From Thermococcus argininiproducens (GTDB lineage Archaea > Methanobacteriota_B > Thermococci > Thermococcales > Thermococcaceae), in the NCBI RefSeq assembly GCF_023746595.1, contig NZ_CP080572.1:558001-622000 (forward strand): 64,000 nt of DNA, written 5' to 3'. Below, in pieces: positions 1 to 64,000 of this stretch (position 1 is its first letter; each line of letters begins with the position of its first letter). The notes beneath the pieces are model-generated. The model was not told where the DNA came from and made no database searches. It worked only from the letters and a program-made list of their open reading frames with translations. Made by a program: the position numbers and the translations under genes.

Positions 1-2
1 AC

Positions 3-704
3 ATCCAGCCAAGGATCAGAAACCCAAAAGTCAAGCAGATAAACCCGGCCCTTGAGGGTGAGGAGGCTCCCTCGGCTTCCTTTGTTGTTTCTCAATATTT
101 TAATTTCTGGAACACTTGGAGCGCTCTGGGAGTTATTGGGGATATAGGGGAAAAGGCCTTTGAGATTCCTAAAGTTGGGGAGCTTTTAGAAAGGGAGGGC
201 TTCACAAAGGAGGAAGCTTTGAGGCTAGTGGAGCTCATGGATTCGAATTATATAACCACGGAAAGGAAAAGCGTTGAAAAGGCCGTTAAAGTAGTTCTTG
301 AAACCCCTGTGAGAGATCTTTTGACATATGGGCCATGGGTCAAAAAGGCTGAGGCAATAGGGGAGGCTATTAATGGGGCCCTTGCGGGGGCAGAGGTGAG
401 GGATGGAATGGCCTTCATAACTTTCAAGAGCCCGTTCAACATTATCTCCAAGGTGGCCAGAAAGGCCGTCTGGGAGATAGGCTATGAGGGAGCGGTGGTT
501 GTTAATGAGGACTTCCATGGGAAGGCCCAGATTTACTTCAGGATTTCGTCGAAAATGGCCAAGAAAATAAATATGGGTGAAATAATCTCTGAACTTAAGG
601 GTAAAGGCTTCAATGCCGGAGGTAAGAGAGAGGTTTTAGGGTGTATTTGTGAGAAAGATAAAATTGAGGAAGTTTTGAGAATAATTAACGCTCATTTGGG
701 GTGA
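3..704 (+). CDS. DHH-family phosphoesterase (RecJ-like), C-terminal part cut by window edge
   Basis: Seen: the frame is open from base 3, so the true start lies before the window; about 233 residues remain. The stretch ALGVIGDIGEKAF resembles the end of a DHH domain, and AGGKREVLG near the C-terminus sits where DHHA1 domains carry their glycine-rich GGH-type loop. Known: DHH/DHHA1 proteins are metal-dependent exonucleases or small-phosphoester-cleaving enzymes. Inferred: a cytoplasmic phosphoesterase of unknown substrate; the DHH metal motif itself is outside the window. A TTG at 219 is internal, not the start. The stop overlaps a GTG (GTGA) just before the next gene, so this is probably an upstream member of the operon ending at 3420. 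Confidence 0.75.
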   Translation: MQPRIRNPKVKQINPALEGEEAPSASFVVSQYFNFWNTWSALGVIGDIGEKAFEIPKVGELLEREGFTKEEALRLVELMDSNYITTERKSVEKAVKVVLETPVRDLLTYGPWVKKAEAIGEAINGALAGAEVRDGMAFITFKSPFNIISKVARKAVWEIGYEGAVVVNEDFHGKAQIYFRISSKMAKKINMGEIISELKGKGFNAGGKREVLGCICEKDKIEEVLRIINAHLG

Positions 705-709
705 TCAAT

Positions 710-2125
710 ATGGAAGAAAAAATAAATGAAGGGATTGAAAAGGTCAAGAAGGTCTTTGTCATTGGCCTTGACTCAGCTCCGCCTGAACTTTTGTTTGGTA
801 AGTTTTTGGACGATTTACCCAACATAAAGTGGCTTGTGGAGCGCTCTATTTATGGCCCAATGCAGAGCACAATTCCGGCCATTACAATTCCGGCCTGGAT
901 GGTCATGGCCACGGGTAAAACACCGGGAGAACTTGGCCTTTACGGTTTTAGGCATAGGAAAGAGGGCACCTACAACGATATCTGGATTGCCCATGCTTTG
1001 ATGGTTAAGGAAAAGGCCGTTTGGCACCACATAGCCGAGAAGGGTAAAAAATCGATTTTAATTGGAATCCCCCCGAGTTATCCACCTAAAAGGGTAAACG
1101 GTTATCTTATAAGCTGTTTCATTACTCCTGATGCAACCGTTGACTACACCTATCCAAAGGAGCTCAAGGGAGAGATTGAGCGCTTGGTTGGTGAGTATAT
1201 CTTCGACGTTGTCTTTAGGAAGGAGAACAGAGATGAGACAAAGGAGCAGCTCTGGGAGATGACGAGAAAGAGGTTTGAGGTCATAAGATATTTAATTCAG
1301 GAGAAGGAGTGGGACTACTTCCAGTTCGTGGAGATAGGCCTTGACAGGGTTCACCACGCCTTCTGGAAGTACTTTGACGAGAACCATCATTTATACCCGG
1401 GCGATGACAATCCATACAAAAACGTCATTCCCGATTACTACAAGCTCCTTGATGAAGAAATAGGTAAAACTCTAAAGCTTCTTGACTTGGATGAGACCGC
1501 TGTGATTATAGTTTCCGATCATGGTATAAAGGCCATGAAAGGAGCTTTTGCCATAAATCAGTGGCTCATTGATGAGGGATTATTAAAGATCAAGAACCCG
1601 GAGATTCTTGAGGAAGGGAGACAGGTCAGGTTCAATGAACTTGATGTGGACTGGAGCAAAACAATAGCCTGGGCCTGGGGAGGTTATTACTCACGGGTTT
1701 TCCTCAACGTTAAAGGAAGGGAGCCCCACGGCATAATTGAGCCCTCGGAATACGATAAGGTTAGAGATGAAGTTGCCGAGAGAATAAAGAGCATCAGAGG
1801 GCCCAATGGGGAGAAGTGGAACACCAAAGTTTTCTATCCGGAGGAGATTTACCCAATAGCCAAGGGGGACAAACCGGATTTGATGGTTTACCTGGACGAT
1901 TTGAACTGGAGAGCAGCGGGAACTCTTGGCTATGAGAGTCCATATCTCTTGGAGAATGATTTAGGCCCAGATGATGCCGTGCACGCTGAATACGGAGTGT
2001 TCTCACTCTACTTACCTGGAATGAGTGAAGCAAAGAGAACACAGCTCACAATTTACGACTTTGCACCAACTGTGCTTAGACTATTTGGAATGAAAAAACC
2101 ACTTAACGGGAGGAGTGTGATATGA
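710..2125 (+). CDS. Alkaline phosphatase superfamily: type I phosphodiesterase / nucleotide pyrophosphatase-like
   Basis: About 471 residues. Metal-binding elements in order: FVIGLDSAPP near residue 20 (first Asp), TIPAITIPAW near 60 (likely Thr nucleophile before PAW), GLDRVHHAFW near 205, VSDHGIKAMKG near 265 (Asp-His pair), and a late HAEYGVF. These fit nucleotide pyrophosphatases and phosphodiesterases of the alkaline phosphatase fold. No signal peptide is seen, so it is probably cytoplasmic. ATG at 710 is preferred to GTG at 701 because GGGGTGAT lies 4-5 bases before it. The gene is followed with an ATGA overlap by an APS-kinase-like gene, so a sulfated or adenylylated nucleotide substrate is possible but unproven. 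Confidence 0.75.
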   Translation: MEEKINEGIEKVKKVFVIGLDSAPPELLFGKFLDDLPNIKWLVERSIYGPMQSTIPAITIPAWMVMATGKTPGELGLYGFRHRKEGTYNDIWIAHALMVKEKAVWHHIAEKGKKSILIGIPPSYPPKRVNGYLISCFITPDATVDYTYPKELKGEIERLVGEYIFDVVFRKENRDETKEQLWEMTRKRFEVIRYLIQEKEWDYFQFVEIGLDRVHHAFWKYFDENHHLYPGDDNPYKNVIPDYYKLLDEEIGKTLKLLDLDETAVIIVSDHGIKAMKGAFAINQWLIDEGLLKIKNPEILEEGRQVRFNELDVDWSKTIAWAWGGYYSRVFLNVKGREPHGIIEPSEYDKVRDEVAERIKSIRGPNGEKWNTKVFYPEEIYPIAKGDKPDLMVYLDDLNWRAAGTLGYESPYLLENDLGPDDAVHAEYGVFSLYLPGMSEAKRTQLTIYDFAPTVLRLFGMKKPLNGRSVI

Positions 2126-2670
2126 GCGAGAAAACTCAAAAGAGCCTTGAAAATGGATTTACGATATGGCTTACTGGCCCAAGTGGAGCAGGAAAGACCG
2201 TTTTAGCACATGCTTTGAAGAAGAAGCTTAAATCAATGGGCTATGGGGTGGAGATTCTGGATGGAGATGTGATAAGAAAGACCCTGTATCCTGAGCTTGG
2301 CTTTTCTAAGGAAGCGAGGGAAATGCACAACAGAATAGTTATCCATATGGCCAAGCTTTTGAGCAGGAACGGGGTAATAACCATAGTTTCACTGATCTCA
2401 CCCTATAAGGCTGTGAGAGAGTATGCGAGGAAGGAGATTGGCAACTTCATTGAGGTATATGTGTATGCACCTTTGGAGGTAAGGATTCAGAGAGATCCAA
2501 AGGGATTGTACAAGAAAGCCATGCGCGGTGAGATAAAGGGATTGACGGGCTATGATGGGGTTTATGAAGAGCCGGAGAACCCAGAGGTGAAAGTCGACTC
2601 TTCAAAGATGACGCCGGAGGAAGAGGTAGAGGCCGTGTTAGAGAAGGCCAAAGAGCTCGGTTATCTCTGA
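2122..2670 (+). CDS. cysC: Adenylylsulfate (APS) kinase-like protein, CysC family
   Basis: 182 residues, near the family's usual length. Seen: Walker A GPSGAGKT at about residue 19, LDGDVIRKTL (the family's DGD-R element), GFSKEAREMHNRI, and SLISPYK, the segment that in APS kinases follows the second strand. Known: CysC phosphorylates adenylylsulfate at the 3' hydroxyl with ATP to give PAPS. Thermococcales are not known for classical assimilatory sulfate reduction, so the product may serve sulfation or salvage; that is inference. Start ATG 2122 overlaps the upstream stop (ATGA), so translation is coupled. Related kinases act on other acceptors, so substrate identity is uncertain. Confidence 0.8.
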   Translation: MSEKTQKSLENGFTIWLTGPSGAGKTVLAHALKKKLKSMGYGVEILDGDVIRKTLYPELGFSKEAREMHNRIVIHMAKLLSRNGVITIVSLISPYKAVREYARKEIGNFIEVYVYAPLEVRIQRDPKGLYKKAMRGEIKGLTGYDGVYEEPENPEVKVDSSKMTPEEEVEAVLEKAKELGYL

Positions 2671-2679
2671 GGTGACTCT

Positions 2680-3420
2680 ATGTTTATCTTTACTTTTCTT
2701 GGCTTTCTTGTGGGAACTCTAGTGGGCCTCACTGGAATAGGTGGCGGAGCTTTGATGACTCCAGCTTTGATTTTCCTTGGGGTAGAGCCTGTTATAGCCA
2801 TTGGTACCGATTTACTCTATGCAACGGTCACAAGGATTTTTGGTGTTTTCTTTCATCACAAGAATAATGGATTAAGGTTTGATCTGGCCTCAAGGCTCTT
2901 CCTCGGAAGTTTGCCAGCTATACTATTAGGAAACTTCCTCTTGAGAGAAATTGAGAGGACGGTTTTAAACGAGTATCTCACCATCCTCTTGGGCAGTGTC
3001 CTCTTAATTACCTCCACATTGAGCCTGATTAAAGGGGAAATCAGGGTTCCAATAAGGCCGAGAAGGGATTACTTATATCTTTTGGGCTTTATCGTGGGGT
3101 TAACTGTTCAATTCACTTCAGTTGGTGCGGGAGTAATTGTGAGCTTTGCTCTAATGAATCTTGCCAGAGTCAACCCAAAGGAAGTTGTTGGTGTCACGAT
3201 AGTTTACGGGTTGGCTTTGTCTTCTTTTAGCTTTCTGAACTATGCTCTCCTTGGTAGGGTGAATTATTCTTTGGCTTCTGCATTGATACTTGGCACTTTG
3301 CCGGGGGTTTATTTGGGCACGCGGATAAATTTACTTGTGGAGAGGGAGAAGCTGAAGAAGATCATTAATCTGATAATTTTAGTTGTTGGATTTTTGATAC
3401 TTGCTCAGCGAGTTCTTTAA
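2680..3420 (+). CDS. TauE/SafE family anion permease
   Basis: 246 residues with about seven or eight hydrophobic segments. The N-terminal GLTGIGGGALMTPAL is the hallmark of TauE/SafE proteins, and a second related half begins near residue 130 (VGLTVQFTSVGAGVIVS). Known: the family exports or imports sulfite, sulfoacetate and other organosulfur or carboxylate anions. GAGGTG lies 6 bases before ATG 2680, and only 9 bases separate it from the APS-kinase-like gene. Together with that kinase, the permease suggests a sulfur-oxyanion theme, which is inference from context. It is the last gene of the operon. Confidence 0.85.
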   Translation: MFIFTFLGFLVGTLVGLTGIGGGALMTPALIFLGVEPVIAIGTDLLYATVTRIFGVFFHHKNNGLRFDLASRLFLGSLPAILLGNFLLREIERTVLNEYLTILLGSVLLITSTLSLIKGEIRVPIRPRRDYLYLLGFIVGLTVQFTSVGAGVIVSFALMNLARVNPKEVVGVTIVYGLALSSFSFLNYALLGRVNYSLASALILGTLPGVYLGTRINLLVEREKLKKIINLIILVVGFLILAQRVL

Positions 3421-3556
3421 GGTTTTTTGATTGATATCTCCCAAATTGGGAGAAGTATTAAAAAGGTTTAATGATAGGGTGTCCAAAAGAGTTAAAAAGG
3501 TTGAAATAATGTAAACCCTTGGGAACAGTAATCGATGTAGAAAACAGCTTATTTTG

Positions 3557-3612
3557 CCCGCTCCCCTGTGAAGCCCATCCGATGACAAGAGGGGGCGGAT
3601 GACCGGGTGTGT
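3557..3612. other. GC-rich island with two competing hairpins; candidate structured RNA
   Basis: In an AT-rich spacer this block is strikingly GC-rich. CCGC (3558-3561) and CCCCT (3563-3567) pair with AGGGG (3590-3594) and GCGG (3595-3598), leaving T3562 bulged and a 22-base loop. Alternatively CATCCG (3576-3581) pairs with CGGATG (3597-3602). GTGA and GATGA elements in the loop recall kink-loop motifs bound by L7Ae. Known: in AT-rich hyperthermophiles GC-rich intergenic islands often mark structured RNAs such as H/ACA guides. I see no clear ACA tail, so the class and strand are open. Confidence 0.35.
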
Positions 3613-3625
3613 CTCTGGTTTCTTT

Positions 3626-3824
3626 TTAATGTCTTAATCCTCTTCTTCTGAGATTGACGTAATTATCGGCTATTGTTATTAAGATTTTTCTCTGTAGATA
3701 ATATTCTAATTCTTTTTCAATTTTTGTCTGTTTTATCACATCTTTTTCTTTTTGAGATTTCCATAATTCTTGTCTTAGTTTTTCAATCTCTGCCTGTTCT
3801 ATCTTTTATACCAGAAATTTGCAT
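3626..3824 (-). pseudogene. Remnant of a small coiled-coil protein gene, frameshifted
   Basis: Reading the minus strand, 59 codons are open from about 3805 down to a TAA at 3626, rich in Lys, Glu and Gln with a strong heptad-like pattern (EIEKLRQELWKSQKEK) and a basic tail NLRRRGLRH. This frame lacks an ATG near its start. An ATG at 3824 opens nine codons in another frame before running into a stop, so one indel near 3800 would join them. The composition is coding-like, whereas the T-rich plus strand here reads as a shadow. Family unknown. The GC-rich hairpin begins just beyond its stop. Confidence 0.4.
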
Positions 3825-3862
3825 ATTTCCAGTTTGTCCACAATTGCTTGTCTGTACAAAAA

Positions 3863-3889
3863 GTTTAAATATGGAAGCCCCTTCCATAT
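3863..3889 (+). promoter_or_regulatory. TATA box and 21-bp perfect palindromic operator before the ATPase at 3908
   Basis: TTTAAATAT at 3864-3872 is a good archaeal TATA box. It merges into a palindrome at 3869-3889 with 9-base arms ATATGGAAG and CTTCCATAT around CCC. The expected transcription start, about 25 bases after the TATA box, falls at the palindrome's right edge, so a bound dimer would block initiation. GGGGTG at 3895-3900 is the ribosome binding site. Confidence 0.7.
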
Positions 3890-3907
3890 AGAATGGGGTG
3901 TCTATAA

Positions 3908-4993
3908 ATGTTTGAAACCCGGCCAGTAACCAATGAGAAAAACCTTTATGGAAAAAAGCACAAAGAAGCTCTTAAACAGCTGAAGAAGAATGTTGAGGAG
4001 AAAACATTTACAGCAATTCTGGGCCCAAGAAGGGTCGGCAAGACGAGCATCATTAGGGTTTTTTTGAATAAGTACAGGTACCGGTACATATACTATGATC
4101 TATCCCCTTTTATGAGCAAGCCAGGGATCAGCTATACCGAGCTGACTCCAGCAATGATGAATATTGAAACAAATGAGCTCTCATACCATGCCCAGCTCAG
4201 TCTGGGTCTTGTACGGCTTGATGTTAAGCCCGAAAATGGGGTACAGTTCCAAAATGCCCTGATTAACCTCTTAAGGGAACTAAATGGTAAATACGATAAT
4301 CTTCTTGTAATAATAGATGAAGCTCAGGTAATGCCCCGCATCAGAGGAGTTAACATGCTGGGCCTTCTTCAATTGATAAGCAACACAATGGACAATATAA
4401 CCGTGATAATGACAGGATCGATGCCGGGATTGCTTGAGAAGATACTCAGTCCCTCAGCGTCGCAACCAATGTTCGCCAGATATGTGGATAGGATTCACAT
4501 ACCGCGCTGGACACGTGAGGAAAGCATGGGATACCTCAAAAAAGGACTACACAAAGCAAAAGTATCCTGCACCAGAGCTGAAGTTGAAGAAGCTGCAGAG
4601 GAGCTCTCAAATGTACCCGGATTTTTGGCCTATTATGGTAAGCAGAGAACCAGAGGTATGAACCACAGTGAAGCTCTTGTAGAAGCTTCAAACTATGCCA
4701 TAAACATCTGGGAGCAGGATTTAGAGGCTTTTCTTAACATCTACAGCACCAGAGCTTATGTAACGACACTCTGGGCACTAGCTCAATCAAAATTCGGCCT
4801 AACACGAAAGGAGATCGCTGGCGAAGTGCTTCACAGGGAAAAAATTAGTGATAGGAGTCTTAGCCGTATATTAAGGAACCTCGTTTCCTCAGGAATGGTT
4901 GAGCACAGCAAAGAGCGCAGAAAGTACATCATTGCAGAGAATCCGCTTGCAAAAGCAGTTCAGAATATAGCCAGGAAATACAACATTTACTGA
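3908..4993 (+). CDS. Archaeal AAA ATPase with C-terminal winged helix (orphan STAND-like ATPase)
   Basis: 361 residues. Walker A GPRRVGKTSI near residue 40, Walker B LLVIIDEAQ near 135, sensor-1-like VIMTGSMPG near 160, then a helical region and a C-terminal winged helix (about 285-350: LTRKEIAGEVL ... SLSRILRNLVSSGMVEHS). This is the layout of the archaeal ATPase family common in Thermococcales. Known: family members are largely uncharacterised, and links to mobile elements or defence have been proposed. It is monocistronic with its own palindromic operator. The C-terminal winged helix could bind that operator, which is inference. No nuclease-like C-terminal domain is visible, unlike the ATPases at 7257 and 30196. 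Confidence 0.8.
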   Translation: MFETRPVTNEKNLYGKKHKEALKQLKKNVEEKTFTAILGPRRVGKTSIIRVFLNKYRYRYIYYDLSPFMSKPGISYTELTPAMMNIETNELSYHAQLSLGLVRLDVKPENGVQFQNALINLLRELNGKYDNLLVIIDEAQVMPRIRGVNMLGLLQLISNTMDNITVIMTGSMPGLLEKILSPSASQPMFARYVDRIHIPRWTREESMGYLKKGLHKAKVSCTRAEVEEAAEELSNVPGFLAYYGKQRTRGMNHSEALVEASNYAINIWEQDLEAFLNIYSTRAYVTTLWALAQSKFGLTRKEIAGEVLHREKISDRSLSRILRNLVSSGMVEHSKERRKYIIAENPLAKAVQNIARKYNIY

Positions 4994-5028
4994 TATTTTT
5001 CTTTTTCAATATACCCATCTTGAAAAGC

Positions 5029-5069
5029 GGGGGGTCACTCCCTCTCCTAAAAGGCGAAGCTTTCAAAAG
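5029..5069 (-). repeat. Relic of IS200/IS605-type element end
   Basis: The block matches, with drift, the hairpin-bearing end seen elsewhere here (GCCCTTCAGGGCGGGGAGG type): CTCTCCTAAAAGGCGAAGC then TTTCAAAAG. It sits exactly where the AbiEi-like reading frame to its right is lost, so it probably truncated that gene. No transposase gene accompanies it. Confidence 0.5.
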
Positions 5070-5330
5070 AAAAATATAAATCCTGTCGTTCAGAAGGAAT
5101 ATTCTTGTGAAGTACTCATGTATTAGGGCGTTTAGTCTGAGGACTGTGAACAGGCTATAGTGCCATTTCACGCCAAGTTTGTTCAGTCCGAGCCCGATAA
5201 TTTCCAGAGGTTTTAAAGCTTTTTTAGCTTGAACTCTTCGACGGTCTTTACATAGTAGAGCCCCCTGAGAATGCGGATTACGTAATTCTCCTTTTCAGGT
5301 CCCCTCTTTCAGGAGGAGAGAAAGTTAAAG
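5070..5330 (-). pseudogene. Decayed AbiEi-like antitoxin (type IV TA) fragment
   Basis: Minus-strand translation gives NYVIRILRGLYYVKTVEEFK in one frame and, after a frameshift around 5215-5225, PLEIIGLGLNKLGVKWHYSL and VLRLNALIHEYF in another. This order and wording match archaeal AbiEi-type antitoxins, whose winged-helix N-terminus is followed by an antitoxin domain. The frame then dissolves into the IS-end relic at 5029-5069. At least one frameshift and a 3' truncation make it non-functional as a full protein. The neighbouring gene on the same strand is a nucleotidyltransferase, the partner type expected in AbiE systems. Identification comes from remembered family wording, not from a search. 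Confidence 0.55.
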
Positions 5331-5356
5331 GTGATAAGCATCTTTCTGTGAGTTAT

Positions 5357-6104
5357 TTACTCGGATTGCAAGGAGATCTCTAAACTTTTAATTAATTTAT
5401 CCAATCCCCTGCTTTTGAGCCCTCTTTCTACGAGTATGTCTTTAAGCATCAATGACTTTTCGTAAAGCAGTCCTATAAGCCATTCAAACCGTTCTGGCTC
5501 AATGAGAACTTTTTGACTATTGAGCTCGTCAAGAATTATGCTGAAATCTATACCGTGCTCAAGCAGACGGAGTAGATCGTCAATATCCTTGATCCTGCTA
5601 AGAGAGGTCACGCCTTTGAATAAGAAGATGTCTTCAAGAGAAACCAGCTGAACCCTGAGGACTTTTAAATTCATAAACTCATCTGGAATTATTGAGCGAA
5701 CTTTCATACCATCTGAAAGTGTTATGCCTCTTAGAACTCTTTTTACAAAGACATCAAGAGTGAAGTCACCCAGCTCTGGGTCAAGCTTTTTGTAAACTGA
5801 AAAAGCTCCAAGTTTAACTTTATATTCATGCTCAATTTCTTTCATGTAGATAACCCTCACTCCTGGGCCAACCTTGAGCTCGGGGGGAGTATTTGTGAGA
5901 ACCTCATCAAGGGCTTTTAGAACAGGGATATTCTCAACGACAATGTCGATGTCTGCTGTCGCCTCTTTCATACCTCTCAGTGCAAGGTTCCCACCACCTA
6001 TGAGGTAAAGCGTTATCCTTTCGGGGATAACCCCTTGGGAAGCCAGCAGTGCAGCTTTTTCATCCAGCAGAGTGAATTCTTTGGTTAATCTCTCTTGTTA
6101 TCAC
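5357..6104 (-). CDS. Nucleotidyltransferase-like protein (AbiEii/MNT-type), with a 5' frameshift
   Basis: The frame-coherent part encodes TLYLIGGGNLALRG then ATADIDIVV, the G-G-G-N-L-A-x-R-G and D-x-D pattern of nucleotidyltransferase toxins. From ATG 5971 only 204 residues are read, and that start would drop the glycine motif. The natural start is GTG 6104, overlapping the upstream gene's stop with a GGTGA context, but this GTG is one frame off: after five or six codons a single-base shift (+1) is needed to reach the conserved frame. So it is either a decayed toxin, a sequencing error, or recoded. It is paired with the winged-helix gene at 6101-7030. ATP- or CTP-dependent transfer to a target is the family's role; the target is unknown. 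Confidence 0.6.
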
Positions 6105-7030
6105 CTTTTTAACCTCCCGAAATACTGGTGATAAACTTCTTCAACCTCTCTTCGAGAGGGGAATGGATAGCCTTTCTCTTTTCCATTGAGATATTCAATA
6201 ATCTCGTTAATAATCTCGAGAACATCAAACTTGAGGGCAAGACGTCTGAGCTTAGCGGTGTTGAATTTTTTAGCCTTTAGGAGGGTTATTATGTAAAGGA
6301 GCTCTCTTGTACCGGGTTCTGAAACGACCAATGCATGAACAATAGCCTCTTCGAGCGTTATCTGCTTGGAAGGCCAGTAGTAGTGGTAAACTCCCGGCGA
6401 TATTATGGTGAGACCAAAGTCTCCAAAACGGGCCAAACCTGTAAGCTGGAACAGATCTAATGTCTTGTCATTGAAGCTTCTCGTGGCGAGTATGAACTCA
6501 TTAACACCGCTCCATACAATTGTTGCATCTTCGCTGAAGCTCTTGGCTTTTATTGAGTTCTGCAGCCGGAAGTATTCATTTGCGAATTCCTTGATGAGTG
6601 AGAAACGCTTTGTAATGAAGTAGCCCTCTTCGTTTTTCCCAACGATGAGCCTTTCCATTAGTCCACTCAAAACGTGATGCACAGTGTAGCGGCTCACGTT
6701 GGCCCTTAGAGCGATTTCCCATGCGGCTCTTGGCTTTTCGATGGCCATCCCACCGATTACTTTGAGGTTTCTGCCTGCGAGGAGAGAGGCAAAGTTCATA
6801 TGGGGAAACCTAGCTAAGAGCTCATGAAAGAGCTCAAGGGGTTTGGTACTGGAGGGAAGAACCATGATCTTTTTGCCTTCCCTTTTTCTCTCTATGAGAC
6901 CCTTTATTTCAAGAGATCTGGTAATTGTGGAGACTCTTGCCCTGGAAAGGCCCAGTTGAGCGGAGAGTTCTCTAAGGGATGTTGGTTTATGGAGTGCTGA
7001 GAGAACCCTGAGTTCTGTTCTGGTGAGCAT
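6101..7030 (-). CDS. Two-domain winged-helix regulator paired with the nucleotidyltransferase (putative antitoxin)
   Basis: 309 residues. The N-terminal winged helix (about 1-60: TELRVLSALHKPTSLRELS ... SRARVSTITRSLEIKGLIER) is MarR/ArsR-like. A second HTH (about 105-150: AAWEIALRANVSRYTVHHVL) follows, then an unassigned C-terminal domain of about 150 residues. Its TGA overlaps the GTG start of the downstream nucleotidyltransferase, so the two are translationally coupled. This order, DNA-binding protein then nucleotidyltransferase, mirrors type IV AbiE modules, so an autoregulating antitoxin role is inferred. A TATA-like TTTATAAAT lies about 25-30 bases before the ATG. Confidence 0.7.
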   Translation of the reverse strand: MLTRTELRVLSALHKPTSLRELSAQLGLSRARVSTITRSLEIKGLIERKREGKKIMVLPSSTKPLELFHELLARFPHMNFASLLAGRNLKVIGGMAIEKPRAAWEIALRANVSRYTVHHVLSGLMERLIVGKNEEGYFITKRFSLIKEFANEYFRLQNSIKAKSFSEDATIVWSGVNEFILATRSFNDKTLDLFQLTGLARFGDFGLTIISPGVYHYYWPSKQITLEEAIVHALVVSEPGTRELLYIITLLKAKKFNTAKLRRLALKFDVLEIINEIIEYLNGKEKGYPFPSRREVEEVYHQYFGRLKR

Positions 7031-7110
7031 GATATCACCGTGCCAAAATTATTAAAGAATTTATAAAAATTTTTTGTTTTTTGACACTATTTTCACTATC
7101 CAGTTGAACA

Positions 7111-7156
7111 GGTAGGAGGTGAACTATTCTGTCCTAAAGGGCGAGGCTTTCAAAAG
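7111..7156 (-). repeat. Relic of IS200/IS605-type element end
   Basis: GGAGGTGAACTATTCTGTCC is followed by TAAAGGGCGAGGCTTTCAAA. The GTGAACT start and the hairpin sequence match the ends of the intact element at 9389-10819. It lies between the nucleotidyltransferase/regulator pair and the next ATPase promoter. No coding part remains. Confidence 0.6.
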
Positions 7157-7202
7157 TGTAAAAACGTGGGCTCCATGGAGGTGTTATGTCATGTAAACAG
7201 TA

Positions 7203-7255
7203 TTGGTAATATTGTTACCAAAATATTTTTAAATAATTGGTAATACAAATACCAA
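7203..7255 (+). promoter_or_regulatory. Twin inverted-repeat operators flanking the TATA box of the ATPase at 7257
   Basis: Operator 1 is TTGGTAA (7203-7209) and TTACCAA (7215-7221), 5 bases apart. Operator 2 is TTGGTA (7237-7242) and TACCAA (7250-7255), 7 bases apart. A TATA box (TATTTTTAAATA, about 7224-7235) lies between them. Operator 2 ends one base before ATG 7257, so the mRNA is probably leaderless and a bound repressor would cover both the TATA flank and the start site. Confidence 0.7.
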
Positions 7256-7256
7256 C

Positions 7257-8570
7257 ATGATTGAACAGTTCAATCCATGGTGGAAAGGAAAAGAGTTTAT
7301 AGGAGAAGATGAAGATTACGGTAAATGGAAAGAAAGCAAGGTTAGATGGATCCCGGAAACTATTGAAAAGATCTCACTAGAGCCGTTTTCCCTGAATTTC
7401 ATATTTGGTCCACGGCAGGTTGGCAAGACAACCCTTCTAAAGCTCATCATAAAAAATCTCTTGGACACGGGAGTTGATCCTAAAGCGATATTTTATGTGC
7501 GGTGTGATTATCTAAGCGATTACAAAGAACTTATGGAGGTCTTGGATGAGTATATGGAGCTCAGGAGGATTGAAGGGGTTGAGGGATCTTATTTTCTCTT
7601 GGATGAGATTACATTTCTGAGGGAATGGTTCAGGGCAATAAAGCTCTACATTGACATGGGGAGATTTAAAAGGGATGTTCTGATCCTGACAGGTTCCCTC
7701 AGCATGTATCTTAAAGGCGAGGTTGAAACTTTCCCGGGCAGGAGGGGGGGAGGAAGGGACCTCATAATGTATCCTCTAAGCTTTAGGGAATTTGTAAAAG
7801 TTGCTGCACCGGAGCTTTACTCAAGAATTCCCAAGATTAAAGCTGCCACTGAGATTGAAAAATGTCTGAAGCTAATATCATGGAAAGAAGAACTGTACGA
7901 CCTTTTTGTTCTCTATCTGAAGAGCGGTGGGTTCCCGAGGGCTGTGAAAGATGTTCTTGAGAAAGGCAAAGTAAGTGAGGAGACTTATGATACCTACCTC
8001 TCTTGGATCAGAGGGGATTTGATCAGGCTGGGAAAGAGTGAAGGTATTGCAAAAAGGATAATAAAAGCCATCCTTGAGAAGGTTCCATCCCCTGTAGCTT
8101 GGAACACAATTGCAAAAGAAGTTGAGGTTGGTTCTCATAAAACGGTTTTTAGTTACGTTGAATTTTTTGAGAAAAGTTTTGTCCTTGAAGTTCTGCAGTA
8201 CTTTAATCCCAACACCCTAAAACCGGAGTTCAAAAAAGAGAAGAAGATTCACTTCATAGATCCATTTTTGTATAGCCTCTTTTCACGTTGGTGTTTGATT
8301 GAAGGTCCGAGTGAGGATAAGATCGTTGAAAGTGTCGTTGCGTCGCACCTGGCCAGAAAGTACGAGGTTGGCTACTGGAGGAACGGGAGCGAAATTGATG
8401 TGGTAACAAAAGAGGGTATTGGCTTTGAAGTCAAATGGCGGAAAAATGCCAAACCTTCGAGAGTTAAGGTAGGAAAAATAAGAAATGTCGTGACATTATC
8501 AAAAGAGGATTTCTCCACTGATCCTTTGATGATCCCGGTTTACCTGTTTCTTGCATGCCTTGATGTTTGA
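7257..8570 (+). CDS. AAA_14/DUF4143-type ATPase with C-terminal nuclease-like fold
   Basis: 437 residues. Walker A GPRQVGKTTL near residue 51, Walker B YFLLDEITFL near 115, sensor VLILTGSLSMY near 140. The C-terminal EIDVVTKEGIGFEVKWRK (about 375-395) shows the D...E-x-K spacing of a PD-(D/E)XK nuclease-like fold, as is usual in DUF4143 proteins. Known: these orphan ATPases are abundant in archaea with unknown roles. No ribosome binding site is seen, consistent with a leaderless start immediately after operator 2. It is monocistronic. Confidence 0.8.
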   Translation: MIEQFNPWWKGKEFIGEDEDYGKWKESKVRWIPETIEKISLEPFSLNFIFGPRQVGKTTLLKLIIKNLLDTGVDPKAIFYVRCDYLSDYKELMEVLDEYMELRRIEGVEGSYFLLDEITFLREWFRAIKLYIDMGRFKRDVLILTGSLSMYLKGEVETFPGRRGGGRDLIMYPLSFREFVKVAAPELYSRIPKIKAATEIEKCLKLISWKEELYDLFVLYLKSGGFPRAVKDVLEKGKVSEETYDTYLSWIRGDLIRLGKSEGIAKRIIKAILEKVPSPVAWNTIAKEVEVGSHKTVFSYVEFFEKSFVLEVLQYFNPNTLKPEFKKEKKIHFIDPFLYSLFSRWCLIEGPSEDKIVESVVASHLARKYEVGYWRNGSEIDVVTKEGIGFEVKWRKNAKPSRVKVGKIRNVVTLSKEDFSTDPLMIPVYLFLACLDV

Positions 8571-8605
8571 ACTTTTTAAGAAAGACAGCTAGGAATTACC
8601 CCCGC

Positions 8606-8637
8606 GAAGGCCTCGTCGTTCACGGCGAGGGGAGGGC
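8606..8637 (+). repeat. Relic of IS200/IS605-type element end
   Basis: CCTCGTCG-TTCA-CGGCGAGG forms an 8-bp hairpin (one G-U pair) followed by GGAGG, matching the CCTCGCCCTTCAGGGCGGGG pattern at 40791-40810. It lies between an ATPase and a VapBC promoter, with no coding sequence nearby. Confidence 0.5.
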
Positions 8638-8763
8638 AGCTTATCGGCGACATAGGTATAGGGCTTTCAAATATTGTGGATGAGGCTCCAGTTTAAGAAC
8701 AGGAATGTGAGTATACAAAATGCTTATATATATGTAATACAATTTTATCTACAGGTGAATTAC

Positions 8764-8994
8764 ATGGGAAATGTTATTAGTATTCGTGTTCCGCCAGAAA
8801 TTAAGCACGAAATGGATAGGTTAAAGGGTGAGGTTAACTGGAGTGAGGAAATTAGGGAATTCATAAAAAGGAGGATTAAAGAATACAAAAAGAGAAAAGC
8901 CCTCCAAGAAGTTGTAGCCTACATCCAAACCTTGCCCGAAGCGCCAAAGGGAACAGCACAAAAGTTAGTGAGGGAGGACCGTGATAGTCATTGA
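8764..8994 (+). CDS. vapB: VapB-type ribbon-helix-helix antitoxin
   Basis: 76 residues. ISIRVPPEIKHEMDRLK is the beta strand and first helix of a ribbon-helix-helix DNA-binding domain, followed by a charged C-terminal tail (EYKKRKALQEVV) that would wrap the toxin. Start ATG 8764 is chosen over an upstream in-frame codon at 8674 because AGGTGA lies 5-6 bases before it and a TATA box (TTATATATA, about 8724-8732) sits correctly upstream. The stop overlaps the downstream PIN gene by 14 bases, the usual VapBC coupling. It probably autoregulates the pair. Confidence 0.8.
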   Translation: MGNVISIRVPPEIKHEMDRLKGEVNWSEEIREFIKRRIKEYKKRKALQEVVAYIQTLPEAPKGTAQKLVREDRDSH

Positions 8995-9424
8995 CTCTTC
9001 AGCCTTTTCAAAGTTCTTACTAAAGGAAGAAGGCTGGGAAAAGGTAATCCCTTACTTAGACCCCAACTTGGAACCGTATGCCGTAGACATGTTAACCATT
9101 GAGACTACAAACGTGATATGGAAATACATGAAAAGGTACAGGCTAATAACGAGAGAGCAAGCCATGGGGCTTTATGGACAAATGGTAAAGCTCATAAGGG
9201 AGGAGGTTATAACGCTGGAGACAGGGAGGAAATATTTGCAAGAAGCTTTGAAAATTGCTGTAGATTACGACATTTCCATTTATGATGGCTTGTTTTTGGC
9301 ACAAGCTAGAAATTTAAAAGCCAAACTTGTTACAAGCGATAAAAAACAAAGAGACGTGGCGGAAAAAATTGGACTGGAAGTAGCGTACGTGAACTACCCT
9401 GCCCTTACGGACAGGGCTTTGTGA
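8981..9424 (+). CDS. vapC: VapC-type PIN-domain ribonuclease toxin with IS-derived C-terminus
   Basis: 147 residues. PIN acidic residues are visible: MIVIDSSAF (Asp5), TIETTNVIW (Glu near 40), DISIYDGLFLA (Asp near 98), and VTSDKK (Asp near 118). Known: VapC toxins are Mg-dependent RNases, often cutting tRNA. Start GTG 8981 lies inside vapB. The natural C-terminus probably ended near EVAYV; the last ten or so residues (NYPALTDRAL) are read from the end of the TnpB element beginning at about 9389, so the element supplied the stop codon. The PIN core is intact, so activity may persist. Confidence 0.8.
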   Translation: MIVIDSSAFSKFLLKEEGWEKVIPYLDPNLEPYAVDMLTIETTNVIWKYMKRYRLITREQAMGLYGQMVKLIREEVITLETGRKYLQEALKIAVDYDISIYDGLFLAQARNLKAKLVTSDKKQRDVAEKIGLEVAYVNYPALTDRAL

Positions 9425-9540
9425 GAGTTCATTTGGCGTCCCGTTGCCGGTAGCCTCACTCTCACCGGCCGGTTCACGCGGCCACTACCGGCTATCCTCC
9501 CAACGGAGGAATCGCCGGCTACTTTCCGCAAAATGTTCAA
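9389..9540 (-). ncRNA. Predicted omega (right-end) RNA of the TnpB element
   Basis: Known: TnpB elements produce a guide RNA from the 3' end of tnpB and the right end, with the guide read from flanking host DNA. Here the region spans the GC-rich tail of tnpB (about 9430-9540) and the terminal hairpin CCCTGTCC-GTAA-GGGCAGGG. The guide would start at about 9388 and read leftward into the 3' end of the vapC at 8981. Boundaries are inferred, not measured. Confidence 0.45.
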
Positions 9541-10686
9541 AGCACCATTCACATCAGCATTAATTAACACACCTGTGGAGGATTGGTACAACCCCCTACA
9601 GAGTCTTTTACCCCAATATTTCTCCTTCTTTTCCAAAGGCTCTAAAGCCAAAGCATCTGCCTTGCTAGTGTAAGCTTCATCAACTTCAACGAAGTTAATC
9701 CCGTAACGCTCACACTTGGCTTTTAACTTTCGCTTGAAGAGACCATAAGGAATGAATTGGAAGTTCTGATTATTCACTTTGCCCAAGGAAGCCCTCTGCT
9801 TCGCCTCCTCCAATTCGCCAATAACAATGCTTCCAATCTTATTCTCCAAGCAGTACTTGATTATGTAATTCACGGCTTGATTCATAAAATTATTCATCAC
9901 GCTCTTCCTCTTCCTCAAAAGCCGGGCCATCCTTCTGCCGAATTTTACTCCTTGTTTGTCATACTGGCTTTGGAGTTTGGCCTTTTTCTTATTCCACCAC
10001 CGGTTAAAGCTTTTTAACCACCGGCCTTCAACGATGAAGGCCGTCCCGGTGGTGTCTACACAAGTTGCGAAATTATCCACGCCCAAATCGATGGCCAAGT
10101 ACTTTGAGTAATCCAAATCCCTCTTTTCAGGCTGAACCTCGTAAACGTACTCCACCTCAAACCAGAGGGCGTTATACCTTGGCAAAATGCGAACTTCCTT
10201 GATCCTGTGATCCTTGACATTATTGGGGAGGGGAATTTCCAAGTGCATTACGCCAAACTTTTTGGCAAAGTTTCGGCCGAGAGTTAGAATAACTTTATCC
10301 TCTTTAATCTTGAAGGACTGGTAGGGGAAGATTAGGAGGAAGTGCCCGTCTTTCGGCAAAAACCTTGGCGGGTGAGTTGGTTTATTGTAGTTCCCTTTTT
10401 GCCTTTCCTTTAAAAGTTTGAAGAATGATCTGTAATTTCTCTCCACGATTTTCATGGTTTGTTGAGCTGCTTGACTTGGCAATAATTTGTATGGGATGCT
10501 GTTTTTGAGCAAGTGGTAGGCTTTAACGAATGGTAGGAACGAGCCGTTCAGTTCATAGTGTTGCCTAGTCACGTACAAGGTTAGGTTGTAGAGGTCTTTG
10601 GATAAGTGAGTTAAAGTGCGAAGGAGTTTGTACGTTTTCTTGTCCACTCGCAAGTGATTCTTTTGCGTTAAGTACATTAGCATCAC
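9394..10686 (-). CDS. tnpB: TnpB (IS200/IS605 OrfB) RNA-guided endonuclease, variant lacking the zinc finger
   Basis: 430 residues. RuvC-like residues are present: YLAIDLGVDNFAT (Asp near 200), IVIGELEEAK (Glu near 295) and NADVNGALNIL (Asp near 380). Where typical TnpB proteins carry two CxxC pairs between the last two motifs, this one has EAYTSKADALALEPLEKK and KRLCRGLYQSSTG, with a single Cys, so it belongs to the zinc-finger-less branch. Starts at 10686 (GTG), 10683 or 10677 are possible; 10677 (MYLTQKNHLRV) looks most natural. Known: TnpB uses a guide RNA from the element's right end to cleave DNA and helps retain the element. The C-terminal tail (SGRVNRPVRVRLPA) overlaps that RNA region. 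Confidence 0.85.
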   Translation of the reverse strand: MMLMYLTQKNHLRVDKKTYKLLRTLTHLSKDLYNLTLYVTRQHYELNGSFLPFVKAYHLLKNSIPYKLLPSQAAQQTMKIVERNYRSFFKLLKERQKGNYNKPTHPPRFLPKDGHFLLIFPYQSFKIKEDKVILTLGRNFAKKFGVMHLEIPLPNNVKDHRIKEVRILPRYNALWFEVEYVYEVQPEKRDLDYSKYLAIDLGVDNFATCVDTTGTAFIVEGRWLKSFNRWWNKKKAKLQSQYDKQGVKFGRRMARLLRKRKSVMNNFMNQAVNYIIKYCLENKIGSIVIGELEEAKQRASLGKVNNQNFQFIPYGLFKRKLKAKCERYGINFVEVDEAYTSKADALALEPLEKKEKYWGKRLCRGLYQSSTGVLINADVNGALNILRKVAGDSSVGRIAGSGRVNRPVRVRLPATGRQMNSHKALSVRAG

Positions 10687-10815
10687 TCATTACTATGCAG
10701 CAGAGTAAAAAGTATTTAAACTTTTCGGCGCCTGCTTTTAGAGTGCTTGCATCCCCTCCCTTTCGGAAGGGGTCTTCTCTAAAAGACAAAACCCTGTCCG
10801 TAAGGGTGGGGCAGT

Positions 10816-11286
10816 TCACACCTTCTTTTGCTTCTTCCTTTGTTTTGAAGGCTTGGGAACTACTGCAAAACCATAAGTTGCAAAGTCACTATCAAAAGTA
10901 AATGCCTTGGTGATTTCAAGACGCTCCATAATTGCAAAGCTCAGGCAGTCCACCAAATCCATGCCATCTTGATCATTGAATTTTTCAAAGATTTCCCATG
11001 CTTTTTTCCAGTCTTCTTCAGTCTCGTTCTCGATGATTATGTAATTGCTGGAGAAAAGTATGTTTTTGAGCTGTATTGCGACGCGTTTTCCGTTTACCTT
11101 TGAAGCACCGTTAATAAATTCTGCAAGGACAGGGCGTCCAACTACGAATTTCGCACCTTCCAGGACAGAGGATTCAAAGTAGTTCATCGCGGCTTCATGA
11201 TTCTTGTCCCCCTTGTCGAAAAAAGCGACTAATGCTCCCGTGTCCATGTAAATGAGTTCAGGTTTTACCGCACGTCCCGTATTCAT
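10816..11286 (-). CDS. vapC: VapC-type PIN-domain toxin
   Basis: 156 residues from ATG 11286, which overlaps the antitoxin stop (ATGA); an in-frame GTG-type start at 11313 is less likely. PIN features: LIYMDTGALVAFFDKGD (first Asp), PVLAEFING (Glu), GMDLVDCLSFAIMERL (Asp), and AFTFDSDFATYGF (C-terminal Asp). An Mg-dependent RNase role is expected. The tail KPSKQRKKQKKV is unusually basic. The final GTG-TGA lies at the TnpB element end (GTGAACT), so the element apparently provided the stop codon. It pairs with the antitoxin immediately upstream. Confidence 0.8.
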   Translation of the reverse strand: MNTGRAVKPELIYMDTGALVAFFDKGDKNHEAAMNYFESSVLEGAKFVVGRPVLAEFINGASKVNGKRVAIQLKNILFSSNYIIIENETEEDWKKAWEIFEKFNDQDGMDLVDCLSFAIMERLEITKAFTFDSDFATYGFAVVPKPSKQRKKQKKV

Positions 11287-11552
11287 TCGCTTGACCACCC
11301 AACCACACCCCAAGTGTCCTTTTCACTCGCTTCTGGATCCCCAGTGTTAAGAAGCCCTATGCCCTCCCAAATAGGATCCTTGTGAATGTTTTCGACAAGC
11401 TCTTTCTTGTGAGTCTCTGTGTAATCACGCAGGATTTCCCTGATGATTTCCTTGAGAGGAACACCTCGATGTATCGCAATTGCCTTCAGAACATTGTAAG
11501 TGCTCTGATCTATTTCCGTCTGCACGACTTTCATCTTTTTCATCACTGCCAT
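11283..11552 (-). CDS. vapB: VapB-type antitoxin
   Basis: 89 residues from ATG 11552, which follows a strong GGGGTGGGG at 5 bases; the longer frame to 11666 would run through the operator. VVQTEIDQSTYNVLKAIA and GVPLKEIIREILRDY fit a ribbon-helix-helix or short MetJ/Arc-like DNA-binding domain, and the C-terminal half (DPIWEGIGLLNTGDPEAS) resembles toxin-wrapping tails of archaeal VapB. The stop overlaps the vapC start. It is probably a repressor of its own promoter, given the 11-base inverted repeat just upstream. Confidence 0.75.
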   Translation of the reverse strand: MAVMKKMKVVQTEIDQSTYNVLKAIAIHRGVPLKEIIREILRDYTETHKKELVENIHKDPIWEGIGLLNTGDPEASEKDTWGVVGWSSE

Positions 11553-11602
11553 ATACCCCACCCCAATCTGGAGTTTACATTCAATCTTTAATAAAGTTTT
11601 CG

Positions 11603-11641
11603 TTACATTTAATATCCTAAATAATACTACATTAAATGTAA
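11603..11641 (-). promoter_or_regulatory. Perfect 11-bp inverted repeat upstream of vapBC
   Basis: TTACATTTAAT (11603-11613) and ATTAAATGTAA (11631-11641) are exact reverse complements separated by 17 bases. The site lies about 50 bases before the vapB start, next to an AT-rich TATA-like stretch (TTTATTAAAG on the minus strand, about 11587-11598). The arrangement fits an operator bound by a VapB tetramer at the factor-B/TATA region. Confidence 0.6.
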
Positions 11642-11663
11642 ATAGCGCTTGAAGAATACTTAC

Positions 11664-11703
11664 CACCTGAAAGCCTCGCCCTTCACGACGGGAAGGATGT
11701 CAG
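11664..11703 (+). repeat. Relic of IS200/IS605-type element end
   Basis: GAAAGCCTCGCCCTTCACGA followed by CGGGAAGGATGTCAG matches the consensus end GAAAGCCTCGCCCTTCAGGG with a few substitutions. It lies in the spacer between the vapB operator and the next gene. Confidence 0.55.
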
Positions 11704-11826
11704 TGATTTTGAGAGTTCCAAAGATGATGTTTTCTCCAGAAGAGAGTGGCAGCATGAGGCGGAACCTCTTTGAACGTCCCAACCTTTATAATCTCAAAAC
11801 TCCTTACTAATTTTTGGTGGTGACCT

Positions 11827-12474
11827 ATGGCGTCCAAGCTGAGCTACGTTCTGCTGGTTCTGGTGACAATTTCAATTTTGCTCAACGGGGTTTTGCTCTA
11901 TGCGCTCTTTCAGGTGAGAAACATCGCTGTAACGGAAATTGACAGTGTCGTTGATGTAGTGGAGGGCATGAAAAACCAGAAGATAACCTTTGAATACCCG
12001 ATAGATCAGGAGGTTGAGGTGCCGATAAGCAAGCAGATAGAGGTTCCAATTGTTATGGTTATGGATGTTCCAATTAGCCAGGAGATTGAGACGGAGGTGC
12101 CCATAGATACCTATGTTACCGTTCCGGTTAAACTGGTCGCAAGGGCCAGGGTTGCTCAAAACATAACGACCACCGTTGACATAAATGGTGAGCAAAGAGA
12201 GATTATCGTTCCGTTAGATACGTATGTTGATGTTCCGATTGACACAACGGTTAGAGTTCACTTTAAGGACACTTTTCCGGTGAAGGTTCCTTTGGATTTG
12301 ACGGTTAAGGTGCCAGTTAATCAAACCGTGGTTGTTCCATTTGAGGAAACTTTCAAAGTGCCAATCCACATGGAGGTTAAGATAGAAAAGACATTGGAGG
12401 AGCTTGGATTGGGAGAGATAATCGATGAGATAGTTACCATCTTAAAGGGGATTAAGGTTGCGCTTGGTGGGTAG
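11827..12474 (+). CDS. Membrane-anchored protein with tandem Val-Pro beta-strand repeats
   Basis: 215 residues. One N-terminal membrane segment (about 7-30: VLLVLVTISILLNGVLLYAL) with few positive charges before it, then about 150 residues outside made of repeats of roughly 8-14 residues, each with a V-P-(I/V/L/F) core: EVEVPISKQIEVPI, DVPISQEIETEVPI, TYVTVPV, TYVDVPI, FPVKVPL, VKVPVNQTVVVPF, FKVPI. The C-terminal tail (LGEIIDEIVTILKGIKVALGG) is helical. The pattern predicts an elongated repeat or beta-solenoid stalk on the cell surface; function unknown. GGTGGTGA precedes ATG 11827, and a T-rich stretch follows the stop. It is monocistronic. Confidence 0.75.
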   Translation: MASKLSYVLLVLVTISILLNGVLLYALFQVRNIAVTEIDSVVDVVEGMKNQKITFEYPIDQEVEVPISKQIEVPIVMVMDVPISQEIETEVPIDTYVTVPVKLVARARVAQNITTTVDINGEQREIIVPLDTYVDVPIDTTVRVHFKDTFPVKVPLDLTVKVPVNQTVVVPFEETFKVPIHMEVKIEKTLEELGLGEIIDEIVTILKGIKVALGG

Positions 12475-12613
12475 TTTTTTGGTTTTTATTCTTTGATTTA
12501 TTTTCTGCAGATAAGAATTTCCGCCGAGCACTCTGGTTTCTCAGGGACACAAAATGTATGGGCCTCTGACACCTTTCACAGGAAGAAGTAGGTTTTCAAA
12601 GAAATAAAAAAGG

Positions 12614-13147
12614 TTAAAGGCGTATTCCTATTTCATATAATTCACTTAGGAACTCTCTTGGTGTTACTATCTTAAATCTACAAACCTCTTTTCCTTCATC
12701 GTCTTCAATTATAATTTCTTTGCTGTTTGGATCCCTCAATGAAAGAATATCTTCTTGATCTAATGTTATAAGGTAATCTGCATTAACGTAGCATGCCACT
12801 GATAATACTTCATTATCTTCTGGATCTGGACTTGCATTAACCATTATATTCGGATCGACCAATCTTGATTTAGATTGTATCAACTGAAAGATCACATATG
12901 GTTTAAATCTGGCAATTGGATCAGTATACCTCTTCTCAATCTCTCGTTGAATTTTATTGCTACTTAATTTTAATTGAAGTAGCTTAAGCATATCTCGTGA
13001 TATATAATTCACGATAATGCCTTTTTCAACGCCCATTATCACTCTCATTGGACTCGCCGTTGGTCCTCCTAACACGGAGGACACGACTACGTTTAAGTCT
13101 ATCACCACCCGGATCGGCAAATTTGGATTTAACCTCTTTTTCGACAT
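12614..13147 (-). CDS. PIN-domain toxin, COG1569-type
   Basis: 177 residues. VVIDLNVVVSSVLGG is the PIN start (Asp; Leu replaces the usual Thr in DTN), with ASPDPEDNEVLSVACYVNADYLIT and LDQEDIL giving the later acidic residues. This is the 'putative toxin-antitoxin system toxin component, PIN family' layout. ATG 13147 has a strong GGAGGTGATG upstream, so the protein starts 122 bases inside the antitoxin gene, an unusually long out-of-frame overlap. A shorter form from a GTG near 13110 would begin exactly at the PIN strand. RNase activity is inferred from the family. Confidence 0.75.
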   Translation of the reverse strand: MSKKRLNPNLPIRVVIDLNVVVSSVLGGPTASPMRVIMGVEKGIIVNYISRDMLKLLQLKLSSNKIQREIEKRYTDPIARFKPYVIFQLIQSKSRLVDPNIMVNASPDPEDNEVLSVACYVNADYLITLDQEDILSLRDPNSKEIIIEDDEGKEVCRFKIVTPREFLSELYEIGIRL

Positions 13148-13430
13148 CTTTCATCACCTCCCCTATTTCATCATCGGAAGGTGTGAAAGTGGGCTCAAGG
13201 GATAATACAAAATCTAAGACCTCCTCAGATGGGGGAATGACTATTTTATCTACCAGTTCAAAGAGGGTTTTCTGGATTGCATAGTTTAAGAAGTCAGTTC
13301 TATCCTTGAATAGCCCTAACTCCACCAGAGTGTCAATTTGCTGCTCTATAAACACTGGGATCCTGAAACTAACAACCCTTGTTTTGGGTTTCTCCTTTAT
13401 ATTCTTGGGAGCCTTTACTATCACTTGCAT
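13026..13430 (-). CDS. Ribbon-helix-helix antitoxin, partner of the PIN protein at 12614
   Basis: 134 residues. RVVSFRIPVFIEQQIDTLVE and DFLNYAIQKTLFEL form a ribbon-helix-helix domain, followed by a helical linker (SDDEIGEVMKDVEKEVKSKF). The last 40 or so residues (RLKRSRVLRVRRTNGESNES) are basic, low in predicted structure, and encoded within the overlap with the PIN gene, so they may be a by-product of overprinting. The ATG is preceded by GGTGGTGAG; upstream are a palindromic TATA box and an operator, suggesting autoregulation. Confidence 0.75.
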   Translation of the reverse strand: MQVIVKAPKNIKEKPKTRVVSFRIPVFIEQQIDTLVELGLFKDRTDFLNYAIQKTLFELVDKIVIPPSEEVLDFVLSLEPTFTPSDDEIGEVMKDVEKEVKSKFADPGGDRLKRSRVLRVRRTNGESNESDNGR

Positions 13431-13442
13431 CTCTCACCACCA

Positions 13443-13472
13443 TAATACACTTGTATTACACTATTTATAAAT
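13443..13472. promoter_or_regulatory. Operator palindrome and symmetric TATA box
   Basis: TAATACA-CT-TGTATTA (13443-13458) has perfect 7-base arms and lies between the antitoxin start and the TATA box. The TATA box itself, ATTTATAAAT (13463-13472), is a perfect palindrome and could direct transcription both ways: leftward to the antitoxin at 13430 and rightward to a small open frame at 13498. A further GTGTAATACAAC half-site lies inside that small frame near 13530. Confidence 0.55.
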
Positions 13473-13497
13473 TTTACTGTTTTATCTCGATGTTTTT

Positions 13498-13602
13498 GTG
13501 AAGACGGTAATGAGGCATCGTGTTGATAGTGTAATACAACAAATTGGAACGGTAAAAGGGCTTGTTCGCCTGATGGAATATCTAGAAGATGTAAGTGGGT
13601 GA
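13498..13602 (+). CDS. Possible small leaderless gene (34 aa) divergent from the TA module
   Basis: GTG at 13498 opens 34 codons (KTVMRHRVDSVIQQIGTVKG ... LMEYLEDVSG) with an amphipathic helical look. The start is about 30 bases after the palindromic TATA box, fitting a leaderless mRNA. No family is recognised; it could equally be a fragment of a lost longer gene. Confidence 0.25.
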   Translation: MKTVMRHRVDSVIQQIGTVKGLVRLMEYLEDVSG

Positions 13603-13809
13603 ACACTATAATGGGCCAGTATTTTTAATCAGTGTGGTTTACTGTAATAGGATAAAAACCTATCGTTTTGTACCGTGCAATTGATATTGAATGCGAACTA
13701 ATTGAGAGTTCTCTGGTTTTTACACTTGAAGGCCCTGTATGACATATAGCTCTATGTAGCAATGAAAAATACCTAGAGGAAAGTGTATATTTAAACACAA
13801 ATAATTTGA
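13603..13809. other. Spacer without supportable gene
   Basis: Only short frames are found, including a 62-codon minus-strand frame of serine/isoleucine-rich character that I take as chance. No palindrome or IS relic was recognised. Confidence 0.4.
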
Positions 13810-14103
13810 TCACTTCGTTTGGACTTCTTTGGCTTTGTAGTGGGCGAGTAATAATACTTCTATCACATCTCCGGGTTTTATGTCCATAATTTCTCTCAGA
13901 GGTTTTGGGATGAATATGGAACCTTGTTCACCAACTCGGGCTGTAAAAGTGCCTTCTCTTGGTTTTTTATTGTTTTCATATTTTAATATTTTAACCTCGA
14001 CGAAATCGCCGTGTTCTATACCATAGAACTTTCTTGTACCTACTGGGATTATTATCCTGCCGATTTTGTGGACAATTACATGGAACTTGGCCAGAACTTC
14101 CAT
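13810..14103 (-). CDS. AbrB/SpoVT-type DNA-binding protein with two swapped-hairpin domains
   Basis: 97 residues. Two AbrB-like units follow each other: about 8-40 (HKIGRIIIPVGTRKFYGIEHGDFVEV) and about 55-85 (VGEQGSIFIPKPLREIMDIKPGDVIEV). Classic AbrB/MazE proteins have one unit and dimerise, so this could act as a self-contained pseudo-dimer. Known role: transition-state regulators or antitoxins. No toxin gene is adjacent on this strand; the divergent neighbour at 14227 is the only candidate partner. A TATA-like CATAAATA lies about 30-40 bases before the ATG. Confidence 0.75.
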   Translation of the reverse strand: MEVLAKFHVIVHKIGRIIIPVGTRKFYGIEHGDFVEVKILKYENNKKPREGTFTARVGEQGSIFIPKPLREIMDIKPGDVIEVLLLAHYKAKEVQTK

Positions 14104-14226
14104 AATTGTTCCCTCAGCCTTTGTATAATTTTGTCAATATTTATGTTTTTGGGTTTTCAAAAACTTTAAATACATCTTTGCATCATATATTGATGAATAA
14201 CTTCAGAAAATGATGTGGTGATGTAA

Positions 14227-14547
14227 ATGTTAGTTCTTCCTGAAGTTGAGAAAGCGCTTGAGAGGTTGAAGCTTAAGCTTCTCATCCAAGAAAAGGCCAA
14301 ATTGACAGATGCTAAAGTGTTTGATTCGGTAATCCTCTTTAAGAACGGCCACTTTTTAATTCTGCTCCTCTTTGAGGAGAAGCCTAAAAAGGAGGTGTTG
14401 TCCAAGGTTGTCGCTAGTTTTCCTAAACCTGAGTGCTGGGTTTTGTGGAGGAAGAGGGACAAAATCTACGTTCAGAAGCTTCAAGAGGATGAGGTGATTT
14501 CTTTGCAAGTCCATGAGCTTGATGCCTTCATAGAGTTAATGCTTTAA
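14227..14547 (+). CDS. Hypothetical protein, divergent from the AbrB gene
   Basis: 106 residues: a helical N-terminus (PEVEKALERLKLKLLIQEKA) followed by alternating strands (FDSVILFKNGHFLILLLFEE, PECWVLWRKRDKIYVQKL) and a C-terminal helix. No catalytic motif or membrane segment is recognised. The ATG is preceded by GTGATGTAA and by a TATA box (CTTTAAATAC, about 14164-14173). Divergence from the AbrB-type regulator suggests shared control, but no toxin fold is identified. Confidence 0.6.
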   Translation: MLVLPEVEKALERLKLKLLIQEKAKLTDAKVFDSVILFKNGHFLILLLFEEKPKKEVLSKVVASFPKPECWVLWRKRDKIYVQKLQEDEVISLQVHELDAFIELML

Positions 14548-15125
14548 TAGTGTGAAGGTGAACCTAGGCCTTGTGAGGGTATATGTGTTGTGTGCACTAT
14601 TCAAAAAATTGTTGGGCAAAAAAATCATGCAACTTGACCCTATATACAAGCACTTTTCTTGGGTTTTTCTTGTACTAACTAACTTTTTCAAATGGCACAA
14701 CCCTCAAACCCAGCAGAAGGCTGCAAATGCCGTGTACAAAAATTCAAGAGCTTGCAAAAGGAGTCAGGCCTATGCAGGCCTTTTTAAGCCCAAATTAAAT
14801 TACGCAGGGTCTTAGATAACGCCGAGGTTTTTGTCACACTGAGAAAAACGGTTAAGGAGGTGTTGATGGGGAGTAATGTAGGTGTAGCGCAGATGTATCA
14901 TAAGATGTATCAAGCATGTCGTGATTATGGAGATGTGGATGCGAGGATTTTAAAGGAGAACAGAAGGTACTGAGATATGCAAACGCTCGCAACATGACGC
15001 AAAGACATTAAGATGGTCAAATGTATTAAAAACGTAAGAGAAACCTTTAAATAGCGCCATACTTACTTTTAGAGTTGAAATGGGCTGTTTAGGGAAAATA
15101 ATATAGATGTATTGGGGTGATGCCT
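14548..15125. other. Mostly degenerate spacer with a small candidate ORF and a promoter
   Basis: An 87-codon open frame at 14552-14815 lacks coding character. At 14866-14973 a 35-codon frame follows a strong AAGGAGGTG. A TATA box (CTTTAAATAG, about 15044-15053) serves the gene at 15126. The GC-poor, frame-rich texture suggests decayed element DNA. Confidence 0.4.
14866..14973 (+). CDS. Possible small protein (35 aa) with good ribosome binding site
   Basis: ATG 14866 follows AAGGAGGTGTTG. The product MGSNVGVAQMYHKMYQACRD continues to a TGA at 14971. The same frame is open upstream for about 28 codons of coding-like sequence (LDNAEVFVTLRKTVKEVL), so this may instead be the 3' end of a decayed longer gene. 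No family is recognised. Confidence 0.3.
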   Translation: MGSNVGVAQMYHKMYQACRDYGDVDARILKENRRY

Positions 15126-15590
15126 ATGAGAGTACACAAGGAGAAATATAAGAAAGCAGTGAAGATGTTAGAGGAGGGCAAGTCATACAGGGAAATATCA
15201 AAAGAACTGGGACTGTCATTTTCGCAAATAAGAGATATAAGTAGGAATATGGGCATTTACGTGGATTTAGAAGAGAGGAAAAGAGAATTGAGGAGGCTGA
15301 AGAGAGAAATCAAAAAGTTAGAGAGGTACAAGGCCCAACTGGAAAAGGAAATAGAGAAAAAAAGGAGTATTATCGAAGGGTTGGAAGAGGCCGTTGAGGA
15401 GTTAAACTCAATCGACAAGCTCGTGGAGGATATTCTTCATAAGTTTTACATGGGAGGACGCCTTTACATTCCTAAGGAGTTTAGGGATTTGGAGGAAAAG
15501 ATGAAGAAGTTTCACGGGTCTGTTGTAAGGTTAAATGCTTCAGTTTATGTTGAAAAAGCCATTAAAGTGCTGGAAAAGGTTAGCCACTAG
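15126..15590 (+). CDS. HTH plus coiled-coil DNA-binding protein
   Basis: 154 residues from ATG 15126, chosen over GTG 15117 and ATG 15120 because GGGGTGAT lies 5 bases before it. Residues about 8-45 (KAVKMLEEGKSYREISKELG, SFSQIRDISRNMGI) form a resolvase-like HTH. Residues about 50-110 (ERKRELRRLKREIKKLERYK and onward) are a long coiled coil, and the C-terminal 40 residues contain GGRLYIPKEFRDLEEKMKK. Similar HTH-coiled-coil proteins occur on archaeal plasmids and integrated elements; that link is inference. It is monocistronic with a TATA box about 75 bases upstream. Confidence 0.65.
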   Translation: MRVHKEKYKKAVKMLEEGKSYREISKELGLSFSQIRDISRNMGIYVDLEERKRELRRLKREIKKLERYKAQLEKEIEKKRSIIEGLEEAVEELNSIDKLVEDILHKFYMGGRLYIPKEFRDLEEKMKKFHGSVVRLNASVYVEKAIKVLEKVSH

Positions 15591-15728
15591 AAAACACAAG
15601 AAGAAACCTTATAAAAAACAGTTAGGGATGTAAATGAACGCTTTAAATTGAATTACTGGAGAGACACGGTAGAGTGCTTTATTCTTAGAACTTGAAAGAA
15701 CTTATTAATTAGAATATTTTTTGGGTTT

Positions 15729-15925
15729 TTGACCAGGGTGACAATTGCGAGGTATTTTTCAACTTCCAAGTATGGAGTGTTTAATTTAGCATTGACATCT
15801 TAAGTATTGCCATCATTATAGCTACTCTCGGCTTTTAAAACGCACTGCAGAGGGAGTTTGTGTTTTACAGGGAGAAGATTCCTTGTAAGTTAGGGATTTG
15901 ATTTCACGGCGTTGATTATAGGGTA
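15729..15925 (+). pseudogene. Decayed N-terminal fragment of a Wzx-type flippase
   Basis: Plus-strand frames joined across indels read LTRVTIARYFSTSKYGVFNL, then ILSIAIIIATLGF, a stop, and NALQREFVFYREKIPCKL. This is the start of an oligosaccharide flippase (first transmembrane helix, GVFNLALT loop, second helix, then the Q-N-A-L-R-E motif). A frameshift near 15790 and an in-frame TAA replacing the expected Gln show decay. It lies directly before the intact flippase at 16193, so a paralogue or the predecessor of the glycan locus was lost here. Confidence 0.5.
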
Positions 15926-16192
15926 AAACGTCTAAAAATATCCCAAGTTCTTCATCCTATCTCTCCTGAGGAGCGTTTTGTAATCTTCTATCATGAGCTA
16001 TTTCAACGGGTATTAGTCTAGGATGTTTGAGGTCTTTCTTGATCTTGGGGGGTAAAGTGGGTATCTGGGTATAAGGATGTAATAAGATCTGCGAAGATTA
16101 TCCCAGAACTGCTTTTATTATGGTATGTGTGTAAAATGTTAAATCATGGTAACATTTTTAATTTTTAATTATCCGTATATTTGGGGGAGTAA

Positions 16193-17416
16193 ATGAGTTT
16201 AAAGAAGAGGCTCATGGTCAATGCAAGCTGGCTTTTAGCAGGTCAAACCCTACATAAAATGATCTCGTATCTGATAATCCTTCTAATCAGTAGGACACTA
16301 GGGGACGTGGGTCTCGGCCAGTACTCCTTTGTTATCTCCTTTACTGGGTTTGTATCCTATCTCTCGGATTTTGGTATTAATTATTATATAATGCGTGAAC
16401 TGGCGAGGGACAAAAGCAAGAAGAGCCTCGTGTCCTATGCACTGGGCTTTAAGTTGGTTCTAGCGGTTCTTGACTGGTTCCTGATAGTCTTTCTTGCTTT
16501 TAATCTAAATAAAGATCCTGTAGTTAAGACCTCGATAATCCTGTACGGTTTGGGTGCGGTTCTGAACACCATAGGCCTGCTATTTACAAGTGCAATATTT
16601 GCCCACGAAGTTACCAAATATGAGACTTACTCTCTGGTCACAGAGAGGACAATGACGTTTCTCCTTGGCGGGGCAGTTCTTTTGATTACAAAGAGCCTCT
16701 TTGCTTTCTTTGTTGTTCTTACAGTGGATCTATTTTTGTTGAACTTTCTTAGGATATACTTTGGCTCCAGATACGTGTCGCCTAAGCCCCAGTTTGATCT
16801 TGGGAAGTGGAGAGAAATACTGAGCAAGTCACATGTTTTCTGGTTTATTTACCTATTTTCATTCATTTATTTCAACACGGATATTATAATGCTTGGTCTT
16901 ATGAAGCCCGATGAAGTCGTTGGATGGTATAAAGCGGGATATTTCTTTATTCAGGCAGCGATGTTGGTTCCATGGGTTGTTGTTAATACAACAATGCCGT
17001 CAATATCAAGACTCTGGGTGGAGGATAAAAGTACCTTGAGAGTATTATTTAAGAGGGCATTCCAACTGTTGCTTGCAGTAGGGGTTGCGGGTGCTCTTGG
17101 GATTTATGTGAGTGCACCATTTTTGATTAGGGTATTCTTTGGTAAGGATTTCTATAACTCAATCGCCGTTTTAAGGATACTGGCGTGGGTTGTCCCTGCT
17201 ATGTTTCTAAACTCACTATACGGATCCCTGCTGAACGGTATTGGGAAGGAGAAAACTTACACCAAGATTATCGGGGGCACTGCGCTGCTCAACGTAGTTT
17301 TGAACTACCTTCTGATAGGGTGGATGTCGTATACTGGGGCGGCCCTTGCTACGGTAGTAACTAATTGGACAGCAATGGTTATACTATCAATAGATGCCGT
17401 AAAGAGTATATGTTAA
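16193..17416 (+). CDS. Wzx-type oligosaccharide flippase, MATE/MVF-like
   Basis: 407 residues with about 11-12 hydrophobic segments. The N-terminus KKRLMVNASWLLAGQTLHKM and SRTLGDVGLGQYSFVISFTG match Wzx/RfbX flippases, which move lipid-linked oligosaccharides across the membrane for export. The length fits the family (400-480). GGGGGAG precedes ATG 16193. It is convergent with the minus-strand glycan operon at 17413-28.7 kb (4-base overlap of the two 3' ends), so it has its own promoter but presumably serves the same pathway. Confidence 0.85.
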   Translation: MSLKKRLMVNASWLLAGQTLHKMISYLIILLISRTLGDVGLGQYSFVISFTGFVSYLSDFGINYYIMRELARDKSKKSLVSYALGFKLVLAVLDWFLIVFLAFNLNKDPVVKTSIILYGLGAVLNTIGLLFTSAIFAHEVTKYETYSLVTERTMTFLLGGAVLLITKSLFAFFVVLTVDLFLLNFLRIYFGSRYVSPKPQFDLGKWREILSKSHVFWFIYLFSFIYFNTDIIMLGLMKPDEVVGWYKAGYFFIQAAMLVPWVVVNTTMPSISRLWVEDKSTLRVLFKRAFQLLLAVGVAGALGIYVSAPFLIRVFFGKDFYNSIAVLRILAWVVPAMFLNSLYGSLLNGIGKEKTYTKIIGGTALLNVVLNYLLIGWMSYTGAALATVVTNWTAMVILSIDAVKSIC

Positions 17417-19032
17417 GACGGTATCTCTAAAAAAACACAGATCGAACCGTCTTGGTACACCCTATTCAGGTTACTATTTGCACTTATTACTTCTAATTCG
17501 GGTTTTAATAAATAACGTCCGCCATATGAATGTATTGGCAATCCTCGTGTCATAGTCTTGCAATCGATTATTAAGTTTGTTTTTAGTTTTCCATTTATGA
17601 CTAGTTCATAGTTCTTTGGGGTGAATCTTCGTAATTCCAGTGGAAGTATCTTATATTCCCCTTCCCATTGGAGATATTTCCCAAATAGGTTAAAGTCTGT
17701 GTAAAATTGAGTGTTTGGAGGGACATAATTAAGGATCCACTCGTAGCTGGGATTGATGTCATTGAATCTGGTTAATGAGAGGGCCCCTAATTCATATGAC
17801 TCATGGGCGGTGACTATTAGCAATGTAGATAATGTTATAAGGATGAAAAGAGCACTTACTATGGCTTGTTTTTGCTTTTTTGGTATTGTACATGATGATA
17901 CCAATGAAATTGATACTAATGGGAACACTAGTGGAACATACCAAAGTCCGAGTGCAGTTAGCGAATATGCAGAGGAAAATATTGCTTGTGCAATAATTGC
18001 ACCTCCAACCATGGAAATATGGAAAGCACTTTTAGAATCTAGTCTTTGTGTATGTATGTGTTTTATTGCAAACATTATACTAATAATAATTAGGATAACG
18101 TTTATTACATGCAAAAGCATGTGAGAATAAAAATATATCTTTCCTAAAGTTGTAGAGGTGTATGAAAATATTACTGGACTAGGAGTTTTTCCATTGATTC
18201 TCGAGAGGTACAGATTACTTAGGTATTCTGCAGAAAATCTGTTAATAAACTCTGTTAGATAATTTGAAGTACTGAATATCTTTGAAAACGTTAAAGTCAA
18301 TACTATAGATACTAGAAGGAGATTTCTTGTTTTAATTACAATTGGGGGCGTATTGTGTATAGGATATAAAAGAAGCGTAACAATAAATGTCCCTATTATT
18401 AAAAAAAGTACTATCATTGTCATCGAATGCCACCATAACGGGAACGACAATAACAGAAGGATTAATAAAGTTAAAATTTTGGAAGGAGACCTATCATCAA
18501 GGATATACTTGTGAACAAGTAGAAGGAATATGAAAAATAGTATATAAGTATATGCTGCCATATACGCAGCTTTGAACGCTTTGTGATTCATCAAATATGT
18601 TATGAAATAGATATAAAGTAGAGTATATAGTATTGGCTCATTTTTCATTATGAAGTTTTTTATTGTAACAAGTAAAACTAGAGGTAATAGAAATGATCCT
18701 AGTGGAATTAATATTGTTTCTCTAATGCTGAGTCCCGATATAGTAGACAAAATAGAGATCATAGTCGCTAATGCTGGAAAATAGTATATAAGATCCCCAA
18801 CACTCGCAATACTCCTAGGCAAGTTACTTACAGATGGTTTTTCCATAAAAAGAGACGAAAGTGAAAGGTACTCTTTTGGAAAGTAATCCTTTTCATAAAA
18901 TTCAACAGCAGCTGCAAATGAATTTGGATATCTCTGGAAGTGAGTTTGATTTTGATAGTGATACAAAACTGCATAATCTATTGCTATTAGGTAAAAAAGG
19001 AAGGATATTATTATAATTCTTCGTTTATGCAT
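17413..19032 (-). CDS. Polytopic membrane protein of the glycan locus (possible Wzy-like or GT-C protein)
   Basis: 539 residues with about 12 hydrophobic segments and a soluble C-terminal part of about 110 residues (SYEWILNYVPPNTQFYTDFN region). Early loop residues FAAAVEFYEKDYFPKEYLS precede SVGDLIYYFPALATMI. The topology suits a polysaccharide polymerase, ligase or membrane glycosyltransferase, but no diagnostic motif is seen. The start overlaps the end of the upstream glycosyltransferase gene by 22 bases, so it is the last gene of the glycan operon. GC is lower than in the nucleotide-sugar genes upstream, suggesting a variable, laterally exchanged end of the locus. Confidence 0.65.
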   Translation of the reverse strand: MHKRRIIIISFLFYLIAIDYAVLYHYQNQTHFQRYPNSFAAAVEFYEKDYFPKEYLSLSSLFMEKPSVSNLPRSIASVGDLIYYFPALATMISILSTISGLSIRETILIPLGSFLLPLVLLVTIKNFIMKNEPILYTLLYIYFITYLMNHKAFKAAYMAAYTYILFFIFLLLVHKYILDDRSPSKILTLLILLLLSFPLWWHSMTMIVLFLIIGTFIVTLLLYPIHNTPPIVIKTRNLLLVSIVLTLTFSKIFSTSNYLTEFINRFSAEYLSNLYLSRINGKTPSPVIFSYTSTTLGKIYFYSHMLLHVINVILIIISIMFAIKHIHTQRLDSKSAFHISMVGGAIIAQAIFSSAYSLTALGLWYVPLVFPLVSISLVSSCTIPKKQKQAIVSALFILITLSTLLIVTAHESYELGALSLTRFNDINPSYEWILNYVPPNTQFYTDFNLFGKYLQWEGEYKILPLELRRFTPKNYELVINGKLKTNLIIDCKTMTRGLPIHSYGGRYLLKPELEVISANSNLNRVYQDGSICVFLEIPS

Positions 19033-20105
19033 TCGAGGTACACCTCACTAGTTTTTTTTGCAATGTTTTCCCATGTGAAGTTCTCCACGTAATTTCTTAT
19101 CTTCTCTCTGTTCCACTCCTTGTTAAGGGCGATTAAAATTTTTTCGGCCAAGCACTTGGGATCTCTTGATGGGCAGAGTAGACCGTAGTCTTCTGAGGTT
19201 ATTATCTCTTCACTACCACCATTTACAGTAGCCACTACAGGAGTACTAACAGCTAAAGCTTCAAGGACTACTACTCCAAAACTCTCAGTTAAACTCGACA
19301 ATACAAATAGATTAGCGGCATTTAGCCACAAGACTAGTTCTTCATCAGGAACAAAGCCAAGAAGCTTAACATGATTCTGAAGCTGATAATCATTTATCCG
19401 CTTTTGGAGTTCAGATTTGAGTGGACCTTCTCCAATTATAAAGCATTTAATATCCTCTTGTTTGTATGAGTTAACCAATATGTTCATAGCGTCAATTAAA
19501 TACTTTTGACCCTTCTTTTCCAAAAGCAGGGCTACATTAACTATAACTTTGTCATTATGATTTAGCCCGAGCTTTTTACGCGCATTGTCTTTTGGTATCT
19601 CATATATCCTTCTGGGGTTATATCCGTTGGGGATTACGACGATTCTTTTTTTGAATTCTTTAGCAATGTCTAGAATAGCCTTTTTTTGTTTTGATGAAAC
19701 CACAATAAATCTATTAGAATTCTTAATCACAAAGCGTAGAAGCGAGCCATACCTTTTAACGAAAGAGGGAGTGTTCGAGTAGTGAAATGTTACTACTAAC
19801 TTGAAACCTAATACTCTCTTGAGTGAAGCAGCTATCAAGGCAGGTAAAAATCCTCCTATGGGACCAGATGACTGTATATGAACAATATCAAAATTCTTAG
19901 AATCTTTTATCAACTTGATTGCAACACCAAGAGTCTTCTTATGGAATTTAACTAGGTAAGATATGATCTTAGGACTTCCTCGCTTGGCGTTCCAGCTGTA
20001 CACTTCCACACTAATCCCAACTTTATCGAGGGCATTCGTGAGTTCTCTAGTATGAGTTGCAACGCCTCCTGCCTTATCTAATGGTCCCATCATGAGAACT
20101 TTCAT
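19011..20105 (-). CDS. Glycosyltransferase family 4 protein (GT-B fold)
   Basis: 364 residues from ATG 20105, which overlaps the upstream stop (ATGA); the longer in-frame start at 20177 is rejected. N-terminal MGPLDKAGGVATHTRELTNA is the GT4 acceptor-domain loop. VVIPNGYNP, IGEGPLKSELQ and VLSSLTESFGVVVLEALA (the E-x7-E motif) define the donor-binding domain. Known: retaining transferases using UDP- or GDP-sugars. Inferred: it adds one sugar of the surface glycan. It is soluble or peripheral at the cytoplasmic membrane. Confidence 0.85.
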   Translation of the reverse strand: MKVLMMGPLDKAGGVATHTRELTNALDKVGISVEVYSWNAKRGSPKIISYLVKFHKKTLGVAIKLIKDSKNFDIVHIQSSGPIGGFLPALIAASLKRVLGFKLVVTFHYSNTPSFVKRYGSLLRFVIKNSNRFIVVSSKQKKAILDIAKEFKKRIVVIPNGYNPRRIYEIPKDNARKKLGLNHNDKVIVNVALLLEKKGQKYLIDAMNILVNSYKQEDIKCFIIGEGPLKSELQKRINDYQLQNHVKLLGFVPDEELVLWLNAANLFVLSSLTESFGVVVLEALAVSTPVVATVNGGSEEIITSEDYGLLCPSRDPKCLAEKILIALNKEWNREKIRNYVENFTWENIAKKTSEVYLECINEEL

Positions 20106-21307
20106 TGAAATCCCCTCTTCTGAGATGTTATAGTTATATAAGTTGAGAGAGCCAACATCATCCATGCCTGTGACCATCTCATGTAGGGTATTTTATATGT
20201 TATTGGGCCTAATTTTCTAAAGTAAAAATAACCTGAGATGTCTTGCATGTTGGCAATAGTCCAGTGAGCTATTTTTTCAGCGAATTCCAGATAGGAGTTA
20301 TCATCTAAAAACTTTCCAAGTTTTGTGAATGTTATTATACCCTGTGCCTGGTTGTGGATGTCCACAGGATATCTACTTGGGTATCTATAGTATGCCACAC
20401 CGTCTTTGGTGAACATCTTTCGGTAAAATGCTACTCCTCGGAGTATAGAATCAGCTATTAGGGATTTTAGTTCTAGGCTTCTGACTAGTTTGTATCCTGA
20501 TATTAGCCCGTCTATCATATATCCTTGGTGAAAGTCCAACTGGTGACGGATTTTTCCAGTAGCTAGGGATATTGAGTATACCCAGCTTCCCTGAGGATGC
20601 TGCAATTTAATTAGTGTTGATACTGTTCTCTCTATGACCTTTTCGTTTTCAAATTGACAGTTTGTAATCTGAGATGCATAGTATATGGCTTCTAACGCTT
20701 CCGCAGATGCGTTGGGAACTATCTTCCCCGAGGAACGAGGTGTGTAAAGAAAATATGTATATTGTTCCTTCTCTTCCACAAGACTCTCTAAAAATTTGCA
20801 GGAACTTTGAACTATCTCTTTAATTTTTGACATGGGGTTTATTCTATAATACATGACTAACCCTTTTATTGCGTTAACAGTCCCGATTATGTCTGGAATA
20901 CTTGGAGATAACTCGCTTCCGATAGTCACGTATGGGTAGTAATGGGAAGCCCAACAATGATACCCATATTTGTTAAATAAGGAATTTTCTAACAATAGCT
21001 TAAAGAGATTATGTGCCGTATCTCTATATTCTTTACTCCTTGTGGTTAAGTATAACAATGAATACGCTTGAAGAAGTAGTGCTATGCCTTTAGTATCAAT
21101 ACCCTTTTTGATGTTTAATAGTGGTCTCAGATTAATGGGAGAATGCTTATGTAGTTGAATCAGGGCTATATGAAGATATGGATATAGGGGTCTTAATGAT
21201 GATATTTTTGGATTGTTTATACCATCATATGGATCCCAGCTCTCAAGCCCGTTTTGCTTTATCCATAGGTGCAATTTTTTTAAGGAGTGTAATATTAAGT
21301 GATCCAT
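20102..21307 (-). CDS. Alpha/alpha-barrel protein of the glycan locus
   Basis: 401 residues, mostly helical, without a signal peptide. ESWDPYDGINNP near residue 20, YGYHCWASHY near 115, SAEALEAIYY near 200, HPQGSWVYS near 240, HQGYMIDGLISG near 265 and YMRWSQAWMMLALS at the C-terminus are spaced like helix pairs of an (alpha/alpha)6 toroid, as in sugar epimerases, polysaccharide lyases and GH88/105-like enzymes. Catalytic identity is unknown; a sugar-modifying or epimerising role is inferred from the operon. Its stop overlaps the GT4 start, and it begins only 6 bases after the stop of wecB. Confidence 0.6.
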   Translation of the reverse strand: MDHLILHSLKKLHLWIKQNGLESWDPYDGINNPKISSLRPLYPYLHIALIQLHKHSPINLRPLLNIKKGIDTKGIALLLQAYSLLYLTTRSKEYRDTAHNLFKLLLENSLFNKYGYHCWASHYYPYVTIGSELSPSIPDIIGTVNAIKGLVMYYRINPMSKIKEIVQSSCKFLESLVEEKEQYTYFLYTPRSSGKIVPNASAEALEAIYYASQITNCQFENEKVIERTVSTLIKLQHPQGSWVYSISLATGKIRHQLDFHQGYMIDGLISGYKLVRSLELKSLIADSILRGVAFYRKMFTKDGVAYYRYPSRYPVDIHNQAQGIITFTKLGKFLDDNSYLEFAEKIAHWTIANMQDISGYFYFRKLGPITYKIPYMRWSQAWMMLALSTYITITSQKRGFQ

Positions 21308-21313
21308 TAAACT

Positions 21314-22393
21314 TCACCTGTCAAGTTGCTCTGAGAGTATTCTGGCAATTTTCATGCTGGCCTTTCCGTCTCCAAATTTGTAACTATACGTTTCCCCACT
21401 TGGTTCAAATTCTTTTATTGCTCTTCGTATCTCGCTTTTGTTGGCCCCCACTAAAATGTTCCATCCATCCTCTACGGTCTCAACCCATTCAGTTCTCTCT
21501 CTCAACGTGATGCATGGTACTTTGAGGAAGTAAGCCTCTTTTTGAACACCACCAGAGTCCGTCAGGATTTTTCTGGCGTTTTCTTCTATGACGAGCATAT
21601 CTAAGTAACCAACTGGAGGGATTAGAAGGATATTTGTGGCTTTTTCAATTTTTTCCATCAGCCCGTAAGTTTTCAGGTACTTCCGAGTCCGTGGATGGGC
21701 TGGGAAAACTATTAATTCGTTGCTCTCAATAAACGCGTCAATGATACTCTCTAGGTTCTTCTGATTGTCGGTGTTCTCTGCCCTGTGAACTGTAGCTAGC
21801 ATGTATTCCTTGGATCTTAGCCCCAATTCATCGAGAATTCTCGATTTTTCCCTTGCGATTTTTATGTTGTAGAGCAGAGCATCATACATTACGTCTCCAG
21901 TTAGATAAACTCCGTCTTTAATTCCCTCCTTGTGAAGGTTCTTTACGGCGGTTTCCGTTGGGGCAAATAGGTAATCACTAATGTGATCAGTCAAAACTCT
22001 ATTGATCTCCTCGGGCATCCTTTTATCAAAGCTTCTTAAGCCAGCTTCAACATGGGCAATTCTAATGTGGAGCTTCACAGAGGCCAAGGCACCTGCGAGA
22101 GTCGAGTTTGTGTCCCCATAAACTAACACTAGGTCTGGTCTCTCTTTAATTAGAACTTCTTCGATTCCCTGTAGCATCCCCCCTGTTTGGTAGCCATGGC
22201 TTCCAGAGCCGACGCCAAGATAATAGTCTGGCTCTGGAATGTTCAGCTGTTCAAAGAAGATTTTGTTCATCTCATAATCATAATGCTGGCCAGTATGAAT
22301 CACAATCTCGTCAAAGTGTTTCCTTAACTCTCTCGAAACCGGTGCCATTTTGATGAACTGCGGACGAGCACCAACGATTGTGGCCACTTTCAT
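21314..22393 (-). CDS. wecB: Non-hydrolysing UDP-N-acetylglucosamine 2-epimerase family, WecB/WbpI-like
   Basis: 359 residues. VATIVGARPQFIKMAPV is the N-terminal nucleotide loop; VYGDTNSTLAGALAS, HVEAGLRSFD (with the conserved Glu), PEEINRVLTDH, and TDSGGVQKEA define the two-Rossmann epimerase. GSGSHGYQTGGML resembles WbpI, which epimerises UDP-2,3-diacetamido-2,3-dideoxy-glucuronate to the manno form, more than plain WecB; this subtype call is inference supported by the neighbouring wbpB/E/D-like genes. ATG 22393 is chosen because AGGTGAT lies 4 bases upstream; a GTG at 22402 overlaps the upstream stop. Confidence 0.85.
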   Translation of the reverse strand: MKVATIVGARPQFIKMAPVSRELRKHFDEIVIHTGQHYDYEMNKIFFEQLNIPEPDYYLGVGSGSHGYQTGGMLQGIEEVLIKERPDLVLVYGDTNSTLAGALASVKLHIRIAHVEAGLRSFDKRMPEEINRVLTDHISDYLFAPTETAVKNLHKEGIKDGVYLTGDVMYDALLYNIKIAREKSRILDELGLRSKEYMLATVHRAENTDNQKNLESIIDAFIESNELIVFPAHPRTRKYLKTYGLMEKIEKATNILLIPPVGYLDMLVIEENARKILTDSGGVQKEAYFLKVPCITLRERTEWVETVEDGWNILVGANKSEIRRAIKEFEPSGETYSYKFGDGKASMKIARILSEQLDR

Positions 22394-22398
22394 ATATA

Positions 22399-23496
22399 TC
22401 ACCTAAAGCGGTATTGTATCTCGGGGTTTTCTTTGAATTCTTTGAGGCTATCTGGATAATTCTCTACGAACCAGACCATAAACGAGGTTAAATCAATCTT
22501 ATCATTTAGTAACTTCTTCCTCTTCTTTTCCCAGATTTTTTTGAGATTTGGTTGTCCGATTAGCTCCAGAGCCTTTTTGATAACTTTTTCAGGCTCACGG
22601 ATGTTGTAGATAAGCCCATATTCCCTTTCAAGCTCTATGAAGTTTCCCATGTCTCTGGATCCAACAAATGAGTTGCTTCTTATTGCTGGTGTCCCGAGTA
22701 CCCCTGCTTCGGTAGTCATAGTCTGAGAGTCGCAGACTAAGAGGCTTGCATAATACAGAAAGTGATGTATGTGCTGAGGGGGTATCGGGAGCCGGTATTT
22801 TTCTAGCTCCTTGGGTAAAGGTAACTCTGATGAAACAAACACCGTGGCGTATTGGCTTAGTTCTTTAACGAGTTTGAGTTTCTGTTCCAGCGAAAATCCC
22901 CCTTCACTGATATCATGATAAGCCTTCCAAGCAACAAAACGAATTAATACGAACTCCTCACCCCTGGAAATCCCAGCGTTAGATAGAATCTTAAAATCTG
23001 GCTTAAAATGGTTTGGATGCAGGTATGCTAACTCTTTGTAGCTGGAAACTCTTACCTCTTTGGCCCCATAGGAGTGTCTAATCGACTCGGGAACTATCAC
23101 AGTGTTTACAAAGGGTGTTGTTATCCAATCTGCGATTGGGAACTTAATCGCCTCGGGTTCAGAGTCGTTAAAGATTATTGAGGATTTTCTTAAGAGAAAC
23201 GCTGAATGTGCTATCGTAGGATTTAACAATCCCATCAGATATGTAGGATCAAATTCTCTCGCTATTTTGTAGACTTTGATATCTCTTAGAATCCATTCCT
23301 TGAAAACTTCAATTTGGCCTTTGCTGGGATTTCCAACTGGGACAAAAGGGATGTTGTACGCCTGAAGTAGGGATATTGTTACATCCTTATTCCTTGCAGT
23401 CACGAGGAATTCGACATCTTTCTTGGAGAGTATTTTAATGAAATTTCTGTAGAGGTGAACATGTGCAGGATGCCCAACGTCAATGAATATTTTCAT
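22399..23496 (-). CDS. DUF354 family glycosyltransferase-like protein
   Basis: 365 residues from ATG 23496. MKIFIDVGHPAHVHLYRNF is the signature start of DUF354 proteins, which adopt a GT-B-like fold. FNDSEPEAIKFPI in the middle and VCDSQTMTTEAGVLGTPAI near residue 280 form the presumed sugar-nucleotide site. Known: these are found in archaeal glycan clusters, with no settled reaction. The first 17 bases overlap the 3' end of the GT2 gene. A longer start at 23547 would overlap more and lacks a better ribosome site. It probably transfers or processes a sugar of the repeat unit. Confidence 0.75.
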   Translation of the reverse strand: MKIFIDVGHPAHVHLYRNFIKILSKKDVEFLVTARNKDVTISLLQAYNIPFVPVGNPSKGQIEVFKEWILRDIKVYKIAREFDPTYLMGLLNPTIAHSAFLLRKSSIIFNDSEPEAIKFPIADWITTPFVNTVIVPESIRHSYGAKEVRVSSYKELAYLHPNHFKPDFKILSNAGISRGEEFVLIRFVAWKAYHDISEGGFSLEQKLKLVKELSQYATVFVSSELPLPKELEKYRLPIPPQHIHHFLYYASLLVCDSQTMTTEAGVLGTPAIRSNSFVGSRDMGNFIELEREYGLIYNIREPEKVIKKALELIGQPNLKKIWEKKRKKLLNDKIDLTSFMVWFVENYPDSLKEFKENPEIQYRFR

Positions 23497-24463
23497 GTTC
23501 TCCCCCCATTTGGTTTTGATAGTTTCTCCTCTCCTCCTCCATATCAAATAGCATCGCGAACAAGAACATTGTCAGACCAATTCCGAAGACCACTAAAGAA
23601 AGTGTCATCATGAAGAAAAATACATTATGGTGGAGTATAAACTTCTGATAGAACGTAAATAGCACACCTCCTGCACCAGCTAAAAGGAAGAGTATTCCAA
23701 ATACATAAAAAAACACTAGTGGATGGAAATTATAAAATAGATACTTCTCCTTTAACCTCCAGAAGAAATCTTTCAAGAGCAACCAGGATACATTAATCAC
23801 GTACTTCGTATACTTAATCTTTGATCTCTCGTTCCCATACTTTGCTGGAATTGGAACATCCAAAACCCTAAAGCCATAGACATTCAGCTTGACAAGAAGA
23901 TCATTAGGATAACCATACCAATGATAAACTGAGTCTAGATTAATCTTCTCTAGGGCATTCTTGGATATAGCAGTGTATCCATTTTGGGGATCCATTAAAT
24001 GCCAATATCCGGAAGCTATCTTAGTTAGAAACGTCAATATCATATTTCCAATATACCTAAATTTCGGCATGTTTCTGACGTACTCTGGACCCAGAAGGCG
24101 GTTCCCCTTTGTGTAATTGGCCTTTCCTTCAACAATTGGATCCAATAAATTAGGTAGATAAGTGGGATCCATCTGATTGTCGCCTGCCATAACTGCTACA
24201 ATATCGATATCCCCCTTAAGAGCTTCTTTGTATCCATCAATTATTGATTTTCCAACACCTTGATTAGTTTCATGTTTAATCAATGTTATTCTAGAATCTC
24301 TTTTCATGAACTCTTCCACTATTTCAGAAGTCTTATCTTTAGAACCATCGTCCACTACATAGATTCTATCAACATAATCAGGAATGTTTGCTAAGGTTTC
24401 TCCAATAAGCGCCTCCTCATTGTAAGCTGGGACCACTACACCGATTTTGTGTTCTTTATACAT
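23480..24463 (-). CDS. Glycosyltransferase family 2, dolichyl-phosphate sugar synthase-like, with C-terminal membrane helices
   Basis: 327 residues from ATG 24463, preceded by GGGGG. GVVVPAYNEEALIGETL, YVVDDGSKDKTSEI, AVMAGDNQMDPTYL (metal-binding Asp-x-Asp counterpart GDN) and the WHLMDPQNGYTAIS segment fit DPM1/DPG-like GT2 enzymes. Two hydrophobic segments follow at about 235-260 and 270-300, anchoring it to the membrane. Known: such enzymes load a sugar onto dolichyl phosphate or extend a lipid-linked glycan. It is within the operon, 45 bases after wecC. Confidence 0.8.
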   Translation of the reverse strand: MYKEHKIGVVVPAYNEEALIGETLANIPDYVDRIYVVDDGSKDKTSEIVEEFMKRDSRITLIKHETNQGVGKSIIDGYKEALKGDIDIVAVMAGDNQMDPTYLPNLLDPIVEGKANYTKGNRLLGPEYVRNMPKFRYIGNMILTFLTKIASGYWHLMDPQNGYTAISKNALEKINLDSVYHWYGYPNDLLVKLNVYGFRVLDVPIPAKYGNERSKIKYTKYVINVSWLLLKDFFWRLKEKYLFYNFHPLVFFYVFGILFLLAGAGGVLFTFYQKFILHHNVFFFMMTLSLVVFGIGLTMFLFAMLFDMEEERRNYQNQMGGEHENIH

Positions 24464-24508
24464 TTTATTTCCCCCATTGGATTTAAGGTAAATGAAACCC
24501 AAGGAAGG

Positions 24509-25852
24509 CTAGCCCTTTCCGACTCTTAGATAGATAAAACCAAGCTCTTTGGCTTTTTCAACATTTAAGACATTTCTCCCATCGATTATTACTTTGTTTC
24601 TCACTTGTTTTGCTATTTTTCCTAGATCGAGCGCCTTGAACTCTCTGTGGTCTGTGGTGATAATTATCGCATCCACGTCCTTGAAATCCCCTTTCCACTC
24701 GGCACCAAAGCGTTCAGCATCCTTTGGAGTGCATAATGGATCATAAGCATAAACTTTTGCTCCCCACTCTTTGAGCTCCTCTATGATTGGTTTTGCCGCG
24801 GCTTTCATGAACTCCTTAACACCCCCTCTAAAGGTTAAGCCCAGAACGAGAATGTTGCTTCCCTTCAGCGGCTTACCAATTTCATTAAGCGCCTTTATCG
24901 TAAGCTCAACAATATGGTGGGGCATCGAGTCGTTTATTTCACGGGCAGTCTTGATCAGGCGTGGGTTCGTCTTTTTCGCAAGATTTATGACGAACCATGG
25001 ATATACGGGAATGCAGTGGCCGCCAACTCCAGCTCCCGGCATGTGCAGGTGGCAGTAAGGCTGCGTATTCGCCGCTCTAAAAACCTCTAAAGCGTCTAAA
25101 CTATGCTCCTCGCACCACAATGCTAACTCATTGGCTAAAGCAATGTTTACATCCCTGTAAACTCCCTCAAAGACTTTTACAGCCTCAGCAGCCTTAATCG
25201 AGCTCATTGGAATTACGCCCTTCTTGTTAATGGTTTCATAGATGCCAATAACTGCCTCTAGGGTTTTCTCATCACTTGCCCCAACTATTTTGGGATACTG
25301 GCCGGTGATGTCTCTAATTGCCGTGCCAGTCATCGTTCTCTCTGGAGCGTGGGCTAAGCCAAACTCGCCAAGTTTAAGGCCACTCTCCTCAAGAATTGGA
25401 ATTAAACTTTCAGTTGTTCCGGGGGGCATTGTCGCCTCTGTAATTACAATGTCTCCCTTTTCTAGGCCTTTTGAAATTTTCTTTGCCACATCATAAACCG
25501 GATCAAGCTTTAAGTTCCCCCTATCATCAGTTAACGTTGGGACTAAAATAATCATGACATCCGCCTGCTTAGCTGCCCAAACACCATCGGTGGTGGCTTT
25601 TAATCGCCCGGCTTTCACATTTTTCTCCACCAGCTCTGATAAGCCAGGTTCTTCATTAATGTGATTAGTGCCATTATTTATTGCCTCAACAACATTGTTG
25701 TTAATATCCACTCCAATCACATTAGCACCGTGGTCAGCGAAAACAGCAGCTAAGGGAAGGCCCATCTTACCAAGACCATAAACAGCAATCGTAACTTTAC
25801 CCTCTTTAAAGACTCGCTTAACCTCCTCTCTATTCAGACCGAGAAGTTTCAT
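24509..25852 (-). CDS. wecC: UDP-N-acetyl-hexosamine 6-dehydrogenase, WecC/WbpA type
   Basis: 447 residues. The NAD-binding VYGLGKMGLPLAAVFADHG is at the N-terminus; LVPTLTD, EATMPPGTTE and GAGVGGHCIPVYPWF (with the catalytic Cys) identify a UDP-sugar dehydrogenase that oxidises C6 twice to a uronate. Whether the substrate is UDP-GlcNAc (WbpA) or UDP-ManNAc (WecC) cannot be read directly; the wbpB/E/D-like genes argue for UDP-GlcNAc. ATG 25852 follows GGTTGAT and lies next to the upstream TGA; the longer start at 25888 is rejected. Confidence 0.85.
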   Translation of the reverse strand: MKLLGLNREEVKRVFKEGKVTIAVYGLGKMGLPLAAVFADHGANVIGVDINNNVVEAINNGTNHINEEPGLSELVEKNVKAGRLKATTDGVWAAKQADVMIILVPTLTDDRGNLKLDPVYDVAKKISKGLEKGDIVITEATMPPGTTESLIPILEESGLKLGEFGLAHAPERTMTGTAIRDITGQYPKIVGASDEKTLEAVIGIYETINKKGVIPMSSIKAAEAVKVFEGVYRDVNIALANELALWCEEHSLDALEVFRAANTQPYCHLHMPGAGVGGHCIPVYPWFVINLAKKTNPRLIKTAREINDSMPHHIVELTIKALNEIGKPLKGSNILVLGLTFRGGVKEFMKAAAKPIIEELKEWGAKVYAYDPLCTPKDAERFGAEWKGDFKDVDAIIITTDHREFKALDLGKIAKQVRNKVIIDGRNVLNVEKAKELGFIYLRVGKG

Positions 25853-25853
25853 A

Positions 25854-26804
25854 TCAATCAACCTCCACAATCTCATCTTTTTTTGCACTCTCTAAGGCTT
25901 TAATTGCAACTTTTAGTGTGTGCAATCCGTCTTCTCCAGGGATTAATGGTGTGTTATCATTAGTAACACAATCAATGAAATGTTCAATCTCATTTCTCAA
26001 TGGCTCTCTCCTATTTACCTTCGCTTCTCTTTCCCATTCATCGTTGTATATTACAAGTCTCTGTTTGATATAATCGAGATATGCTATTCCCTCAGTCCCA
26101 ACAGCTGTTAATGTTCTTGTTTTGTGTGGGGTTAACCAATTGGTTTCAACAATTCCGCTCTTTCCATTAGAGAAACCAAGCATTATTAATGCATGATCCT
26201 CAACCCCAGCAGGGTGCTTTACACTTCCAGCTCGAGCATACACTTTCCTCACTCTGTCATCAAATAGAAAACTGATGACATCAATGTCATGAACTCCCAA
26301 ATCAATGATGATCCCAACATCCCTAATTCTAATTGCCATTGGGCCTACTCTTTTGGCACTAATTGAAACTACCTCCCCTAAAAGCCCTTCCTGGATGCTC
26401 TCTTTCAGCTTTAAAACACTAGGATTAAACCTTTCAATGTGTCCAACCATCAAAGTGACTTTATTCTCTTCTGCAGCCTTAATAATCTCTTGAGCATTCT
26501 CAATACTCTCGGCTATGGGTTTTTCCACCAAAACGCTAACGCCGTTTTCAATGAACTCTAAAGCAACCTGCTTGTGAAGAGAAGTAGGAACTGCAATGCT
26601 TACTGCATCCAACTCCTCTTTAGCAAGCTCTCTATAATCGGCAAAGGGCTTAGTATTGAACTGCTTTGCTACTTCTCTTGCGCGCTCAAAGTTTGCATCA
26701 GCAACTCCCACGAGTTTAACTTTCCCTTCTCTTGCTAGTTCAGAATAAACTCTCGCATGATGATACCCCATGTTTCCAACGCCAATAACACCAACTCGAA
26801 GCAT
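25854..26804 (-). CDS. wbpB: Gfo/Idh/MocA family dehydrogenase, WbpB-like
   Basis: 316 residues from ATG 26804 (GGTGAT at 4 bases). The N-terminal Rossmann GVIGVGNMGYHHARVY, the LVEKPIAES motif near residue 96 with the conserved Lys, and IDLGVHDIDVISFLF near 170 match sugar 3-dehydrogenases. In the WbpA-B-E-D-I pathway this enzyme oxidises C3 of UDP-GlcNAcA so that WbpE can aminate it. Family membership is clear; substrate is inferred from its neighbours on both sides. Confidence 0.85.
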   Translation of the reverse strand: MLRVGVIGVGNMGYHHARVYSELAREGKVKLVGVADANFERAREVAKQFNTKPFADYRELAKEELDAVSIAVPTSLHKQVALEFIENGVSVLVEKPIAESIENAQEIIKAAEENKVTLMVGHIERFNPSVLKLKESIQEGLLGEVVSISAKRVGPMAIRIRDVGIIIDLGVHDIDVISFLFDDRVRKVYARAGSVKHPAGVEDHALIMLGFSNGKSGIVETNWLTPHKTRTLTAVGTEGIAYLDYIKQRLVIYNDEWEREAKVNRREPLRNEIEHFIDCVTNDNTPLIPGEDGLHTLKVAIKALESAKKDEIVEVD

Positions 26805-26818
26805 TGCGATCACCCATC

Positions 26819-27916
26819 TTAAGAGGAAAGCTCCTCAAGAGTTTGAATTATATACTCAATATCCTCTCTACTAACAGCAGAATGCACTGGTAAGCTTAGA
26901 ACACGCTTTGAAGCTTCAATAGCGTTTGGACAGATATCTCTTGGATAACCAAGCTTTTGATACAGTGGTTGGTGATGAACGGGCATGGGGTAGTGAATTC
27001 CTGTTCCAATATCTTTTTCTCTAAGTTCTTGGGCCAATTCATCTCTACTCAATGGAAATTCTTCTTCAACTCTGATTACATACTGATGGAAAACATGTTT
27101 AACTCTAGAATCAACATAGGGCGGAATCAATCCCTTAATTTTTTCTATTCCCTCAGTCAAAAGTTTAGCATTTTCAATTCTCCTAGAGTTCCATTCATCG
27201 AGTTTTTTAAGTTGTCCTCTGCCAATGGCCGCAGCAATGTTGGTCATCCTTAAGTTGTAGCCAAGTTCTTCGTGCAAATACTTCTTAATCTGGCCATGGT
27301 TTCTTATTAAATCTACTCTTCTGGCCAATTCATCGTCGTTAGTTACCACCATCCCCCCTTCTCCAGTGGTCATGTTCTTGGTCGGGTAAAAGCTGAATGC
27401 GGCAATGTCTCCAAAAGTCCCAACTTTTTGGCTTTCAAACTCAGCGCCATGAGCTTGAGCACAGTCCTCGATTAAATAGAGATTGTAATCATCAGCAATC
27501 TCTCTAAATGATTTCATATCTGCAGGCTGACCGTAGAGGTGAACAACTACTATGGCTTTGGTCTTGTCTGTTATCTTCTCAAGGACTTCATCCGGATCTA
27601 AGTTGAAGGTTTTTGGATCGATATCAGCAAAAACTGGCATTGCTCCCTGGAAGAGTATTGAATTAGCCGATGCAATGAACGTAAATGAGGTGGTTATAAC
27701 TTCATCGCCGGGACCTATTTTAAGGGCTTTTAAAGCTACATCAAGAGCAGCCGTTCCGTTGGCAACTGCTATTCCATGTTTTGCTCCCAAGTAGTGAGCA
27801 AATTCTTTTTCAAAGGCTTCAACTTCTTTTCCGTGAGCGAGCATTCCACTTTTGAGGACACTAACAACAGCGTTGATTTCCTCTTCTCCGATTAGAGGTT
27901 TGGCTATTGGTATCAT
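26819..27916 (-). CDS. wbpE: DegT/DnrJ/EryC1 sugar aminotransferase, WbpE-like
   Basis: 365 residues from ATG 27916 (GAGGTG 6 bases upstream; GTG 27925 also possible). MIPIAKPLIGEEEINAVVSV is the typical N-terminus; IEDCAQAHGA carries the cofactor-binding Asp, and FSFYPTKNMTTGEGG the PLP-binding Lys. PGDEVITTSFTF and HQYVIRVEEEFPLSRDEL complete the fold. It would convert the 3-keto sugar nucleotide from the WbpB-like enzyme to a 3-amino sugar with glutamate. It lies 15 bases from the WbpB-like gene and 11 from the acetyltransferase. Confidence 0.85.
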   Translation of the reverse strand: MIPIAKPLIGEEEINAVVSVLKSGMLAHGKEVEAFEKEFAHYLGAKHGIAVANGTAALDVALKALKIGPGDEVITTSFTFIASANSILFQGAMPVFADIDPKTFNLDPDEVLEKITDKTKAIVVVHLYGQPADMKSFREIADDYNLYLIEDCAQAHGAEFESQKVGTFGDIAAFSFYPTKNMTTGEGGMVVTNDDELARRVDLIRNHGQIKKYLHEELGYNLRMTNIAAAIGRGQLKKLDEWNSRRIENAKLLTEGIEKIKGLIPPYVDSRVKHVFHQYVIRVEEEFPLSRDELAQELREKDIGTGIHYPMPVHHQPLYQKLGYPRDICPNAIEASKRVLSLPVHSAVSREDIEYIIQTLEELSS

Positions 27917-27926
27917 GGAGGACACC

Positions 27927-28535
27927 TCAAAGCTTATTTTCCTTTAAATATCTTTTATAATGCTCCTGTTTGACTCTAATCTCACTTCCACAGTGAGAGC
28001 ATTTAAAGATGACATAATTTTCATCTTCGCTCACTTTTTCTTCAAGCTTTCTCCCACAGTAGCAAACGAACCCTTTCAACCTTGCGGGATTACCATAAGC
28101 TAGCCCAAATGGTGGAACATCCTTGGTAACAACGGCCCCAGCACCGACCATTGCGTATTCACCAATCGTTACTCCACACACTATTGTGGCATGAGCCCCA
28201 ATAGAAGCACCTTTTTTCACAAGTGTAGGGACAAGCTCCCAATCTTGGTTAAATGCTCTTGGGTATAGATCATTGGTGAAGGTCATATGCGGGCCGAGAA
28301 AAACATCATCTTCAACCTTAACACCGTGATAAATACTTACCCCGTTTTGAATTTTCACATTGTTGCCTATTTCAACATCAACATCAATGTAAACATCTTT
28401 TCCAATATTGCAGTTCTTCCCTATCTTTGCTCCTCTCCTTACGTGAGCAAAGTGCCAGATACGCGTGCCTTCACCAATGGTGGTATTATCTTCCACAACT
28501 GCTGTTGGATGCACGAAATATTTTCTTTCATTCAT
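27927..28535 (-). CDS. wbpD: Left-handed beta-helix N-acetyltransferase, WbpD-like, with C-terminal zinc ribbon
   Basis: 202 residues. Hexapeptide repeats (TIGEGTRIWHFAHVRRGAKI onward) build a left-handed beta helix, with HMTFTNDLYPRA holding the conserved catalytic loop. Residues about 160-190 carry CYCG and CSHCG, two cysteine pairs forming a probable zinc ribbon. Known: WbpD-type enzymes acetylate the 3-amino group of UDP-GlcNAc3NA with acetyl-CoA. Its start overlaps the end of a truncated glycosyltransferase remnant, which may now serve as an upstream leader frame. It is the first intact gene of the glycan operon. Confidence 0.85.
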   Translation of the reverse strand: MNERKYFVHPTAVVEDNTTIGEGTRIWHFAHVRRGAKIGKNCNIGKDVYIDVDVEIGNNVKIQNGVSIYHGVKVEDDVFLGPHMTFTNDLYPRAFNQDWELVPTLVKKGASIGAHATIVCGVTIGEYAMVGAGAVVTKDVPPFGLAYGNPARLKGFVCYCGRKLEEKVSEDENYVIFKCSHCGSEIRVKQEHYKRYLKENKL

Positions 28536-28710
28536 TTACGAACCTCCAAGTTTTTGATCTGGGTGAGAAGAAAGGACCTTGAGAGGTCTTATCAAAAGGC
28601 CCATCATCAACAACCAGAACATCACCAAACTTCTTAGCTAAGGTGACAACAGAACCGATCGTCAGCTCTTCATTATAGGCCGGGATTATTATGAGGGTGT
28701 TATTCTTCAT
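28528..28710 (-). pseudogene. Truncated N-terminal fragment of a family 2 glycosyltransferase
   Basis: MKNNTLIIIPAYNEELTIGS and VLVVDDGPFDKTSQ are the first strand and the DDGS-type nucleotide site of GT2 enzymes (Ser changed to Pro), after which the frame runs into unrelated GPFFSPRSKTWRFVNE and stops within the next gene. About 60 residues remain of an expected 220 or more. The fragment retains a translation start and overlaps the acetyltransferase gene by 8 bases, so it may act as a translated leader. Confidence 0.65.
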
Positions 28711-28719
28711 CGAAATCAC

Positions 28720-29086
28720 CGGTGCAATTTTTGCAATTTCTTGGAGTTATTACACAACTTGGATAATTTTTCCAATACATAGTTAAAATGCTACTATTGA
28801 CTTACATATCAAAAACTTTTTTATTCACTTATTCTTTTTAAATTTTCCTCGAATGAACGTTCGGTTCTGACTAAGAACTGGAGTTAAAGATGCTCAAAAT
28901 GCTCAATCTGTATTGGTGCTCATTGAGAAATTGTTACATCACCATGGACATAATGTTACGCAAGTATATGGTTTCTGGACACACGTATTGGATAATATTG
29001 CCAATCATCAAAACCTCCCCAATAAAAAAAGTACAACATAAAATTATTGGGCAAAGATAATGGTTCAAACAGGGAATCCATTTAGC
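28720..29086. other. Spacer upstream of the glycan operon
   Basis: AT-rich DNA around 28790-28850 probably holds the leftward promoter of the glycan operon. A plus-strand open stretch at about 28880-29040 (RTGVKDAQNAQSVLVLIEKL and onward) has coding-like wording but no start and no family I recognise. No palindrome or IS relic was found. Confidence 0.4.
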
Positions 29087-29572
29087 CTAACTCTTCCTTT
29101 CAAACATCCCAACCCTCTTAACATCCTCCCTGAGGGTCAAAAGCAAAAACAATAGCGCAAGGCCCGCGGCAACAGCCACCTGGTTCTCGGTAGTATAAAG
29201 GTACTCATACTTAATTTTCACAGCAACCATCAAACCCACAACAATCAAAACAAACAAAAACGCCTTAACATCCAGGAAAAATTCCAGCCTTGATCTTTCC
29301 AGCTTATAACTCTCTTTAAACTCGACTCCAATCAAAACCTCCCTCAAGACCATAAGGGCCGGAAAGGCCCCGAGAAAAATAACCTTCAAAGCCTCAAATG
29401 AAATAATGTCCTTAACAAAAACATCCCCCATTAGCGCAACCGCATAGAAGAAGTAGGCAATAAGTCCCAAGTCCTTGTTCTTCCTCGCCAGGAAATAAAT
29501 CACCGGTATCAAAACGATAGCTTTACTCCTCAACACCAACCCGCTGATGAACGCTATTATTCCCCAGATCAT
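29087..29572 (-). CDS. Small integral membrane protein, unknown family
   Basis: 161 residues with four or five hydrophobic segments (WGIIAFISGLVL, VLIPVIYFLA, LGLIAYFFYAVALMG, LFVLIVVGLMVAV, VAAGLALLFLLL) and a basic C-terminus. No motif is recognised. It has its own T/A-rich spacers on both sides and no obvious operon partner. The ATG is preceded by GGAGGAAC. It could be a conserved Thermococcales membrane protein; function unknown. Confidence 0.6.
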   Translation of the reverse strand: MIWGIIAFISGLVLRSKAIVLIPVIYFLARKNKDLGLIAYFFYAVALMGDVFVKDIISFEALKVIFLGAFPALMVLREVLIGVEFKESYKLERSRLEFFLDVKAFLFVLIVVGLMVAVKIKYEYLYTTENQVAVAAGLALLFLLLTLREDVKRVGMFERKS

Positions 29573-29604
29573 CTTTTGTTCCTCCTATACTCTCGTTATT
29601 TTTG

Positions 29605-29823
29605 TTAATATTGTTTTATAATCTCTTTTAGATCATCCACCGGAGAATAAAAGCCTTTTTTAATCATTTCTCTCAGTATTTCGTTTGCCTCATTTATTGT
29701 CAGAATACCTTTTTTAACTCCCAGACCAAGAACTCCTATTGTCCCTGAGACTCTCAAATTAAGAAGATGAATTTTTCCGACTTTGGCAAAGTTTGAAAGC
29801 ACTGTGTTGTCTATTACAAACAA
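29605..29823 (-). pseudogene. Internally deleted DUF3368-type PIN-like toxin
   Basis: 72 residues against about 150-160 for the family. MFVIDNTVLSNFAKVGKIHL is the PIN-like N-terminus with the first Asp; it is joined directly to VSGTIGVLGLGVKKGILT and EANEILREMIKKGFYSPVD, which is the family's C-terminal end. The central part with the remaining catalytic acids is missing without a frameshift, so an in-frame deletion produced a toxin that is probably dead. It overlaps the UPF0175-type antitoxin by 10 bases, the usual arrangement. Confidence 0.6.
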
Positions 29824-30092
29824 TTTAGAACCTCCAGATCTACCATTGCATCTTCCCTGCTGAGTTTCCTTACTGGAATCCCTCTTTTCCTAAATTCCTC
29901 AATTAACTCGTCTCGGGTAACTCCTAAGAGTTCTGCAGCTTTGCTAAGGCTGATGTTAGTATCAAGATAAGCACTGATCACAATTTCCCAAAATAACTCT
30001 TTGTCCTTTTTTAGAACTTTTAATACCCGCTCGGGATTAAAGAGTGCTATCTTTTCTAATTCACTAACTATCCATGACTCTTCCATATTCAT
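29814..30092 (-). CDS. UPF0175-family antitoxin
   Basis: 92 residues. WEIVISAYLDTNISLSKAAE and LLGVTRDELIEEFRKRGIPV form the HTH-like core of UPF0175 proteins, which accompany DUF3368 toxins in archaea and cyanobacteria. The N-terminal region (ELEKIALFNPERVLKVLKK) is helical. It is translated just ahead of its deleted toxin partner, so it survives as an effectively orphan antitoxin. A second ATG two codons in is equally possible. Confidence 0.75.
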   Translation of the reverse strand: MNMEESWIVSELEKIALFNPERVLKVLKKDKELFWEIVISAYLDTNISLSKAAELLGVTRDELIEEFRKRGIPVRKLSREDAMVDLEVLNCL

Positions 30093-30195
30093 CCCTCACT
30101 TTGTGATTTACATTATGATATATTTTAACTTTTGCTAGCTCTTCATAATGTCTTTTTTAGGATTCCATTTTCGCTGAGGTTCTTGCTTTATCTTT

Positions 30196-31617
30196 TTATG
30201 CCCGACAAGACTGAAAGTTGTCCTTTAAACACCCCTCAAAGTCCTCTAGATCCCACATAAGCCATCCTTCACTTTTTATAACTCCCTTACCTTTGATGTT
30301 TTTCGCTATCAACCCGTAATACTTTTCCCAGGTCTCCAGCCCAACATGCTCGCTCTTGTGTTTCAAATCTCTTAAAATTCCTCTGGCTTCCCTTTTGCTT
30401 AAATCTTTCCACTTGACCTCAATGAATAATGCCTTCTTCTCCCTTTCATTCAAAGCCACCAAATCAATCTCCTCCCCCTTCCTCCACCACCTGCCGAGCT
30501 TCGTGAAGTGGAAGCCCGTGAGCGCGAAGAATACCTCAGGCCTTTTCACAAGCCCCTCAAAGACCGGACCCATATAGGTGTTGAAGTCATCCATCGAGCG
30601 CCCCCAGACTTCCTCTGCCAGTCCCGCTTCAAGGTGGCTCTTGTTCGGGAGCACGTAGCGGAACCAGAAGGCGAAGTAATTGTCGACTATGGAATACAAA
30701 CCTCTCTTGCCCGCCTCCTTCAGTGTCGCAGTTACCGGGACCTCGCGCTTAACTATTTCAAGCCTCTGGAGGACTGACAGGTACTTCGACACGAGGCTCT
30801 TGTCAAGGCCGGTAGCGTTCACTATCTCCCCGAACCTGCTCCTCCCGCTCGCTATCGCCTGCAGTATGGCGAAGTAGTTTGCCGGTTCGCGTAGCTCTTC
30901 CCTGAGCAGAAACTCCGCCTCCTCGTAGAGAAACGCTCCCTTGGAGAGAACCCTCTCGACCACGTTCTCGTTAAAGCTCTTCTCCGGGCTGAACTGAAGC
31001 AGATAAGCCGGGATTCCCCCGGTGATGCCCCAAACCTTGACGAGCTCCTCGGCGGTGTAGCCGGGCAGAAACTCCCCTATGTGGAAGAAGGGAATCTCGG
31101 TCAAACGCCACTGTCCAGTTCTCCTTCCGTAGAGGGGGCTTTTGTAGGCCAAAACCTCGTTTTCCATTGCAGAGACGCTCGAACCGCAGAGGATGAGCAT
31201 TATCTTTGTCCCGGAAAGCTTCAAATCCCACGCCTTCTGAAGGAGCGAGAGAACCGGGTGGTGGTGCTCAACCAGCAGGGGGAACTCGTCAATTATCAGG
31301 ATTACCCTCTCATCGCCTATTCTTTCGGCAAAGGCCATGAGGAGCTCGTCTACATCCTCGAAGGCAATCTTTCCAAAGAGCCTGTCCCCGAGGAATTCTG
31401 CCAAAAGCCCTTGGAGTTCCCTCAGGTTGTCCCTGTAGGGCTTTTCCGTTGCCAGAAAGTAGACGTGTGGTTTGTCCCTCGCGAAGTGGAGGAGCAACTC
31501 TGTCTTGCCTATTCTCCTCCTGCCGTAGATCACGAGGAACTCGGCCCTATTGCTGGAGTATGCCCTCTCAAGGAACTCCAGTTCGCGTTTCCTGTCTATG
31601 AACTTTTGTCTACTCAT
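30196..31617 (-). CDS. Archaeal ATPase with C-terminal DUF234 nuclease-like domain
   Basis: 473 residues. Walker A GRRRIGKTELLLHFA near residue 32, Walker B VILIIDEFPLL near 105, sensor LILCGSSVSAME near 140; then a winged helix (about 255-310, ILQAIASGRSRFGEIVNATG) and the DUF234 domain with KGEEIDLVALNE and ALFIEVKWKDLS, a PD-(D/E)XK-like D...E-x-K pattern. The gene is distinctly more GC-rich than its surroundings, suggesting transfer or different selection. A 13-base palindrome touches the start codon. The role is unknown; the family is typical of orphan, mobile-looking archaeal ATPases. Confidence 0.85.
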   Translation of the reverse strand: MSRQKFIDRKRELEFLERAYSSNRAEFLVIYGRRRIGKTELLLHFARDKPHVYFLATEKPYRDNLRELQGLLAEFLGDRLFGKIAFEDVDELLMAFAERIGDERVILIIDEFPLLVEHHHPVLSLLQKAWDLKLSGTKIMLILCGSSVSAMENEVLAYKSPLYGRRTGQWRLTEIPFFHIGEFLPGYTAEELVKVWGITGGIPAYLLQFSPEKSFNENVVERVLSKGAFLYEEAEFLLREELREPANYFAILQAIASGRSRFGEIVNATGLDKSLVSKYLSVLQRLEIVKREVPVTATLKEAGKRGLYSIVDNYFAFWFRYVLPNKSHLEAGLAEEVWGRSMDDFNTYMGPVFEGLVKRPEVFFALTGFHFTKLGRWWRKGEEIDLVALNEREKKALFIEVKWKDLSKREARGILRDLKHKSEHVGLETWEKYYGLIAKNIKGKGVIKSEGWLMWDLEDFEGCLKDNFQSCRA

Positions 31618-31650
31618 GAGTATAATACTCGTGTTTCAACTATTTAAAAG
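31618..31650 (-). promoter_or_regulatory. Promoter with 13-bp palindrome abutting the ATPase start codon
   Basis: GAGTAT-A-ATACTC (31618-31630) ends at the base next to ATG 31617. CTTTTAAATAG on the minus strand (about 31640-31650) is the TATA box; its spacing puts transcription start inside the palindrome, so the mRNA is essentially leaderless and the operator overlaps initiation. Confidence 0.65.
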
Positions 31651-31905
31651 TTTTGGAGCCCCGAAGCTCTCCCATGATAGGTCGGCTTTTGCCACGAGAG
31701 ATCTAAAGGTTTTCAGGTTCTCCTCCTCAAGGGTCTCTTCGGCAAAGAGATAGATGTGGTTCACGTTCTCCACTGACTTGCGAACCAGCGTGGTTTTTCC
31801 AATCCTCCTGCGCCCATAGATGATTATCAACTCTTTCCTGCTGCTTGCGTATGCTTTTCTCAATGCCTCAAGTTCATCCTAGCGGTTAACAAATTGTTCA
31901 TTCAT
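31636..31905 (-). pseudogene. Truncated DUF234-type ATPase with an in-frame stop
   Basis: Translation from ATG 31905 reads MNEQFVNR, a TAG, then DELEALRKAYASSRKELIII and the Walker A YGRRRIGKTTLVRK, closely paralleling the intact ATPase at 30196 (FIDRKRELEFLERAYSSNRA). After about 75 further codons it loses similarity (SWESFGAPKLLNS) beside the promoter of that intact copy. The amber stop and the missing remainder make it a pseudogene. Its own start is likewise touched by a 13-base palindrome at 31906-31918. Confidence 0.7.
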
Positions 31906-31918
31906 GATTATGATAATC
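31906..31918 (-). promoter_or_regulatory. 13-bp palindrome abutting the start of the ATPase pseudogene
   Basis: GATTAT-G-ATAATC lies directly before ATG 31905, in the same position and size as the palindrome of the paralogue at 31618. A CAAATACTT TATA-like element lies about 25 bases upstream. The two sites share the frame GA-TAT-N-ATA-TC but differ inside the arms. Confidence 0.6.
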
Positions 31919-32067
31919 GAGTTTGAAGTATTTGAGAGTTTTCCCCGGGATGCTAAAATCGGAGTTCAGGCTCTTGAAGGAATTCCTCCGGTCTGAGAAT
32001 TTTCACTTGTTAACTGACCAAAATGCTTTTATACTTTGTCTGACTATAGTATGACAGGGTGATAAAT

Positions 32068-32358
32068 GTGAAAACTGTTCATGATGTTAGACTAACGGTG
32101 AGACTTCCGGAGGCATTGGTAAAAAGCATCGACCAGCTTGTGGAAGAGGGAGAATTCTCAAACAGGAGTGAGTTCATGAGGTATGCGATCAGAGAGGCTC
32201 TTGTGAGAATAGCCCTTACAAGGAAGATAACTCGTAAAGAAGCTAAAAAGATATGGGAAGAACACAAAAAGGAATCCAAGGAGGTTTCAGAGGAAGAGAT
32301 TGAACAGGTATTAAGAGAAGTTGATAAGGAGTGGAAAGAATGGAGCCGAAAGTTGTGA
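32068..32358 (+). CDS. Ribbon-helix-helix antitoxin
   Basis: 96 residues from GTG 32068, with AGGGTGAT 5 bases upstream; GTG 32059 is the alternative. RLTVRLPEALVKSIDQLVEE and NRSEFMRYAIREAL are the ribbon-helix-helix fold, followed by an acidic and basic helical tail. It overlaps the PIN gene downstream by 19 bases. It probably neutralises that toxin and represses the pair. A TATA box (TTTATACTTT, about 32030-32039) precedes it. Confidence 0.8.
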   Translation: MKTVHDVRLTVRLPEALVKSIDQLVEEGEFSNRSEFMRYAIREALVRIALTRKITRKEAKKIWEEHKKESKEVSEEEIEQVLREVDKEWKEWSRKL

Positions 32359-32774
32359 TTGATACAAACGTGATAATCTCGGCTGCAATTAACCCAAAAG
32401 GAAAACCGGGAAAGATCATTGACATGATTATGGATGGAAGTGTGATCTCATATACTTCCCAAGAGATTTTGGAAGAGCTTGGATTTAAATTGCTCTCAGA
32501 AAGAGTGCTGAAGTATATAGGTGACGCATCAAAAGCATTGGACCTGCTGGTCAGTTTTTCCGCCCTTTCAATATTGGTGAATCCAAAGATCCACTTTAAT
32601 GTTTCTCCTGATCCAGACGATAATAAGTTTTTTAATGTCGTTTATGAGGCAAAGGCAGATTATTTAATCAGCGGCAACATAAAGCACATTGTGAACTTAA
32701 GGGATGAAAATAAAGAGTTCAAACTTGGAATGCACAGGTTTAAAATCCTAACACCGGGGGAATTTATCCTTTAG
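32340..32774 (+). CDS. PIN-domain toxin, COG1569-type
   Basis: 144 residues from ATG 32340 (AAGGAG upstream). VVIDTNVIISAAI is the canonical D-T-N start, SPDPDDNKFFNVVYEAKADY and LISGNIKHI give the central acids and the C-terminal strand. It is the same family as the PIN gene at 12614 but shorter and with the standard DTN. An RNase toxin role is expected. Convergent with the DUF58 gene, 5 bases from its stop. Confidence 0.8.
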   Translation: MEPKVVIDTNVIISAAINPKGKPGKIIDMIMDGSVISYTSQEILEELGFKLLSERVLKYIGDASKALDLLVSFSALSILVNPKIHFNVSPDPDDNKFFNVVYEAKADYLISGNIKHIVNLRDENKEFKLGMHRFKILTPGEFIL

Positions 32775-32779
32775 GTAAA

Positions 32780-34066
32780 TCACCTCAGCTCCCTCACAAT
32801 CTCCCTCAGATAATCACTTGGGCCCAGATCAATGGTCGGGGCAACCGCGTTAAACTTCCTAACAGTTTTCTCCCTCTCCAGATACTTCTCATAGAGGAAC
32901 TTGAGCGTCTCCTCGTTGAGGTCTTCACCATAGAAGAGTATCGGGTTTGGAGACAGTATCACGGATTTGTGCTTCTTCTTGAGCATAAGCAAAAGCCTGT
33001 AAAGCAGTGAGGTGTGGCTCATTAAATCACTTATGATAATCAGATACGAAGGCTCTTTGATGTTGAGCAGAGCCTCACCAATCCCTTTTCTCTTTCTTGG
33101 AAAGATCTTACCAATGAATTTCCTCCCCTTCTCGCTGAACTTCAAGGCCACGCTGCTCTTTAAGCTTATCAGCCCTTTCTCGGGCTTGAACTTCACAGCA
33201 GCTCTGATCTTGTTTAGATGCTCCCTTCCCTTTGATGGCTTCACAACCTTAACCTCTCTATCAGTGTAGATGATAAGGCCCACCCTGTAGTTTTTCTTAA
33301 GCAGCACCGTTGCCAGATGTAAAGTTAAGGTTGATGCGTAGTCTATCTTTGCTCTCTTTATCCCCTTCCTCATCTCCCTTGTTGAGTCTAAAATTAGATA
33401 AACGTCTCCCTCCCATTCCTTCATGAAGACCCTCACTATGAGCTCACCCAAGCGAGAACTGGCCTTCCAGTCTATCCTCCTCAAGTCGTCTCCCGGTAAA
33501 TACTCCCTGAGGCCTTCAAGCTCCAGCCTCTCCATCCCGAGGAAAATGCTCTTCTTGTAAACCTCACTCAGCTTTACGTTGTAATCCTCCTTGGCCGCTT
33601 CCCGTATCGACTCAACGGAGGGCATTACCTCAAGCTTGTACCTCCCGAGCTCAAGCTCCTCGAAGTAGAGCTCCTTTAAGTCGCTCAGTTCAAGCTTTAG
33701 AGGGACTTCATACTCCCCCTTCTTTTCGGGAACAAGGAAAAGGTCAACAAACCTCTCCTCGCCGGGTTTGAGTATGAAGGTTTCACCGTTGAGGACCCTC
33801 ATGTGAGGGGGAAATATGTTCTTCACCCTGACCTTCACATCGCCTTTGAGGTTCTTGATTTTCAATGTTACTCTAACCCTCTTCATCTCCTCAGCCTGCT
33901 CTGGAAACTCCACATCTACCTTTAGTTCGGGCTTAAACTCTTTTCTGCTCTTTAACGTGTATGTGGCCAAACCTAAACCGAAGATGGCACTAAAGACGTT
34001 TGAAGCTAAATACCCGTGGGCAAAGCTCACCCCGGCTAAAGTCCAGAGCAGGTCCTCTCTTTTCAT
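32780..34066 (-). CDS. DUF58 family protein
   Basis: 428 residues. Two N-terminal hydrophobic stretches (LAGVSFAHGYLASNVFSAIF region), a beta-rich segment (about 45-150), then the DUF58 core GLREYLPGDDLRRIDWKASS near residue 185, followed by a von Willebrand A-like fold (VYLILDSTREM near 220 with a partial metal site). Known: DUF58 proteins accompany MoxR ATPases and are thought to be VWA-type partners in membrane or complex maturation. It is the last gene of a four-gene operon; its ATG overlaps the MoxR stop (ATGA). Confidence 0.85.
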   Translation of the reverse strand: MKREDLLWTLAGVSFAHGYLASNVFSAIFGLGLATYTLKSRKEFKPELKVDVEFPEQAEEMKRVRVTLKIKNLKGDVKVRVKNIFPPHMRVLNGETFILKPGEERFVDLFLVPEKKGEYEVPLKLELSDLKELYFEELELGRYKLEVMPSVESIREAAKEDYNVKLSEVYKKSIFLGMERLELEGLREYLPGDDLRRIDWKASSRLGELIVRVFMKEWEGDVYLILDSTREMRKGIKRAKIDYASTLTLHLATVLLKKNYRVGLIIYTDREVKVVKPSKGREHLNKIRAAVKFKPEKGLISLKSSVALKFSEKGRKFIGKIFPRKRKGIGEALLNIKEPSYLIIISDLMSHTSLLYRLLLMLKKKHKSVILSPNPILFYGEDLNEETLKFLYEKYLEREKTVRKFNAVAPTIDLGPSDYLREIVRELR

Positions 34067-34992
34067 ACGGGCACCTCTACCTCATCGAGAATCTCCCTCA
34101 CGACATCCTCGCTCTTCACGCCCTCCAGCTCATATTCGGCCCTAACAAGAAGCCTGTGGGACAGAACACTAACGGCCATCTCCTTTATGTCATCTGGTAT
34201 CACATAATCCCTGCCCCTGAGAAATGCTAAAGCCTTTGCGGTATAAAGAAGGTGCTCCGCTGCCCTTGGAGATGCCCCAATTAAAAGTCTGTTGTCCCTT
34301 CTGGTTCTGGCGATTATCTCATATAGGTAGTGGAGAACCTCCTCACTCGTTTTGACCTTTCTAACCTGGCTTATTAAAGCGAGAATTTGGGTTGGGGTAA
34401 ACACCTGCCTTATTTCTCTGAAGTCTCCCCTATCCTTCCTCAGGAGCATCGTTACCTCTTCATTCTTATCTGGGTAGCCGACGTTTATGTGGAGCATGAA
34501 TCTATCGATTTGGGCCTCCGGTAAGGTGTAAACTCCCTCGAATTCAAGCGGGTTCTTGGTGGCTATAACAAGGAAGGGCCTCGGCAGGTAAAGGGTTCTC
34601 CCCTCTATGGTCACCTGGCCCTCCTGCATCGCCTCAAGCAATGCAGATTGTGTTTTTGGCTGGGCCCTGTTAATCTCATCAGCAAGCACAACGTTGGCAA
34701 ATATTGGGCCTTTTTTTATCCTGAACTGCCCGTTTCTTTGATCATAGTAAACGGTTCCAATGATATCGGCCGGGAGCAAATCGGGCGTAAGCTGGATTCT
34801 AGAAAACTCCAATCCAATAGCGTGGGCAAAGCTCTTTGCTATTGTTGTCTTTGCAACCCCGGGCACACCTTCCAAAATAACATGCCCCTCCGCTAACAGG
34901 GCAACGGCTAAAAGCTCTATAACATCGTCTTTCCCAACAACAGCATTGTGCATCTCAGCTTTAAGCTTCTCAAGGAATTCTTTACCATTCAT
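34063..34992 (-). CDS. MoxR-type AAA+ ATPase
   Basis: 309 residues. Walker A LEGVPGVAKTTIAKSFAH near residue 40, Walker B NVVLADEINRA near 107 and LLEAMQEGQVTIEG place it in the MoxR family; SPRAAEHLL near 245 is the sensor-2 region. Known: MoxR ATPases act with VWA or DUF58 proteins as chaperone-like remodelling machines. GGGTGGTT precedes ATG 34992; a GTG at 35001 overlaps the upstream frame. It is coupled to DUF58 by overlap. Confidence 0.9.
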   Translation of the reverse strand: MNGKEFLEKLKAEMHNAVVGKDDVIELLAVALLAEGHVILEGVPGVAKTTIAKSFAHAIGLEFSRIQLTPDLLPADIIGTVYYDQRNGQFRIKKGPIFANVVLADEINRAQPKTQSALLEAMQEGQVTIEGRTLYLPRPFLVIATKNPLEFEGVYTLPEAQIDRFMLHINVGYPDKNEEVTMLLRKDRGDFREIRQVFTPTQILALISQVRKVKTSEEVLHYLYEIIARTRRDNRLLIGASPRAAEHLLYTAKALAFLRGRDYVIPDDIKEMAVSVLSHRLLVRAEYELEGVKSEDVVREILDEVEVPV

Positions 34993-34993
34993 T

Positions 34994-36004
34994 TTAACCA
35001 CCCAACTTTTTACCGGTTTGGATTTCCTTTATTATCTTCCTGAGTATCTTTTCATCATAACCCTCTTTCTTTAACTCCTCCACCACATCATCTAAGCTCT
35101 TCTTTTCTTCCTTAAAGATTTTGCTAAGTAGAGCATTCCCCACTCTGCTCAATCCCTCCAAAGCCAAACCGCTCTCAATGAGTATGGCTAAAACTGCCAC
35201 CCCCAGAATCACGTAAAAGGCCATTATCTTATTCAAGCTCCTTTTGATAACCACGGTTCCAACTGCATAGGGGTTGAAGTTAGTGTGGTGGGACTCATCG
35301 ATGTAGATGATATCTGATTTTATGTATCTCACAAAGTTTCTTATGAAGGGCTCGTTCTTCTCGAACATGTCGTTTATGAAAACGCTCGGATCTGAGAACA
35401 GGATTATCTTTCCGTTTCCATACTCAAGCTCGCTCATTATCGGGAGCTGTCTCTGGTTGTTTCCCATAACGGTTACCTTGCTGGTATATATTGACCCCTC
35501 AGCGCCCACTATTGCTGAAGGAACGTTGAGGACCAGCTTATCAACGCCGACGCTCAGCTGCGGATCCAAAATCCTCACGAGCTCGGGGAAGTTGTAGTTC
35601 TTTGAGTAGAAAACGTCAATAGGAACTATTCCGACAAACCGGGCCGTCAGGTTCAGACCCCTCAGGATATCATTCCCGGTTCCAAAGTCGTCTATTAAAA
35701 CCAAAGTCCCCCCGTTGTCCAGAAACTTCTTGATCTCCTCGATCTCAAGGGAAGAATAACTCAAATCGGGCCCTAGGATTATGAGAACTCCCTCTCTCTC
35801 ACCAAGGTCGAATGAGTTGTAGGAGGTTATCACGGGCATGATTTTTCCTTCCTCATAGAGAAGCCTTCCGAAGTTTGAGGCCCCGTTCCACTTTGTATTG
35901 AAAACGCTAAAATCAGCGCTGGTGTAAAATACGGGTATGGTTATGGGCATCACGAGGAGGAAGATCCCAAATGCCATTAAGATGCCGTAAAGTGCTCTTT
36001 TCAT
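34994..36004 (-). CDS. DUF4350-domain membrane protein
   Basis: 336 residues. N-terminal membrane helix (YGILMAFGIFLLVMPITIPV), an external glutamine-amidotransferase-like domain (VLIILGPDLSY, TLVLIDDFGTGNDILRG), a second helix near residue 250-270 (MAFYVILGVAVLAILIESG) and a cytoplasmic tail of about 60 residues. DUF4350 proteins are standard companions of MoxR/DUF58/DUF4129 operons. The start overlaps the DUF4129 stop (ATGA). The ligand of the external domain is unknown. Confidence 0.8.
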   Translation of the reverse strand: MKRALYGILMAFGIFLLVMPITIPVFYTSADFSVFNTKWNGASNFGRLLYEEGKIMPVITSYNSFDLGEREGVLIILGPDLSYSSLEIEEIKKFLDNGGTLVLIDDFGTGNDILRGLNLTARFVGIVPIDVFYSKNYNFPELVRILDPQLSVGVDKLVLNVPSAIVGAEGSIYTSKVTVMGNNQRQLPIMSELEYGNGKIILFSDPSVFINDMFEKNEPFIRNFVRYIKSDIIYIDESHHTNFNPYAVGTVVIKRSLNKIMAFYVILGVAVLAILIESGLALEGLSRVGNALLSKIFKEEKKSLDDVVEELKKEGYDEKILRKIIKEIQTGKKLGG

Positions 36005-37950
36005 AGCTCCTCCCTCACTATGAACGACACTATGAACCCAGCTATATGCCTCAGGTAGTCCAAAATGTCCCGCCTTCTAAGGGTCTTCTTCCCATAAAAG
36101 TGCTTCTCATAGAGCCCTGTGGCTTTTTCCAGATGGTAGGCAAAGCTCTCCTTCCTTAACCTCCTCACGAGCTCTCTGGGGGTTATGCTGGGCTTCAGGT
36201 TGTAGTGCTTGATGAGCTTGTAGTAAATCTCTCTGTACATTTCCCTTAGGGACTTCAACTTTCTAGCCCTCTCTGCTTCTTCTTCCTTCTCAATTTCTTC
36301 CATTGCCTTCAGGAGGGTTAAGAATTCCTCATCACTTACCCCTTCTCTACTTCTTCTGTAGATCTTGTAACCGAGGAACCCTATGCCGAAAAGCAAACCT
36401 ACAATGAGGGCAATTAAAATGATGTCGAAGAGAGAAAACGTCACCACTTTAATCGTTATCAGATTTGAGGTTGCCTCCTCATAGTAGTCATTACCTGGGA
36501 AATGGGCATAAATCGTATGCTCCCCGGTTTTGTTGAAACTAACTTTCACATTAAAGTCGTTTGCCGCATAGACCTCTGTGTAAGGCTTACCGTCAACATA
36601 AATTGTTATCGGAATCGGCCTCTTAACCCCTGTTATGGTTCCGCTTATCTTAACCTTCTCCCCAACCTTAAGGCTGTCTTTTTTGGCCTTTATATCAATT
36701 CTCACCGGATACTTTAGGAACATAAGGCCCAAAGAAGCAGAACTTCCGGCGTAAATCTCGTTACCAAGGTATGTAACGTTCAAAATCTTTTTCCCGCTTT
36801 CATGGCTTGTAACGTTAAAGGAAAAGCTTCCATCATCGAGGGTGGAGAGGGCAAACTTCTCGCCGTTAAACTCCACAAAAACCTCCTCTCTACTCAAAGC
36901 ATTTCCATAATAGTCCAGCAGGGCACCACTTACCCTCATGCTCTCGTTGATGTATGCGCTCCCCTTAGAGGAGAGGACGATTTTTGTCGGGATCTTTAAA
37001 ACATTCAAAACCAGAGTGTTGGAGCTCTTAACACTCCCATTCTTCACGCCCGTTGCGAAGACCTCATAACTTCCAACCCTGTCAAATGAATAGACATAGG
37101 AAAATTTGTTGTTCTTAACTCTCAAAGCGATTGTTTTGTTTTCAATATGCAGATAAACGCTCTCAAACTCTGGAGCATACCCGTAAAAAGTGACGTTCTC
37201 ATAAACGAAGGGGTTAAGATCTGAGGCATAGAGGGTTAGGGATGTGGGGACTAGCACCACCCGGTTCTCCTTGAGAAATTCTTCAAAATCAATTGATTCT
37301 CCGCTTTTTTCTTTTTCTTTGATAATTTCTTGCACTTCTTCAGGGGTTAGAACTTTATAGGCACTCAAAACCTTCTCATAGCCGAAATACATCTTCTTAA
37401 TCTTCTCCAGTTTCTCCCTAAGAGATGAGGTGTCGAGAGTTAAGGTACTGTTATCCTCGTCAACAAACTCAAAAGTGTCGATCACATCAAGGGCCGAGAT
37501 GGCCCTTGAAATACCCTTCCCCATCATCTCCAGGCCTATGCTCGCATTAACGTAAGCGTAGTAGTCCCTTATTTCCTTGACGGTCTCGATGTTATCCAGA
37601 AAGAGCTTTTGCCCAAGGGCAATCTCCTTTACTCCCTTACCAAGCTCCAGAAAAGGTGGCAGATAGTCCTCAACCTTTGCCTCTATCCCAAAGGACTTGT
37701 AGAACTCTATCTCATCCCGGGTTATGTTCAGCTTTGTTTCAACGTTGTTCGCATAGTAAAGGCTCTCATTGCTCTCGGCAATTACCTTATCAAGGGCCAT
37801 CTCCGAATAAAGGATCAGAATCCTAAAGTAGATGTAAATTCCTTTATCGTTTTCATGGGCCTTTTCATACTCAAAATGCCTTTCCGAGGCTAATCCAAAG
37901 CCGCTTGAGAGCAAAAGTGCGAGAATGATTAAAGCAATTACCCTCTTCAT
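36001..37950 (-). CDS. Secreted/membrane Ig-like protein with C-terminal DUF4129 domain
   Basis: 649 residues from ATG 37950. Signal peptide (RVIALIILALLLSSGFGLAS), a helical external region (about 30-230), three or so Ig-like beta domains (about 245-500: TSLTLYASDLNPFVYENVTF, IVLSSKGSAYINESMRVSGA, VRIDIKAKKDSLKVGEKVKI), one membrane helix (FDIILIALIVGLLFGIGFLG) and a cytoplasmic DUF4129 helical domain (LIKHYNLKPSITPRELVRRL). First gene of the operon, with a TATA box about 25-35 bases upstream. Inferred role: envelope sensor or tether working with the MoxR-DUF58 pair. Confidence 0.8.
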   Translation of the reverse strand: MKRVIALIILALLLSSGFGLASERHFEYEKAHENDKGIYIYFRILILYSEMALDKVIAESNESLYYANNVETKLNITRDEIEFYKSFGIEAKVEDYLPPFLELGKGVKEIALGQKLFLDNIETVKEIRDYYAYVNASIGLEMMGKGISRAISALDVIDTFEFVDEDNSTLTLDTSSLREKLEKIKKMYFGYEKVLSAYKVLTPEEVQEIIKEKEKSGESIDFEEFLKENRVVLVPTSLTLYASDLNPFVYENVTFYGYAPEFESVYLHIENKTIALRVKNNKFSYVYSFDRVGSYEVFATGVKNGSVKSSNTLVLNVLKIPTKIVLSSKGSAYINESMRVSGALLDYYGNALSREEVFVEFNGEKFALSTLDDGSFSFNVTSHESGKKILNVTYLGNEIYAGSSASLGLMFLKYPVRIDIKAKKDSLKVGEKVKISGTITGVKRPIPITIYVDGKPYTEVYAANDFNVKVSFNKTGEHTIYAHFPGNDYYEEATSNLITIKVVTFSLFDIILIALIVGLLFGIGFLGYKIYRRSREGVSDEEFLTLLKAMEEIEKEEEAERARKLKSLREMYREIYYKLIKHYNLKPSITPRELVRRLRKESFAYHLEKATGLYEKHFYGKKTLRRRDILDYLRHIAGFIVSFIVREEL

Positions 37951-38020
37951 TTTCCTCAAATTCAAAAGACAATGATAAACATTTTAAAGTTAATGGTTTT
38001 AAATGAATGGGGGTAAAATT

Positions 38021-38779
38021 ATGAGAGCGGAGAAGATAGCAAGCGCTTCTCTAGTCAGCATTGGAACTTTTCTGCTGATCTATGGGGCGATAAATTCTAA
38101 TCAGAGTCAAATTAATCTGGGTTTTGCAGGCCTTTTTCTTGGATTCGTGGTGTTCACGTTTAAATCAAAGGAATATGTCAAAAGGGAGGCCCTTGATAAC
38201 CTTATACTCCCCTACGTGGAGATGCTCCAGGATATGGTGAGTGATCTGGGCCTTGAAGGCAATGCCCTTTACATACCCCCTTACGAAAACATGCCTGAAG
38301 GAGGAACCTTCATTCCCCTCCATGAGGACTTTGACCTTGACCTCGGGAGGATGGACGAGGAGACGGTCTTTTTAACCAACGTGAGCAACGAAAGGCAGAT
38401 GGGCCTTCTCATAAGGCCCACCGGTGTTGACCTGGTAAAAAAGTTCGAAGAGTACTTTGAAGGCCCCCTTGAAGGAAGCGGTTCTTCATCTGTTGAAAGT
38501 GTGGCCTCTTCAGTCTTAAGGGCCTTTGACCTTGCCAGAGGGGTCTATATAGAGGAGAGTGAAGAAGGCTTTAAGGTGGTTGTAAAGCCAACGAACATGG
38601 AGATATGCAGGGCGAGCGTGGAGGACTGCAACCAAGTCGCCTGTCCCGTGTGTTCCTCAGTTCTCTTGGCCCTTGCAAAGGGTACTGGTGAGGTTGTGGA
38701 AAGTGAAGACTTTGCAATAAAAGACTATGGAATTGAGATAAAGGCCAAAAAACTCGGGGGAGTTAGGGAATGGATGTAG
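38021..38779 (+). CDS. Membrane-anchored conserved archaeal protein (DUF7982-like)
   Basis: 252 residues from ATG 38021 (GGGGG upstream). Two N-terminal membrane helices (SASLVSIGTFLLIYGAINSN and LGFAGLFLGFVVFTF) precede a cytoplasmic alpha/beta domain containing ALYIPPYENMPEGGTFIPL, LLIRPTGVDLVKKFEEYF and a cysteine-containing segment EDCNQVACPVCSSVLLALAK. The cysteine cluster could bind a metal. It is divergent from the DUF4129 operon and shares its intergenic region, so the two may be co-controlled. The domain name is from memory of similar archaeal proteins and is uncertain. Confidence 0.6.
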   Translation: MRAEKIASASLVSIGTFLLIYGAINSNQSQINLGFAGLFLGFVVFTFKSKEYVKREALDNLILPYVEMLQDMVSDLGLEGNALYIPPYENMPEGGTFIPLHEDFDLDLGRMDEETVFLTNVSNERQMGLLIRPTGVDLVKKFEEYFEGPLEGSGSSSVESVASSVLRAFDLARGVYIEESEEGFKVVVKPTNMEICRASVEDCNQVACPVCSSVLLALAKGTGEVVESEDFAIKDYGIEIKAKKLGGVREWM

Positions 38780-39012
38780 AGGACTACATGCTTCTCTTCC
38801 TCTCATCGTGGATGTTAATCTCTGCATTGGCAACTAAAACCGTGGACGTATTCTTAACCCTGAGCCTAATAGGCCTCCTCATAACCCTTGAAGTTGGAAG
38901 TCTCTTTCTAAGTAAAGAACAGAAAGAAAGCCTAAAACCCCTGGTAGAGCTTTTGCTTGTTATTTTCGCCATAATAGTCATGAAAAAGGTTTACGAGGTT
39001 TTGAGTGGGTAG
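38770..39012 (+). CDS. Small two- or three-helix membrane protein
   Basis: 80 residues, overlapping the previous gene by 10 bases (ATG 38770). Hydrophobic segments at about 6-22 (MLLFLSSWMLISALATK), 25-43 (VFLTLSLIGLLITLEVGSLF) and 55-75 (LLLVIFAIIVMKKVY). No family is recognised. Tight coupling implies a joint membrane complex with the preceding protein. Confidence 0.65.
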   Translation: MDVEDYMLLFLSSWMLISALATKTVDVFLTLSLIGLLITLEVGSLFLSKEQKESLKPLVELLLVIFAIIVMKKVYEVLSG

Positions 39013-39073
39013 TCAGTTGAATAATCTCCAGAGAACAGCAATATATTTAAGGTTCTGAGAACTAGACTCTCTG

Positions 39074-39670
39074 GTGGAGGGCTTGGAACTGGTGTTTGAT
39101 GGAAGGAGAATAACGCTCACCAATAAACGAATTAACAAGTTGGATGAATTTGTTTTTAAGGTGTCGAGCCTCATAGAGAAGTACACGGAGTACGTGATAG
39201 TTAGTGGGTATGTTTCAATTCTTTTTGGCCGTTCGAGGGGAACAGAGGACATAGATTTTGTGATCTCCTCGCTCTCACTGGAGGAATTCAGGAAGCTTTA
39301 TGAAGATTTTCTAAACAGCGGGTTTGAGTTTATAAACTCGGATGACCCCGTAGAGCTTTTTGAGATGTTGATCGAGAATCAGGCAGTTAGAGCCTGTGAG
39401 GTCGGAACTATCTTTCCCAATGCAGAAATAAAGCTCCCAAAAGATAGATTTCATTTGGAGGCATTAAAACAGAGAATAGAAACCATGATTAATGATAGGA
39501 GGATTTTTATATCTCCCATAGAGCTTCAGATAGCTTATAAATTGTACCTTGGGAGTGAAAAGGATATTGAGGATGCTATTTTTCTATATGAACTCTTTAG
39601 AGATCATATAAGCCATGAAAAGCTCCAGTACTGGAAAACCCAACTGGGGGTAGAAGGATTTGAACTCTAA
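39074..39670 (+). CDS. Nucleotidyltransferase-fold protein (probable TA or defence component)
   Basis: 198 residues from GTG 39074, which lies about 25-30 bases after a TATA box (ATATATTTAAGG, about 39040-39051), so a leaderless start. YVIVSGYVSILFGRSRGTED followed by IDFVIS is a G-(Y/G)...G-R-x-R-x-T-x-D-x-D pattern typical of minimal and AbiEii-like nucleotidyltransferases. C-terminal IELQIAYKLYLGSEKDIEDA matches the helical half seen in such toxins. It is followed by a small gene overlapping its stop, suggesting a two-gene TA-like module with the toxin first. Confidence 0.7.
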   Translation: MEGLELVFDGRRITLTNKRINKLDEFVFKVSSLIEKYTEYVIVSGYVSILFGRSRGTEDIDFVISSLSLEEFRKLYEDFLNSGFEFINSDDPVELFEMLIENQAVRACEVGTIFPNAEIKLPKDRFHLEALKQRIETMINDRRIFISPIELQIAYKLYLGSEKDIEDAIFLYELFRDHISHEKLQYWKTQLGVEGFEL

Positions 39671-39896
39671 GAGAGACATGAAGGAACGAATAAAATTCAT
39701 AAAACGGTACGTCGAGTGGCTCAAAAAGACACCCAACGGTGTGTGGAGTGCCCAGCAGGCTGAGTTCATCAATGCCCTCCTGGAAAACGCAAAAAACTTT
39801 CCCCTCTCAAAGAAGGAATATCTCAAAATGAAGGAGAAAGCCAAGAAACTCGCGGTTAATTCTGTATTTCTTGTAGACAAAAATATCCAAAAATAG
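39660..39896 (+). CDS. Small partner of the nucleotidyltransferase (putative antitoxin)
   Basis: 78 residues from TTG 39660, or 72 from ATG 39678. Sequence KERIKFIKRYVEWLKKTPNG and VWSAQQAEFINALLENAKNF is helical and basic, without a known DNA-binding fold. The reading frame starts inside the end of the nucleotidyltransferase gene (11-base overlap), so translation is coupled. Known: in related archaeal pairs the small gene is annotated only as hypothetical. The antitoxin role is inference from context. Confidence 0.55.
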   Translation: MNSKRDMKERIKFIKRYVEWLKKTPNGVWSAQQAEFINALLENAKNFPLSKKEYLKMKEKAKKLAVNSVFLVDKNIQK

Positions 39897-39982
39897 GATA
39901 ATCCTGTTACTGGATAATGGGGCCATACAAAGTGAATGTGGGCTCAAAGATATATTCTGTGAAATATAAAACCTTATGAAAA

Positions 39983-40004
39983 TTTATATTCTGCAGAGTA
40001 TAAA
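39983..40004 (+). promoter_or_regulatory. 22-bp near-perfect palindrome abutting the broken ATPase's start codon
   Basis: TTTATATTCTGCAGAGTATAAA pairs in 10 of 11 positions and ends one base before ATG 40005. A related ATATATTCTGTGAAATATAA lies about 30 bases upstream (39950-39969), so two operators may exist. The layout repeats that at 7237-7255 and 31618-31630. Confidence 0.6.
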
Positions 40005-40109
40005 ATGTTGAGAAAGGAGGACATCATTGAATTAATCAGTGCGGACAATTTCTGGAGCAAAAGGTTGACCATTGGAGAGGGAAAACTCAAATTTTGGAGT
40101 ACGACATAA
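40005..40109 (+). pseudogene. N-terminal fragment of a DUF4143-type ATPase
   Basis: 34 codons, MLRKEDIIELISADNFWSKR then TIGEGKLKFWSTT and a stop. The wording is that of the N-terminus of AAA_14/DUF4143 ATPases, which continue into the Walker A strand; here the frame ends before it. The probable remainder lies at 40824-41865, beyond a TA module and IS-end relics. Confidence 0.55.
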
Positions 40110-40158
40110 CCAAAATCCTTAAATTAAATTCTCTGATAATTCTAAATTGGGTGGGAGA

Positions 40159-40389
40159 ATGATGCATTTTGAGAGAATTGAGGTCAATCCCAAAAAATTG
40201 GGGGGAAAACCGGTAATAAAGGGTACTAGGATTCCCGTCTACTTGATATTGGATTTATTGGGTAACGGCTGGAGTATAGAAGAGATCCTTGAGAATTATC
40301 CCCAGTTAACGAGGGAAGATATATTCGAAGCGATAAGATACGCCTCGATGGTGTTGAAAGGGGAAGAATATGTCGAAGTTTTTAGCTGA
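40159..40389 (+). CDS. DUF433 family antitoxin
   Basis: 76 residues from ATG 40159 (or ATG 40162), with GGTGGGA just upstream. RIEVNPKKLGGKPVIKGTRI and YLILDLLGNGWSIEEILENY are the DUF433 HTH-like fold; PQLTREDIFEAIRYA ends it. Known: DUF433 proteins pair with DUF5615 PIN-like toxins. It overlaps the toxin gene by 20 bases. A TATA-like CTTAAATTAAA lies upstream at about 40119-40129, so the module has its own promoter although it sits inside a broken ATPase gene. Confidence 0.85.
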   Translation: MMHFERIEVNPKKLGGKPVIKGTRIPVYLILDLLGNGWSIEEILENYPQLTREDIFEAIRYASMVLKGEEYVEVFS

Positions 40390-40723
40390 CGAGAATATTC
40401 CATTAAAAGTCGTTAGACTTCTGCAAGAGGAAGGATTTGCGATCAAGTCTATAACAGATATCAAACCTGGAATTACTGATGAGGAAGTGTCTGAAATAGC
40501 CCTCAGAGAAAACAGGATCTTAATAACATTTGATAAGGATTTTGGAAGGATCTTATTTGTGGAGGGCTTAGGCGTTCCCGGATTAATTCTTCTTAGGTTT
40601 CCACCGAAAAATGTTAAATACATAACAAGGATTCTAAAAGAAGTTCTGTCAAAGGATATTGAGTTTTATGGAAGAATTGTAATTGTTTTCGAAGATAAAA
40701 TTAGGGTATCAAATCTTCCTTAG
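40370..40723 (+). CDS. DUF5615 PIN-like toxin (Mut7-C type)
   Basis: 117 residues. MSKFLADENIPLKVVRLLQE (Asp-Glu-Asn start), ITDEEVSEIALRENRILITF and DKDFGRILF (second acid pair), and GLILLRFPPKNVKY define the family. Known: DUF5615 is a PIN-like nuclease fold forming TA modules with DUF433 antitoxins. Target RNA unknown. It ends about 20 bases before the IS-end relics at 40741. Confidence 0.85.
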   Translation: MSKFLADENIPLKVVRLLQEEGFAIKSITDIKPGITDEEVSEIALRENRILITFDKDFGRILFVEGLGVPGLILLRFPPKNVKYITRILKEVLSKDIEFYGRIVIVFEDKIRVSNLP

Positions 40724-40740
40724 GCATTTCTCTTTTCTGG

Positions 40741-40823
40741 GAAGACCCCTTCCAAAAGGAGGGGTAGTTCACCTCCTTTGTGGGCTGGAAGCCTCGCCCT
40801 TCAGGGCGGGGAGGAGGTCAGCA
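40741..40823 (+). repeat. Two IS200/IS605-type end relics fused back to back
   Basis: AGACCCCTTCCAAAAGGAGG followed by GGTAG copies the inner hairpin of the intact element (about 10749-10775, opposite strand). GTTCACCTCC follows, and then GGAAGCCTCGCCCTTCAGGG plus CGGGGAGGAGGTCAG, the most complete right-end type hairpin in the window. No tnpB lies between, so this is either an internally deleted element or a solo end. Confidence 0.65.
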
Positions 40824-41865
40824 GGCATATAGAACGTTTGTTAATAGGGATAAATTTGCCCTAATAGTTCTCGACGAAATCCAAAACATTGAAAACTGGG
40901 AAAAATGGGTTCGTAGGACAATGGAAAAAGAGAATGTTCAAATCATTGTAACAGGGTCCACCTCTTCCCTTTTAAAAACCGAAGTATCAACGGCATTGAC
41001 CGGACGTTCTTTGACCTTAGAAGTTTTCCCTTTAAGCTTTCACGAATTTTTAAAATTCAAAGGGCTTTCATTTAAAGATGAGTTTGGGATTGTGAAGAGT
41101 AGGGCCAAAATAGAACGATTTCTAATAGATTACCTTCAATTTGGTGGATTTCCAAGAGTCGTTTTGGAAGAAGATGAATTTTTGAAGAGGGAGATGCTCA
41201 GAGAGCTTTTTGATGGTATAGTAATGAGGGACATCGTATTCAGGCATGGATTTAGGGAGATAAATTCGGTTAGATTAGTAGCAGAGCTGGTTATAAACTC
41301 GTTTTCGTCTCTTAAGAGTGTGAGTGGTCTTAGAAACGAGCTGGTTGGGATACTTAAGAAAAAGGTCTCTCCAAATTTTGTTGCAGAGGTTATGGAGGCC
41401 CTTAGGGAGAGCTACTTGATATTCACACTCCCACCCTTTTCTCCAAAAATAAAGGATGTGAGAAAGTATCCAAAGAAAATTTATGTGGTAGATACAGGAC
41501 TAGCGACCTTTGTGACTCTAAGCTTCTCTAGAAATTTAGGTAGGTTAGCTGAAAATGCAGTTGCTATTCATTTAATCCAAAAATATGGGGAAAACAACCT
41601 CTTCTACTACAAGGGTAAGAGGGAGGTTGATTTTATTCTCAAGGAAGGATTGAAAATAACAAAGGCCATTCAGGTAACCTGGGATTTAAGGGAAAGCTAT
41701 GAAAGAGAAGTGAAGGCCCTTCTGGAGGCAATGGATATATTTGATCTTGAAGAGGGTATTATCATAACTGCAAATGAAGAAGGAGAAGAAGTTTATGGGG
41801 GCAAAAATATAAAAATAATCCCTCTCTGGAAGTTTCTTTTGGAGTTGAGGGATACAAATCGTTAG
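40824..41865 (+). pseudogene. DUF4143-type ATPase lacking its Walker A region
   Basis: From AYRTFVNRDKFALIVLDEIQ (Walker B LIVLDEIQN) the protein is intact: sensor IIVTGSTSSLLK, SGR-like TALTGRSLTLEVFPLSFHEF, and a C-terminal nuclease-like KREVDFILKEG. The residues before this come from the IS-end relic (GWKPRPSGRGGGQQ), replacing about 60 residues that should hold Walker A. The fragment at 40005-40109 is its likely N-terminus. The open frame from ATG 40780 could still be translated (361 residues) but would not bind ATP normally. Confidence 0.65.
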
Positions 41866-41928
41866 GGTTAGCATTTGTTAAGGAGGTGTGTTAGTCAGCT
41901 GAATGATACCAAAAAGGTGAAAGAACAA

Positions 41929-42345
41929 TTACAGCATTTGATTTACAGTTTCTAAAACTTCTCTGGCGAATCTCAAAACAAACTCTGCTTCTTCTTCGTC
42001 AACCAAAGCCCCTCCATACTGAACATTGTGTCTTGAAATCCTGAGTTTATCGAGAATATTCATAAGTTCTACTATTTTGGGATCGGTTCTGTACAGCTCC
42101 CTAACCGCAATAACTAGACACTGGTGGCTCCTCTCTTTACATCCCTTTGCAAAGAGCAATGGCCTCACCGAATGAAATGCGGAATTATAAGCAGCTATCT
42201 CAACCATAACATAGTCGCCAATTTCAAATGTTCTTTCTGCGGATTTTAGGAACCGCCTTGCAATTTCTATTGAATTTTTCACCCTTTCTATTGCTGAAGG
42301 GTCGTGCTTTATCCATCCTCTTCTCAGACACTCTTCAAACTTCAT
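41929..42345 (-). CDS. HEPN-domain protein (RNase toxin of a HEPN/MNT module)
   Basis: 138 residues, all helical. SAERTFEIGDYVMVEIAAYN and FHSVRPLLFAKGCKERSHQC are the first helices; RISRHNVQYG near residue 108 holds the conserved R-H-x3-Y motif of HEPN nucleases. Known: HEPN partners of minimal nucleotidyltransferases are RNases silenced by AMPylation. Its ATG overlaps the upstream MNT stop by 4 bases. It is the second gene of the pair. Confidence 0.8.
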   Translation of the reverse strand: MKFEECLRRGWIKHDPSAIERVKNSIEIARRFLKSAERTFEIGDYVMVEIAAYNSAFHSVRPLLFAKGCKERSHQCLVIAVRELYRTDPKIVELMNILDKLRISRHNVQYGGALVDEEEAEFVLRFAREVLETVNQML

Positions 42346-42893
42346 AATGGAGCCCCCTTTATCAGTACATGCTTTCTAATAACACTTTCAGCGAAATGGT
42401 CTTTCTCTTCCTTCATTTTCTCCCATTTATAAAATGGGAGAACTGTGAGTTGAAGGCTCACCCCAACTCTTTCCTCTATTTCACGTAATAGCTTGTAGTC
42501 GATATCTTCTTTGCTTCCAATAACCAGTATGTCCAAATCGCTCTTCTCATCGAACTCTCCAGAAGCAAAGCTCCCGTATATTGCAAGGGAACTGCAGTTC
42601 TTACAAATGTTCTGGATACCTTTCTCTTTTAGGAGCAATAAATAATATGTTTTTTTAATCTCTTTAACCGCAAAATCATCATTGTTCAGTCTAAAGAGCC
42701 TCAAATTTCCTTTTCTTCTGGAAAGTAGAATCCCCTCACTTTCAAATAAGTCACAGTAAAGTTTAGCACTTCCAGAACTTATTTTTAGAGCTCTAGCCAG
42801 CTCTTTTAGGTGTATTTCACAGGTAGGATGAAGAAGGAAGTACTCTAGGACTTTAAACCCTGTGAATTTTTTAAAGTGCTCCAGCATTGACAT
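42342..42893 (-). CDS. HTH plus minimal nucleotidyltransferase (antitoxin of the HEPN/MNT module)
   Basis: 183 residues. The N-terminal winged helix (about 8-65: GFKVLEYFLLHPTCEIHLKE, SSGSAKLYCDLFESEGILLS) is fused to the nucleotidyltransferase domain: LAIYGSFASGEFDEKSDLDI has the G-S...D-x-D catalytic motif. Known: MNT proteins AMPylate the HEPN partner. The added HTH probably binds the two GAACGA-type palindromes just upstream, giving autoregulation. ATG 42893 lies 8 bases from the first palindrome, so the mRNA is essentially leaderless. Confidence 0.8.
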   Translation of the reverse strand: MSMLEHFKKFTGFKVLEYFLLHPTCEIHLKELARALKISSGSAKLYCDLFESEGILLSRRKGNLRLFRLNNDDFAVKEIKKTYYLLLLKEKGIQNICKNCSSLAIYGSFASGEFDEKSDLDILVIGSKEDIDYKLLREIEERVGVSLQLTVLPFYKWEKMKEEKDHFAESVIRKHVLIKGAPL

Positions 42894-42900
42894 AATATAT

Positions 42901-42947
42901 TGAACGATCGTTCATCTTATAAAACTTTCGTTCATTATAATGAACGA
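42901..42947 (-). promoter_or_regulatory. Twin perfect palindromes flanking the TATA box of the HEPN/MNT module
   Basis: Operator 1, TGAACGATCGTTCA (42901-42914), and operator 2, TCGTTCATTATAATGAACGA (42928-42947), are both perfect palindromes built from GAACGA half-sites. Between them TTTTATAAGA on the minus strand is the TATA box. The four half-sites suggest cooperative binding of two dimers enclosing the core promoter. Confidence 0.8.
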
Positions 42948-42977
42948 TATTGGGATGATCAATTCACTTAACTTTCT

Positions 42978-43015
42978 GACCTCTCCCCGCACTAAAGGGC
43001 GAGACTTTCAAAAGG
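42978..43015 (-). repeat. Relic of IS200/IS605-type element end
   Basis: GACCTCTCCCCGCACTAAAG followed by GGCGAGACTTTCAAAAGG is the reverse of the consensus end, with a few changes. It lies between the HEPN/MNT promoter and the DUF1616 gene. Confidence 0.6.
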
Positions 43016-43091
43016 AAAATGTAATGAACACGTTAGATATTGAGAGGGAAAACCATTTTAAACACTCCCTCCCTCTAGTATTGGTGATCAA

Positions 43092-44078
43092 ATGAGGCCC
43101 AAGGATTACTGGGATCTGATAACAATCATCTCACTTTCACTCATCTTGGATCTCCTCATTGCTTTCTATCCAGATAGCTTACTTAGAAAAGCTCTAGGCT
43201 TGGCTTTTGTGCTCTTTTTCCCTGGATACGTATTTATAACTGCTCTTTTCCCCGAGAAAAAGGAGCTTGACAACCTTGAAAGATTGGCCTTGAGCTTTGG
43301 CCTGAGCATAGCGATAGTTCCTCTAATTGGCCTTGGCCTTAACTACACTCCTTGGGGGATAAGATTAATTCCAATTCTTGTAAGCCTAACAATTTTCAAC
43401 CTCATCTTTGCCATTGCGGCAGTTTATAGAAGGGCCAACGCCGTTGATCCATGGATTCCAATGATAAGCATTGAAAAACTTAAAGAAGAGCTCGAATGGG
43501 AGAAATCAAGTAAACTGGATAAAGCTTTGACTGTAATCCTGATCATCGCAATAATCTCCTCCATAGCAACTTTGGCCTATGTTATAACTCATCCCAAGCC
43601 CGGAGAAAAGTTCACAGAGTTCTACATTCTTGGGCCTGAAGGGAAGGCCGCGGATTATCCAACCGACCTCCTTGTGGGCGAAAAGGCCAGGGTTATTCTG
43701 GGCATAGCAAACCACGAATACAGAAACGTTACCTACCACGTTGAGGTGTGGCTGGTAAATCTAACCTACGATTTCAACACAAACGAGACTTATATTCACA
43801 AGATGTACCTTATGGATTACTTCAACGTAACCCTACCCCATAAGCCCGTTGATATTGAGGGCAACTGGACGCCTCAATGGGAGACCAACTACACCTTCAC
43901 CATAAACAGACCCGGAAAGTGGCAGCTGTGGTTCTTGCTCTTCAAGGACGAAAGGCCACCTCTTCCAACGCCAGTAAAAGGAGACTATGCTCAAACCAAC
44001 GCCACTCAGAGAATCCTGGATGCGATAGAGGGCAATATAATGGGGTTAAAGCTTAACATTGAGGTTAAGAGGATTTAG
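43092..44078 (+). CDS. DUF1616 membrane protein
   Basis: 328 residues. Four membrane helices in the first 170 residues (IISLSLILDLLIAFYP; LGLAFVLFFPGYVFITALFP; LALSFGLSIAIVPLIGLGLN; LIPILVSLTIFNLIFAIAAV), another near 150 (ALTVILIIAIISSIATLAYV), then an external beta domain (FTEFYILGPEGKAADYPTDL ... TFTINRPGKWQLWFLLF). Known: DUF1616 proteins are common in euryarchaeal envelopes with unknown roles. ATG 43092 follows GGTGATCA. It is possibly functionally tied to the TasA-like gene downstream, 171 bases away. Confidence 0.8.
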   Translation: MRPKDYWDLITIISLSLILDLLIAFYPDSLLRKALGLAFVLFFPGYVFITALFPEKKELDNLERLALSFGLSIAIVPLIGLGLNYTPWGIRLIPILVSLTIFNLIFAIAAVYRRANAVDPWIPMISIEKLKEELEWEKSSKLDKALTVILIIAIISSIATLAYVITHPKPGEKFTEFYILGPEGKAADYPTDLLVGEKARVILGIANHEYRNVTYHVEVWLVNLTYDFNTNETYIHKMYLMDYFNVTLPHKPVDIEGNWTPQWETNYTFTINRPGKWQLWFLLFKDERPPLPTPVKGDYAQTNATQRILDAIEGNIMGLKLNIEVKRI

Positions 44079-44130
44079 AGTCTTTCCTGCTCAATAATGG
44101 TTCAGTTGGATGAGCTTTTCCTCAAGTCTT

Positions 44131-44158
44131 CTTCTTTAGGGTGAGGCTCTCAGAAAGG
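44131..44158 (-). repeat. Weak IS200/IS605-type end relic
   Basis: CTTCTTTAGGGTGAGGCTCT followed by CAGAAAGG resembles CTAAAGGGCGAGGCTTTCAA with several differences. It may be coincidence. Confidence 0.25.
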
Positions 44159-44249
44159 TAACTTGGGAATGGTAGCGTTGGGTAATATGAGAAACACTTT
44201 TAATTAATATTCTATGTAGTAAAATTGTGAAACTCTTGTGGTGGTCATC

Positions 44250-44846
44250 ATGAGGAGAGAAGTTGTCTTCATGGTTATAGGTCTTTTATTAGGGGCGGTG
44301 GGATTTAAAATAGGTAGTGCGCTCTTTAGCGATATAAGCATCTCTGAAAACAATGAGATAGCAACCGGGGAGTTTGACGTCAGAATCAGCAAAACTGGAA
44401 ACACATTCTACAACGATTTGAAGCTCTTTGAATTCAACGATCTTAAACCAGGAGACGAAATAAAGGCTGAGTTCTACATAAAAAACAGCGGGGACTTCAA
44501 CATCTCGAAGATTCTCATAATTCCCCATGTCCAAGACTTGGAAAGCGGTGAGCTCACCGGAGCAGAGGCTTTGGTGGACAACACAACCGAGGTTGGAGAG
44601 CTAAGTCAAAACCTCATCTTGGAGTGGATTGTGATAACACATAACAACCAAACCTATACCTTAAGTGATTACTCCGGAAGGAGCCTATATGAGCTGAACA
44701 ACCAGTCAATCTCAATCTTAACCTCACCCTTTACGCCTTCAGAAACCCTCAAAGTTACAATGTTTTTCTTAGTGAACCCCGAAGCGGGCAATGAGATCCA
44801 AAAGGACCTCTGCCTAATTTCAATGCAGATCTATGCTGAGCAGTGA
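44250..44846 (+). CDS. TasA/camelysin-like exported protein
   Basis: 198 residues from ATG 44250. A signal or anchor helix (VVFMVIGLLLGAVGFKIGSA) is followed by LFSDISISENNEIATGEFDV, NDLKPGDEIKAEFYIKNSGD and a late TPSETLKVTMFFLV, the ordering of TasA/CalY-like proteins. Known: TasA-type proteins form donor-strand-linked fibres, including archaeal bundling pili. Inferred: a surface fibre or protease-like camelysin relative. No SipW-type peptidase is visible next to it. A TATA-like TTTTAATTAATA lies about 50 bases upstream. Confidence 0.6.
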   Translation: MRREVVFMVIGLLLGAVGFKIGSALFSDISISENNEIATGEFDVRISKTGNTFYNDLKLFEFNDLKPGDEIKAEFYIKNSGDFNISKILIIPHVQDLESGELTGAEALVDNTTEVGELSQNLILEWIVITHNNQTYTLSDYSGRSLYELNNQSISILTSPFTPSETLKVTMFFLVNPEAGNEIQKDLCLISMQIYAEQ

Positions 44847-44886
44847 GTTTTTAAACTCCTCTTTCCTTTCTCCTTTGGTGCTCACT

Positions 44887-45681
44887 ATGATTGGAATAAT
44901 CTTTGATATGGATGGTGTTATTTACAGGGGGAAAGAGCTCATTGATGGGGCTGAGAAAGTTATTGAGTTTTTAAGATCCCATGGAATTCCCTTCGTCTTC
45001 CTCACCAACAACTCCACCAGAAATGCCAGGATGTACAGGGAAAAGCTCAAAGAGATGGGAATTGAGGTTGAAGAAGAGAGAATAATAACCTCCGGCTATG
45101 CAACGGCCCAGTATTTAAAGAAACACTTTGAAAAAGGCAACGTTTTTGTGATTGGAGGAAAGGGCCTTGTGGAGGAGATTAAGTCCATTGGGTGGCCAAT
45201 AATAAGTGTTGAAGAGGCTAAAGAAGCGTGGAAAGAAATAGAATACGTTGTCGTTGGCCTAGATCCTGATCTGACATATAAAAAGCTCAAATACGGATGT
45301 CTGGCAATAAGGAACGGGGCCCGGTTTATAGGAACAAACCCCGATACCACATATCCAAGCGAAGAGGGAATCCTGCCCGGGGCTGGCTCTATTATCGCTG
45401 CCCTTAAAGTCTCCACTGAGAAAGAACCACTGATAATAGGAAAACCCAATGAACCGGTTTTTGAAGTGGTTAGAGAAAAACTAAACGCTGATGAGATATG
45501 GGTGGTTGGCGATAGGCTTGATACGGATATAGCTTTTGCAAAGAGAATTGGAGCAAAGGCGATAATGGTTTTAACTGGGGTGAACACGCTTGAAGACGCG
45601 GGAAAAAGTGACGTTAAACCTGATTTAGTGCTTCCAAGCATAGGGGAGCTTTTGGAGTACCTAGAGACATTTTTTGAATAG
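44887..45681 (+). CDS. HAD-superfamily phosphatase, NagD type
   Basis: 264 residues from ATG 44887 (GGTG upstream); a longer frame to 44833 overlaps the previous gene and is rejected. IIFDMDGVIYRGKELIDGA (motif I D-x-D), FVFLTNNSTRNA (motif II), IGKPNEPVFEV (motif III Lys) and VVGDRLDTDIAFAKRIGAKA (motif IV) are all present, with the NagD-type C2 cap between. Known: such enzymes dephosphorylate sugar phosphates, nucleotides or phosphoglycolate. The substrate is unknown. Confidence 0.85.
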   Translation: MIGIIFDMDGVIYRGKELIDGAEKVIEFLRSHGIPFVFLTNNSTRNARMYREKLKEMGIEVEEERIITSGYATAQYLKKHFEKGNVFVIGGKGLVEEIKSIGWPIISVEEAKEAWKEIEYVVVGLDPDLTYKKLKYGCLAIRNGARFIGTNPDTTYPSEEGILPGAGSIIAALKVSTEKEPLIIGKPNEPVFEVVREKLNADEIWVVGDRLDTDIAFAKRIGAKAIMVLTGVNTLEDAGKSDVKPDLVLPSIGELLEYLETFFE

Positions 45682-45803
45682 TGGGGATGTTATGAGAGAT
45701 TTAATCGACAACTTTAAAAACCAACCTTTAAAGCTAAATGCAGAAATCAACTTTTGGGTTAGATTTATAACTACGTCTTTTGAAAATCAAAGAGGTGATT
45801 GAA

Positions 45804-46334
45804 ATGAATCCATTCCATGATTTGGAGCCCGGACCAGAAGTACCGGAAGTTGTTTACGCCCTAATAGAGATTCCAAAGGGAAGCAGAAACAAGTATGAGC
45901 TGGATAAGAAAAGTGGCCTTATAAAGCTTGATAGAGTCCTTTACAGTCCATTCTATTATCCGGTTGACTATGGTGTAATTCCACAGACATGGTACGATGA
46001 TGATGATCCATTTGATATCATGGTTATCATGAGAGAACCCACTTATCCTGGAGTACTCATTGAAGCGAGACCAATAGGCCTCTTCAAAATGATTGACAGT
46101 GGTGATAGAGATTACAAGATCCTTGCAGTTCCCGTTGAGGACCCATACTTCAACGACTGGAAAGACCTAAGCGATGTACCAAAGGCCTTCCTTGATGAGA
46201 TTGCCCACTTCTTCAGGAGATACAAGGAGCTTCAAGGAAAAGAGATAATTGTAGAGGGATGGGAAGACGCAGAAAAGGCAAAGCAAGAAATCCTTAGAGC
46301 AATAGAACTCTACAAGGAGAAGTTTAAGAAGTGA
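45804..46334 (+). CDS. ppa: Inorganic pyrophosphatase, family I
   Basis: 176 residues. Start ATG 45804 follows GAGGTGATT; codon 45780 is not needed. [20 protein letters not shown] begins the fold, [13 protein letters not shown] holds the metal-binding acids and [14 protein letters not shown] the third acidic patch. It hydrolyses pyrophosphate to phosphate in the cytoplasm with Mg. A TATA box (TTTATAAC, about 45763-45771) lies upstream. It heads the housekeeping run to 48123. Confidence 0.95.
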
Positions 46335-46368
46335 ATCTCTCTTTCTTTAAAATTTTGGAGGTAAGAGA

Positions 46369-46932
46369 ATGTACAAACTCCTTAGAGTTAAAGATGTCGT
46401 GAGAATTCCCCCAAGAATGTTCACAATGGATCCCAAAGAGGCTGCAAAGATAGTTTTGAGAGAGGCTTATGAGGGAATGTATGATAAGGATGAGGGAGTT
46501 ATCCTAGCAATTTTGGACGTTCATGAAGTTAGTGAGGGCCTTATTATTCATGGAGACGGTGCAACATATCACGAGGCAGTGTTTGATGTTCTTGTTTGGA
46601 AGCCTGAGATGCATGAGGTTGTTGAAGGCGAGGTAATTGATGTTGTGCCTTATGGTGCGTTCATAAGAATCGGCCCTATGGACGGTCTTGTGCACATTTC
46701 TCAGCTTATGGATGATTATGTTGTCTTTGACGAGAAAAACGCCCAGTTTGTTGGAAAGGAGAAGGGCCACTTATTAAAGCTTGGCGACGCTGTTAGGGCG
46801 AGAATAATTGCCATAAGTGAGAAGAGCAAGATAATTAGAGAGAACAAGATTGGACTTACTATGAGACAGCCTGGATTGGGTAAGTTTGATTGGATAGAGA
46901 AGGAGAAGAGAAAAGCTGAAAGTGGTGAGTGA
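46369..46932 (+). CDS. rpoE1: DNA-directed RNA polymerase subunit E' (Rpo7)
   Basis: 187 residues. The N-terminal tip domain (LLRVKDVVRIPPRMFTMDPK) is followed by an S1/OB domain (VVEGEVIDVVPYGAFIRIGP, DGLVHISQL). It is the archaeal Rpb7 homologue forming the polymerase stalk and binding nascent RNA. GGAGGTAAG precedes ATG 46369. It overlaps the start region of rpoE2. Confidence 0.95.
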   Translation: MYKLLRVKDVVRIPPRMFTMDPKEAAKIVLREAYEGMYDKDEGVILAILDVHEVSEGLIIHGDGATYHEAVFDVLVWKPEMHEVVEGEVIDVVPYGAFIRIGPMDGLVHISQLMDDYVVFDEKNAQFVGKEKGHLLKLGDAVRARIIAISEKSKIIRENKIGLTMRQPGLGKFDWIEKEKRKAESGE

Positions 46933-46934
46933 AA

Positions 46935-47120
46935 ATGACTGAGAAGGCCTGCAGGCACTGCCATTACATCACCAATGAAGATCGATGTCCCGTCTGCGGG
47001 AGCAGGGATTTAAGTGATGAGTGGTTTGACCTCGTTATAATCCTTGATCCAGAGAACTCCAAAATAGGCCAGGCACTTGGTGTGAAAGTTCCAGGGAAAT
47101 ACGCTATAAGGGTCAGGTAG
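46935..47120 (+). CDS. spt4: RNA polymerase subunit E'' / transcription factor Spt4
   Basis: 61 residues from ATG 46935 (GGTGAGTG upstream). CRHCHYITNEDRCPVCGS gives the four zinc ligands, and GQALGVKVPGKYAIRVR the Spt5 interface. Known: archaeal Spt4 binds Spt5 NGN and supports processive transcription. It sits 2 bases after rpoE1. Confidence 0.95.
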   Translation: MTEKACRHCHYITNEDRCPVCGSRDLSDEWFDLVIILDPENSKIGQALGVKVPGKYAIRVR

Positions 47121-47121
47121 C

Positions 47122-47664
47122 ATGTCCCGAAACTTTTACTACAAACTCACAGAGGACCTTAGAGATGAACTTAAAAATCCCCTAGGTAAGCTGGTAGAAG
47201 GCGAAATGCCCCAACCTTATCTGAAAGCCTCCGAGGAATTTAAGAATGCTCCCTTTTTAGTTACAGTGGGAGATGTCGTCACGGAAAATGTCCTCAGAGT
47301 TGGTATAAAACCCTCTCTGGCAATATATGACCACAAGACTAAGAGAAAGGAGTATGAACCTGATATTGAGCTTGGCGCGGTTGTGTTAACAACAAAAAAC
47401 CCACCTGGAACAATAACGAAAGCTTTATTAAATGCTGTCAAAAAGTCCTTTGAACTTGTTAAGAGAGGGAAAAGAGTTTACCTAAAGGTGAACGGCGAGG
47501 AGGATTTGGCCGCCATCCCGGCCGTGATATATGCTCCTGAGGGAGCTTTGGTGATATATGGTCAACCTGACAGAGGGATAGTACTTATAAAGGTCACACC
47601 TGAATGTAAGCGCAGGTGCGCTCAGTTGCTTAGAAAGATGGAGGTGGTTTACGATGGAGATTAG
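47122..47664 (+). CDS. GTP-dependent dephospho-CoA kinase (DUF359)
   Basis: 180 residues, one base after spt4. [20 protein letters not shown] then [14 protein letters not shown] are the conserved DUF359 phosphate and substrate segments, and [16 protein letters not shown] follows near residue 140. Known: the Thermococcus kodakarensis DUF359 protein was shown to be the archaeal dephospho-CoA kinase using GTP, completing CoA synthesis. The family placement is firm. Confidence 0.9.
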
Positions 47665-47950
47665 GGTTATCGAGACTAAAGAGAACAAACTCTTAGGAAG
47701 AAAGGAGATATACTTTGAAGTTATTCACGAGGGAGAGCCCACCCCCTCAAGGGCAGACGTTAAGGGCAAACTCGTTGCAATGCTTGATCTAAATCCAGAA
47801 ACAACAATTATCCAATACATAAGGAGCTACTTCGGTAGCCACGTTAGTAAGGGATACGCTAAAGCTTATGAGAGCAAGGAGAGAATGCTCTATATAGAGC
47901 CTGAATACATATTGAGAAGAGAAGGAATGATACAGGAGCAGGAGGAGTGA
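47654..47950 (+). CDS. rps24e: 30S ribosomal protein S24e
   Basis: 98 residues, overlapping the previous gene by 11 bases. [36 protein letters not shown] and [18 protein letters not shown] are the characteristic S24e segments. It is a component of the small subunit. Confidence 0.95.
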
Positions 47951-47955
47951 TGTAA

Positions 47956-48123
47956 ATGGCTGGTAAGAAGACATCCCAAAAGTGGAAGTTCTACGAAGTT
48001 AAGGATGGCAAGGTCTCAAGGAAGAACAGATTCTGCCCAAGATGCGGCCCAGGAGTTTTCATGGCAAACCACAAAGACAGATGGACATGCGGTAGATGCG
48101 GTTACACTGAGTGGAAGAGATGA
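47956..48123 (+). CDS. rps27ae: 30S ribosomal protein S27ae
   Basis: 55 residues, short but unmistakable: [20 protein letters not shown], then [20 protein letters not shown] and RCGYTEW, with four zinc-binding cysteines. Archaeal S27ae lacks the ubiquitin fusion of eukaryotes. The ATG at 47956 lies 5 bases after the rps24e stop, with GGAGGAGTGATG as ribosome site. It ends the housekeeping operon. Confidence 0.95.
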
Positions 48124-48158
48124 AGCTTTTCTTTTTTAATTAACCTTCTGGTGAACCC

Positions 48159-48737
48159 ATGTTATACTATGAAGGCCTTAAGATAAAGCTCCATCCACAG
48201 GTTTATGAGCCTGCCGAGGATACGTTTCTCCTAGCAAGAAACCTCAAGGTTAAGGAAGGGGACATTGCCTTGGATGTCGGCACGGGTACTGGAATAATAG
48301 CCCTTTTAATGGCAAGAAAAGCAAGGTTTGTTCTTGGAGTTGATGTTAACCCAATTGCAGTTGAACTGGCGAAGGAAAATGCAAAGATAAATGATATAAC
48401 AAACGTTCAGTTTAAATTAAGCAATCTTTTCGAGAATGTGACTGGAAAATTCGATGTAATCACATTCAATGCTCCCTACCTTCCCGGGGAACCCGAAGAA
48501 CCAATAGACCTTGCCCTTGTTGGTGGAGAAACTGGAAGAGAGGTTTTAGACTCTTTTTTGGAACAATTTGATAGTTATCTCCACGAAAAAGGAGTGGTTC
48601 AGATAGTTCAGTCCTCAATAACAGGTATAGAAGAGACTTTAAGAAAACTAGAATCTAAAGGATTTACCCCAGAAATAACAGCTAAGGATAGGTATTTTTT
48701 CGAAGAAATTGTCGTGATTAGTGCTAAGCGAGCCTAA
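48159..48737 (+). CDS. HemK/Mtq2-type class I methyltransferase (release factor glutamine methyltransferase-like)
   Basis: 192 residues. YEPAEDTFLLARNL is the family N-terminus, LDVGTGTGIIALLMA the SAM site, and ITFNAPYLPGEPEE the catalytic segment. Known: Mtq2/HemK enzymes methylate the Gln of the GGQ motif of release factors and use an NPPY motif; here it is NAPY, a change in a usually invariant position. The remaining motifs are intact, so substrate or activity may differ. Its 3' end overlaps a small minus-strand open frame. Confidence 0.8.
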   Translation: MLYYEGLKIKLHPQVYEPAEDTFLLARNLKVKEGDIALDVGTGTGIIALLMARKARFVLGVDVNPIAVELAKENAKINDITNVQFKLSNLFENVTGKFDVITFNAPYLPGEPEEPIDLALVGGETGREVLDSFLEQFDSYLHEKGVVQIVQSSITGIEETLRKLESKGFTPEITAKDRYFFEEIVVISAKRA

Positions 48738-48864
48738 TTCTTGGGATTTCTTGAATAAATCTCACTTTTGGTTTTGACTCTATATGAGTATCCTCTTCGA
48801 AAAACTCTCTTTCAAAAATCCTCTCACGTGTTTTGATTATGATGGTTGGTTTTAACTTCTGCAT
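48724..48864 (-). CDS. Candidate small protein (46 aa) antisense between the methyltransferase and taw1
   Basis: MQKLKPTIIIKTRERIFERE continues to EIPRIRLA, a basic/acidic sequence of strongly coding-like texture. The same frame stays open for a further 22 or so codons upstream (to about 48933) with VEKYFGERLKYYYGYRTF but no standard start before a TAG. A TATA-like CTTAAATAC on the minus strand lies about 25 bases before the ATG, allowing a leaderless mRNA. Family unknown; it could be the surviving 3' part of a longer gene. Confidence 0.35.
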   Translation of the reverse strand: MQKLKPTIIIKTRERIFEREFFEEDTHIESKPKVRFIQEIPRIRLA

Positions 48865-48987
48865 GAAAGTGCGGTAACCGTAATAGTATTTAAGTCTTTC
48901 GCCGAAATATTTTTCGACGAGAAAATATTCAATACCCTATTGCAAAAATTTTTAAACTCTATCCCGCACCCAGATTAGGTGAGACTA

Positions 48988-49965
48988 ATGGATGTAAAAC
49001 CAAACATGCCTGAGGAGATTGTAAATTTGTTTAAAAAACAGCATTACGCTCTTGTTGGTCATCACAGTTCAGTTAAACTCTGTCATTGGTTAAAGGAGAG
49101 TATAAAACACAATCGTGTTTGCTACAAGCAGAAGTTCTATGGGATAGAATCCCACAGATGTCTTCAGATGACTCCGGTTACAGCCTGGTGTACGCACAAT
49201 TGTATCTTCTGCTGGCGCCCCATGGAAGGATTTTTGGGAATAGAGATGCCAGAACCACTGGACGATCCCGCATTTATTGTGGAAGAGAGTATAAAGGCTC
49301 AAAGAAAACTTCTAAGTGGTTACTGGGGAGTAAAAGATCAAATAAACGTCAAAAAGCTTGAAGAGGCTATGGAGCCAAGGCATGCAGCTATAAGTCTCTC
49401 AGGCGAGCCAATGCTATATCCAATGATAGGGGATCTCGTGGAAGAGTTCCACAAGAGAGGATTCACAACGTTTATAGTGAGCAATGGTACTGAGCCAGAA
49501 GTTCTGGAGAAGATGTTCAAAGAAAACAAACTCCCGAAGCAGCTCTATGTCTCTCTGACGGCCCCCGATGAAGAAACATACCAAAAAGTAAACGTACCCA
49601 TGATTCCAGATGGTTGGGACAGGATAAATAGAACACTTGAACTTATGAGGAATCTGCCTGTGAGAACCGTTATACGGCTCACTCTGGTTAAGGGCGAGAA
49701 CATGCACAATCCAGAAGGCTATGCAAAGCTTATAATGAAAGCAAGACCAATGTTTGTTGAGGCCAAGGCTTACATGTTTGTGGGCTTTTCCAGGAATAGG
49801 CTAACTATAAACAACATGCCAAGTCATGAGGACATAAAGGCATTTGCTGAGGAGCTCGTGAAACACCTTCCTGGGTACCACATAGAGGACGAGTATCCTC
49901 CTAGCAGGGTTGTTCTAATAATGAGAGACGACGTGAGCAAGGCGGATCGGGTTATAAAACATTAA
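48988..49965 (+). CDS. taw1: 4-demethylwyosine synthase, radical SAM (TYW1)
   Basis: 325 residues from ATG 48988 (AGGTGAG 5 bases upstream; GTG 48979 is the alternative). CTHNCIFCWRP is the radical SAM C-x3-C-x2-C motif; earlier CHWLKESIKHNRVCYKQKF with CLQM carries cysteines of a second cluster. AKAYMFVGFSRNRL near residue 255 is characteristic. Known: Taw1 builds the tricyclic base of tRNA-Phe position 37 from m1G and pyruvate. A TATA box (TTTTTAAAC, about 48951-48959) precedes it. Monocistronic. Confidence 0.95.
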   Translation: MDVKPNMPEEIVNLFKKQHYALVGHHSSVKLCHWLKESIKHNRVCYKQKFYGIESHRCLQMTPVTAWCTHNCIFCWRPMEGFLGIEMPEPLDDPAFIVEESIKAQRKLLSGYWGVKDQINVKKLEEAMEPRHAAISLSGEPMLYPMIGDLVEEFHKRGFTTFIVSNGTEPEVLEKMFKENKLPKQLYVSLTAPDEETYQKVNVPMIPDGWDRINRTLELMRNLPVRTVIRLTLVKGENMHNPEGYAKLIMKARPMFVEAKAYMFVGFSRNRLTINNMPSHEDIKAFAEELVKHLPGYHIEDEYPPSRVVLIMRDDVSKADRVIKH

Positions 49966-50050
49966 CTCTTTTCCGCAACCTTTATTTGTTTTGACTGCGT
50001 AACATTTAATTAGGTAAATTAGTAAAAAACTTAGTTTAGAGGTGCCGGGA

Positions 50051-52309
50051 ATGAAAAGAATATTTTCGCTAATTTTAATCCTGCTAATAGTGATTCCTTA
50101 TGCTGGAGCACTCCCCATTTTAGACGCTTCCACGAGGTTTCTAATTGAGGGCGAGGATTACATGGATGGTACTCAAGAGATAAGTTTATCCTTAATGGCC
50201 TTGCTCTCGAGCTATTCTATCGCTGAGAATCTTACCAAAGAAAATATCGCGAGTTTTGTGGATGAGCTATTGAAGAGACAAAATGAGGATGGAGGATGGG
50301 GATATTACGAGGGAAGTGTGAGTAATGTTGTGGACACTTCTTATGCAGTTATAGCGTTAAAACGAGCAGCAGACTTTTATGCTTCTACTGGAGAATCCTA
50401 TTATGATGTCTCAAGTGCCCTTAGGAAAGGGCTGAGTTTTCTAGTAAGGTCCTACACCATGAATGGATGGGGCTACATACCAAACACACTGCCAGAGTTC
50501 TATCCAACCCTTATGGCAGTTTGGGCGTTGGGTGAGAATGGATATACGGAAAAGAGCAGATATGTGGAGGGAGCAATAACATACTTGGAGTCGGCCGAGA
50601 GGATGGAGATAAGTGAAGCGAAGGCCGTTGGACTAAAGATCCTTGCCTATAAGAGTGTTGGTTATCAAATACCTGAATCCCTCATTGAAAAAGCATGGGA
50701 GCTCGTAAATTCTGACGCTATTACCATAGATGAGAGAGCCCTGCTTACCTATGTGCTTACCACTCATGAAGGATTGACTTTTGAAGTTGCCAAACTCCTC
50801 AGCAGGCTAGAAGACCTAGCAGAGAGCAATGAAACCTTGATTTATTGGGCCAACGTTCCAGAAGAGTGGACAAACAGGGAGGTATTCGTGGCTTCAGCAT
50901 TTGCGGTCATGAGTTTTGCAACAGCCAATGCTCTCGGAGGAGTAGGGGGCATCATTTCAATAGAAGACTCCTGTTCTGCCCTTGAAAAAGTCCAGAATCC
51001 AGATGGAGGATGGGGGTACAGAGCAGGCTATAGCTCTGATGATAGAACCACTTATTACGTTTTAAAGGCATTGAAGAGGTGCTACTTTAAAGATGAAGTC
51101 ATTGAGAAGGGCCTAGAATGGGTTGAAAGCAGACTCCCTGAGAACATGGAAAAAGTTTCTAAAGAAGGACGATTAAACTCTGCTTACATTTACAACCTCC
51201 TCACGCTTCTAGAGTTTAACATGCTCAATGAAACTGAGAAACAAACCCATATCTCATTTATAAAGAGCTTGAGTGAGGATGGGAAATGGAAGACGGTACT
51301 TGGGCCACAACCATACGATACAGCTCTTGCTATAAAGGCTCTCCTAGCATTGGGGGTTGATCCAAGTGATGAGGACATAGTAAAAGCAAAAGAGTGGCTC
51401 CTCTCACTACCAACAGATGGATGGGGCCTTCGCATACAGATTGCCGTTCCATTTAGGGTCCGTTATATCATGCCCACAGTTCCCACAACTTTAGAGGTTC
51501 TTGAGGCTCTCACTCCACTGGTCACTAAAGAAGATGTTGAAAGGCACTTGACATGGCTTATGGAGCAGAAAATCGAAGATGATGGATGGCCTGTTGTTAA
51601 GGAGATTTATATTAGAGACATCCTGATGTATTTAGGGGTCCCATCAGTTGAACTCACAATACGGGCCACTAAAGTCCTATACGACTTTGGCATAGACTAC
51701 CGTGCTGAGACGTTTAACTGGCTTTTGGATCACCGCAGCGATGGTTTATGGGGAACAACTTTAACAGAATCCGCCCTTGCAGTACTCTTCTTCTCTGAAA
51801 TGGGGAATGTATTAATTAAGCCCCTCAATTTATATCAAGTCCTCAAGCAGATTCCCGAGAAGAACTTTACGATCCTTTACACTTCTGGTTATAACTCCAC
51901 TGCAGTTTCACTTGGAGAAGCCCTCAGTGGAGTATTTGAAAAGAGCTTTGAGATTAAGCCCTTTGAAGAGTTTGGGGATTCCAACTACATCGTAGTCTCA
52001 GACTTCAATACGTTTAATATACTCCAGTACAACCCGTACATTAAGGTAAAGAGCGATGATATGTATGTCTATCTTGATGATGCGAGCTATCCAATAAATG
52101 ACACGGTAATTTTAATTCCAGGAAAAACCAGCGAGGGATACCTACTGTTTGTACTCTCATCTAAAGGTGCAGAGGATATTGTGAGCACGTTCTTCAGTTC
52201 CACGATAATCAAGTACCTCAATGGAGCCGCCTGTGTAATAACGCATGAGGACAAGAACCATAACGGGGTAGTGGAGTTTGATGAATTGAACATCGAGCTT
52301 GTGGGGTGA
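50051..52309 (+). CDS. Secreted alpha/alpha-toroid protein with C-terminal EF-hand-like loop
   Basis: 752 residues from ATG 50051. Signal peptide (RIFSLILILLIVIPYAGALP). The body has repeated G-W or D-G-x-W units like terpene-cyclase/prenyltransferase repeats: NEDGGWGYYEGS, NGWGYIPNTLP, NPDGGWGYRAGYSS, DGKWKTVLGP, DGWGLRIQIAV, DDGWPVV and SDGLWGTTLTESA. The tail EDKNHNGVVEFDELN matches an EF-hand/dockerin calcium loop. Known: extracellular toroids bind or process polysaccharides or proteins; the function here is unknown. It lies directly upstream of cetZ (7-base gap) and probably heads the surface-structure operon. Confidence 0.75.
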   Translation: MKRIFSLILILLIVIPYAGALPILDASTRFLIEGEDYMDGTQEISLSLMALLSSYSIAENLTKENIASFVDELLKRQNEDGGWGYYEGSVSNVVDTSYAVIALKRAADFYASTGESYYDVSSALRKGLSFLVRSYTMNGWGYIPNTLPEFYPTLMAVWALGENGYTEKSRYVEGAITYLESAERMEISEAKAVGLKILAYKSVGYQIPESLIEKAWELVNSDAITIDERALLTYVLTTHEGLTFEVAKLLSRLEDLAESNETLIYWANVPEEWTNREVFVASAFAVMSFATANALGGVGGIISIEDSCSALEKVQNPDGGWGYRAGYSSDDRTTYYVLKALKRCYFKDEVIEKGLEWVESRLPENMEKVSKEGRLNSAYIYNLLTLLEFNMLNETEKQTHISFIKSLSEDGKWKTVLGPQPYDTALAIKALLALGVDPSDEDIVKAKEWLLSLPTDGWGLRIQIAVPFRVRYIMPTVPTTLEVLEALTPLVTKEDVERHLTWLMEQKIEDDGWPVVKEIYIRDILMYLGVPSVELTIRATKVLYDFGIDYRAETFNWLLDHRSDGLWGTTLTESALAVLFFSEMGNVLIKPLNLYQVLKQIPEKNFTILYTSGYNSTAVSLGEALSGVFEKSFEIKPFEEFGDSNYIVVSDFNTFNILQYNPYIKVKSDDMYVYLDDASYPINDTVILIPGKTSEGYLLFVLSSKGAEDIVSTFFSSTIIKYLNGAACVITHEDKNHNGVVEFDELNIELVG

Positions 52310-52316
52310 AATTACT

Positions 52317-53420
52317 TTGAGGGCTTTAATCATTGGAGTAGGCCAGTGTGGGACAAAGATAGCGGATTTGTTCGCCTTAGTGGACTTTGAGGCACTGGCC
52401 ATAAACACCTCAAAGAGTGACCTTGATTACCTAAAGCATATTCCTAGGGAACGGCGTATACTCATAGGCGAGAGCCTAACTGGAGGAAAGGGAGTAAATG
52501 CAAACCCAGTACTCGGAAGAGAGGCAATGAAAAGAGATCTTTCAATGATAATGAAGAAGATAAACTCGATGGTAGGTTACAGCGACGTTGATATCTTTTT
52601 CCTCACTTTTGGTTTTGGTGGTGGAACAGGGGCTGGAGGAGCTCCAGTTTTGGCTGAAGCACTGAAAGAAGAATATCCGGATTCACTCGTCGTTGCAATT
52701 GGAGCACTCCCATTAAAGGAAGAAGGGATAAGACCAACAATAAATGCTGCAATAACAATAGACAAGCTTTCCAAAGTAGCCGATTCAATAATAGCCATAG
52801 ATAACAACAAACTTAAGGAGAGTGGCGAGGACATAACACGGGCCTATGAGAAAATAAACCATACGATAGTTGAGCGCATAGCATCCCTTCTGGCATTAAT
52901 AGACATTCCCGGAGAGCAAACACTCGATTCCAGCGATCTGAAGTTCGTACTTAATGCTTTTGGAAGCTTCGCTACTGTAGGTTATGCAAAGGCTGAAGCA
53001 AATAAAGTTAGGAATCTCTCCCGGCTTATCTTAAAGTCATTTGAGAACGAGGGGCTTTATCTCGAAGCAAATATAGAGTCTGCCCTTTATGGGTTAGTAG
53101 CAATCCACGGGCCTCCTGAGCTTTTAAAAGCTAGAGACATATTTGAGGCTCTCAGTTACCTAACCAAAAAGATTAAAGGAAAGCAGATTTTCCGCGGCTT
53201 TTATCCAGATCCAAGGGAAAAGGAGATAGAAGTTGTCACTCTCTTAACAGGGATTTATGAGAGTAAAAGCATTGAGGACATAGTGATAATCGCTAAACAA
53301 TATGCTCAGTCATTCATAAAAGCGAAAGAAGAGGCCGAAACAAAGAAAAAAGAACTTTTGACAGGTCTACCGGATTTTGATGACATTTATCCGGGTGAGA
53401 TTAATGAAAGACTCGATTGA
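52317..53420 (+). CDS. cetZ: CetZ-like tubulin/FtsZ superfamily GTPase
   Basis: 367 residues from TTG 52317, with GGGGTGA 7 bases upstream. RALIIGVGQCGTKIADLFAL starts the GTPase; TFGFGGGTGAGGAP is the tubulin-signature glycine loop; KGVNANPVLG and LDIP/LIDIPGEQTLDSSDL follow. The C-terminal region ends in an acidic tail (LPDFDDIYPGEIN). Known: CetZ proteins control cell shape and motility-structure positioning in haloarchaea; Thermococcales members are unstudied to my knowledge. Inferred: it organises assembly or localisation of the pilin-type products encoded next to it. Confidence 0.85.
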   Translation: MRALIIGVGQCGTKIADLFALVDFEALAINTSKSDLDYLKHIPRERRILIGESLTGGKGVNANPVLGREAMKRDLSMIMKKINSMVGYSDVDIFFLTFGFGGGTGAGGAPVLAEALKEEYPDSLVVAIGALPLKEEGIRPTINAAITIDKLSKVADSIIAIDNNKLKESGEDITRAYEKINHTIVERIASLLALIDIPGEQTLDSSDLKFVLNAFGSFATVGYAKAEANKVRNLSRLILKSFENEGLYLEANIESALYGLVAIHGPPELLKARDIFEALSYLTKKIKGKQIFRGFYPDPREKEIEVVTLLTGIYESKSIEDIVIIAKQYAQSFIKAKEEAETKKKELLTGLPDFDDIYPGEINERLD

Positions 53421-54021
53421 TGTTGCCCTGGAGCTGAAGGAAAAGGAAGTCTACTCCCACATAGCCCACGAAAGCGCAGAGGACATGATTAGAATAATCT
53501 CTTCTATAGATGCTGAAAGAGCAAAAAACAGGGGAGAGATAATTCATTATGAAGATGACTGGGATGATTTGATGAGACAGAGAGTGGCCAAAGGAAAAAG
53601 ACACACTGCATTTGATTTCTACAATCCTGCTCTCCTCACGATATGGGAAAACAAAGTAAGAGGTATGAAAAAGGTTAAAAACGTATTTAAACTTGGGTTA
53701 GTGCTTTTAGGCATTTTTCTGGTAGCAGGAATAACAGCCACGATTATCTATGGCGAATTATGGGTTTTAATTCCTTTGAGCCTCATTCCGATGGTGATAT
53801 TTCTGCTGGACTATAAAAAGAACGCCCTTGATCTCGGTTACTACCAGCTTACCCAGCTTTTTATTGAAGAACTTAAAGAACTCCTAAAGAAATATGAACT
53901 TGACCCCGAACGGTACAAATTCAAAATATTTAATCATGATTATTTCGGAGTTTTAACGAAAAAAATTGGCACCAATGTTTTTGCAATGGTAAAGAAAGAT
54001 GAAACGGATGGAAAGCGTTAA
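53404..54021 (+). CDS. Membrane protein coupled to CetZ
   Basis: 205 residues from ATG 53404 (GGTGAG 4 bases upstream), overlapping cetZ by 17 bases. A long cytoplasmic N-terminal part (HIAHESAEDMIRIISSIDAE, then acidic HYEDDWDDLMRQR), two membrane helices (FKLGLVLLGIFLVAGITATI and WVLIPLSLIPMVIFLL) and a helical C-terminal cytoplasmic part (QLFIEELKELLKKYELDPER). No family is recognised. Its coupling with CetZ suggests a membrane anchor or adaptor for the GTPase, which is inference. Confidence 0.6.
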   Translation: MKDSIDVALELKEKEVYSHIAHESAEDMIRIISSIDAERAKNRGEIIHYEDDWDDLMRQRVAKGKRHTAFDFYNPALLTIWENKVRGMKKVKNVFKLGLVLLGIFLVAGITATIIYGELWVLIPLSLIPMVIFLLDYKKNALDLGYYQLTQLFIEELKELLKKYELDPERYKFKIFNHDYFGVLTKKIGTNVFAMVKKDETDGKR

Positions 54022-54060
54022 ATAATTTGTTGACGTGTTATTATTAGTATGGTGAGAGAG

Positions 54061-54765
54061 ATGAAAAAAGGACAGATATCGCTGGAGTTCCTATTCATAT
54101 TTATATTGTTCCTCGTACTCTTGACTTTCTCGATTAGAAATATTACCTTCTCCAGCGAGCATTCTGCAGATATGTTGAGAATTCAGGTTAGTGAAGAGGC
54201 GAAGTTGTTTGCAAACACGGTTTCCAATGCTATATCTCAGGTTTATGCGCAAGGACCAGGTGCAAAAACCACCGAATACTTCACTTTTAGGTATCTAAAT
54301 GATGAGTATTTTCTTAAGAAGGCCTTTGCAATGAATAACAAGCCCTACATTGTTGTGGGTTATCAAAATGGGACCTATGTAACAATACTCGAGTTTAACG
54401 AGACAATTATCTTTACTTCTTATGACACGGGTACAGATACCCTCTCGGCGAATATGGTGCCCATTCAAAGTGAAACGGATGCATTGAAAAAGAACTTCTT
54501 CCTTGCCGGTTCCCTCTACCGGAGAGACCTCAGCAATGCTAGCATTTATAGTGTGGTGGGAATTGGTGTGGAGTATAATGGGACTACGTATTCCCCCTCT
54601 ATCTTAAACCTCAATATAACTCCATATAACGGGATACTGCTTTTCCCAGAAGTTAGCCCTACCACGTTAAAGATAGTTGTTGAATGGAATCCGGATAGGA
54701 ATGAGAGCTGGATTTTCAACTCTACTGCCCAGGAGCTTAGGATAAACCTTAACGTCGGTGGTTAG
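54061..54765 (+). CDS. Pilin-like protein with class III signal peptide
   Basis: 234 residues from ATG 54061. MKKGQISLEFLFIFILFLVL has the archaeal prepilin pattern: basic residues, Gly-Gln cleavage site, Glu at +5, then a hydrophobic core. The rest is beta-rich with Asn-x-Ser/Thr sites. Known: such precursors are cut by an archaeal prepilin peptidase and assembled through their N-terminal helix. First of the six consecutive pilin-type genes. Function in the filament (major or minor) is not evident. Confidence 0.8.
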   Translation: MKKGQISLEFLFIFILFLVLLTFSIRNITFSSEHSADMLRIQVSEEAKLFANTVSNAISQVYAQGPGAKTTEYFTFRYLNDEYFLKKAFAMNNKPYIVVGYQNGTYVTILEFNETIIFTSYDTGTDTLSANMVPIQSETDALKKNFFLAGSLYRRDLSNASIYSVVGIGVEYNGTTYSPSILNLNITPYNGILLFPEVSPTTLKIVVEWNPDRNESWIFNSTAQELRINLNVGG

Positions 54766-54766
54766 T

Positions 54767-55189
54767 ATGAGAGGACAGTTAAGCTTGGATCTGCTTTTCG
54801 CTTTTGTACTTGTTACTCTTACGATGTTAAACCTGATTTATCTAGCCAATAATGAGATGGCCCATGCAGAGAGTTTTGATGCAATGGCAAAGGTGAGAGT
54901 TTTTTCAGCTGAAATAGTCGACCATACGGCCAAAGTTTATGCCGTGGGGGAAGGATACAGACTGAAGGAGGAAACTCCTCAAATAAGTGGAGCCACTTTT
55001 CGCATCACTTTTAATGGAGTTGCGAACAAAATAATAGTCAACGTGACAGTGGATGGGAAGAGTTATTGGATAGTTAAGAACTCCACGGTTCCTGTGACTA
55101 ATGCTTCAATAGTGGTTAACAGTGGAGAGAGTTTTTGGATAACTACTGTAAGGATAGGTGAGATGCTTTATGCGAATATCACGGAGTAA
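54767..55189 (+). CDS. Pilin-like protein with class III signal peptide
   Basis: 140 residues from ATG 54767, one base after the previous stop. MRGQLSLDLLFAFVLVTLTM shows the same cleavage pattern (Arg-Gly then Gln, Asp at +5). The C-terminal part is a compact beta domain (ISGATFRITFNGVANKIIVN). Size suits a minor pilin. Confidence 0.8.
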   Translation: MRGQLSLDLLFAFVLVTLTMLNLIYLANNEMAHAESFDAMAKVRVFSAEIVDHTAKVYAVGEGYRLKEETPQISGATFRITFNGVANKIIVNVTVDGKSYWIVKNSTVPVTNASIVVNSGESFWITTVRIGEMLYANITE

Positions 55190-55649
55190 GGGGCAAACGG
55201 CCATTGAGATGATATTCATACTAGGCATACTTTTCATCGGGTTAATCATGATTGTCCCCTCTTACACGGATAATAATACAAATATAATGATAGTGAGCTA
55301 TGTGAGGAGTTCCCTTTCAAAGGCCATTGACTACCTGAACACGGGAGTTATGACTGACGATGAGCCCTATAAAAGCACACTAAATCCATTATTATCACAG
55401 ATCACAGAAAATCCACACTTATCTATTAAAAATTTCACCTCAGAGGAGAGCATAAGTGAAGTCAACATAACAATACTGATTTCAACTCCATATTTATCTA
55501 TCCAGAACCTTAATGCTAGCATTGTTTCAAACCTCACGGAGTTTCTTGAAAAAGATCTCGTGGAAAACTATCGTTTTACAAACAATACTGGGATTTTGAG
55601 GTATGGTGGGAAGAGAGTAAACATAGAAATTGATGTGGTGAGAGGATGA
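55170..55649 (+). CDS. Pilin-like protein with class III signal peptide
   Basis: 159 residues from ATG 55170, overlapping the previous gene by 20 bases. SRSKGQTAIEMIFILGILFI has a Lys-Gly-Gln site with Glu at +5. The remaining sequence has several N-x-T sites (NNTNIM, NFTSEE, NITILI) and predicted beta content. A minor-pilin role is inferred. Confidence 0.8.
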   Translation: MRISRSKGQTAIEMIFILGILFIGLIMIVPSYTDNNTNIMIVSYVRSSLSKAIDYLNTGVMTDDEPYKSTLNPLLSQITENPHLSIKNFTSEESISEVNITILISTPYLSIQNLNASIVSNLTEFLEKDLVENYRFTNNTGILRYGGKRVNIEIDVVRG

Positions 55650-57088
55650 GAAGAAAGGGACAATTACTTTCAATAGATGCTTTACTTTCACTGGTCATTG
55701 TTGTCATGGTTGTGGGGGTAGTTATGAATACCAATGATATGATAAAGGCTGAGATAACAGGCCTTTTAGACTGGTATGATAGGGCAAACATTGCCAATAA
55801 CATGCTTGATGTTTTAACTAAAAACCCCGGCTATCCTGAGAACTGGGAAGAGAATGTGAGTAATGTTAAAGTGGTGGGATTGAGAGATGCTGATTATCCA
55901 TTTGCCTTAGACTATGAAAAAATAGAGGCCTTAAACACTTCTATAAATGGTGCATTTATACAAAACAGCTATCTTTTGAAGCTAAGTAGAGCTCACGATT
56001 TTGAAATTGAGGTTTATATAACAAAAAGAGACGTCAATGCTAGTGGACGATTTCCAAAAGGAGAGGAAAATATAGTATTTGAGGCTAATCCAGGGGTGAA
56101 CCTAGATATAAATGGAAGTTCTCCTAGTGGGATATTTCAAGTTGAATGGATAGAGATAACAAAAAACAATGGATCGGTATATAGAAACGAGCAAATATGT
56201 ACTTCTCTAAAAAGTGGTAACAATGTGGATTTAGAAAACAATGATGTGCTTGAATTTAAAGTTTCAGAGGACATAACAATCACTGGAATAAGAGGCGAGG
56301 TAATAGGGCCCTATTTGATCCCTGCAGGTTCAATAGTTACAATAAATGTGCTTATAACCCAGTCTCAAGGATTTCAAATAAACTATGGAGGTGGGAGCTG
56401 TCCTTACCTCTTCAAGGTAGCTGGACAAGGAAACGTGAAAATCTCAGTGGATTATGTAGATTATGGGAATTGGAACTTGACTTCCCGTGTTACTCATTTT
56501 TCAAACCTTACGGAGCCTACGTACATGTTTGCTGTAATTAATGGATCACTATACACAGATGAAAGTGTGATAAATGCATCAAAGGCTCGTTCACCATGGA
56601 TACAATATGAAAGAAGAGACTTTGTAATTAAAAAGGAGATTTACAATAAAACCATTAAAGTTGGAACTACTAAAAAAGTGTTGGTTTCTGGGAGACTTGT
56701 TGAAAATATTCCTGCTCACTTTTATTTAGAGCTTCAAGTTTCGGGCACTGGAAATGCGACATTTGTTGTTGTGGATGATGTTCAAGTTAGAGGTCTTTTT
56801 ATAGAGAAAACATCTCAGGACTCTGCCCTCAAAGCTGTACTCTTTTGGAGAGAAGATGGACAGAACATAACAAAGTTTTACACAGGGAATACCACTAGTG
56901 TAAAGATACTTTGGGGCGATTTATTTGAAGAATTACCATCAGAGTACATGTCAAAGATTGTTGAGCTGTGGATATATGAGAATAACTTCTCGGATCTCAT
57001 TCTCGAGGATAAAGGTGATTTAGGCCTTCTGTTAGATCCCATTTTTGAACAAGGAAGGATAAAACTATGGGTGTGGGATGACAGATGA
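55646..57088 (+). CDS. Large pilin-like surface protein
   Basis: 480 residues, overlapping the previous gene by 4 bases (ATGAG). MRRKGQLLSIDALLSLVIVV is a class III-like leader with Asp at +6, followed by a large beta-rich extracellular part including GIFQVEWIEITKNNGSVYRN and ITGIRGEVIGPYLIPAGSIV. It contains few Cys. Size is well above normal pilins. Inferred: an adhesin-like minor subunit. No family beyond the leader is recognised. Confidence 0.65.
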   Translation: MRRKGQLLSIDALLSLVIVVMVVGVVMNTNDMIKAEITGLLDWYDRANIANNMLDVLTKNPGYPENWEENVSNVKVVGLRDADYPFALDYEKIEALNTSINGAFIQNSYLLKLSRAHDFEIEVYITKRDVNASGRFPKGEENIVFEANPGVNLDINGSSPSGIFQVEWIEITKNNGSVYRNEQICTSLKSGNNVDLENNDVLEFKVSEDITITGIRGEVIGPYLIPAGSIVTINVLITQSQGFQINYGGGSCPYLFKVAGQGNVKISVDYVDYGNWNLTSRVTHFSNLTEPTYMFAVINGSLYTDESVINASKARSPWIQYERRDFVIKKEIYNKTIKVGTTKKVLVSGRLVENIPAHFYLELQVSGTGNATFVVVDDVQVRGLFIEKTSQDSALKAVLFWREDGQNITKFYTGNTTSVKILWGDLFEELPSEYMSKIVELWIYENNFSDLILEDKGDLGLLLDPIFEQGRIKLWVWDDR

Positions 57089-59337
57089 GGAGAAAGGGAT
57101 TTATCTTTACATTAGATGCTCTCTTATCAGTGTTATTAGTAATGGTATTTGTGACGAGTGTTATCGTTGTGAGCGATAACGTGGGGATATATTCAACTTA
57201 CATGCGGGAACAAAATAAATACATTGCTGAGGATGTTTTAACTATTTTGAGAGAAGTGTCATTAAAAGACTTGGTTCCTCAACAAACACTGTCCCGGTGG
57301 GAAAGAGACGAAATACTAGATACGACATTTGTTTCACGAGACATGAGTCCTCTTGAAATCGTTGCTACGTACTGGACTATTGATCCCATTTATCCAGAGT
57401 TTAACCTAAAGCGCAAAGCCGAGATAATATTGGGTTATCTCTTAAACTCCACATTGGAAGGATATAACTATGAACTCTTGATAAACAACTACACTAGCCC
57501 TCATTTGAGAAATGTAGAAGGTAATTATTCAAAAGCTCTAGAAGTCTCTCCAGCCACGTTGGTATTAAGTGGATACATTTTCAATCAAACTCCTCGTGGA
57601 TATGTGGCAAGAGCGTATTTGACAAAACTGCGAGCCAAAGAAACAACTTATACTTACTTTGGAAGCTCAGCATTCGCATATGCTCCAAGTAGTCAGGACT
57701 ATACAATAATAAGATACATAATACCAAATGAAGAGGAGAATGAATTGCCGTATGATGTTAATATAACGAAAATAAAGTGGTTCGCTCAGCCCAGATGGTT
57801 TTCTCCTTCCTCATATATGCGCTTGTTTATAGATGGAGAGGCAGTTAAGTGTGGCCAGTTTAGAGATGATGCCTTTGTAGGATACAGCATATGGGAAGTT
57901 CTTGAGGATTCAAATTCTAATGATCCACTGACGTGTAATATGTTGGAGATTCTAAAGAGGCACAATGATTTAAGAAGGCACACTTTTGAAGTATGGGTTT
58001 ATAATCCAGCGGGCTCTCCCTACACAGGGGGTGTTCATCCTAACGTTTTTATAACTCTAACTTATCAAACATCCCAGTTAAGCACTTTCAATTATCCGCA
58101 AACATTCCATTTTGATGAAATTGAAACAAAGCATCCATTTCAAGTGGAAAATGCTATTTTTATAGGAGGAAACTTAAGCTCATTATACGTTCAGGTTCAA
58201 ATCCTAAATGCGTCAAAAGTTAGTGAGCCTAACTATCCTAAACTTTACTTAACTTATCTTGACAGACAGATTTCAGTAGGAGTTGGAACATACATTGGAA
58301 ATGATACTTACGTCTGGGACAATCAGACTATTTTTACTGCACTTCAAAATGGGGGTATATATATTGGTAATTTATCAAAAACATACTTGTGGTTTGCAGT
58401 AACTTTTGGAATGGATTACCAGGAGCCTCCTTATGGAGATTCTACCAGTTATGGATATAAGTTGAAACTTAATTATGATACCTCCTATATTAGGGCCGTA
58501 TATACTCCAGAAACTGCGAAAACTCTCTATTCTATTGACATAACAGAAGAGATAACAAAAGACGATGTTATAGCTAGTACGTATGCAAGAACTGCGTATC
58601 AGTCAACATTTTATACAATGCTCACTTGGAGGTACACTCTTCCCCTAAATGTTACTCCCATCTGGGCGAAACTTCATATTGTTAGGTTGCACTATCTTAA
58701 TGATCCAGACAAGGATCAGAAGATTTCTATATCTCCAGGCGTGAACAACTGGACTGTATTATACTGTCACAGTAGCGGAAATCTTGAGTGTACTCCAAAT
58801 AAACCATTTGCAGATCCAGCATTCACCAGATGGGGAATAGTTGATACGATGAAAAATAATACTGGGGATATTGTAACAAATGCTATCCTACCTGGGGATA
58901 ACTATATCAAAGTGGAAACAGGAGACGCTTATGTTATATCTCAGGAGTTTACTACAGGTGAATTTACATATTTGTTGGACGCATATGCTCCTTATGGAGA
59001 CATAAAGCCATATTTACTCCAGGGATATCCGGAAGTCCAAGCATACAATCTCACGTATAAATATGGCAGTGGAAGTCTTGGAAGTATATTTGTTGGAGAT
59101 ATAAAGGCTATTGAAAATGGGAGGTACATGAACCTTACAGTTGATCAGCTCAATCCTCAAGAGTATGCTGTTGATGATGCTATTATAAGGCTATTTCAGA
59201 AACTAGGGGGAGATGGATGGAATACACCAATATTAATTGAGCTTAAGGATACAAAGATAAGTTTCGCATCGTTGAAAGGTATTCCTAGGTCTATTGAACC
59301 AATAACGATAACCTTGCGGGTTTGGAGGGAGAGCTAA
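57085..59337 (+). CDS. Giant pilin-like surface protein
   Basis: 750 residues, overlapping the previous gene by 4 bases. MRRKGFIFTLDALLSVLLVM keeps the R-R-K-G and Asp +6 design, but the residue after Gly is Phe instead of Gln. The rest is an extracellular beta-rich protein with repeated Asn-x-Ser/Thr sites (NSTLEG, NYTSPH, NQTPRG). No conserved enzyme motif is seen. Inferred: a filament-tip or cell-surface adhesin tethered through a pilin-type N-terminus. Confidence 0.65.
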   Translation: MRRKGFIFTLDALLSVLLVMVFVTSVIVVSDNVGIYSTYMREQNKYIAEDVLTILREVSLKDLVPQQTLSRWERDEILDTTFVSRDMSPLEIVATYWTIDPIYPEFNLKRKAEIILGYLLNSTLEGYNYELLINNYTSPHLRNVEGNYSKALEVSPATLVLSGYIFNQTPRGYVARAYLTKLRAKETTYTYFGSSAFAYAPSSQDYTIIRYIIPNEEENELPYDVNITKIKWFAQPRWFSPSSYMRLFIDGEAVKCGQFRDDAFVGYSIWEVLEDSNSNDPLTCNMLEILKRHNDLRRHTFEVWVYNPAGSPYTGGVHPNVFITLTYQTSQLSTFNYPQTFHFDEIETKHPFQVENAIFIGGNLSSLYVQVQILNASKVSEPNYPKLYLTYLDRQISVGVGTYIGNDTYVWDNQTIFTALQNGGIYIGNLSKTYLWFAVTFGMDYQEPPYGDSTSYGYKLKLNYDTSYIRAVYTPETAKTLYSIDITEEITKDDVIASTYARTAYQSTFYTMLTWRYTLPLNVTPIWAKLHIVRLHYLNDPDKDQKISISPGVNNWTVLYCHSSGNLECTPNKPFADPAFTRWGIVDTMKNNTGDIVTNAILPGDNYIKVETGDAYVISQEFTTGEFTYLLDAYAPYGDIKPYLLQGYPEVQAYNLTYKYGSGSLGSIFVGDIKAIENGRYMNLTVDQLNPQEYAVDDAIIRLFQKLGGDGWNTPILIELKDTKISFASLKGIPRSIEPITITLRVWRES

Positions 59338-62300
59338 TGAAAAGGAGAGGGTTTATATTTAATTCACTAGTTTTGGTCCTTCTTATCCCCATGCTCTTAC
59401 TTCTGGCAACGTATGAAGACGTCACCTCCTGGATTGTACAATCTCAAAGTGAGAGAGTACAAGTAGAGAGAACGTTTAGAGTGACTTCTTACTTAGAAGA
59501 AGATTTCAAAAATGCTTTGGAATTATCAACTAAGCGTGCATTATCATTAACAGTGGATTTTGTGACCAATGAGCACACACCAATAGATAATGCGAGTAAA
59601 GCTATACAAGAATTGATTTTAAGAGGAACGTATCCGCAACTTAGTGGATATAGTAGAGTGAACCTTTTCATGAGGAATAATACTCTGCGAGACTGGATTG
59701 TTAATTTGAGAGACGAGCTGAGTAGACAGGGCTATATTTTAAGTCCTTCCGTCGATGAGATTTTAAATAATGTCCAAATAACAGTGGCGCCTTTAGATTC
59801 ATTTCATGTTGTTGTAAATGCATCTATATCGAATATATTAATTCAGGATCTCTCAGGTAAAGTAGTCTACAATTCATCTCTTCCTCAGGATGGCAGCATA
59901 TACGCTGTGATTTCTATAGAAGGAATGGAAGATCCTCTATTCTCATATTTGACTTATGGTAGATATTCTAGGATAGTCAGTTCGTGTAAATTTATGTATC
60001 CAAATTTAGCAAAACCTATTAAAGTAATAGAAGGATCTGGTTCTTCGGATATAGAGAAGTTTTCGGGCCAAGTCTCGATCTCTCTTGAAAACCTTACCTC
60101 AAATAAAATCTATGTAGGAGATTATTATACTGAGAAGGATGCTTTGGGATATATTGTAAAGAATGAGCCTGGTGTATCAGTTGACAAGCCCATAATATTC
60201 AACACCACCATTAATAATATCGTGGTTTCTCCGTTAGATATATTTGAAGACGAGGACATAGCTGTGATGGTCTTTGGAAATGTAAGTGGGGCTTGGTGCC
60301 CAGATGCCTCTGCATATGAGTATAGAGTTGAAATGAATATTTCAAGTTCGGACTTTGAGCCCAATGCCTTAACTCTCCTTGAGATTCCAGCATCTGCATT
60401 GGCGAATGCATATCATGATGGAAATTTGGCCTCAATTAGAGTATATGACGTTGGATGCAATCCAGTTTCATTCTGGATAGAAAAGTGGGGAAGCGATGAA
60501 ATATTAATCTGGATAAAAACAGGAACTACAAACCAGTATTTCATATATTATACCACGGATCCAGCTTATGCCATCGATGGATATAACAAAGAGACACTGT
60601 TTGACCTCTACGATGATTTTGAAGGTACCTCAATAGATACTACCAAGTGGGATATATTAGGAAGTGCTACTGTGGATGGAAATGGGAGCTTAATTGTGTC
60701 TGCTAATGAAAAAACGAGTGTTTTAGAGTCGAAAATATCATTTAACTATCCGATATTTGTGAGATATAAAATGAAAAGTACCTCTGGGACTTCTGACTTT
60801 GACTCTGGAATAGCAGTAGTCTTTGGAGTCTCAGGAGGAGAAAGGCTGTTAGTCAATGTGACATATGCAGGTTCACAAATTTCTGATTATACTAATATCC
60901 AGATTCCAATTAAACTTGAAGGAACGGACTTCCCCGATTATATTAACGCTCAAGATAATACAGCAGAAATTAAGGTTTATGATAACCAGGAGAATGAGGT
61001 CCCATTTTGGATTGAATACTGGAATACCACTGAGAGAAAGGCACTAATATGGGTAAAAAGCAGTTTTACATATGACCGTCGGCAAGGAAACACATACTAT
61101 TATCATGCTACTTTTTACATTGAATACAACACTGGAACTCTGACAAGAGGAAATGGAACGGCCGTGTTTGAGTTTTTTGACGACTTTGAGGATAGTACTT
61201 GGCAGGACACATGGGACTTGGTAGGGGGTACAAGTGCCAATATTGCTCAAACTAATGGGAACTTGATAATAAAAAATGGTAACAACCTTCTAGTATTAAG
61301 AAACAATGCGGATATAAATCTCTACGGGGATCATGCAATTAGATTTAGAATGAGACCCTACAGTTACTATGGAGATTGGGATGCGGGAATTGGAATTGAA
61401 GACCTGAATGTTAGGGTTGGGTATTATAACACTCTATTATTTACCGATGATGCAAGAGGTGAAAATACAAGGAATGGGGATTATTTGGCAGTTCATAGAG
61501 CCTGGTGGGATAATGGACGGCCCGATGAAATCAGGCAAGAACGTGAGGATAACAAATTCCACACGTATGAGGCTCAACTATTCCCTTATGATAATGATGT
61601 TTACTTCTACGATCTTACAAACGGTAGGGATAATTATGATTTTCGTTATGTAGAGGATCCCTTGTACAGGATATACCTTGTATTGGATAATGAGAACAAT
61701 GATAACTGGGTGTACTATGACTGGATATTCCTTAGAAAATATCTGGATGAAGATAATCTCAGCTATAATGTCCAGCAAGTATCCTCTGTCCAAAGCATGC
61801 CTATGCAATATATCGATGATAATCCTGGAAATGTTGATCATAATGGCGATTTACTAGCAATACTCCAAAATTGGACCAGTTCATTGGCAAGTTCATCCAC
61901 TAGTAGTGATTTAACAGCATATCGCAGGTACGAGGTGATTTTCAATTATGATTCTAGAGGCATTTCTACCACGTTTTCAGATCTGGACGCTGTTTCTAGG
62001 ATTACCTCGGCTTCCGTGGTGACTTCACCCCAACTTCCCTTGAAAGTGCAAATAATTATTGACAATCTCGCGGGTAACGATGCTTATTTCGACTGGATTA
62101 TAGCTGGGAGGTACCCATATGTAAGCACTCAACCACAGTATTCTTCTCCGGAGTCCAAGGCCTCAGTACAAAGTGGGAAAAACGCAAGAGCTTATAATAT
62201 CCAACCTTATGTGGACTGTATCCAAGAGTATAAGTACTTCGGTGTTAGTGGTTATCCATCCTTCCTTGAGCGCTTGGAGGGAGGATCTACTACAAATAGA

Positions 62301-62627
62301 GTGTACTATGAAACCCTCGCTGCAAAAATGCAGGAAGCAGTATATGGTGAGGCTAAATACCCAATTGGGCTTGTTAGCTTTATCCTTCCAAAAGACTTAC
62401 CTCCAAATTTAGATTTCCTTGTTAGAAAACAACCTGCTGTTGACTTCATATATTTGGACTATGAAAATTACAGAAGTGATAGAAGCGATGTATATAAAGT
62501 ACTTGGAATATCTTCTAATGGGGGCGTTGCTACTCCGATCATAGATGAGAATTTCTATTTGGACTATCAGATAGCAACAGCAATATTCGGGGGACGAGGA
62601 GCCCAAGATTTACTAGTTTCGGGGTGA
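59337..62627 (+). CDS. Giant surface protein with pilin-like N-terminus and two DUF2341 domains
   Basis: 1096 residues from ATG 59337, whose A is the last base of the previous stop (TAATG). MKRRGFIFNSLVLVLLIPML resembles the neighbours' leaders but lacks the acidic +5/+6 residue. Two DUF2341-like modules are seen: near 340-440 (YRVEMNISSSDFEPNALTLL, NPVSFWIEKWGSDEILIWIK) and near 520-640 (PIKLEGTDFPDYINAQDNTA, VPFWIEYWNTTERKALIWVK), each followed by a DDFEG/DDFED-type jelly-roll carbohydrate-binding segment. Known: DUF2341 occurs in secreted adhesin-like proteins. It is probably a glycan-binding adhesin at the tip or surface. Asn-x-Ser/Thr sites are frequent. Confidence 0.7.
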   Translation: MKRRGFIFNSLVLVLLIPMLLLLATYEDVTSWIVQSQSERVQVERTFRVTSYLEEDFKNALELSTKRALSLTVDFVTNEHTPIDNASKAIQELILRGTYPQLSGYSRVNLFMRNNTLRDWIVNLRDELSRQGYILSPSVDEILNNVQITVAPLDSFHVVVNASISNILIQDLSGKVVYNSSLPQDGSIYAVISIEGMEDPLFSYLTYGRYSRIVSSCKFMYPNLAKPIKVIEGSGSSDIEKFSGQVSISLENLTSNKIYVGDYYTEKDALGYIVKNEPGVSVDKPIIFNTTINNIVVSPLDIFEDEDIAVMVFGNVSGAWCPDASAYEYRVEMNISSSDFEPNALTLLEIPASALANAYHDGNLASIRVYDVGCNPVSFWIEKWGSDEILIWIKTGTTNQYFIYYTTDPAYAIDGYNKETLFDLYDDFEGTSIDTTKWDILGSATVDGNGSLIVSANEKTSVLESKISFNYPIFVRYKMKSTSGTSDFDSGIAVVFGVSGGERLLVNVTYAGSQISDYTNIQIPIKLEGTDFPDYINAQDNTAEIKVYDNQENEVPFWIEYWNTTERKALIWVKSSFTYDRRQGNTYYYHATFYIEYNTGTLTRGNGTAVFEFFDDFEDSTWQDTWDLVGGTSANIAQTNGNLIIKNGNNLLVLRNNADINLYGDHAIRFRMRPYSYYGDWDAGIGIEDLNVRVGYYNTLLFTDDARGENTRNGDYLAVHRAWWDNGRPDEIRQEREDNKFHTYEAQLFPYDNDVYFYDLTNGRDNYDFRYVEDPLYRIYLVLDNENNDNWVYYDWIFLRKYLDEDNLSYNVQQVSSVQSMPMQYIDDNPGNVDHNGDLLAILQNWTSSLASSSTSSDLTAYRRYEVIFNYDSRGISTTFSDLDAVSRITSASVVTSPQLPLKVQIIIDNLAGNDAYFDWIIAGRYPYVSTQPQYSSPESKASVQSGKNARAYNIQPYVDCIQEYKYFGVSGYPSFLERLEGGSTTNRVYYETLAAKMQEAVYGEAKYPIGLVSFILPKDLPPNLDFLVRKQPAVDFIYLDYENYRSDRSDVYKVLGISSNGGVATPIIDENFYLDYQIATAIFGGRGAQDLLVSG

Positions 62628-62632
62628 TAATC

Positions 62633-63409
62633 ATGGAGCTTGATAGAATCCTATATAAAATTGGTGAAATAGCGGAAGCATTCACTGGAAAATCAATCCA
62701 ATGGATTAAAGACATTGTAAATCCTACTCCCTCTCAAAAACCTCCAAAGTTCAAATTCCTTAAGAAGCTGATAAAAAGAGAGCTTACAGTTCATGAATTC
62801 TTAAGTTTAAACCTTCAACTCTCCTTTATCTTTTATCTCGTATTCGCTCTCTTATTGGTAGTTCTTTTTGGGAATGAGCTATATCTAACTATTATTTCGG
62901 TTGCTTACTTTATTTATCTTCGCTACATACTCATTAAAAACCGTGACTTTTTCATTGAAGTTGAGCCTTACAGATTCTTCTATTATGGGCTCACTGCAAT
63001 AGGTTTTCTTTCCTTTTTGGGCTATCTCCTAATAAGAAGGTTCGCAAAGAATGTCTATTACTTCTACGCCTACCTTATAGCTATTTTTGTCATTGTATTG
63101 GTCTTTAGATACATCTACAAATCGAAGTTTACTAGGGATTGGACTTATGGGGTAGTAGAAGACGTCAAAGGTGAGCTTGTGCTGGTAAGTGTTCACGATG
63201 ACATACGAGCCAATGTGAAGCCTGGTAAATATTGGGTGGATAACACTGAAGATGTTGAAGTGGGAGATGTCGTAAAGATTCTCGTAGAAGAAAGAATCTT
63301 CAGGAGCGCTATTCCAAAGAGAGTGTTAGAAGTTCATAAAGCGAAACCTTCATCATCAAAAACCTCAACAGAACCAAAAGCTGAAAGTGAAAAGAGCACT
63401 AGTAAGTAA
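62633..63409 (+). CDS. DUF2101 membrane protein
   Basis: 258 residues from ATG 62633 (preceded by GGGGTGATAATC). Four or five hydrophobic segments lie between about 60 and 165 (LQLSFIFYLVFALLLVVLFG, IISVAYFIYLRYILI, FFYYGLTAIGFLSFLGYLL, YFYAYLIAIFVIVLVFRYIY), followed by an OB-like soluble domain (YGVVEDVKGELVLVSVHDDI, VEVGDVVKILVEE). Known: DUF2101 is an archaeal family of unknown function. It is coupled to the giant adhesin gene by a 4-base overlap of the upstream frame and may be a membrane component of its assembly. Confidence 0.75.
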   Translation: MELDRILYKIGEIAEAFTGKSIQWIKDIVNPTPSQKPPKFKFLKKLIKRELTVHEFLSLNLQLSFIFYLVFALLLVVLFGNELYLTIISVAYFIYLRYILIKNRDFFIEVEPYRFFYYGLTAIGFLSFLGYLLIRRFAKNVYYFYAYLIAIFVIVLVFRYIYKSKFTRDWTYGVVEDVKGELVLVSVHDDIRANVKPGKYWVDNTEDVEVGDVVKILVEERIFRSAIPKRVLEVHKAKPSSSKTSTEPKAESEKSTSK

Positions 63410-63621
63410 ATAGAGGTATATGGCTCTCTTTTGTAAGTCTTCACAAACCCCCTTCCATTCTTAATTACAAGAGGTTCTACTTCTTTAGAGGGTGAGTTGA
63501 TAATAATTTCTCTCTCGTTAAATCTGCAATCTAAATTAAGGCCTTTACAAATCTTTTCGATAAATTTACATGCTTTTTTGTAATCTTTAATTTTCGCATG
63601 ATAATGTATGGTGTACCCCAT
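63334..63621 (-). CDS. Conserved small protein, convergent with DUF2101
   Basis: 95 residues. GYTIHYHAKIKDYKKACKFI and GLNLDCRFNEREIIINSPSK form an alpha/beta fold; RGFVKTYKREPYTSIYLLVL and a C-terminal DDEGFAL follow. I recall similar short proteins starting GYTIHYxxxI in Thermococcales, but not a function. The ATG follows AGGTGGTTTTCC. Its last 76 bases overlap the 3' end of the DUF2101 gene on the other strand, so mRNAs are complementary there. Confidence 0.65.
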   Translation of the reverse strand: MGYTIHYHAKIKDYKKACKFIEKICKGLNLDCRFNEREIIINSPSKEVEPLVIKNGRGFVKTYKREPYTSIYLLVLFSLSAFGSVEVFDDEGFAL

Positions 63622-64000
63622 GGAAAACCACCTATCACAAGGGCACCTGCCTTTTCAGAGGTCGATTTTGGAAATCTCGGGATGATTACTATCATTAATC
63701 TTATAAAATTTTCTATTATATTAAAGTAAAAACTAAGCGGATTCAATGGCATCTGTGCTCTACGAATTTCATGTTTCATGGCAAAAGGAGGACAGATTCC
63801 TCTAAGGCTCCTCGTTTAATAGGAAGAACCGATTTTTTGTGTTTTTGAGAAGCTTTAAATAGAATTAGGGAATAATCATGTGTAGGGAAGAAAAATAGAA
63901 CTAGGAGTGAAGAAGGGATGAAGATACTTCTAGGAGAGTTAGCATTTCTGATGGAGGTATTAGTGTGGTTAACCAAGTTCAAGTGAAGTCCATTCTGAAT
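63622..64000. other. Terminal spacer with a rightward promoter
   Basis: GCTTTAAATAGAATT at about 63850-63864 is a good TATA box for a plus-strand transcript beginning near 63880. After a TGA near 63909 the plus strand stays open to the window end with coding-like wording (RRVSISDGGISVVNQVQVKS), but no ATG is seen; a gene may start beyond 64000 or at a non-standard codon. Minus-strand frames here look like shadows. Confidence 0.4.

Follow-up and report, generated by a model that had tools for sequence, protein, structure and literature searches.

A conserved two-helix membrane protein encoded next to CetZ in Thermococcaceae is a candidate membrane adaptor of this archaeal tubulin homologue

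Introduction

Bacterial tethers of the ZipA and FtsA type grip FtsZ, the filament protein, at its C-terminal peptide, and ZipA has one helix. According to the sections of PMC8178401 considered here, archaeal FtsZ binds SepF through a GID motif; SepF is small and membrane-bound, and it likewise recognizes a tubulin-superfamily protein at its C-terminal peptide. As for CetZ, the route of its filaments to the membrane is not stated in the parts of the CetZ literature text considered here.

The genes that surround cetZ in Thermococcales have been described before. All of the cetZ regions analysed in this order have been called pili-associated (PMC9856176, section 3.11), and an FtsZ-family GTPase and a squalene cyclase are reported in the clade 1 pilus loci of most Thermococci, as far as the sections of PMC4858521 considered here go. 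The locus studied in this work, with CetZ (arCOG02202), a squalene cyclase and pilins, is the same as the one treated in the corresponding parts of Makarova 2016 (PMC4858521) and Brown and Duggin 2023 (PMC9856176), where the use of CetZ by a type IV system has already been proposed. The association of CetZ with squalene cyclase and pilus genes is thus already known. Moreover, genes of no named function, often coding for coiled coils, and quasi-tandem copies have been noted near archaeal tubulin-like genes in the sections considered of PMC9871819, so tandem CetZ arrangements have already been glimpsed. The text portions considered of PMC4858521 and PMC9856176, whose figures may draw the gene, do not discuss a membrane protein overlapping CetZ, a CetZ tail peptide or a TATA-like box ahead of the pilins. 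Similarly, the overlapping protein, the tail peptide and the single-pass family described below are not named in the portions considered of the open-licence literature text, including PMC9871819, PMC8178401, PMC7617429, PMC2875224 and PMC11621097, whose figures or supplements may show the genes.

The window analysed here is a stretch of 64,000 nucleotides from Thermococcus argininiproducens. An initial annotation of this window, made from the sequence alone, had pointed to a membrane protein gene overlapping cetZ and had proposed its product, called the partner in this text, as an anchor of CetZ. The present work compares this pair of genes across Thermococcaceae and other archaea.

Results

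The gene that follows the squalene-cyclase-like gene encodes a CetZ. Its product matched the Tubulin domain (PF00091, E 5.9e-33) and CetZ_C (PF21011) with 63.2 bits against a cut-off of 21.6, and did not reach the cut-off of the FtsZ equivalog TIGR00065 (133.7 bits versus 295.2). In a tree of 32 rows, with only three FtsZ-like sequences and long branches, the CetZs of Thermococcaceae formed one clade (99/97) on a branch between FtsZ and CetZ groups A, B and C, and they would be basal among the CetZs if FtsZ is the root. This position is in line with the use of the Thermococcaceae-type CetZ as the boundary of the CetZ family in the parts of PMC9856176 considered here.

The TTG start and the good ribosome-binding site that the initial annotation had given for CetZ were found as described, and the last 17 nt of the gene do form the start of the gene for a two-helix membrane protein (Table 1), the ATG of which (53404) is preceded by GGGTGAG (53393-53399). 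The TTG start is ordinary, since the aligned start codons of 86 genomes were GTG in 56, TTG in 25 and ATG in 5, that is, GTG or TTG in 81. For the squalene-cyclase-like gene, the ATG at 50051 is probably a likelier start than the listed GTG at 50042, as judged by the ribosome-binding site. As in the clade 1 pilus loci, a pilin with a class III signal peptide lies next to CetZ and the squalene cyclase. PF04021 was weak in the third pilin (E 0.13, below the cut-off), and DUF2341 is carried by the last of the five further genes of the array (59322-62627). Neither a secretion ATPase nor a TadC-like platform protein was detected among the 18 window proteins scanned.

Table 1. Features of the cetZ locus, in positions of the window
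Feature	Position	Strand	Basis
Squalene-cyclase-like alpha/alpha-toroid protein, N-terminal signal-like helix, first of the gene trio	50042..52309	+	PF13243, E 5.9e-13
CetZ ribosome-binding site GGGGTGA	52303..52309	+	Read directly; 7 nt ahead of TTG
CetZ (tubulin/FtsZ superfamily), 367 aa, TTG start, stop TGA 53418-53420	52317..53420	+	PF00091 and PF21011
CetZ C-terminal peptide, residues 347-359 (LLTGLPDFDDIYP), proposed docking peptide	53355..53393	+	Pairwise identity
CetZ/partner overlap, 17 nt, +1 frame	53404..53420	+	
Two-helix membrane protein (partner), 205 aa, ATG start, proposed CetZ membrane adaptor	53404..54021	+	
Partner N-domain, residues 2-85, probably cytoplasmic, proposed CetZ-binding part	53407..53658	+	Conservation
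Partner TM1, residues ~97-116	53692..53751	+	Inside helix 75-116 of the AF2 model
Partner TM2, residues ~123-141	53770..53826	+	Overlaps helix 129-163 of the AF2 model
Partner C-terminal helix and small beta part, residues 142-196	53827..53991	+	Distantly related to other archaeal two-helix proteins
TTAAATA, TATA-like box ahead of the pilin genes	54018..54024	+	Kept in 20/21 loci, 0.6 expected
Pilin-like protein 1, class III signal peptide	54049..54765	+	PF04021, E 3e-7
Pilin-like array, five more genes (54758-55189, 55158-55649, 55646-57088, 57085-59337, 59322-62627)	54758..62627	+	
DUF2101 membrane protein closing the pilin array	62624..63409	+	PF09874, E 8.3e-75

Of 94 Thermococcaceae genomes, 89 had a CetZ_C match; the remaining 21 genomes of the class had none. 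The partner adjoins CetZ in all 89 genomes with a CetZ_C match (86 measured; G010, G049 and G056 taken from match coordinates), so it is not missing beside the close CetZ orthologues. The five genomes without CetZ_C (G053, G057, G062, G064 and G088), which are drafts of 73-91% completeness, yielded no partner: G062 and G064 gave weak hits, but these covered the membrane part only and vanished with the profile. The start of the partner overlaps the stop of CetZ by 1 to 35 nt in 81 of 86 genomes, with start codons chosen by rule. The genes are separated in G089 (+1), G028 (+2), G070 (+5), G038 (+12) and G067 (+69), and alternative partner starts are present in G089 (ATG at -8) and G070 (GTG at -4). 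In G067, a run of A apparently shifts the frame and disrupts the CetZ tail; the tail seen in its relatives can be read in another frame (L017:7060-7177).

Gene spacing also differs along the locus. The gap between the squalene-cyclase-like gene and CetZ was 4-12 nt in 25 of 25 loci. The partner and the first pilin overlapped in 0 of 21 loci and were separated by 23-87 nt, with one gap of 724 nt. Between these two genes the motif TTAAATA was found in 20 of 21 loci, some of them almost duplicates of one another, where shuffling predicts 0.6; it was found in only one of the 21 in the 82 nt before CetZ and in none before the partner. This box is the probable promoter of the pilin array. Tight packing of the first three genes, followed by a gap with a box, suggests that CetZ and the partner are probably transcribed together and separately from the pilins; the squalene-cyclase-like gene, CetZ and the partner appear to make up one unit, and the pilins a second.

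Since pilin-like proteins are encoded in the same locus, the partner could serve the pilins instead of CetZ, which is a point against an adaptor. It might be a component of a type IV-like pilus machine, such as an assembly or platform protein, with CetZ as an incidental neighbour or recruited by the machine. The pilin-like genes do come next and in the same direction, in agreement with the pili-associated cetZ regions of Thermococcales and the clade 1 loci with an FtsZ-family GTPase and a squalene cyclase, as reported in the parts of PMC9856176 and PMC4858521 considered here. However, the pilins have a TATA-like box and a gap of their own while the partner overlaps CetZ, and no pilus family of Pfam or NCBIfam was matched by the partner. 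A role of the partner in the pilus machine is regarded as unlikely.

The overlap itself was compared with that at the neighbouring gene junctions, using up to 25 loci for which longer flanking sequence was taken; the number of loci drops along the array as contigs end. Overlaps were observed in 10/20 loci for pil1/pil2, 16/17 for pil2/pil3, 16/16 for pil3/pil4, 12/15 for pil4/b750 and 8/8 for b750/b1101; the same script gave 20/24 for CetZ and the partner, which differs slightly from 81/86 because the two scripts choose start codons differently. Most junctions of the pilin array overlap too, so overlap does not single out the CetZ/partner pair, and the gene spacing described above says more than the overlap does. 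The step from coupled translation to a stoichiometric complex, which the initial annotation had taken, does not follow for the same reason.

Conservation is uneven along the partner. Mean pairwise identity was 0.84 in residues 2-85, 0.32 in the hairpin (97-141), 0.62 in 142-170 and 0.54 in 171-196; of the 52 positions that are conserved in 98% or more of the 85 sequences, 42 fall in the N-domain (2-85). Its identity comes close to that of CetZ itself, which reached 0.90 in the GTPase domain and 0.86 in the C-domain across 86 genomes. This pattern fits a constrained surface carried on an interchangeable anchor. Together with the adjacency in all 89 genomes, it partly supports the initial annotation, which had suggested the partner as a candidate membrane anchor. 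The same data bear on the reading that adjacency and overlap are compact packing within one family, with CetZ and the partner acting independently. All 86 genomes belong to one family, so the kept gene order may partly reflect short divergence, and overlaps are common in the pilin array. Against this, the overlap was kept in 81 of 86 genomes despite CetZ lengths of 363 to 391 residues, and the constraint on the N-domain approaches that on CetZ. Packing as the whole explanation is considered rather improbable.

Two helices (residues ~97-116 and 123-141) are joined in the partner by a short loop of about six residues with one charge. The initial annotation had placed both long ends in the cytoplasm; the helices were confirmed, and the 10 K+R against 2 D+E in residues 60-96 fit an N-terminus inside, while residues 142-175 are near neutral (6 K+R, 7 D+E), so the flank past TM2 speaks weakly for a C-terminus inside. 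Both ends are proposed to be cytoplasmic. The idea that the partner forms, together with the exported squalene-cyclase-like protein encoded 4-12 nt ahead of CetZ in 25 of 25 loci, a trans-envelope unit that signals to CetZ or is positioned by it, rather than a simple anchor, appears improbable, since so short a loop leaves little for extracellular contact and the conserved parts of the partner are presumably cytoplasmic.

The AF2 model of the partner (pLDDT 78.9, pTM 0.72) contained long helices at residues 2-42, 75-116 and 129-163, with a small beta part at the C-terminus; residues 1-9, 64-72 and 201-205 scored below 50. The most conserved stretch of the protein, 64-75 (GKRHTAFDFYNP), falls mostly in the low-confidence segment 64-72 of this lone model and might behave as one that folds on a partner. 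A model of a fused CetZ-partner chain (L017, with the stops read as TGA=G and TAA=S) reached a pTM of 0.39 and is uninformative on binding, as the partner rows were aligned by MAFFT on CetZ columns (invariant columns inside CetZ 160-314). Foldseek returned no match for the partner model at E 0.001, and the resemblance to a designed helical bundle (best VIA Z 7.7) is commonplace for long helices and allows no conclusion. At the sequence level, the partner had no Pfam match above the cut-off, no NCBIfam match and no PDB sequence match. SepF was not matched in the partner (Pfam/NCBIfam, E up to 1), nor was it among the families listed for 21 partner orthologues (E up to 0.1). The STIV B116-like family (PF08960) was discarded as the identity of the partner, with 17.9 bits below the gathering cut-off of 26; at E up to 0.1 it appeared in 3 of the 21 orthologues (best E 0.0035).

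A tightly conserved peptide located past a looser linker is the usual look of docking peptides, for instance that of the FtsZ C-terminus. The tail of CetZ in the 86 genomes looks like this: mean pairwise identity was 0.69 in the helix and linker (331-346), 0.87 in the peptide (347-359) and 0.24 at the end (360-367), and the almost invariant peptide reads LLxGLPDFDDxYP. Many Thermococcus CetZs carry an extra tail that ends near ...PDxxxxxxLRR. The GID motif is absent from the tail, which makes a receptor other than SepF plausible. The FtsZ of the same genome (L093:3868-5013) terminates with ...IVKIDLTEL and does not resemble the CetZ tail LLTGLPDFDDIYP, and these unlike tails may mean different membrane receptors.

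Additionally, relatives of the partner were searched for. The putative paralogues in Thermococcus (E ~1e-4 to 1e-3) nearly all matched in the membrane part only and none was recovered by the profile; one that was inspected (L086) looks by eye like an EamA-type transporter, and these matches were discarded as paralogues. A profile search with the partner found distant two-helix proteins in other archaea, and profile comparison supported the relation, most clearly across the second helix and the C-terminal part (probability 94.5%, E 7.4e-8). Among 17 inspected loci of these relatives, the neighbours were mostly genes for an amino-acid permease, a phosphoesterase and a nucleotidyltransferase-like protein or, in two genomes, GatD/GatE-looking genes, all named by eye. 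When ten window proteins including CetZ were compared by blastp with these 17 loci, nothing was detected at E 1e-3. With such relatives away from CetZ, the fold of the partner would have a longer history and a broader distribution than CetZ, and its form with the near-invariant N-domain was encountered in the CetZ locus alone. A neighbourhood made of amino-acid permease, metallophosphoesterase, nucleotidyltransferase-like protein and two-helix relative recurs in archaea (L156:1224-4337, L189, L190, L192 and L202; names partly by eye).

The initial annotation had also raised the question of which CetZ groups possess the partner. Its presence is general in Thermococcaceae with CetZ and does not extend to the CetZ groups sampled outside the family. 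Among 396 archaea sampled, CetZ_C was found in 26 genomes outside Thermococcaceae, of which 23 were kept (E below 1e-10) and G182, G229 and G383 (E 3e-4 to 1e-3) left out. The partner profile (A1) is absent from these 23 genomes, with one match at E 0.82. Instead, a different membrane protein or none was found with CetZ in these genomes and in the second sample described below. A different membrane gene lies within the CetZ cluster in 12 of 17 regions inspected; as judged by hydropathy and by eye, its product combines a signal peptide and an extracellular domain with a single C-terminal helix and a short basic tail, mostly like RRKREELG. This single-pass protein gave no Pfam match above the gathering score (six proteins) and no NCBIfam match above the cut-off (four proteins).

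With the profile of the single-pass family (A6), matches at E <=1e-20, a line drawn after the results were seen, were obtained in 20 of the 23 CetZ genomes and in 0 of 373 others (next best 5.8e-15, partial); as 11 of the 20 positive genomes supplied rows of A6, the fairer count is 9/12, with 5 of the 9 belonging to the same genus as a supplying genome. In 17 of the 20, no more than ~2.5 kb separates the match from a CetZ gene; in G202, G292 and G309 the match is unlinked. A second sample comprised 125 genomes of the phylum of G202, some of them common to the first sample, with 81 strong-CetZ genomes (85 minus G182, G419, G465 and G470). At E 1e-8 the single-pass protein was present in 47 of the 81 CetZ genomes, absent in 34, and present in 3 of 44 others. 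At least 39 of the 81 have it directly downstream of the best CetZ on the same strand, a count that rests on the place of the best CetZ. Possession by CetZ of a membrane protein of its own is a frequent rule, not a universal one. The two families are both membrane proteins encoded with CetZ, and no profile link between them was seen: A6 had no match in the genome of the window (G000) at E 0.001, and A1 gave the single match cited above.

Some of these regions hold three tubulin-like genes. The run CetZ-A, CetZ-B, single-pass protein, CetZ-C was observed in seven (L237, L238, L239, L246, L247 (4054-8180), L248 and L252), with gaps of -26 to 16 nt among the genes of the cluster (seven loci measured), and the cluster occurs in several archaeal families. 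In L239 a glycosyltransferase-like gene lies ahead of CetZ-C, CetZ-B is short in L238 (255 aa), and an eighth region of this type, L240, ends after the membrane gene. In the one CetZ-B protein scanned, the tubulin GTPase domain alone was above the cut-off.

Discussion

The gene order kept throughout Thermococcaceae with CetZ, together with an N-domain constrained almost like CetZ on a free membrane hairpin, makes the partner a candidate for a dedicated membrane adaptor of CetZ in this family, a reading to which we would give an even chance. In such an adaptor, the two helices would make up a hairpin that leaves both termini in the cytoplasm, and the near-invariant N-domain would capture CetZ, most likely via the LLxGLPDFDDxYP peptide near the end of the CetZ tail. 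This would keep CetZ polymers at the membrane, presumably close to the squalene-cyclase-like and pilin-like surface proteins whose genes lie alongside. That the tail itself is the docking site for the partner is proposed tentatively, as the less probable part of the scheme. The frequent company of CetZ and a membrane protein elsewhere in archaea (20 of 23 genomes, and at least 39 of 81 with the gene directly downstream) speaks for the adaptor. Against it, distant relatives of the C-terminal half of the partner are mostly not beside CetZ, and 34 of the 81 CetZ genomes in the second sample lack the single-pass family.

The proposed adaptor would follow the same logic as the ZipA and FtsA tethers, and no sequence relation of these to the partner was found. 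The likeness to SepF, as described in the sections of PMC8178401 considered here, is also one of logic; the partner differs in having no SepF match and two transmembrane helices, and the CetZ tail in lacking the GID motif.

More generally, CetZ cytoskeletons may often be modules with a lineage-specific membrane protein, in which the conserved C-terminal peptides of CetZ would serve as docking sites and the anchor would be exchanged while the tubulin is kept. The module would include the two-helix protein in Thermococcaceae and, in many other archaeal lineages, the single-pass protein with its extracellular domain and short basic cytoplasmic tail, which some lineages encode amid three tubulin-like paralogues. 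We consider this generalization possible, with the chances somewhat against it.

The partner is a co-encoded and highly conserved membrane protein, and thus a concrete and testable candidate in Thermococcus, a genetically tractable genus; the single-pass family is the matching candidate for other archaea. If the adaptor reading is true, an archaeal relative of tubulin would be tied to a defined spot of the cell surface, which would help to explain why the CetZ gene lies beside surface and pilus genes.
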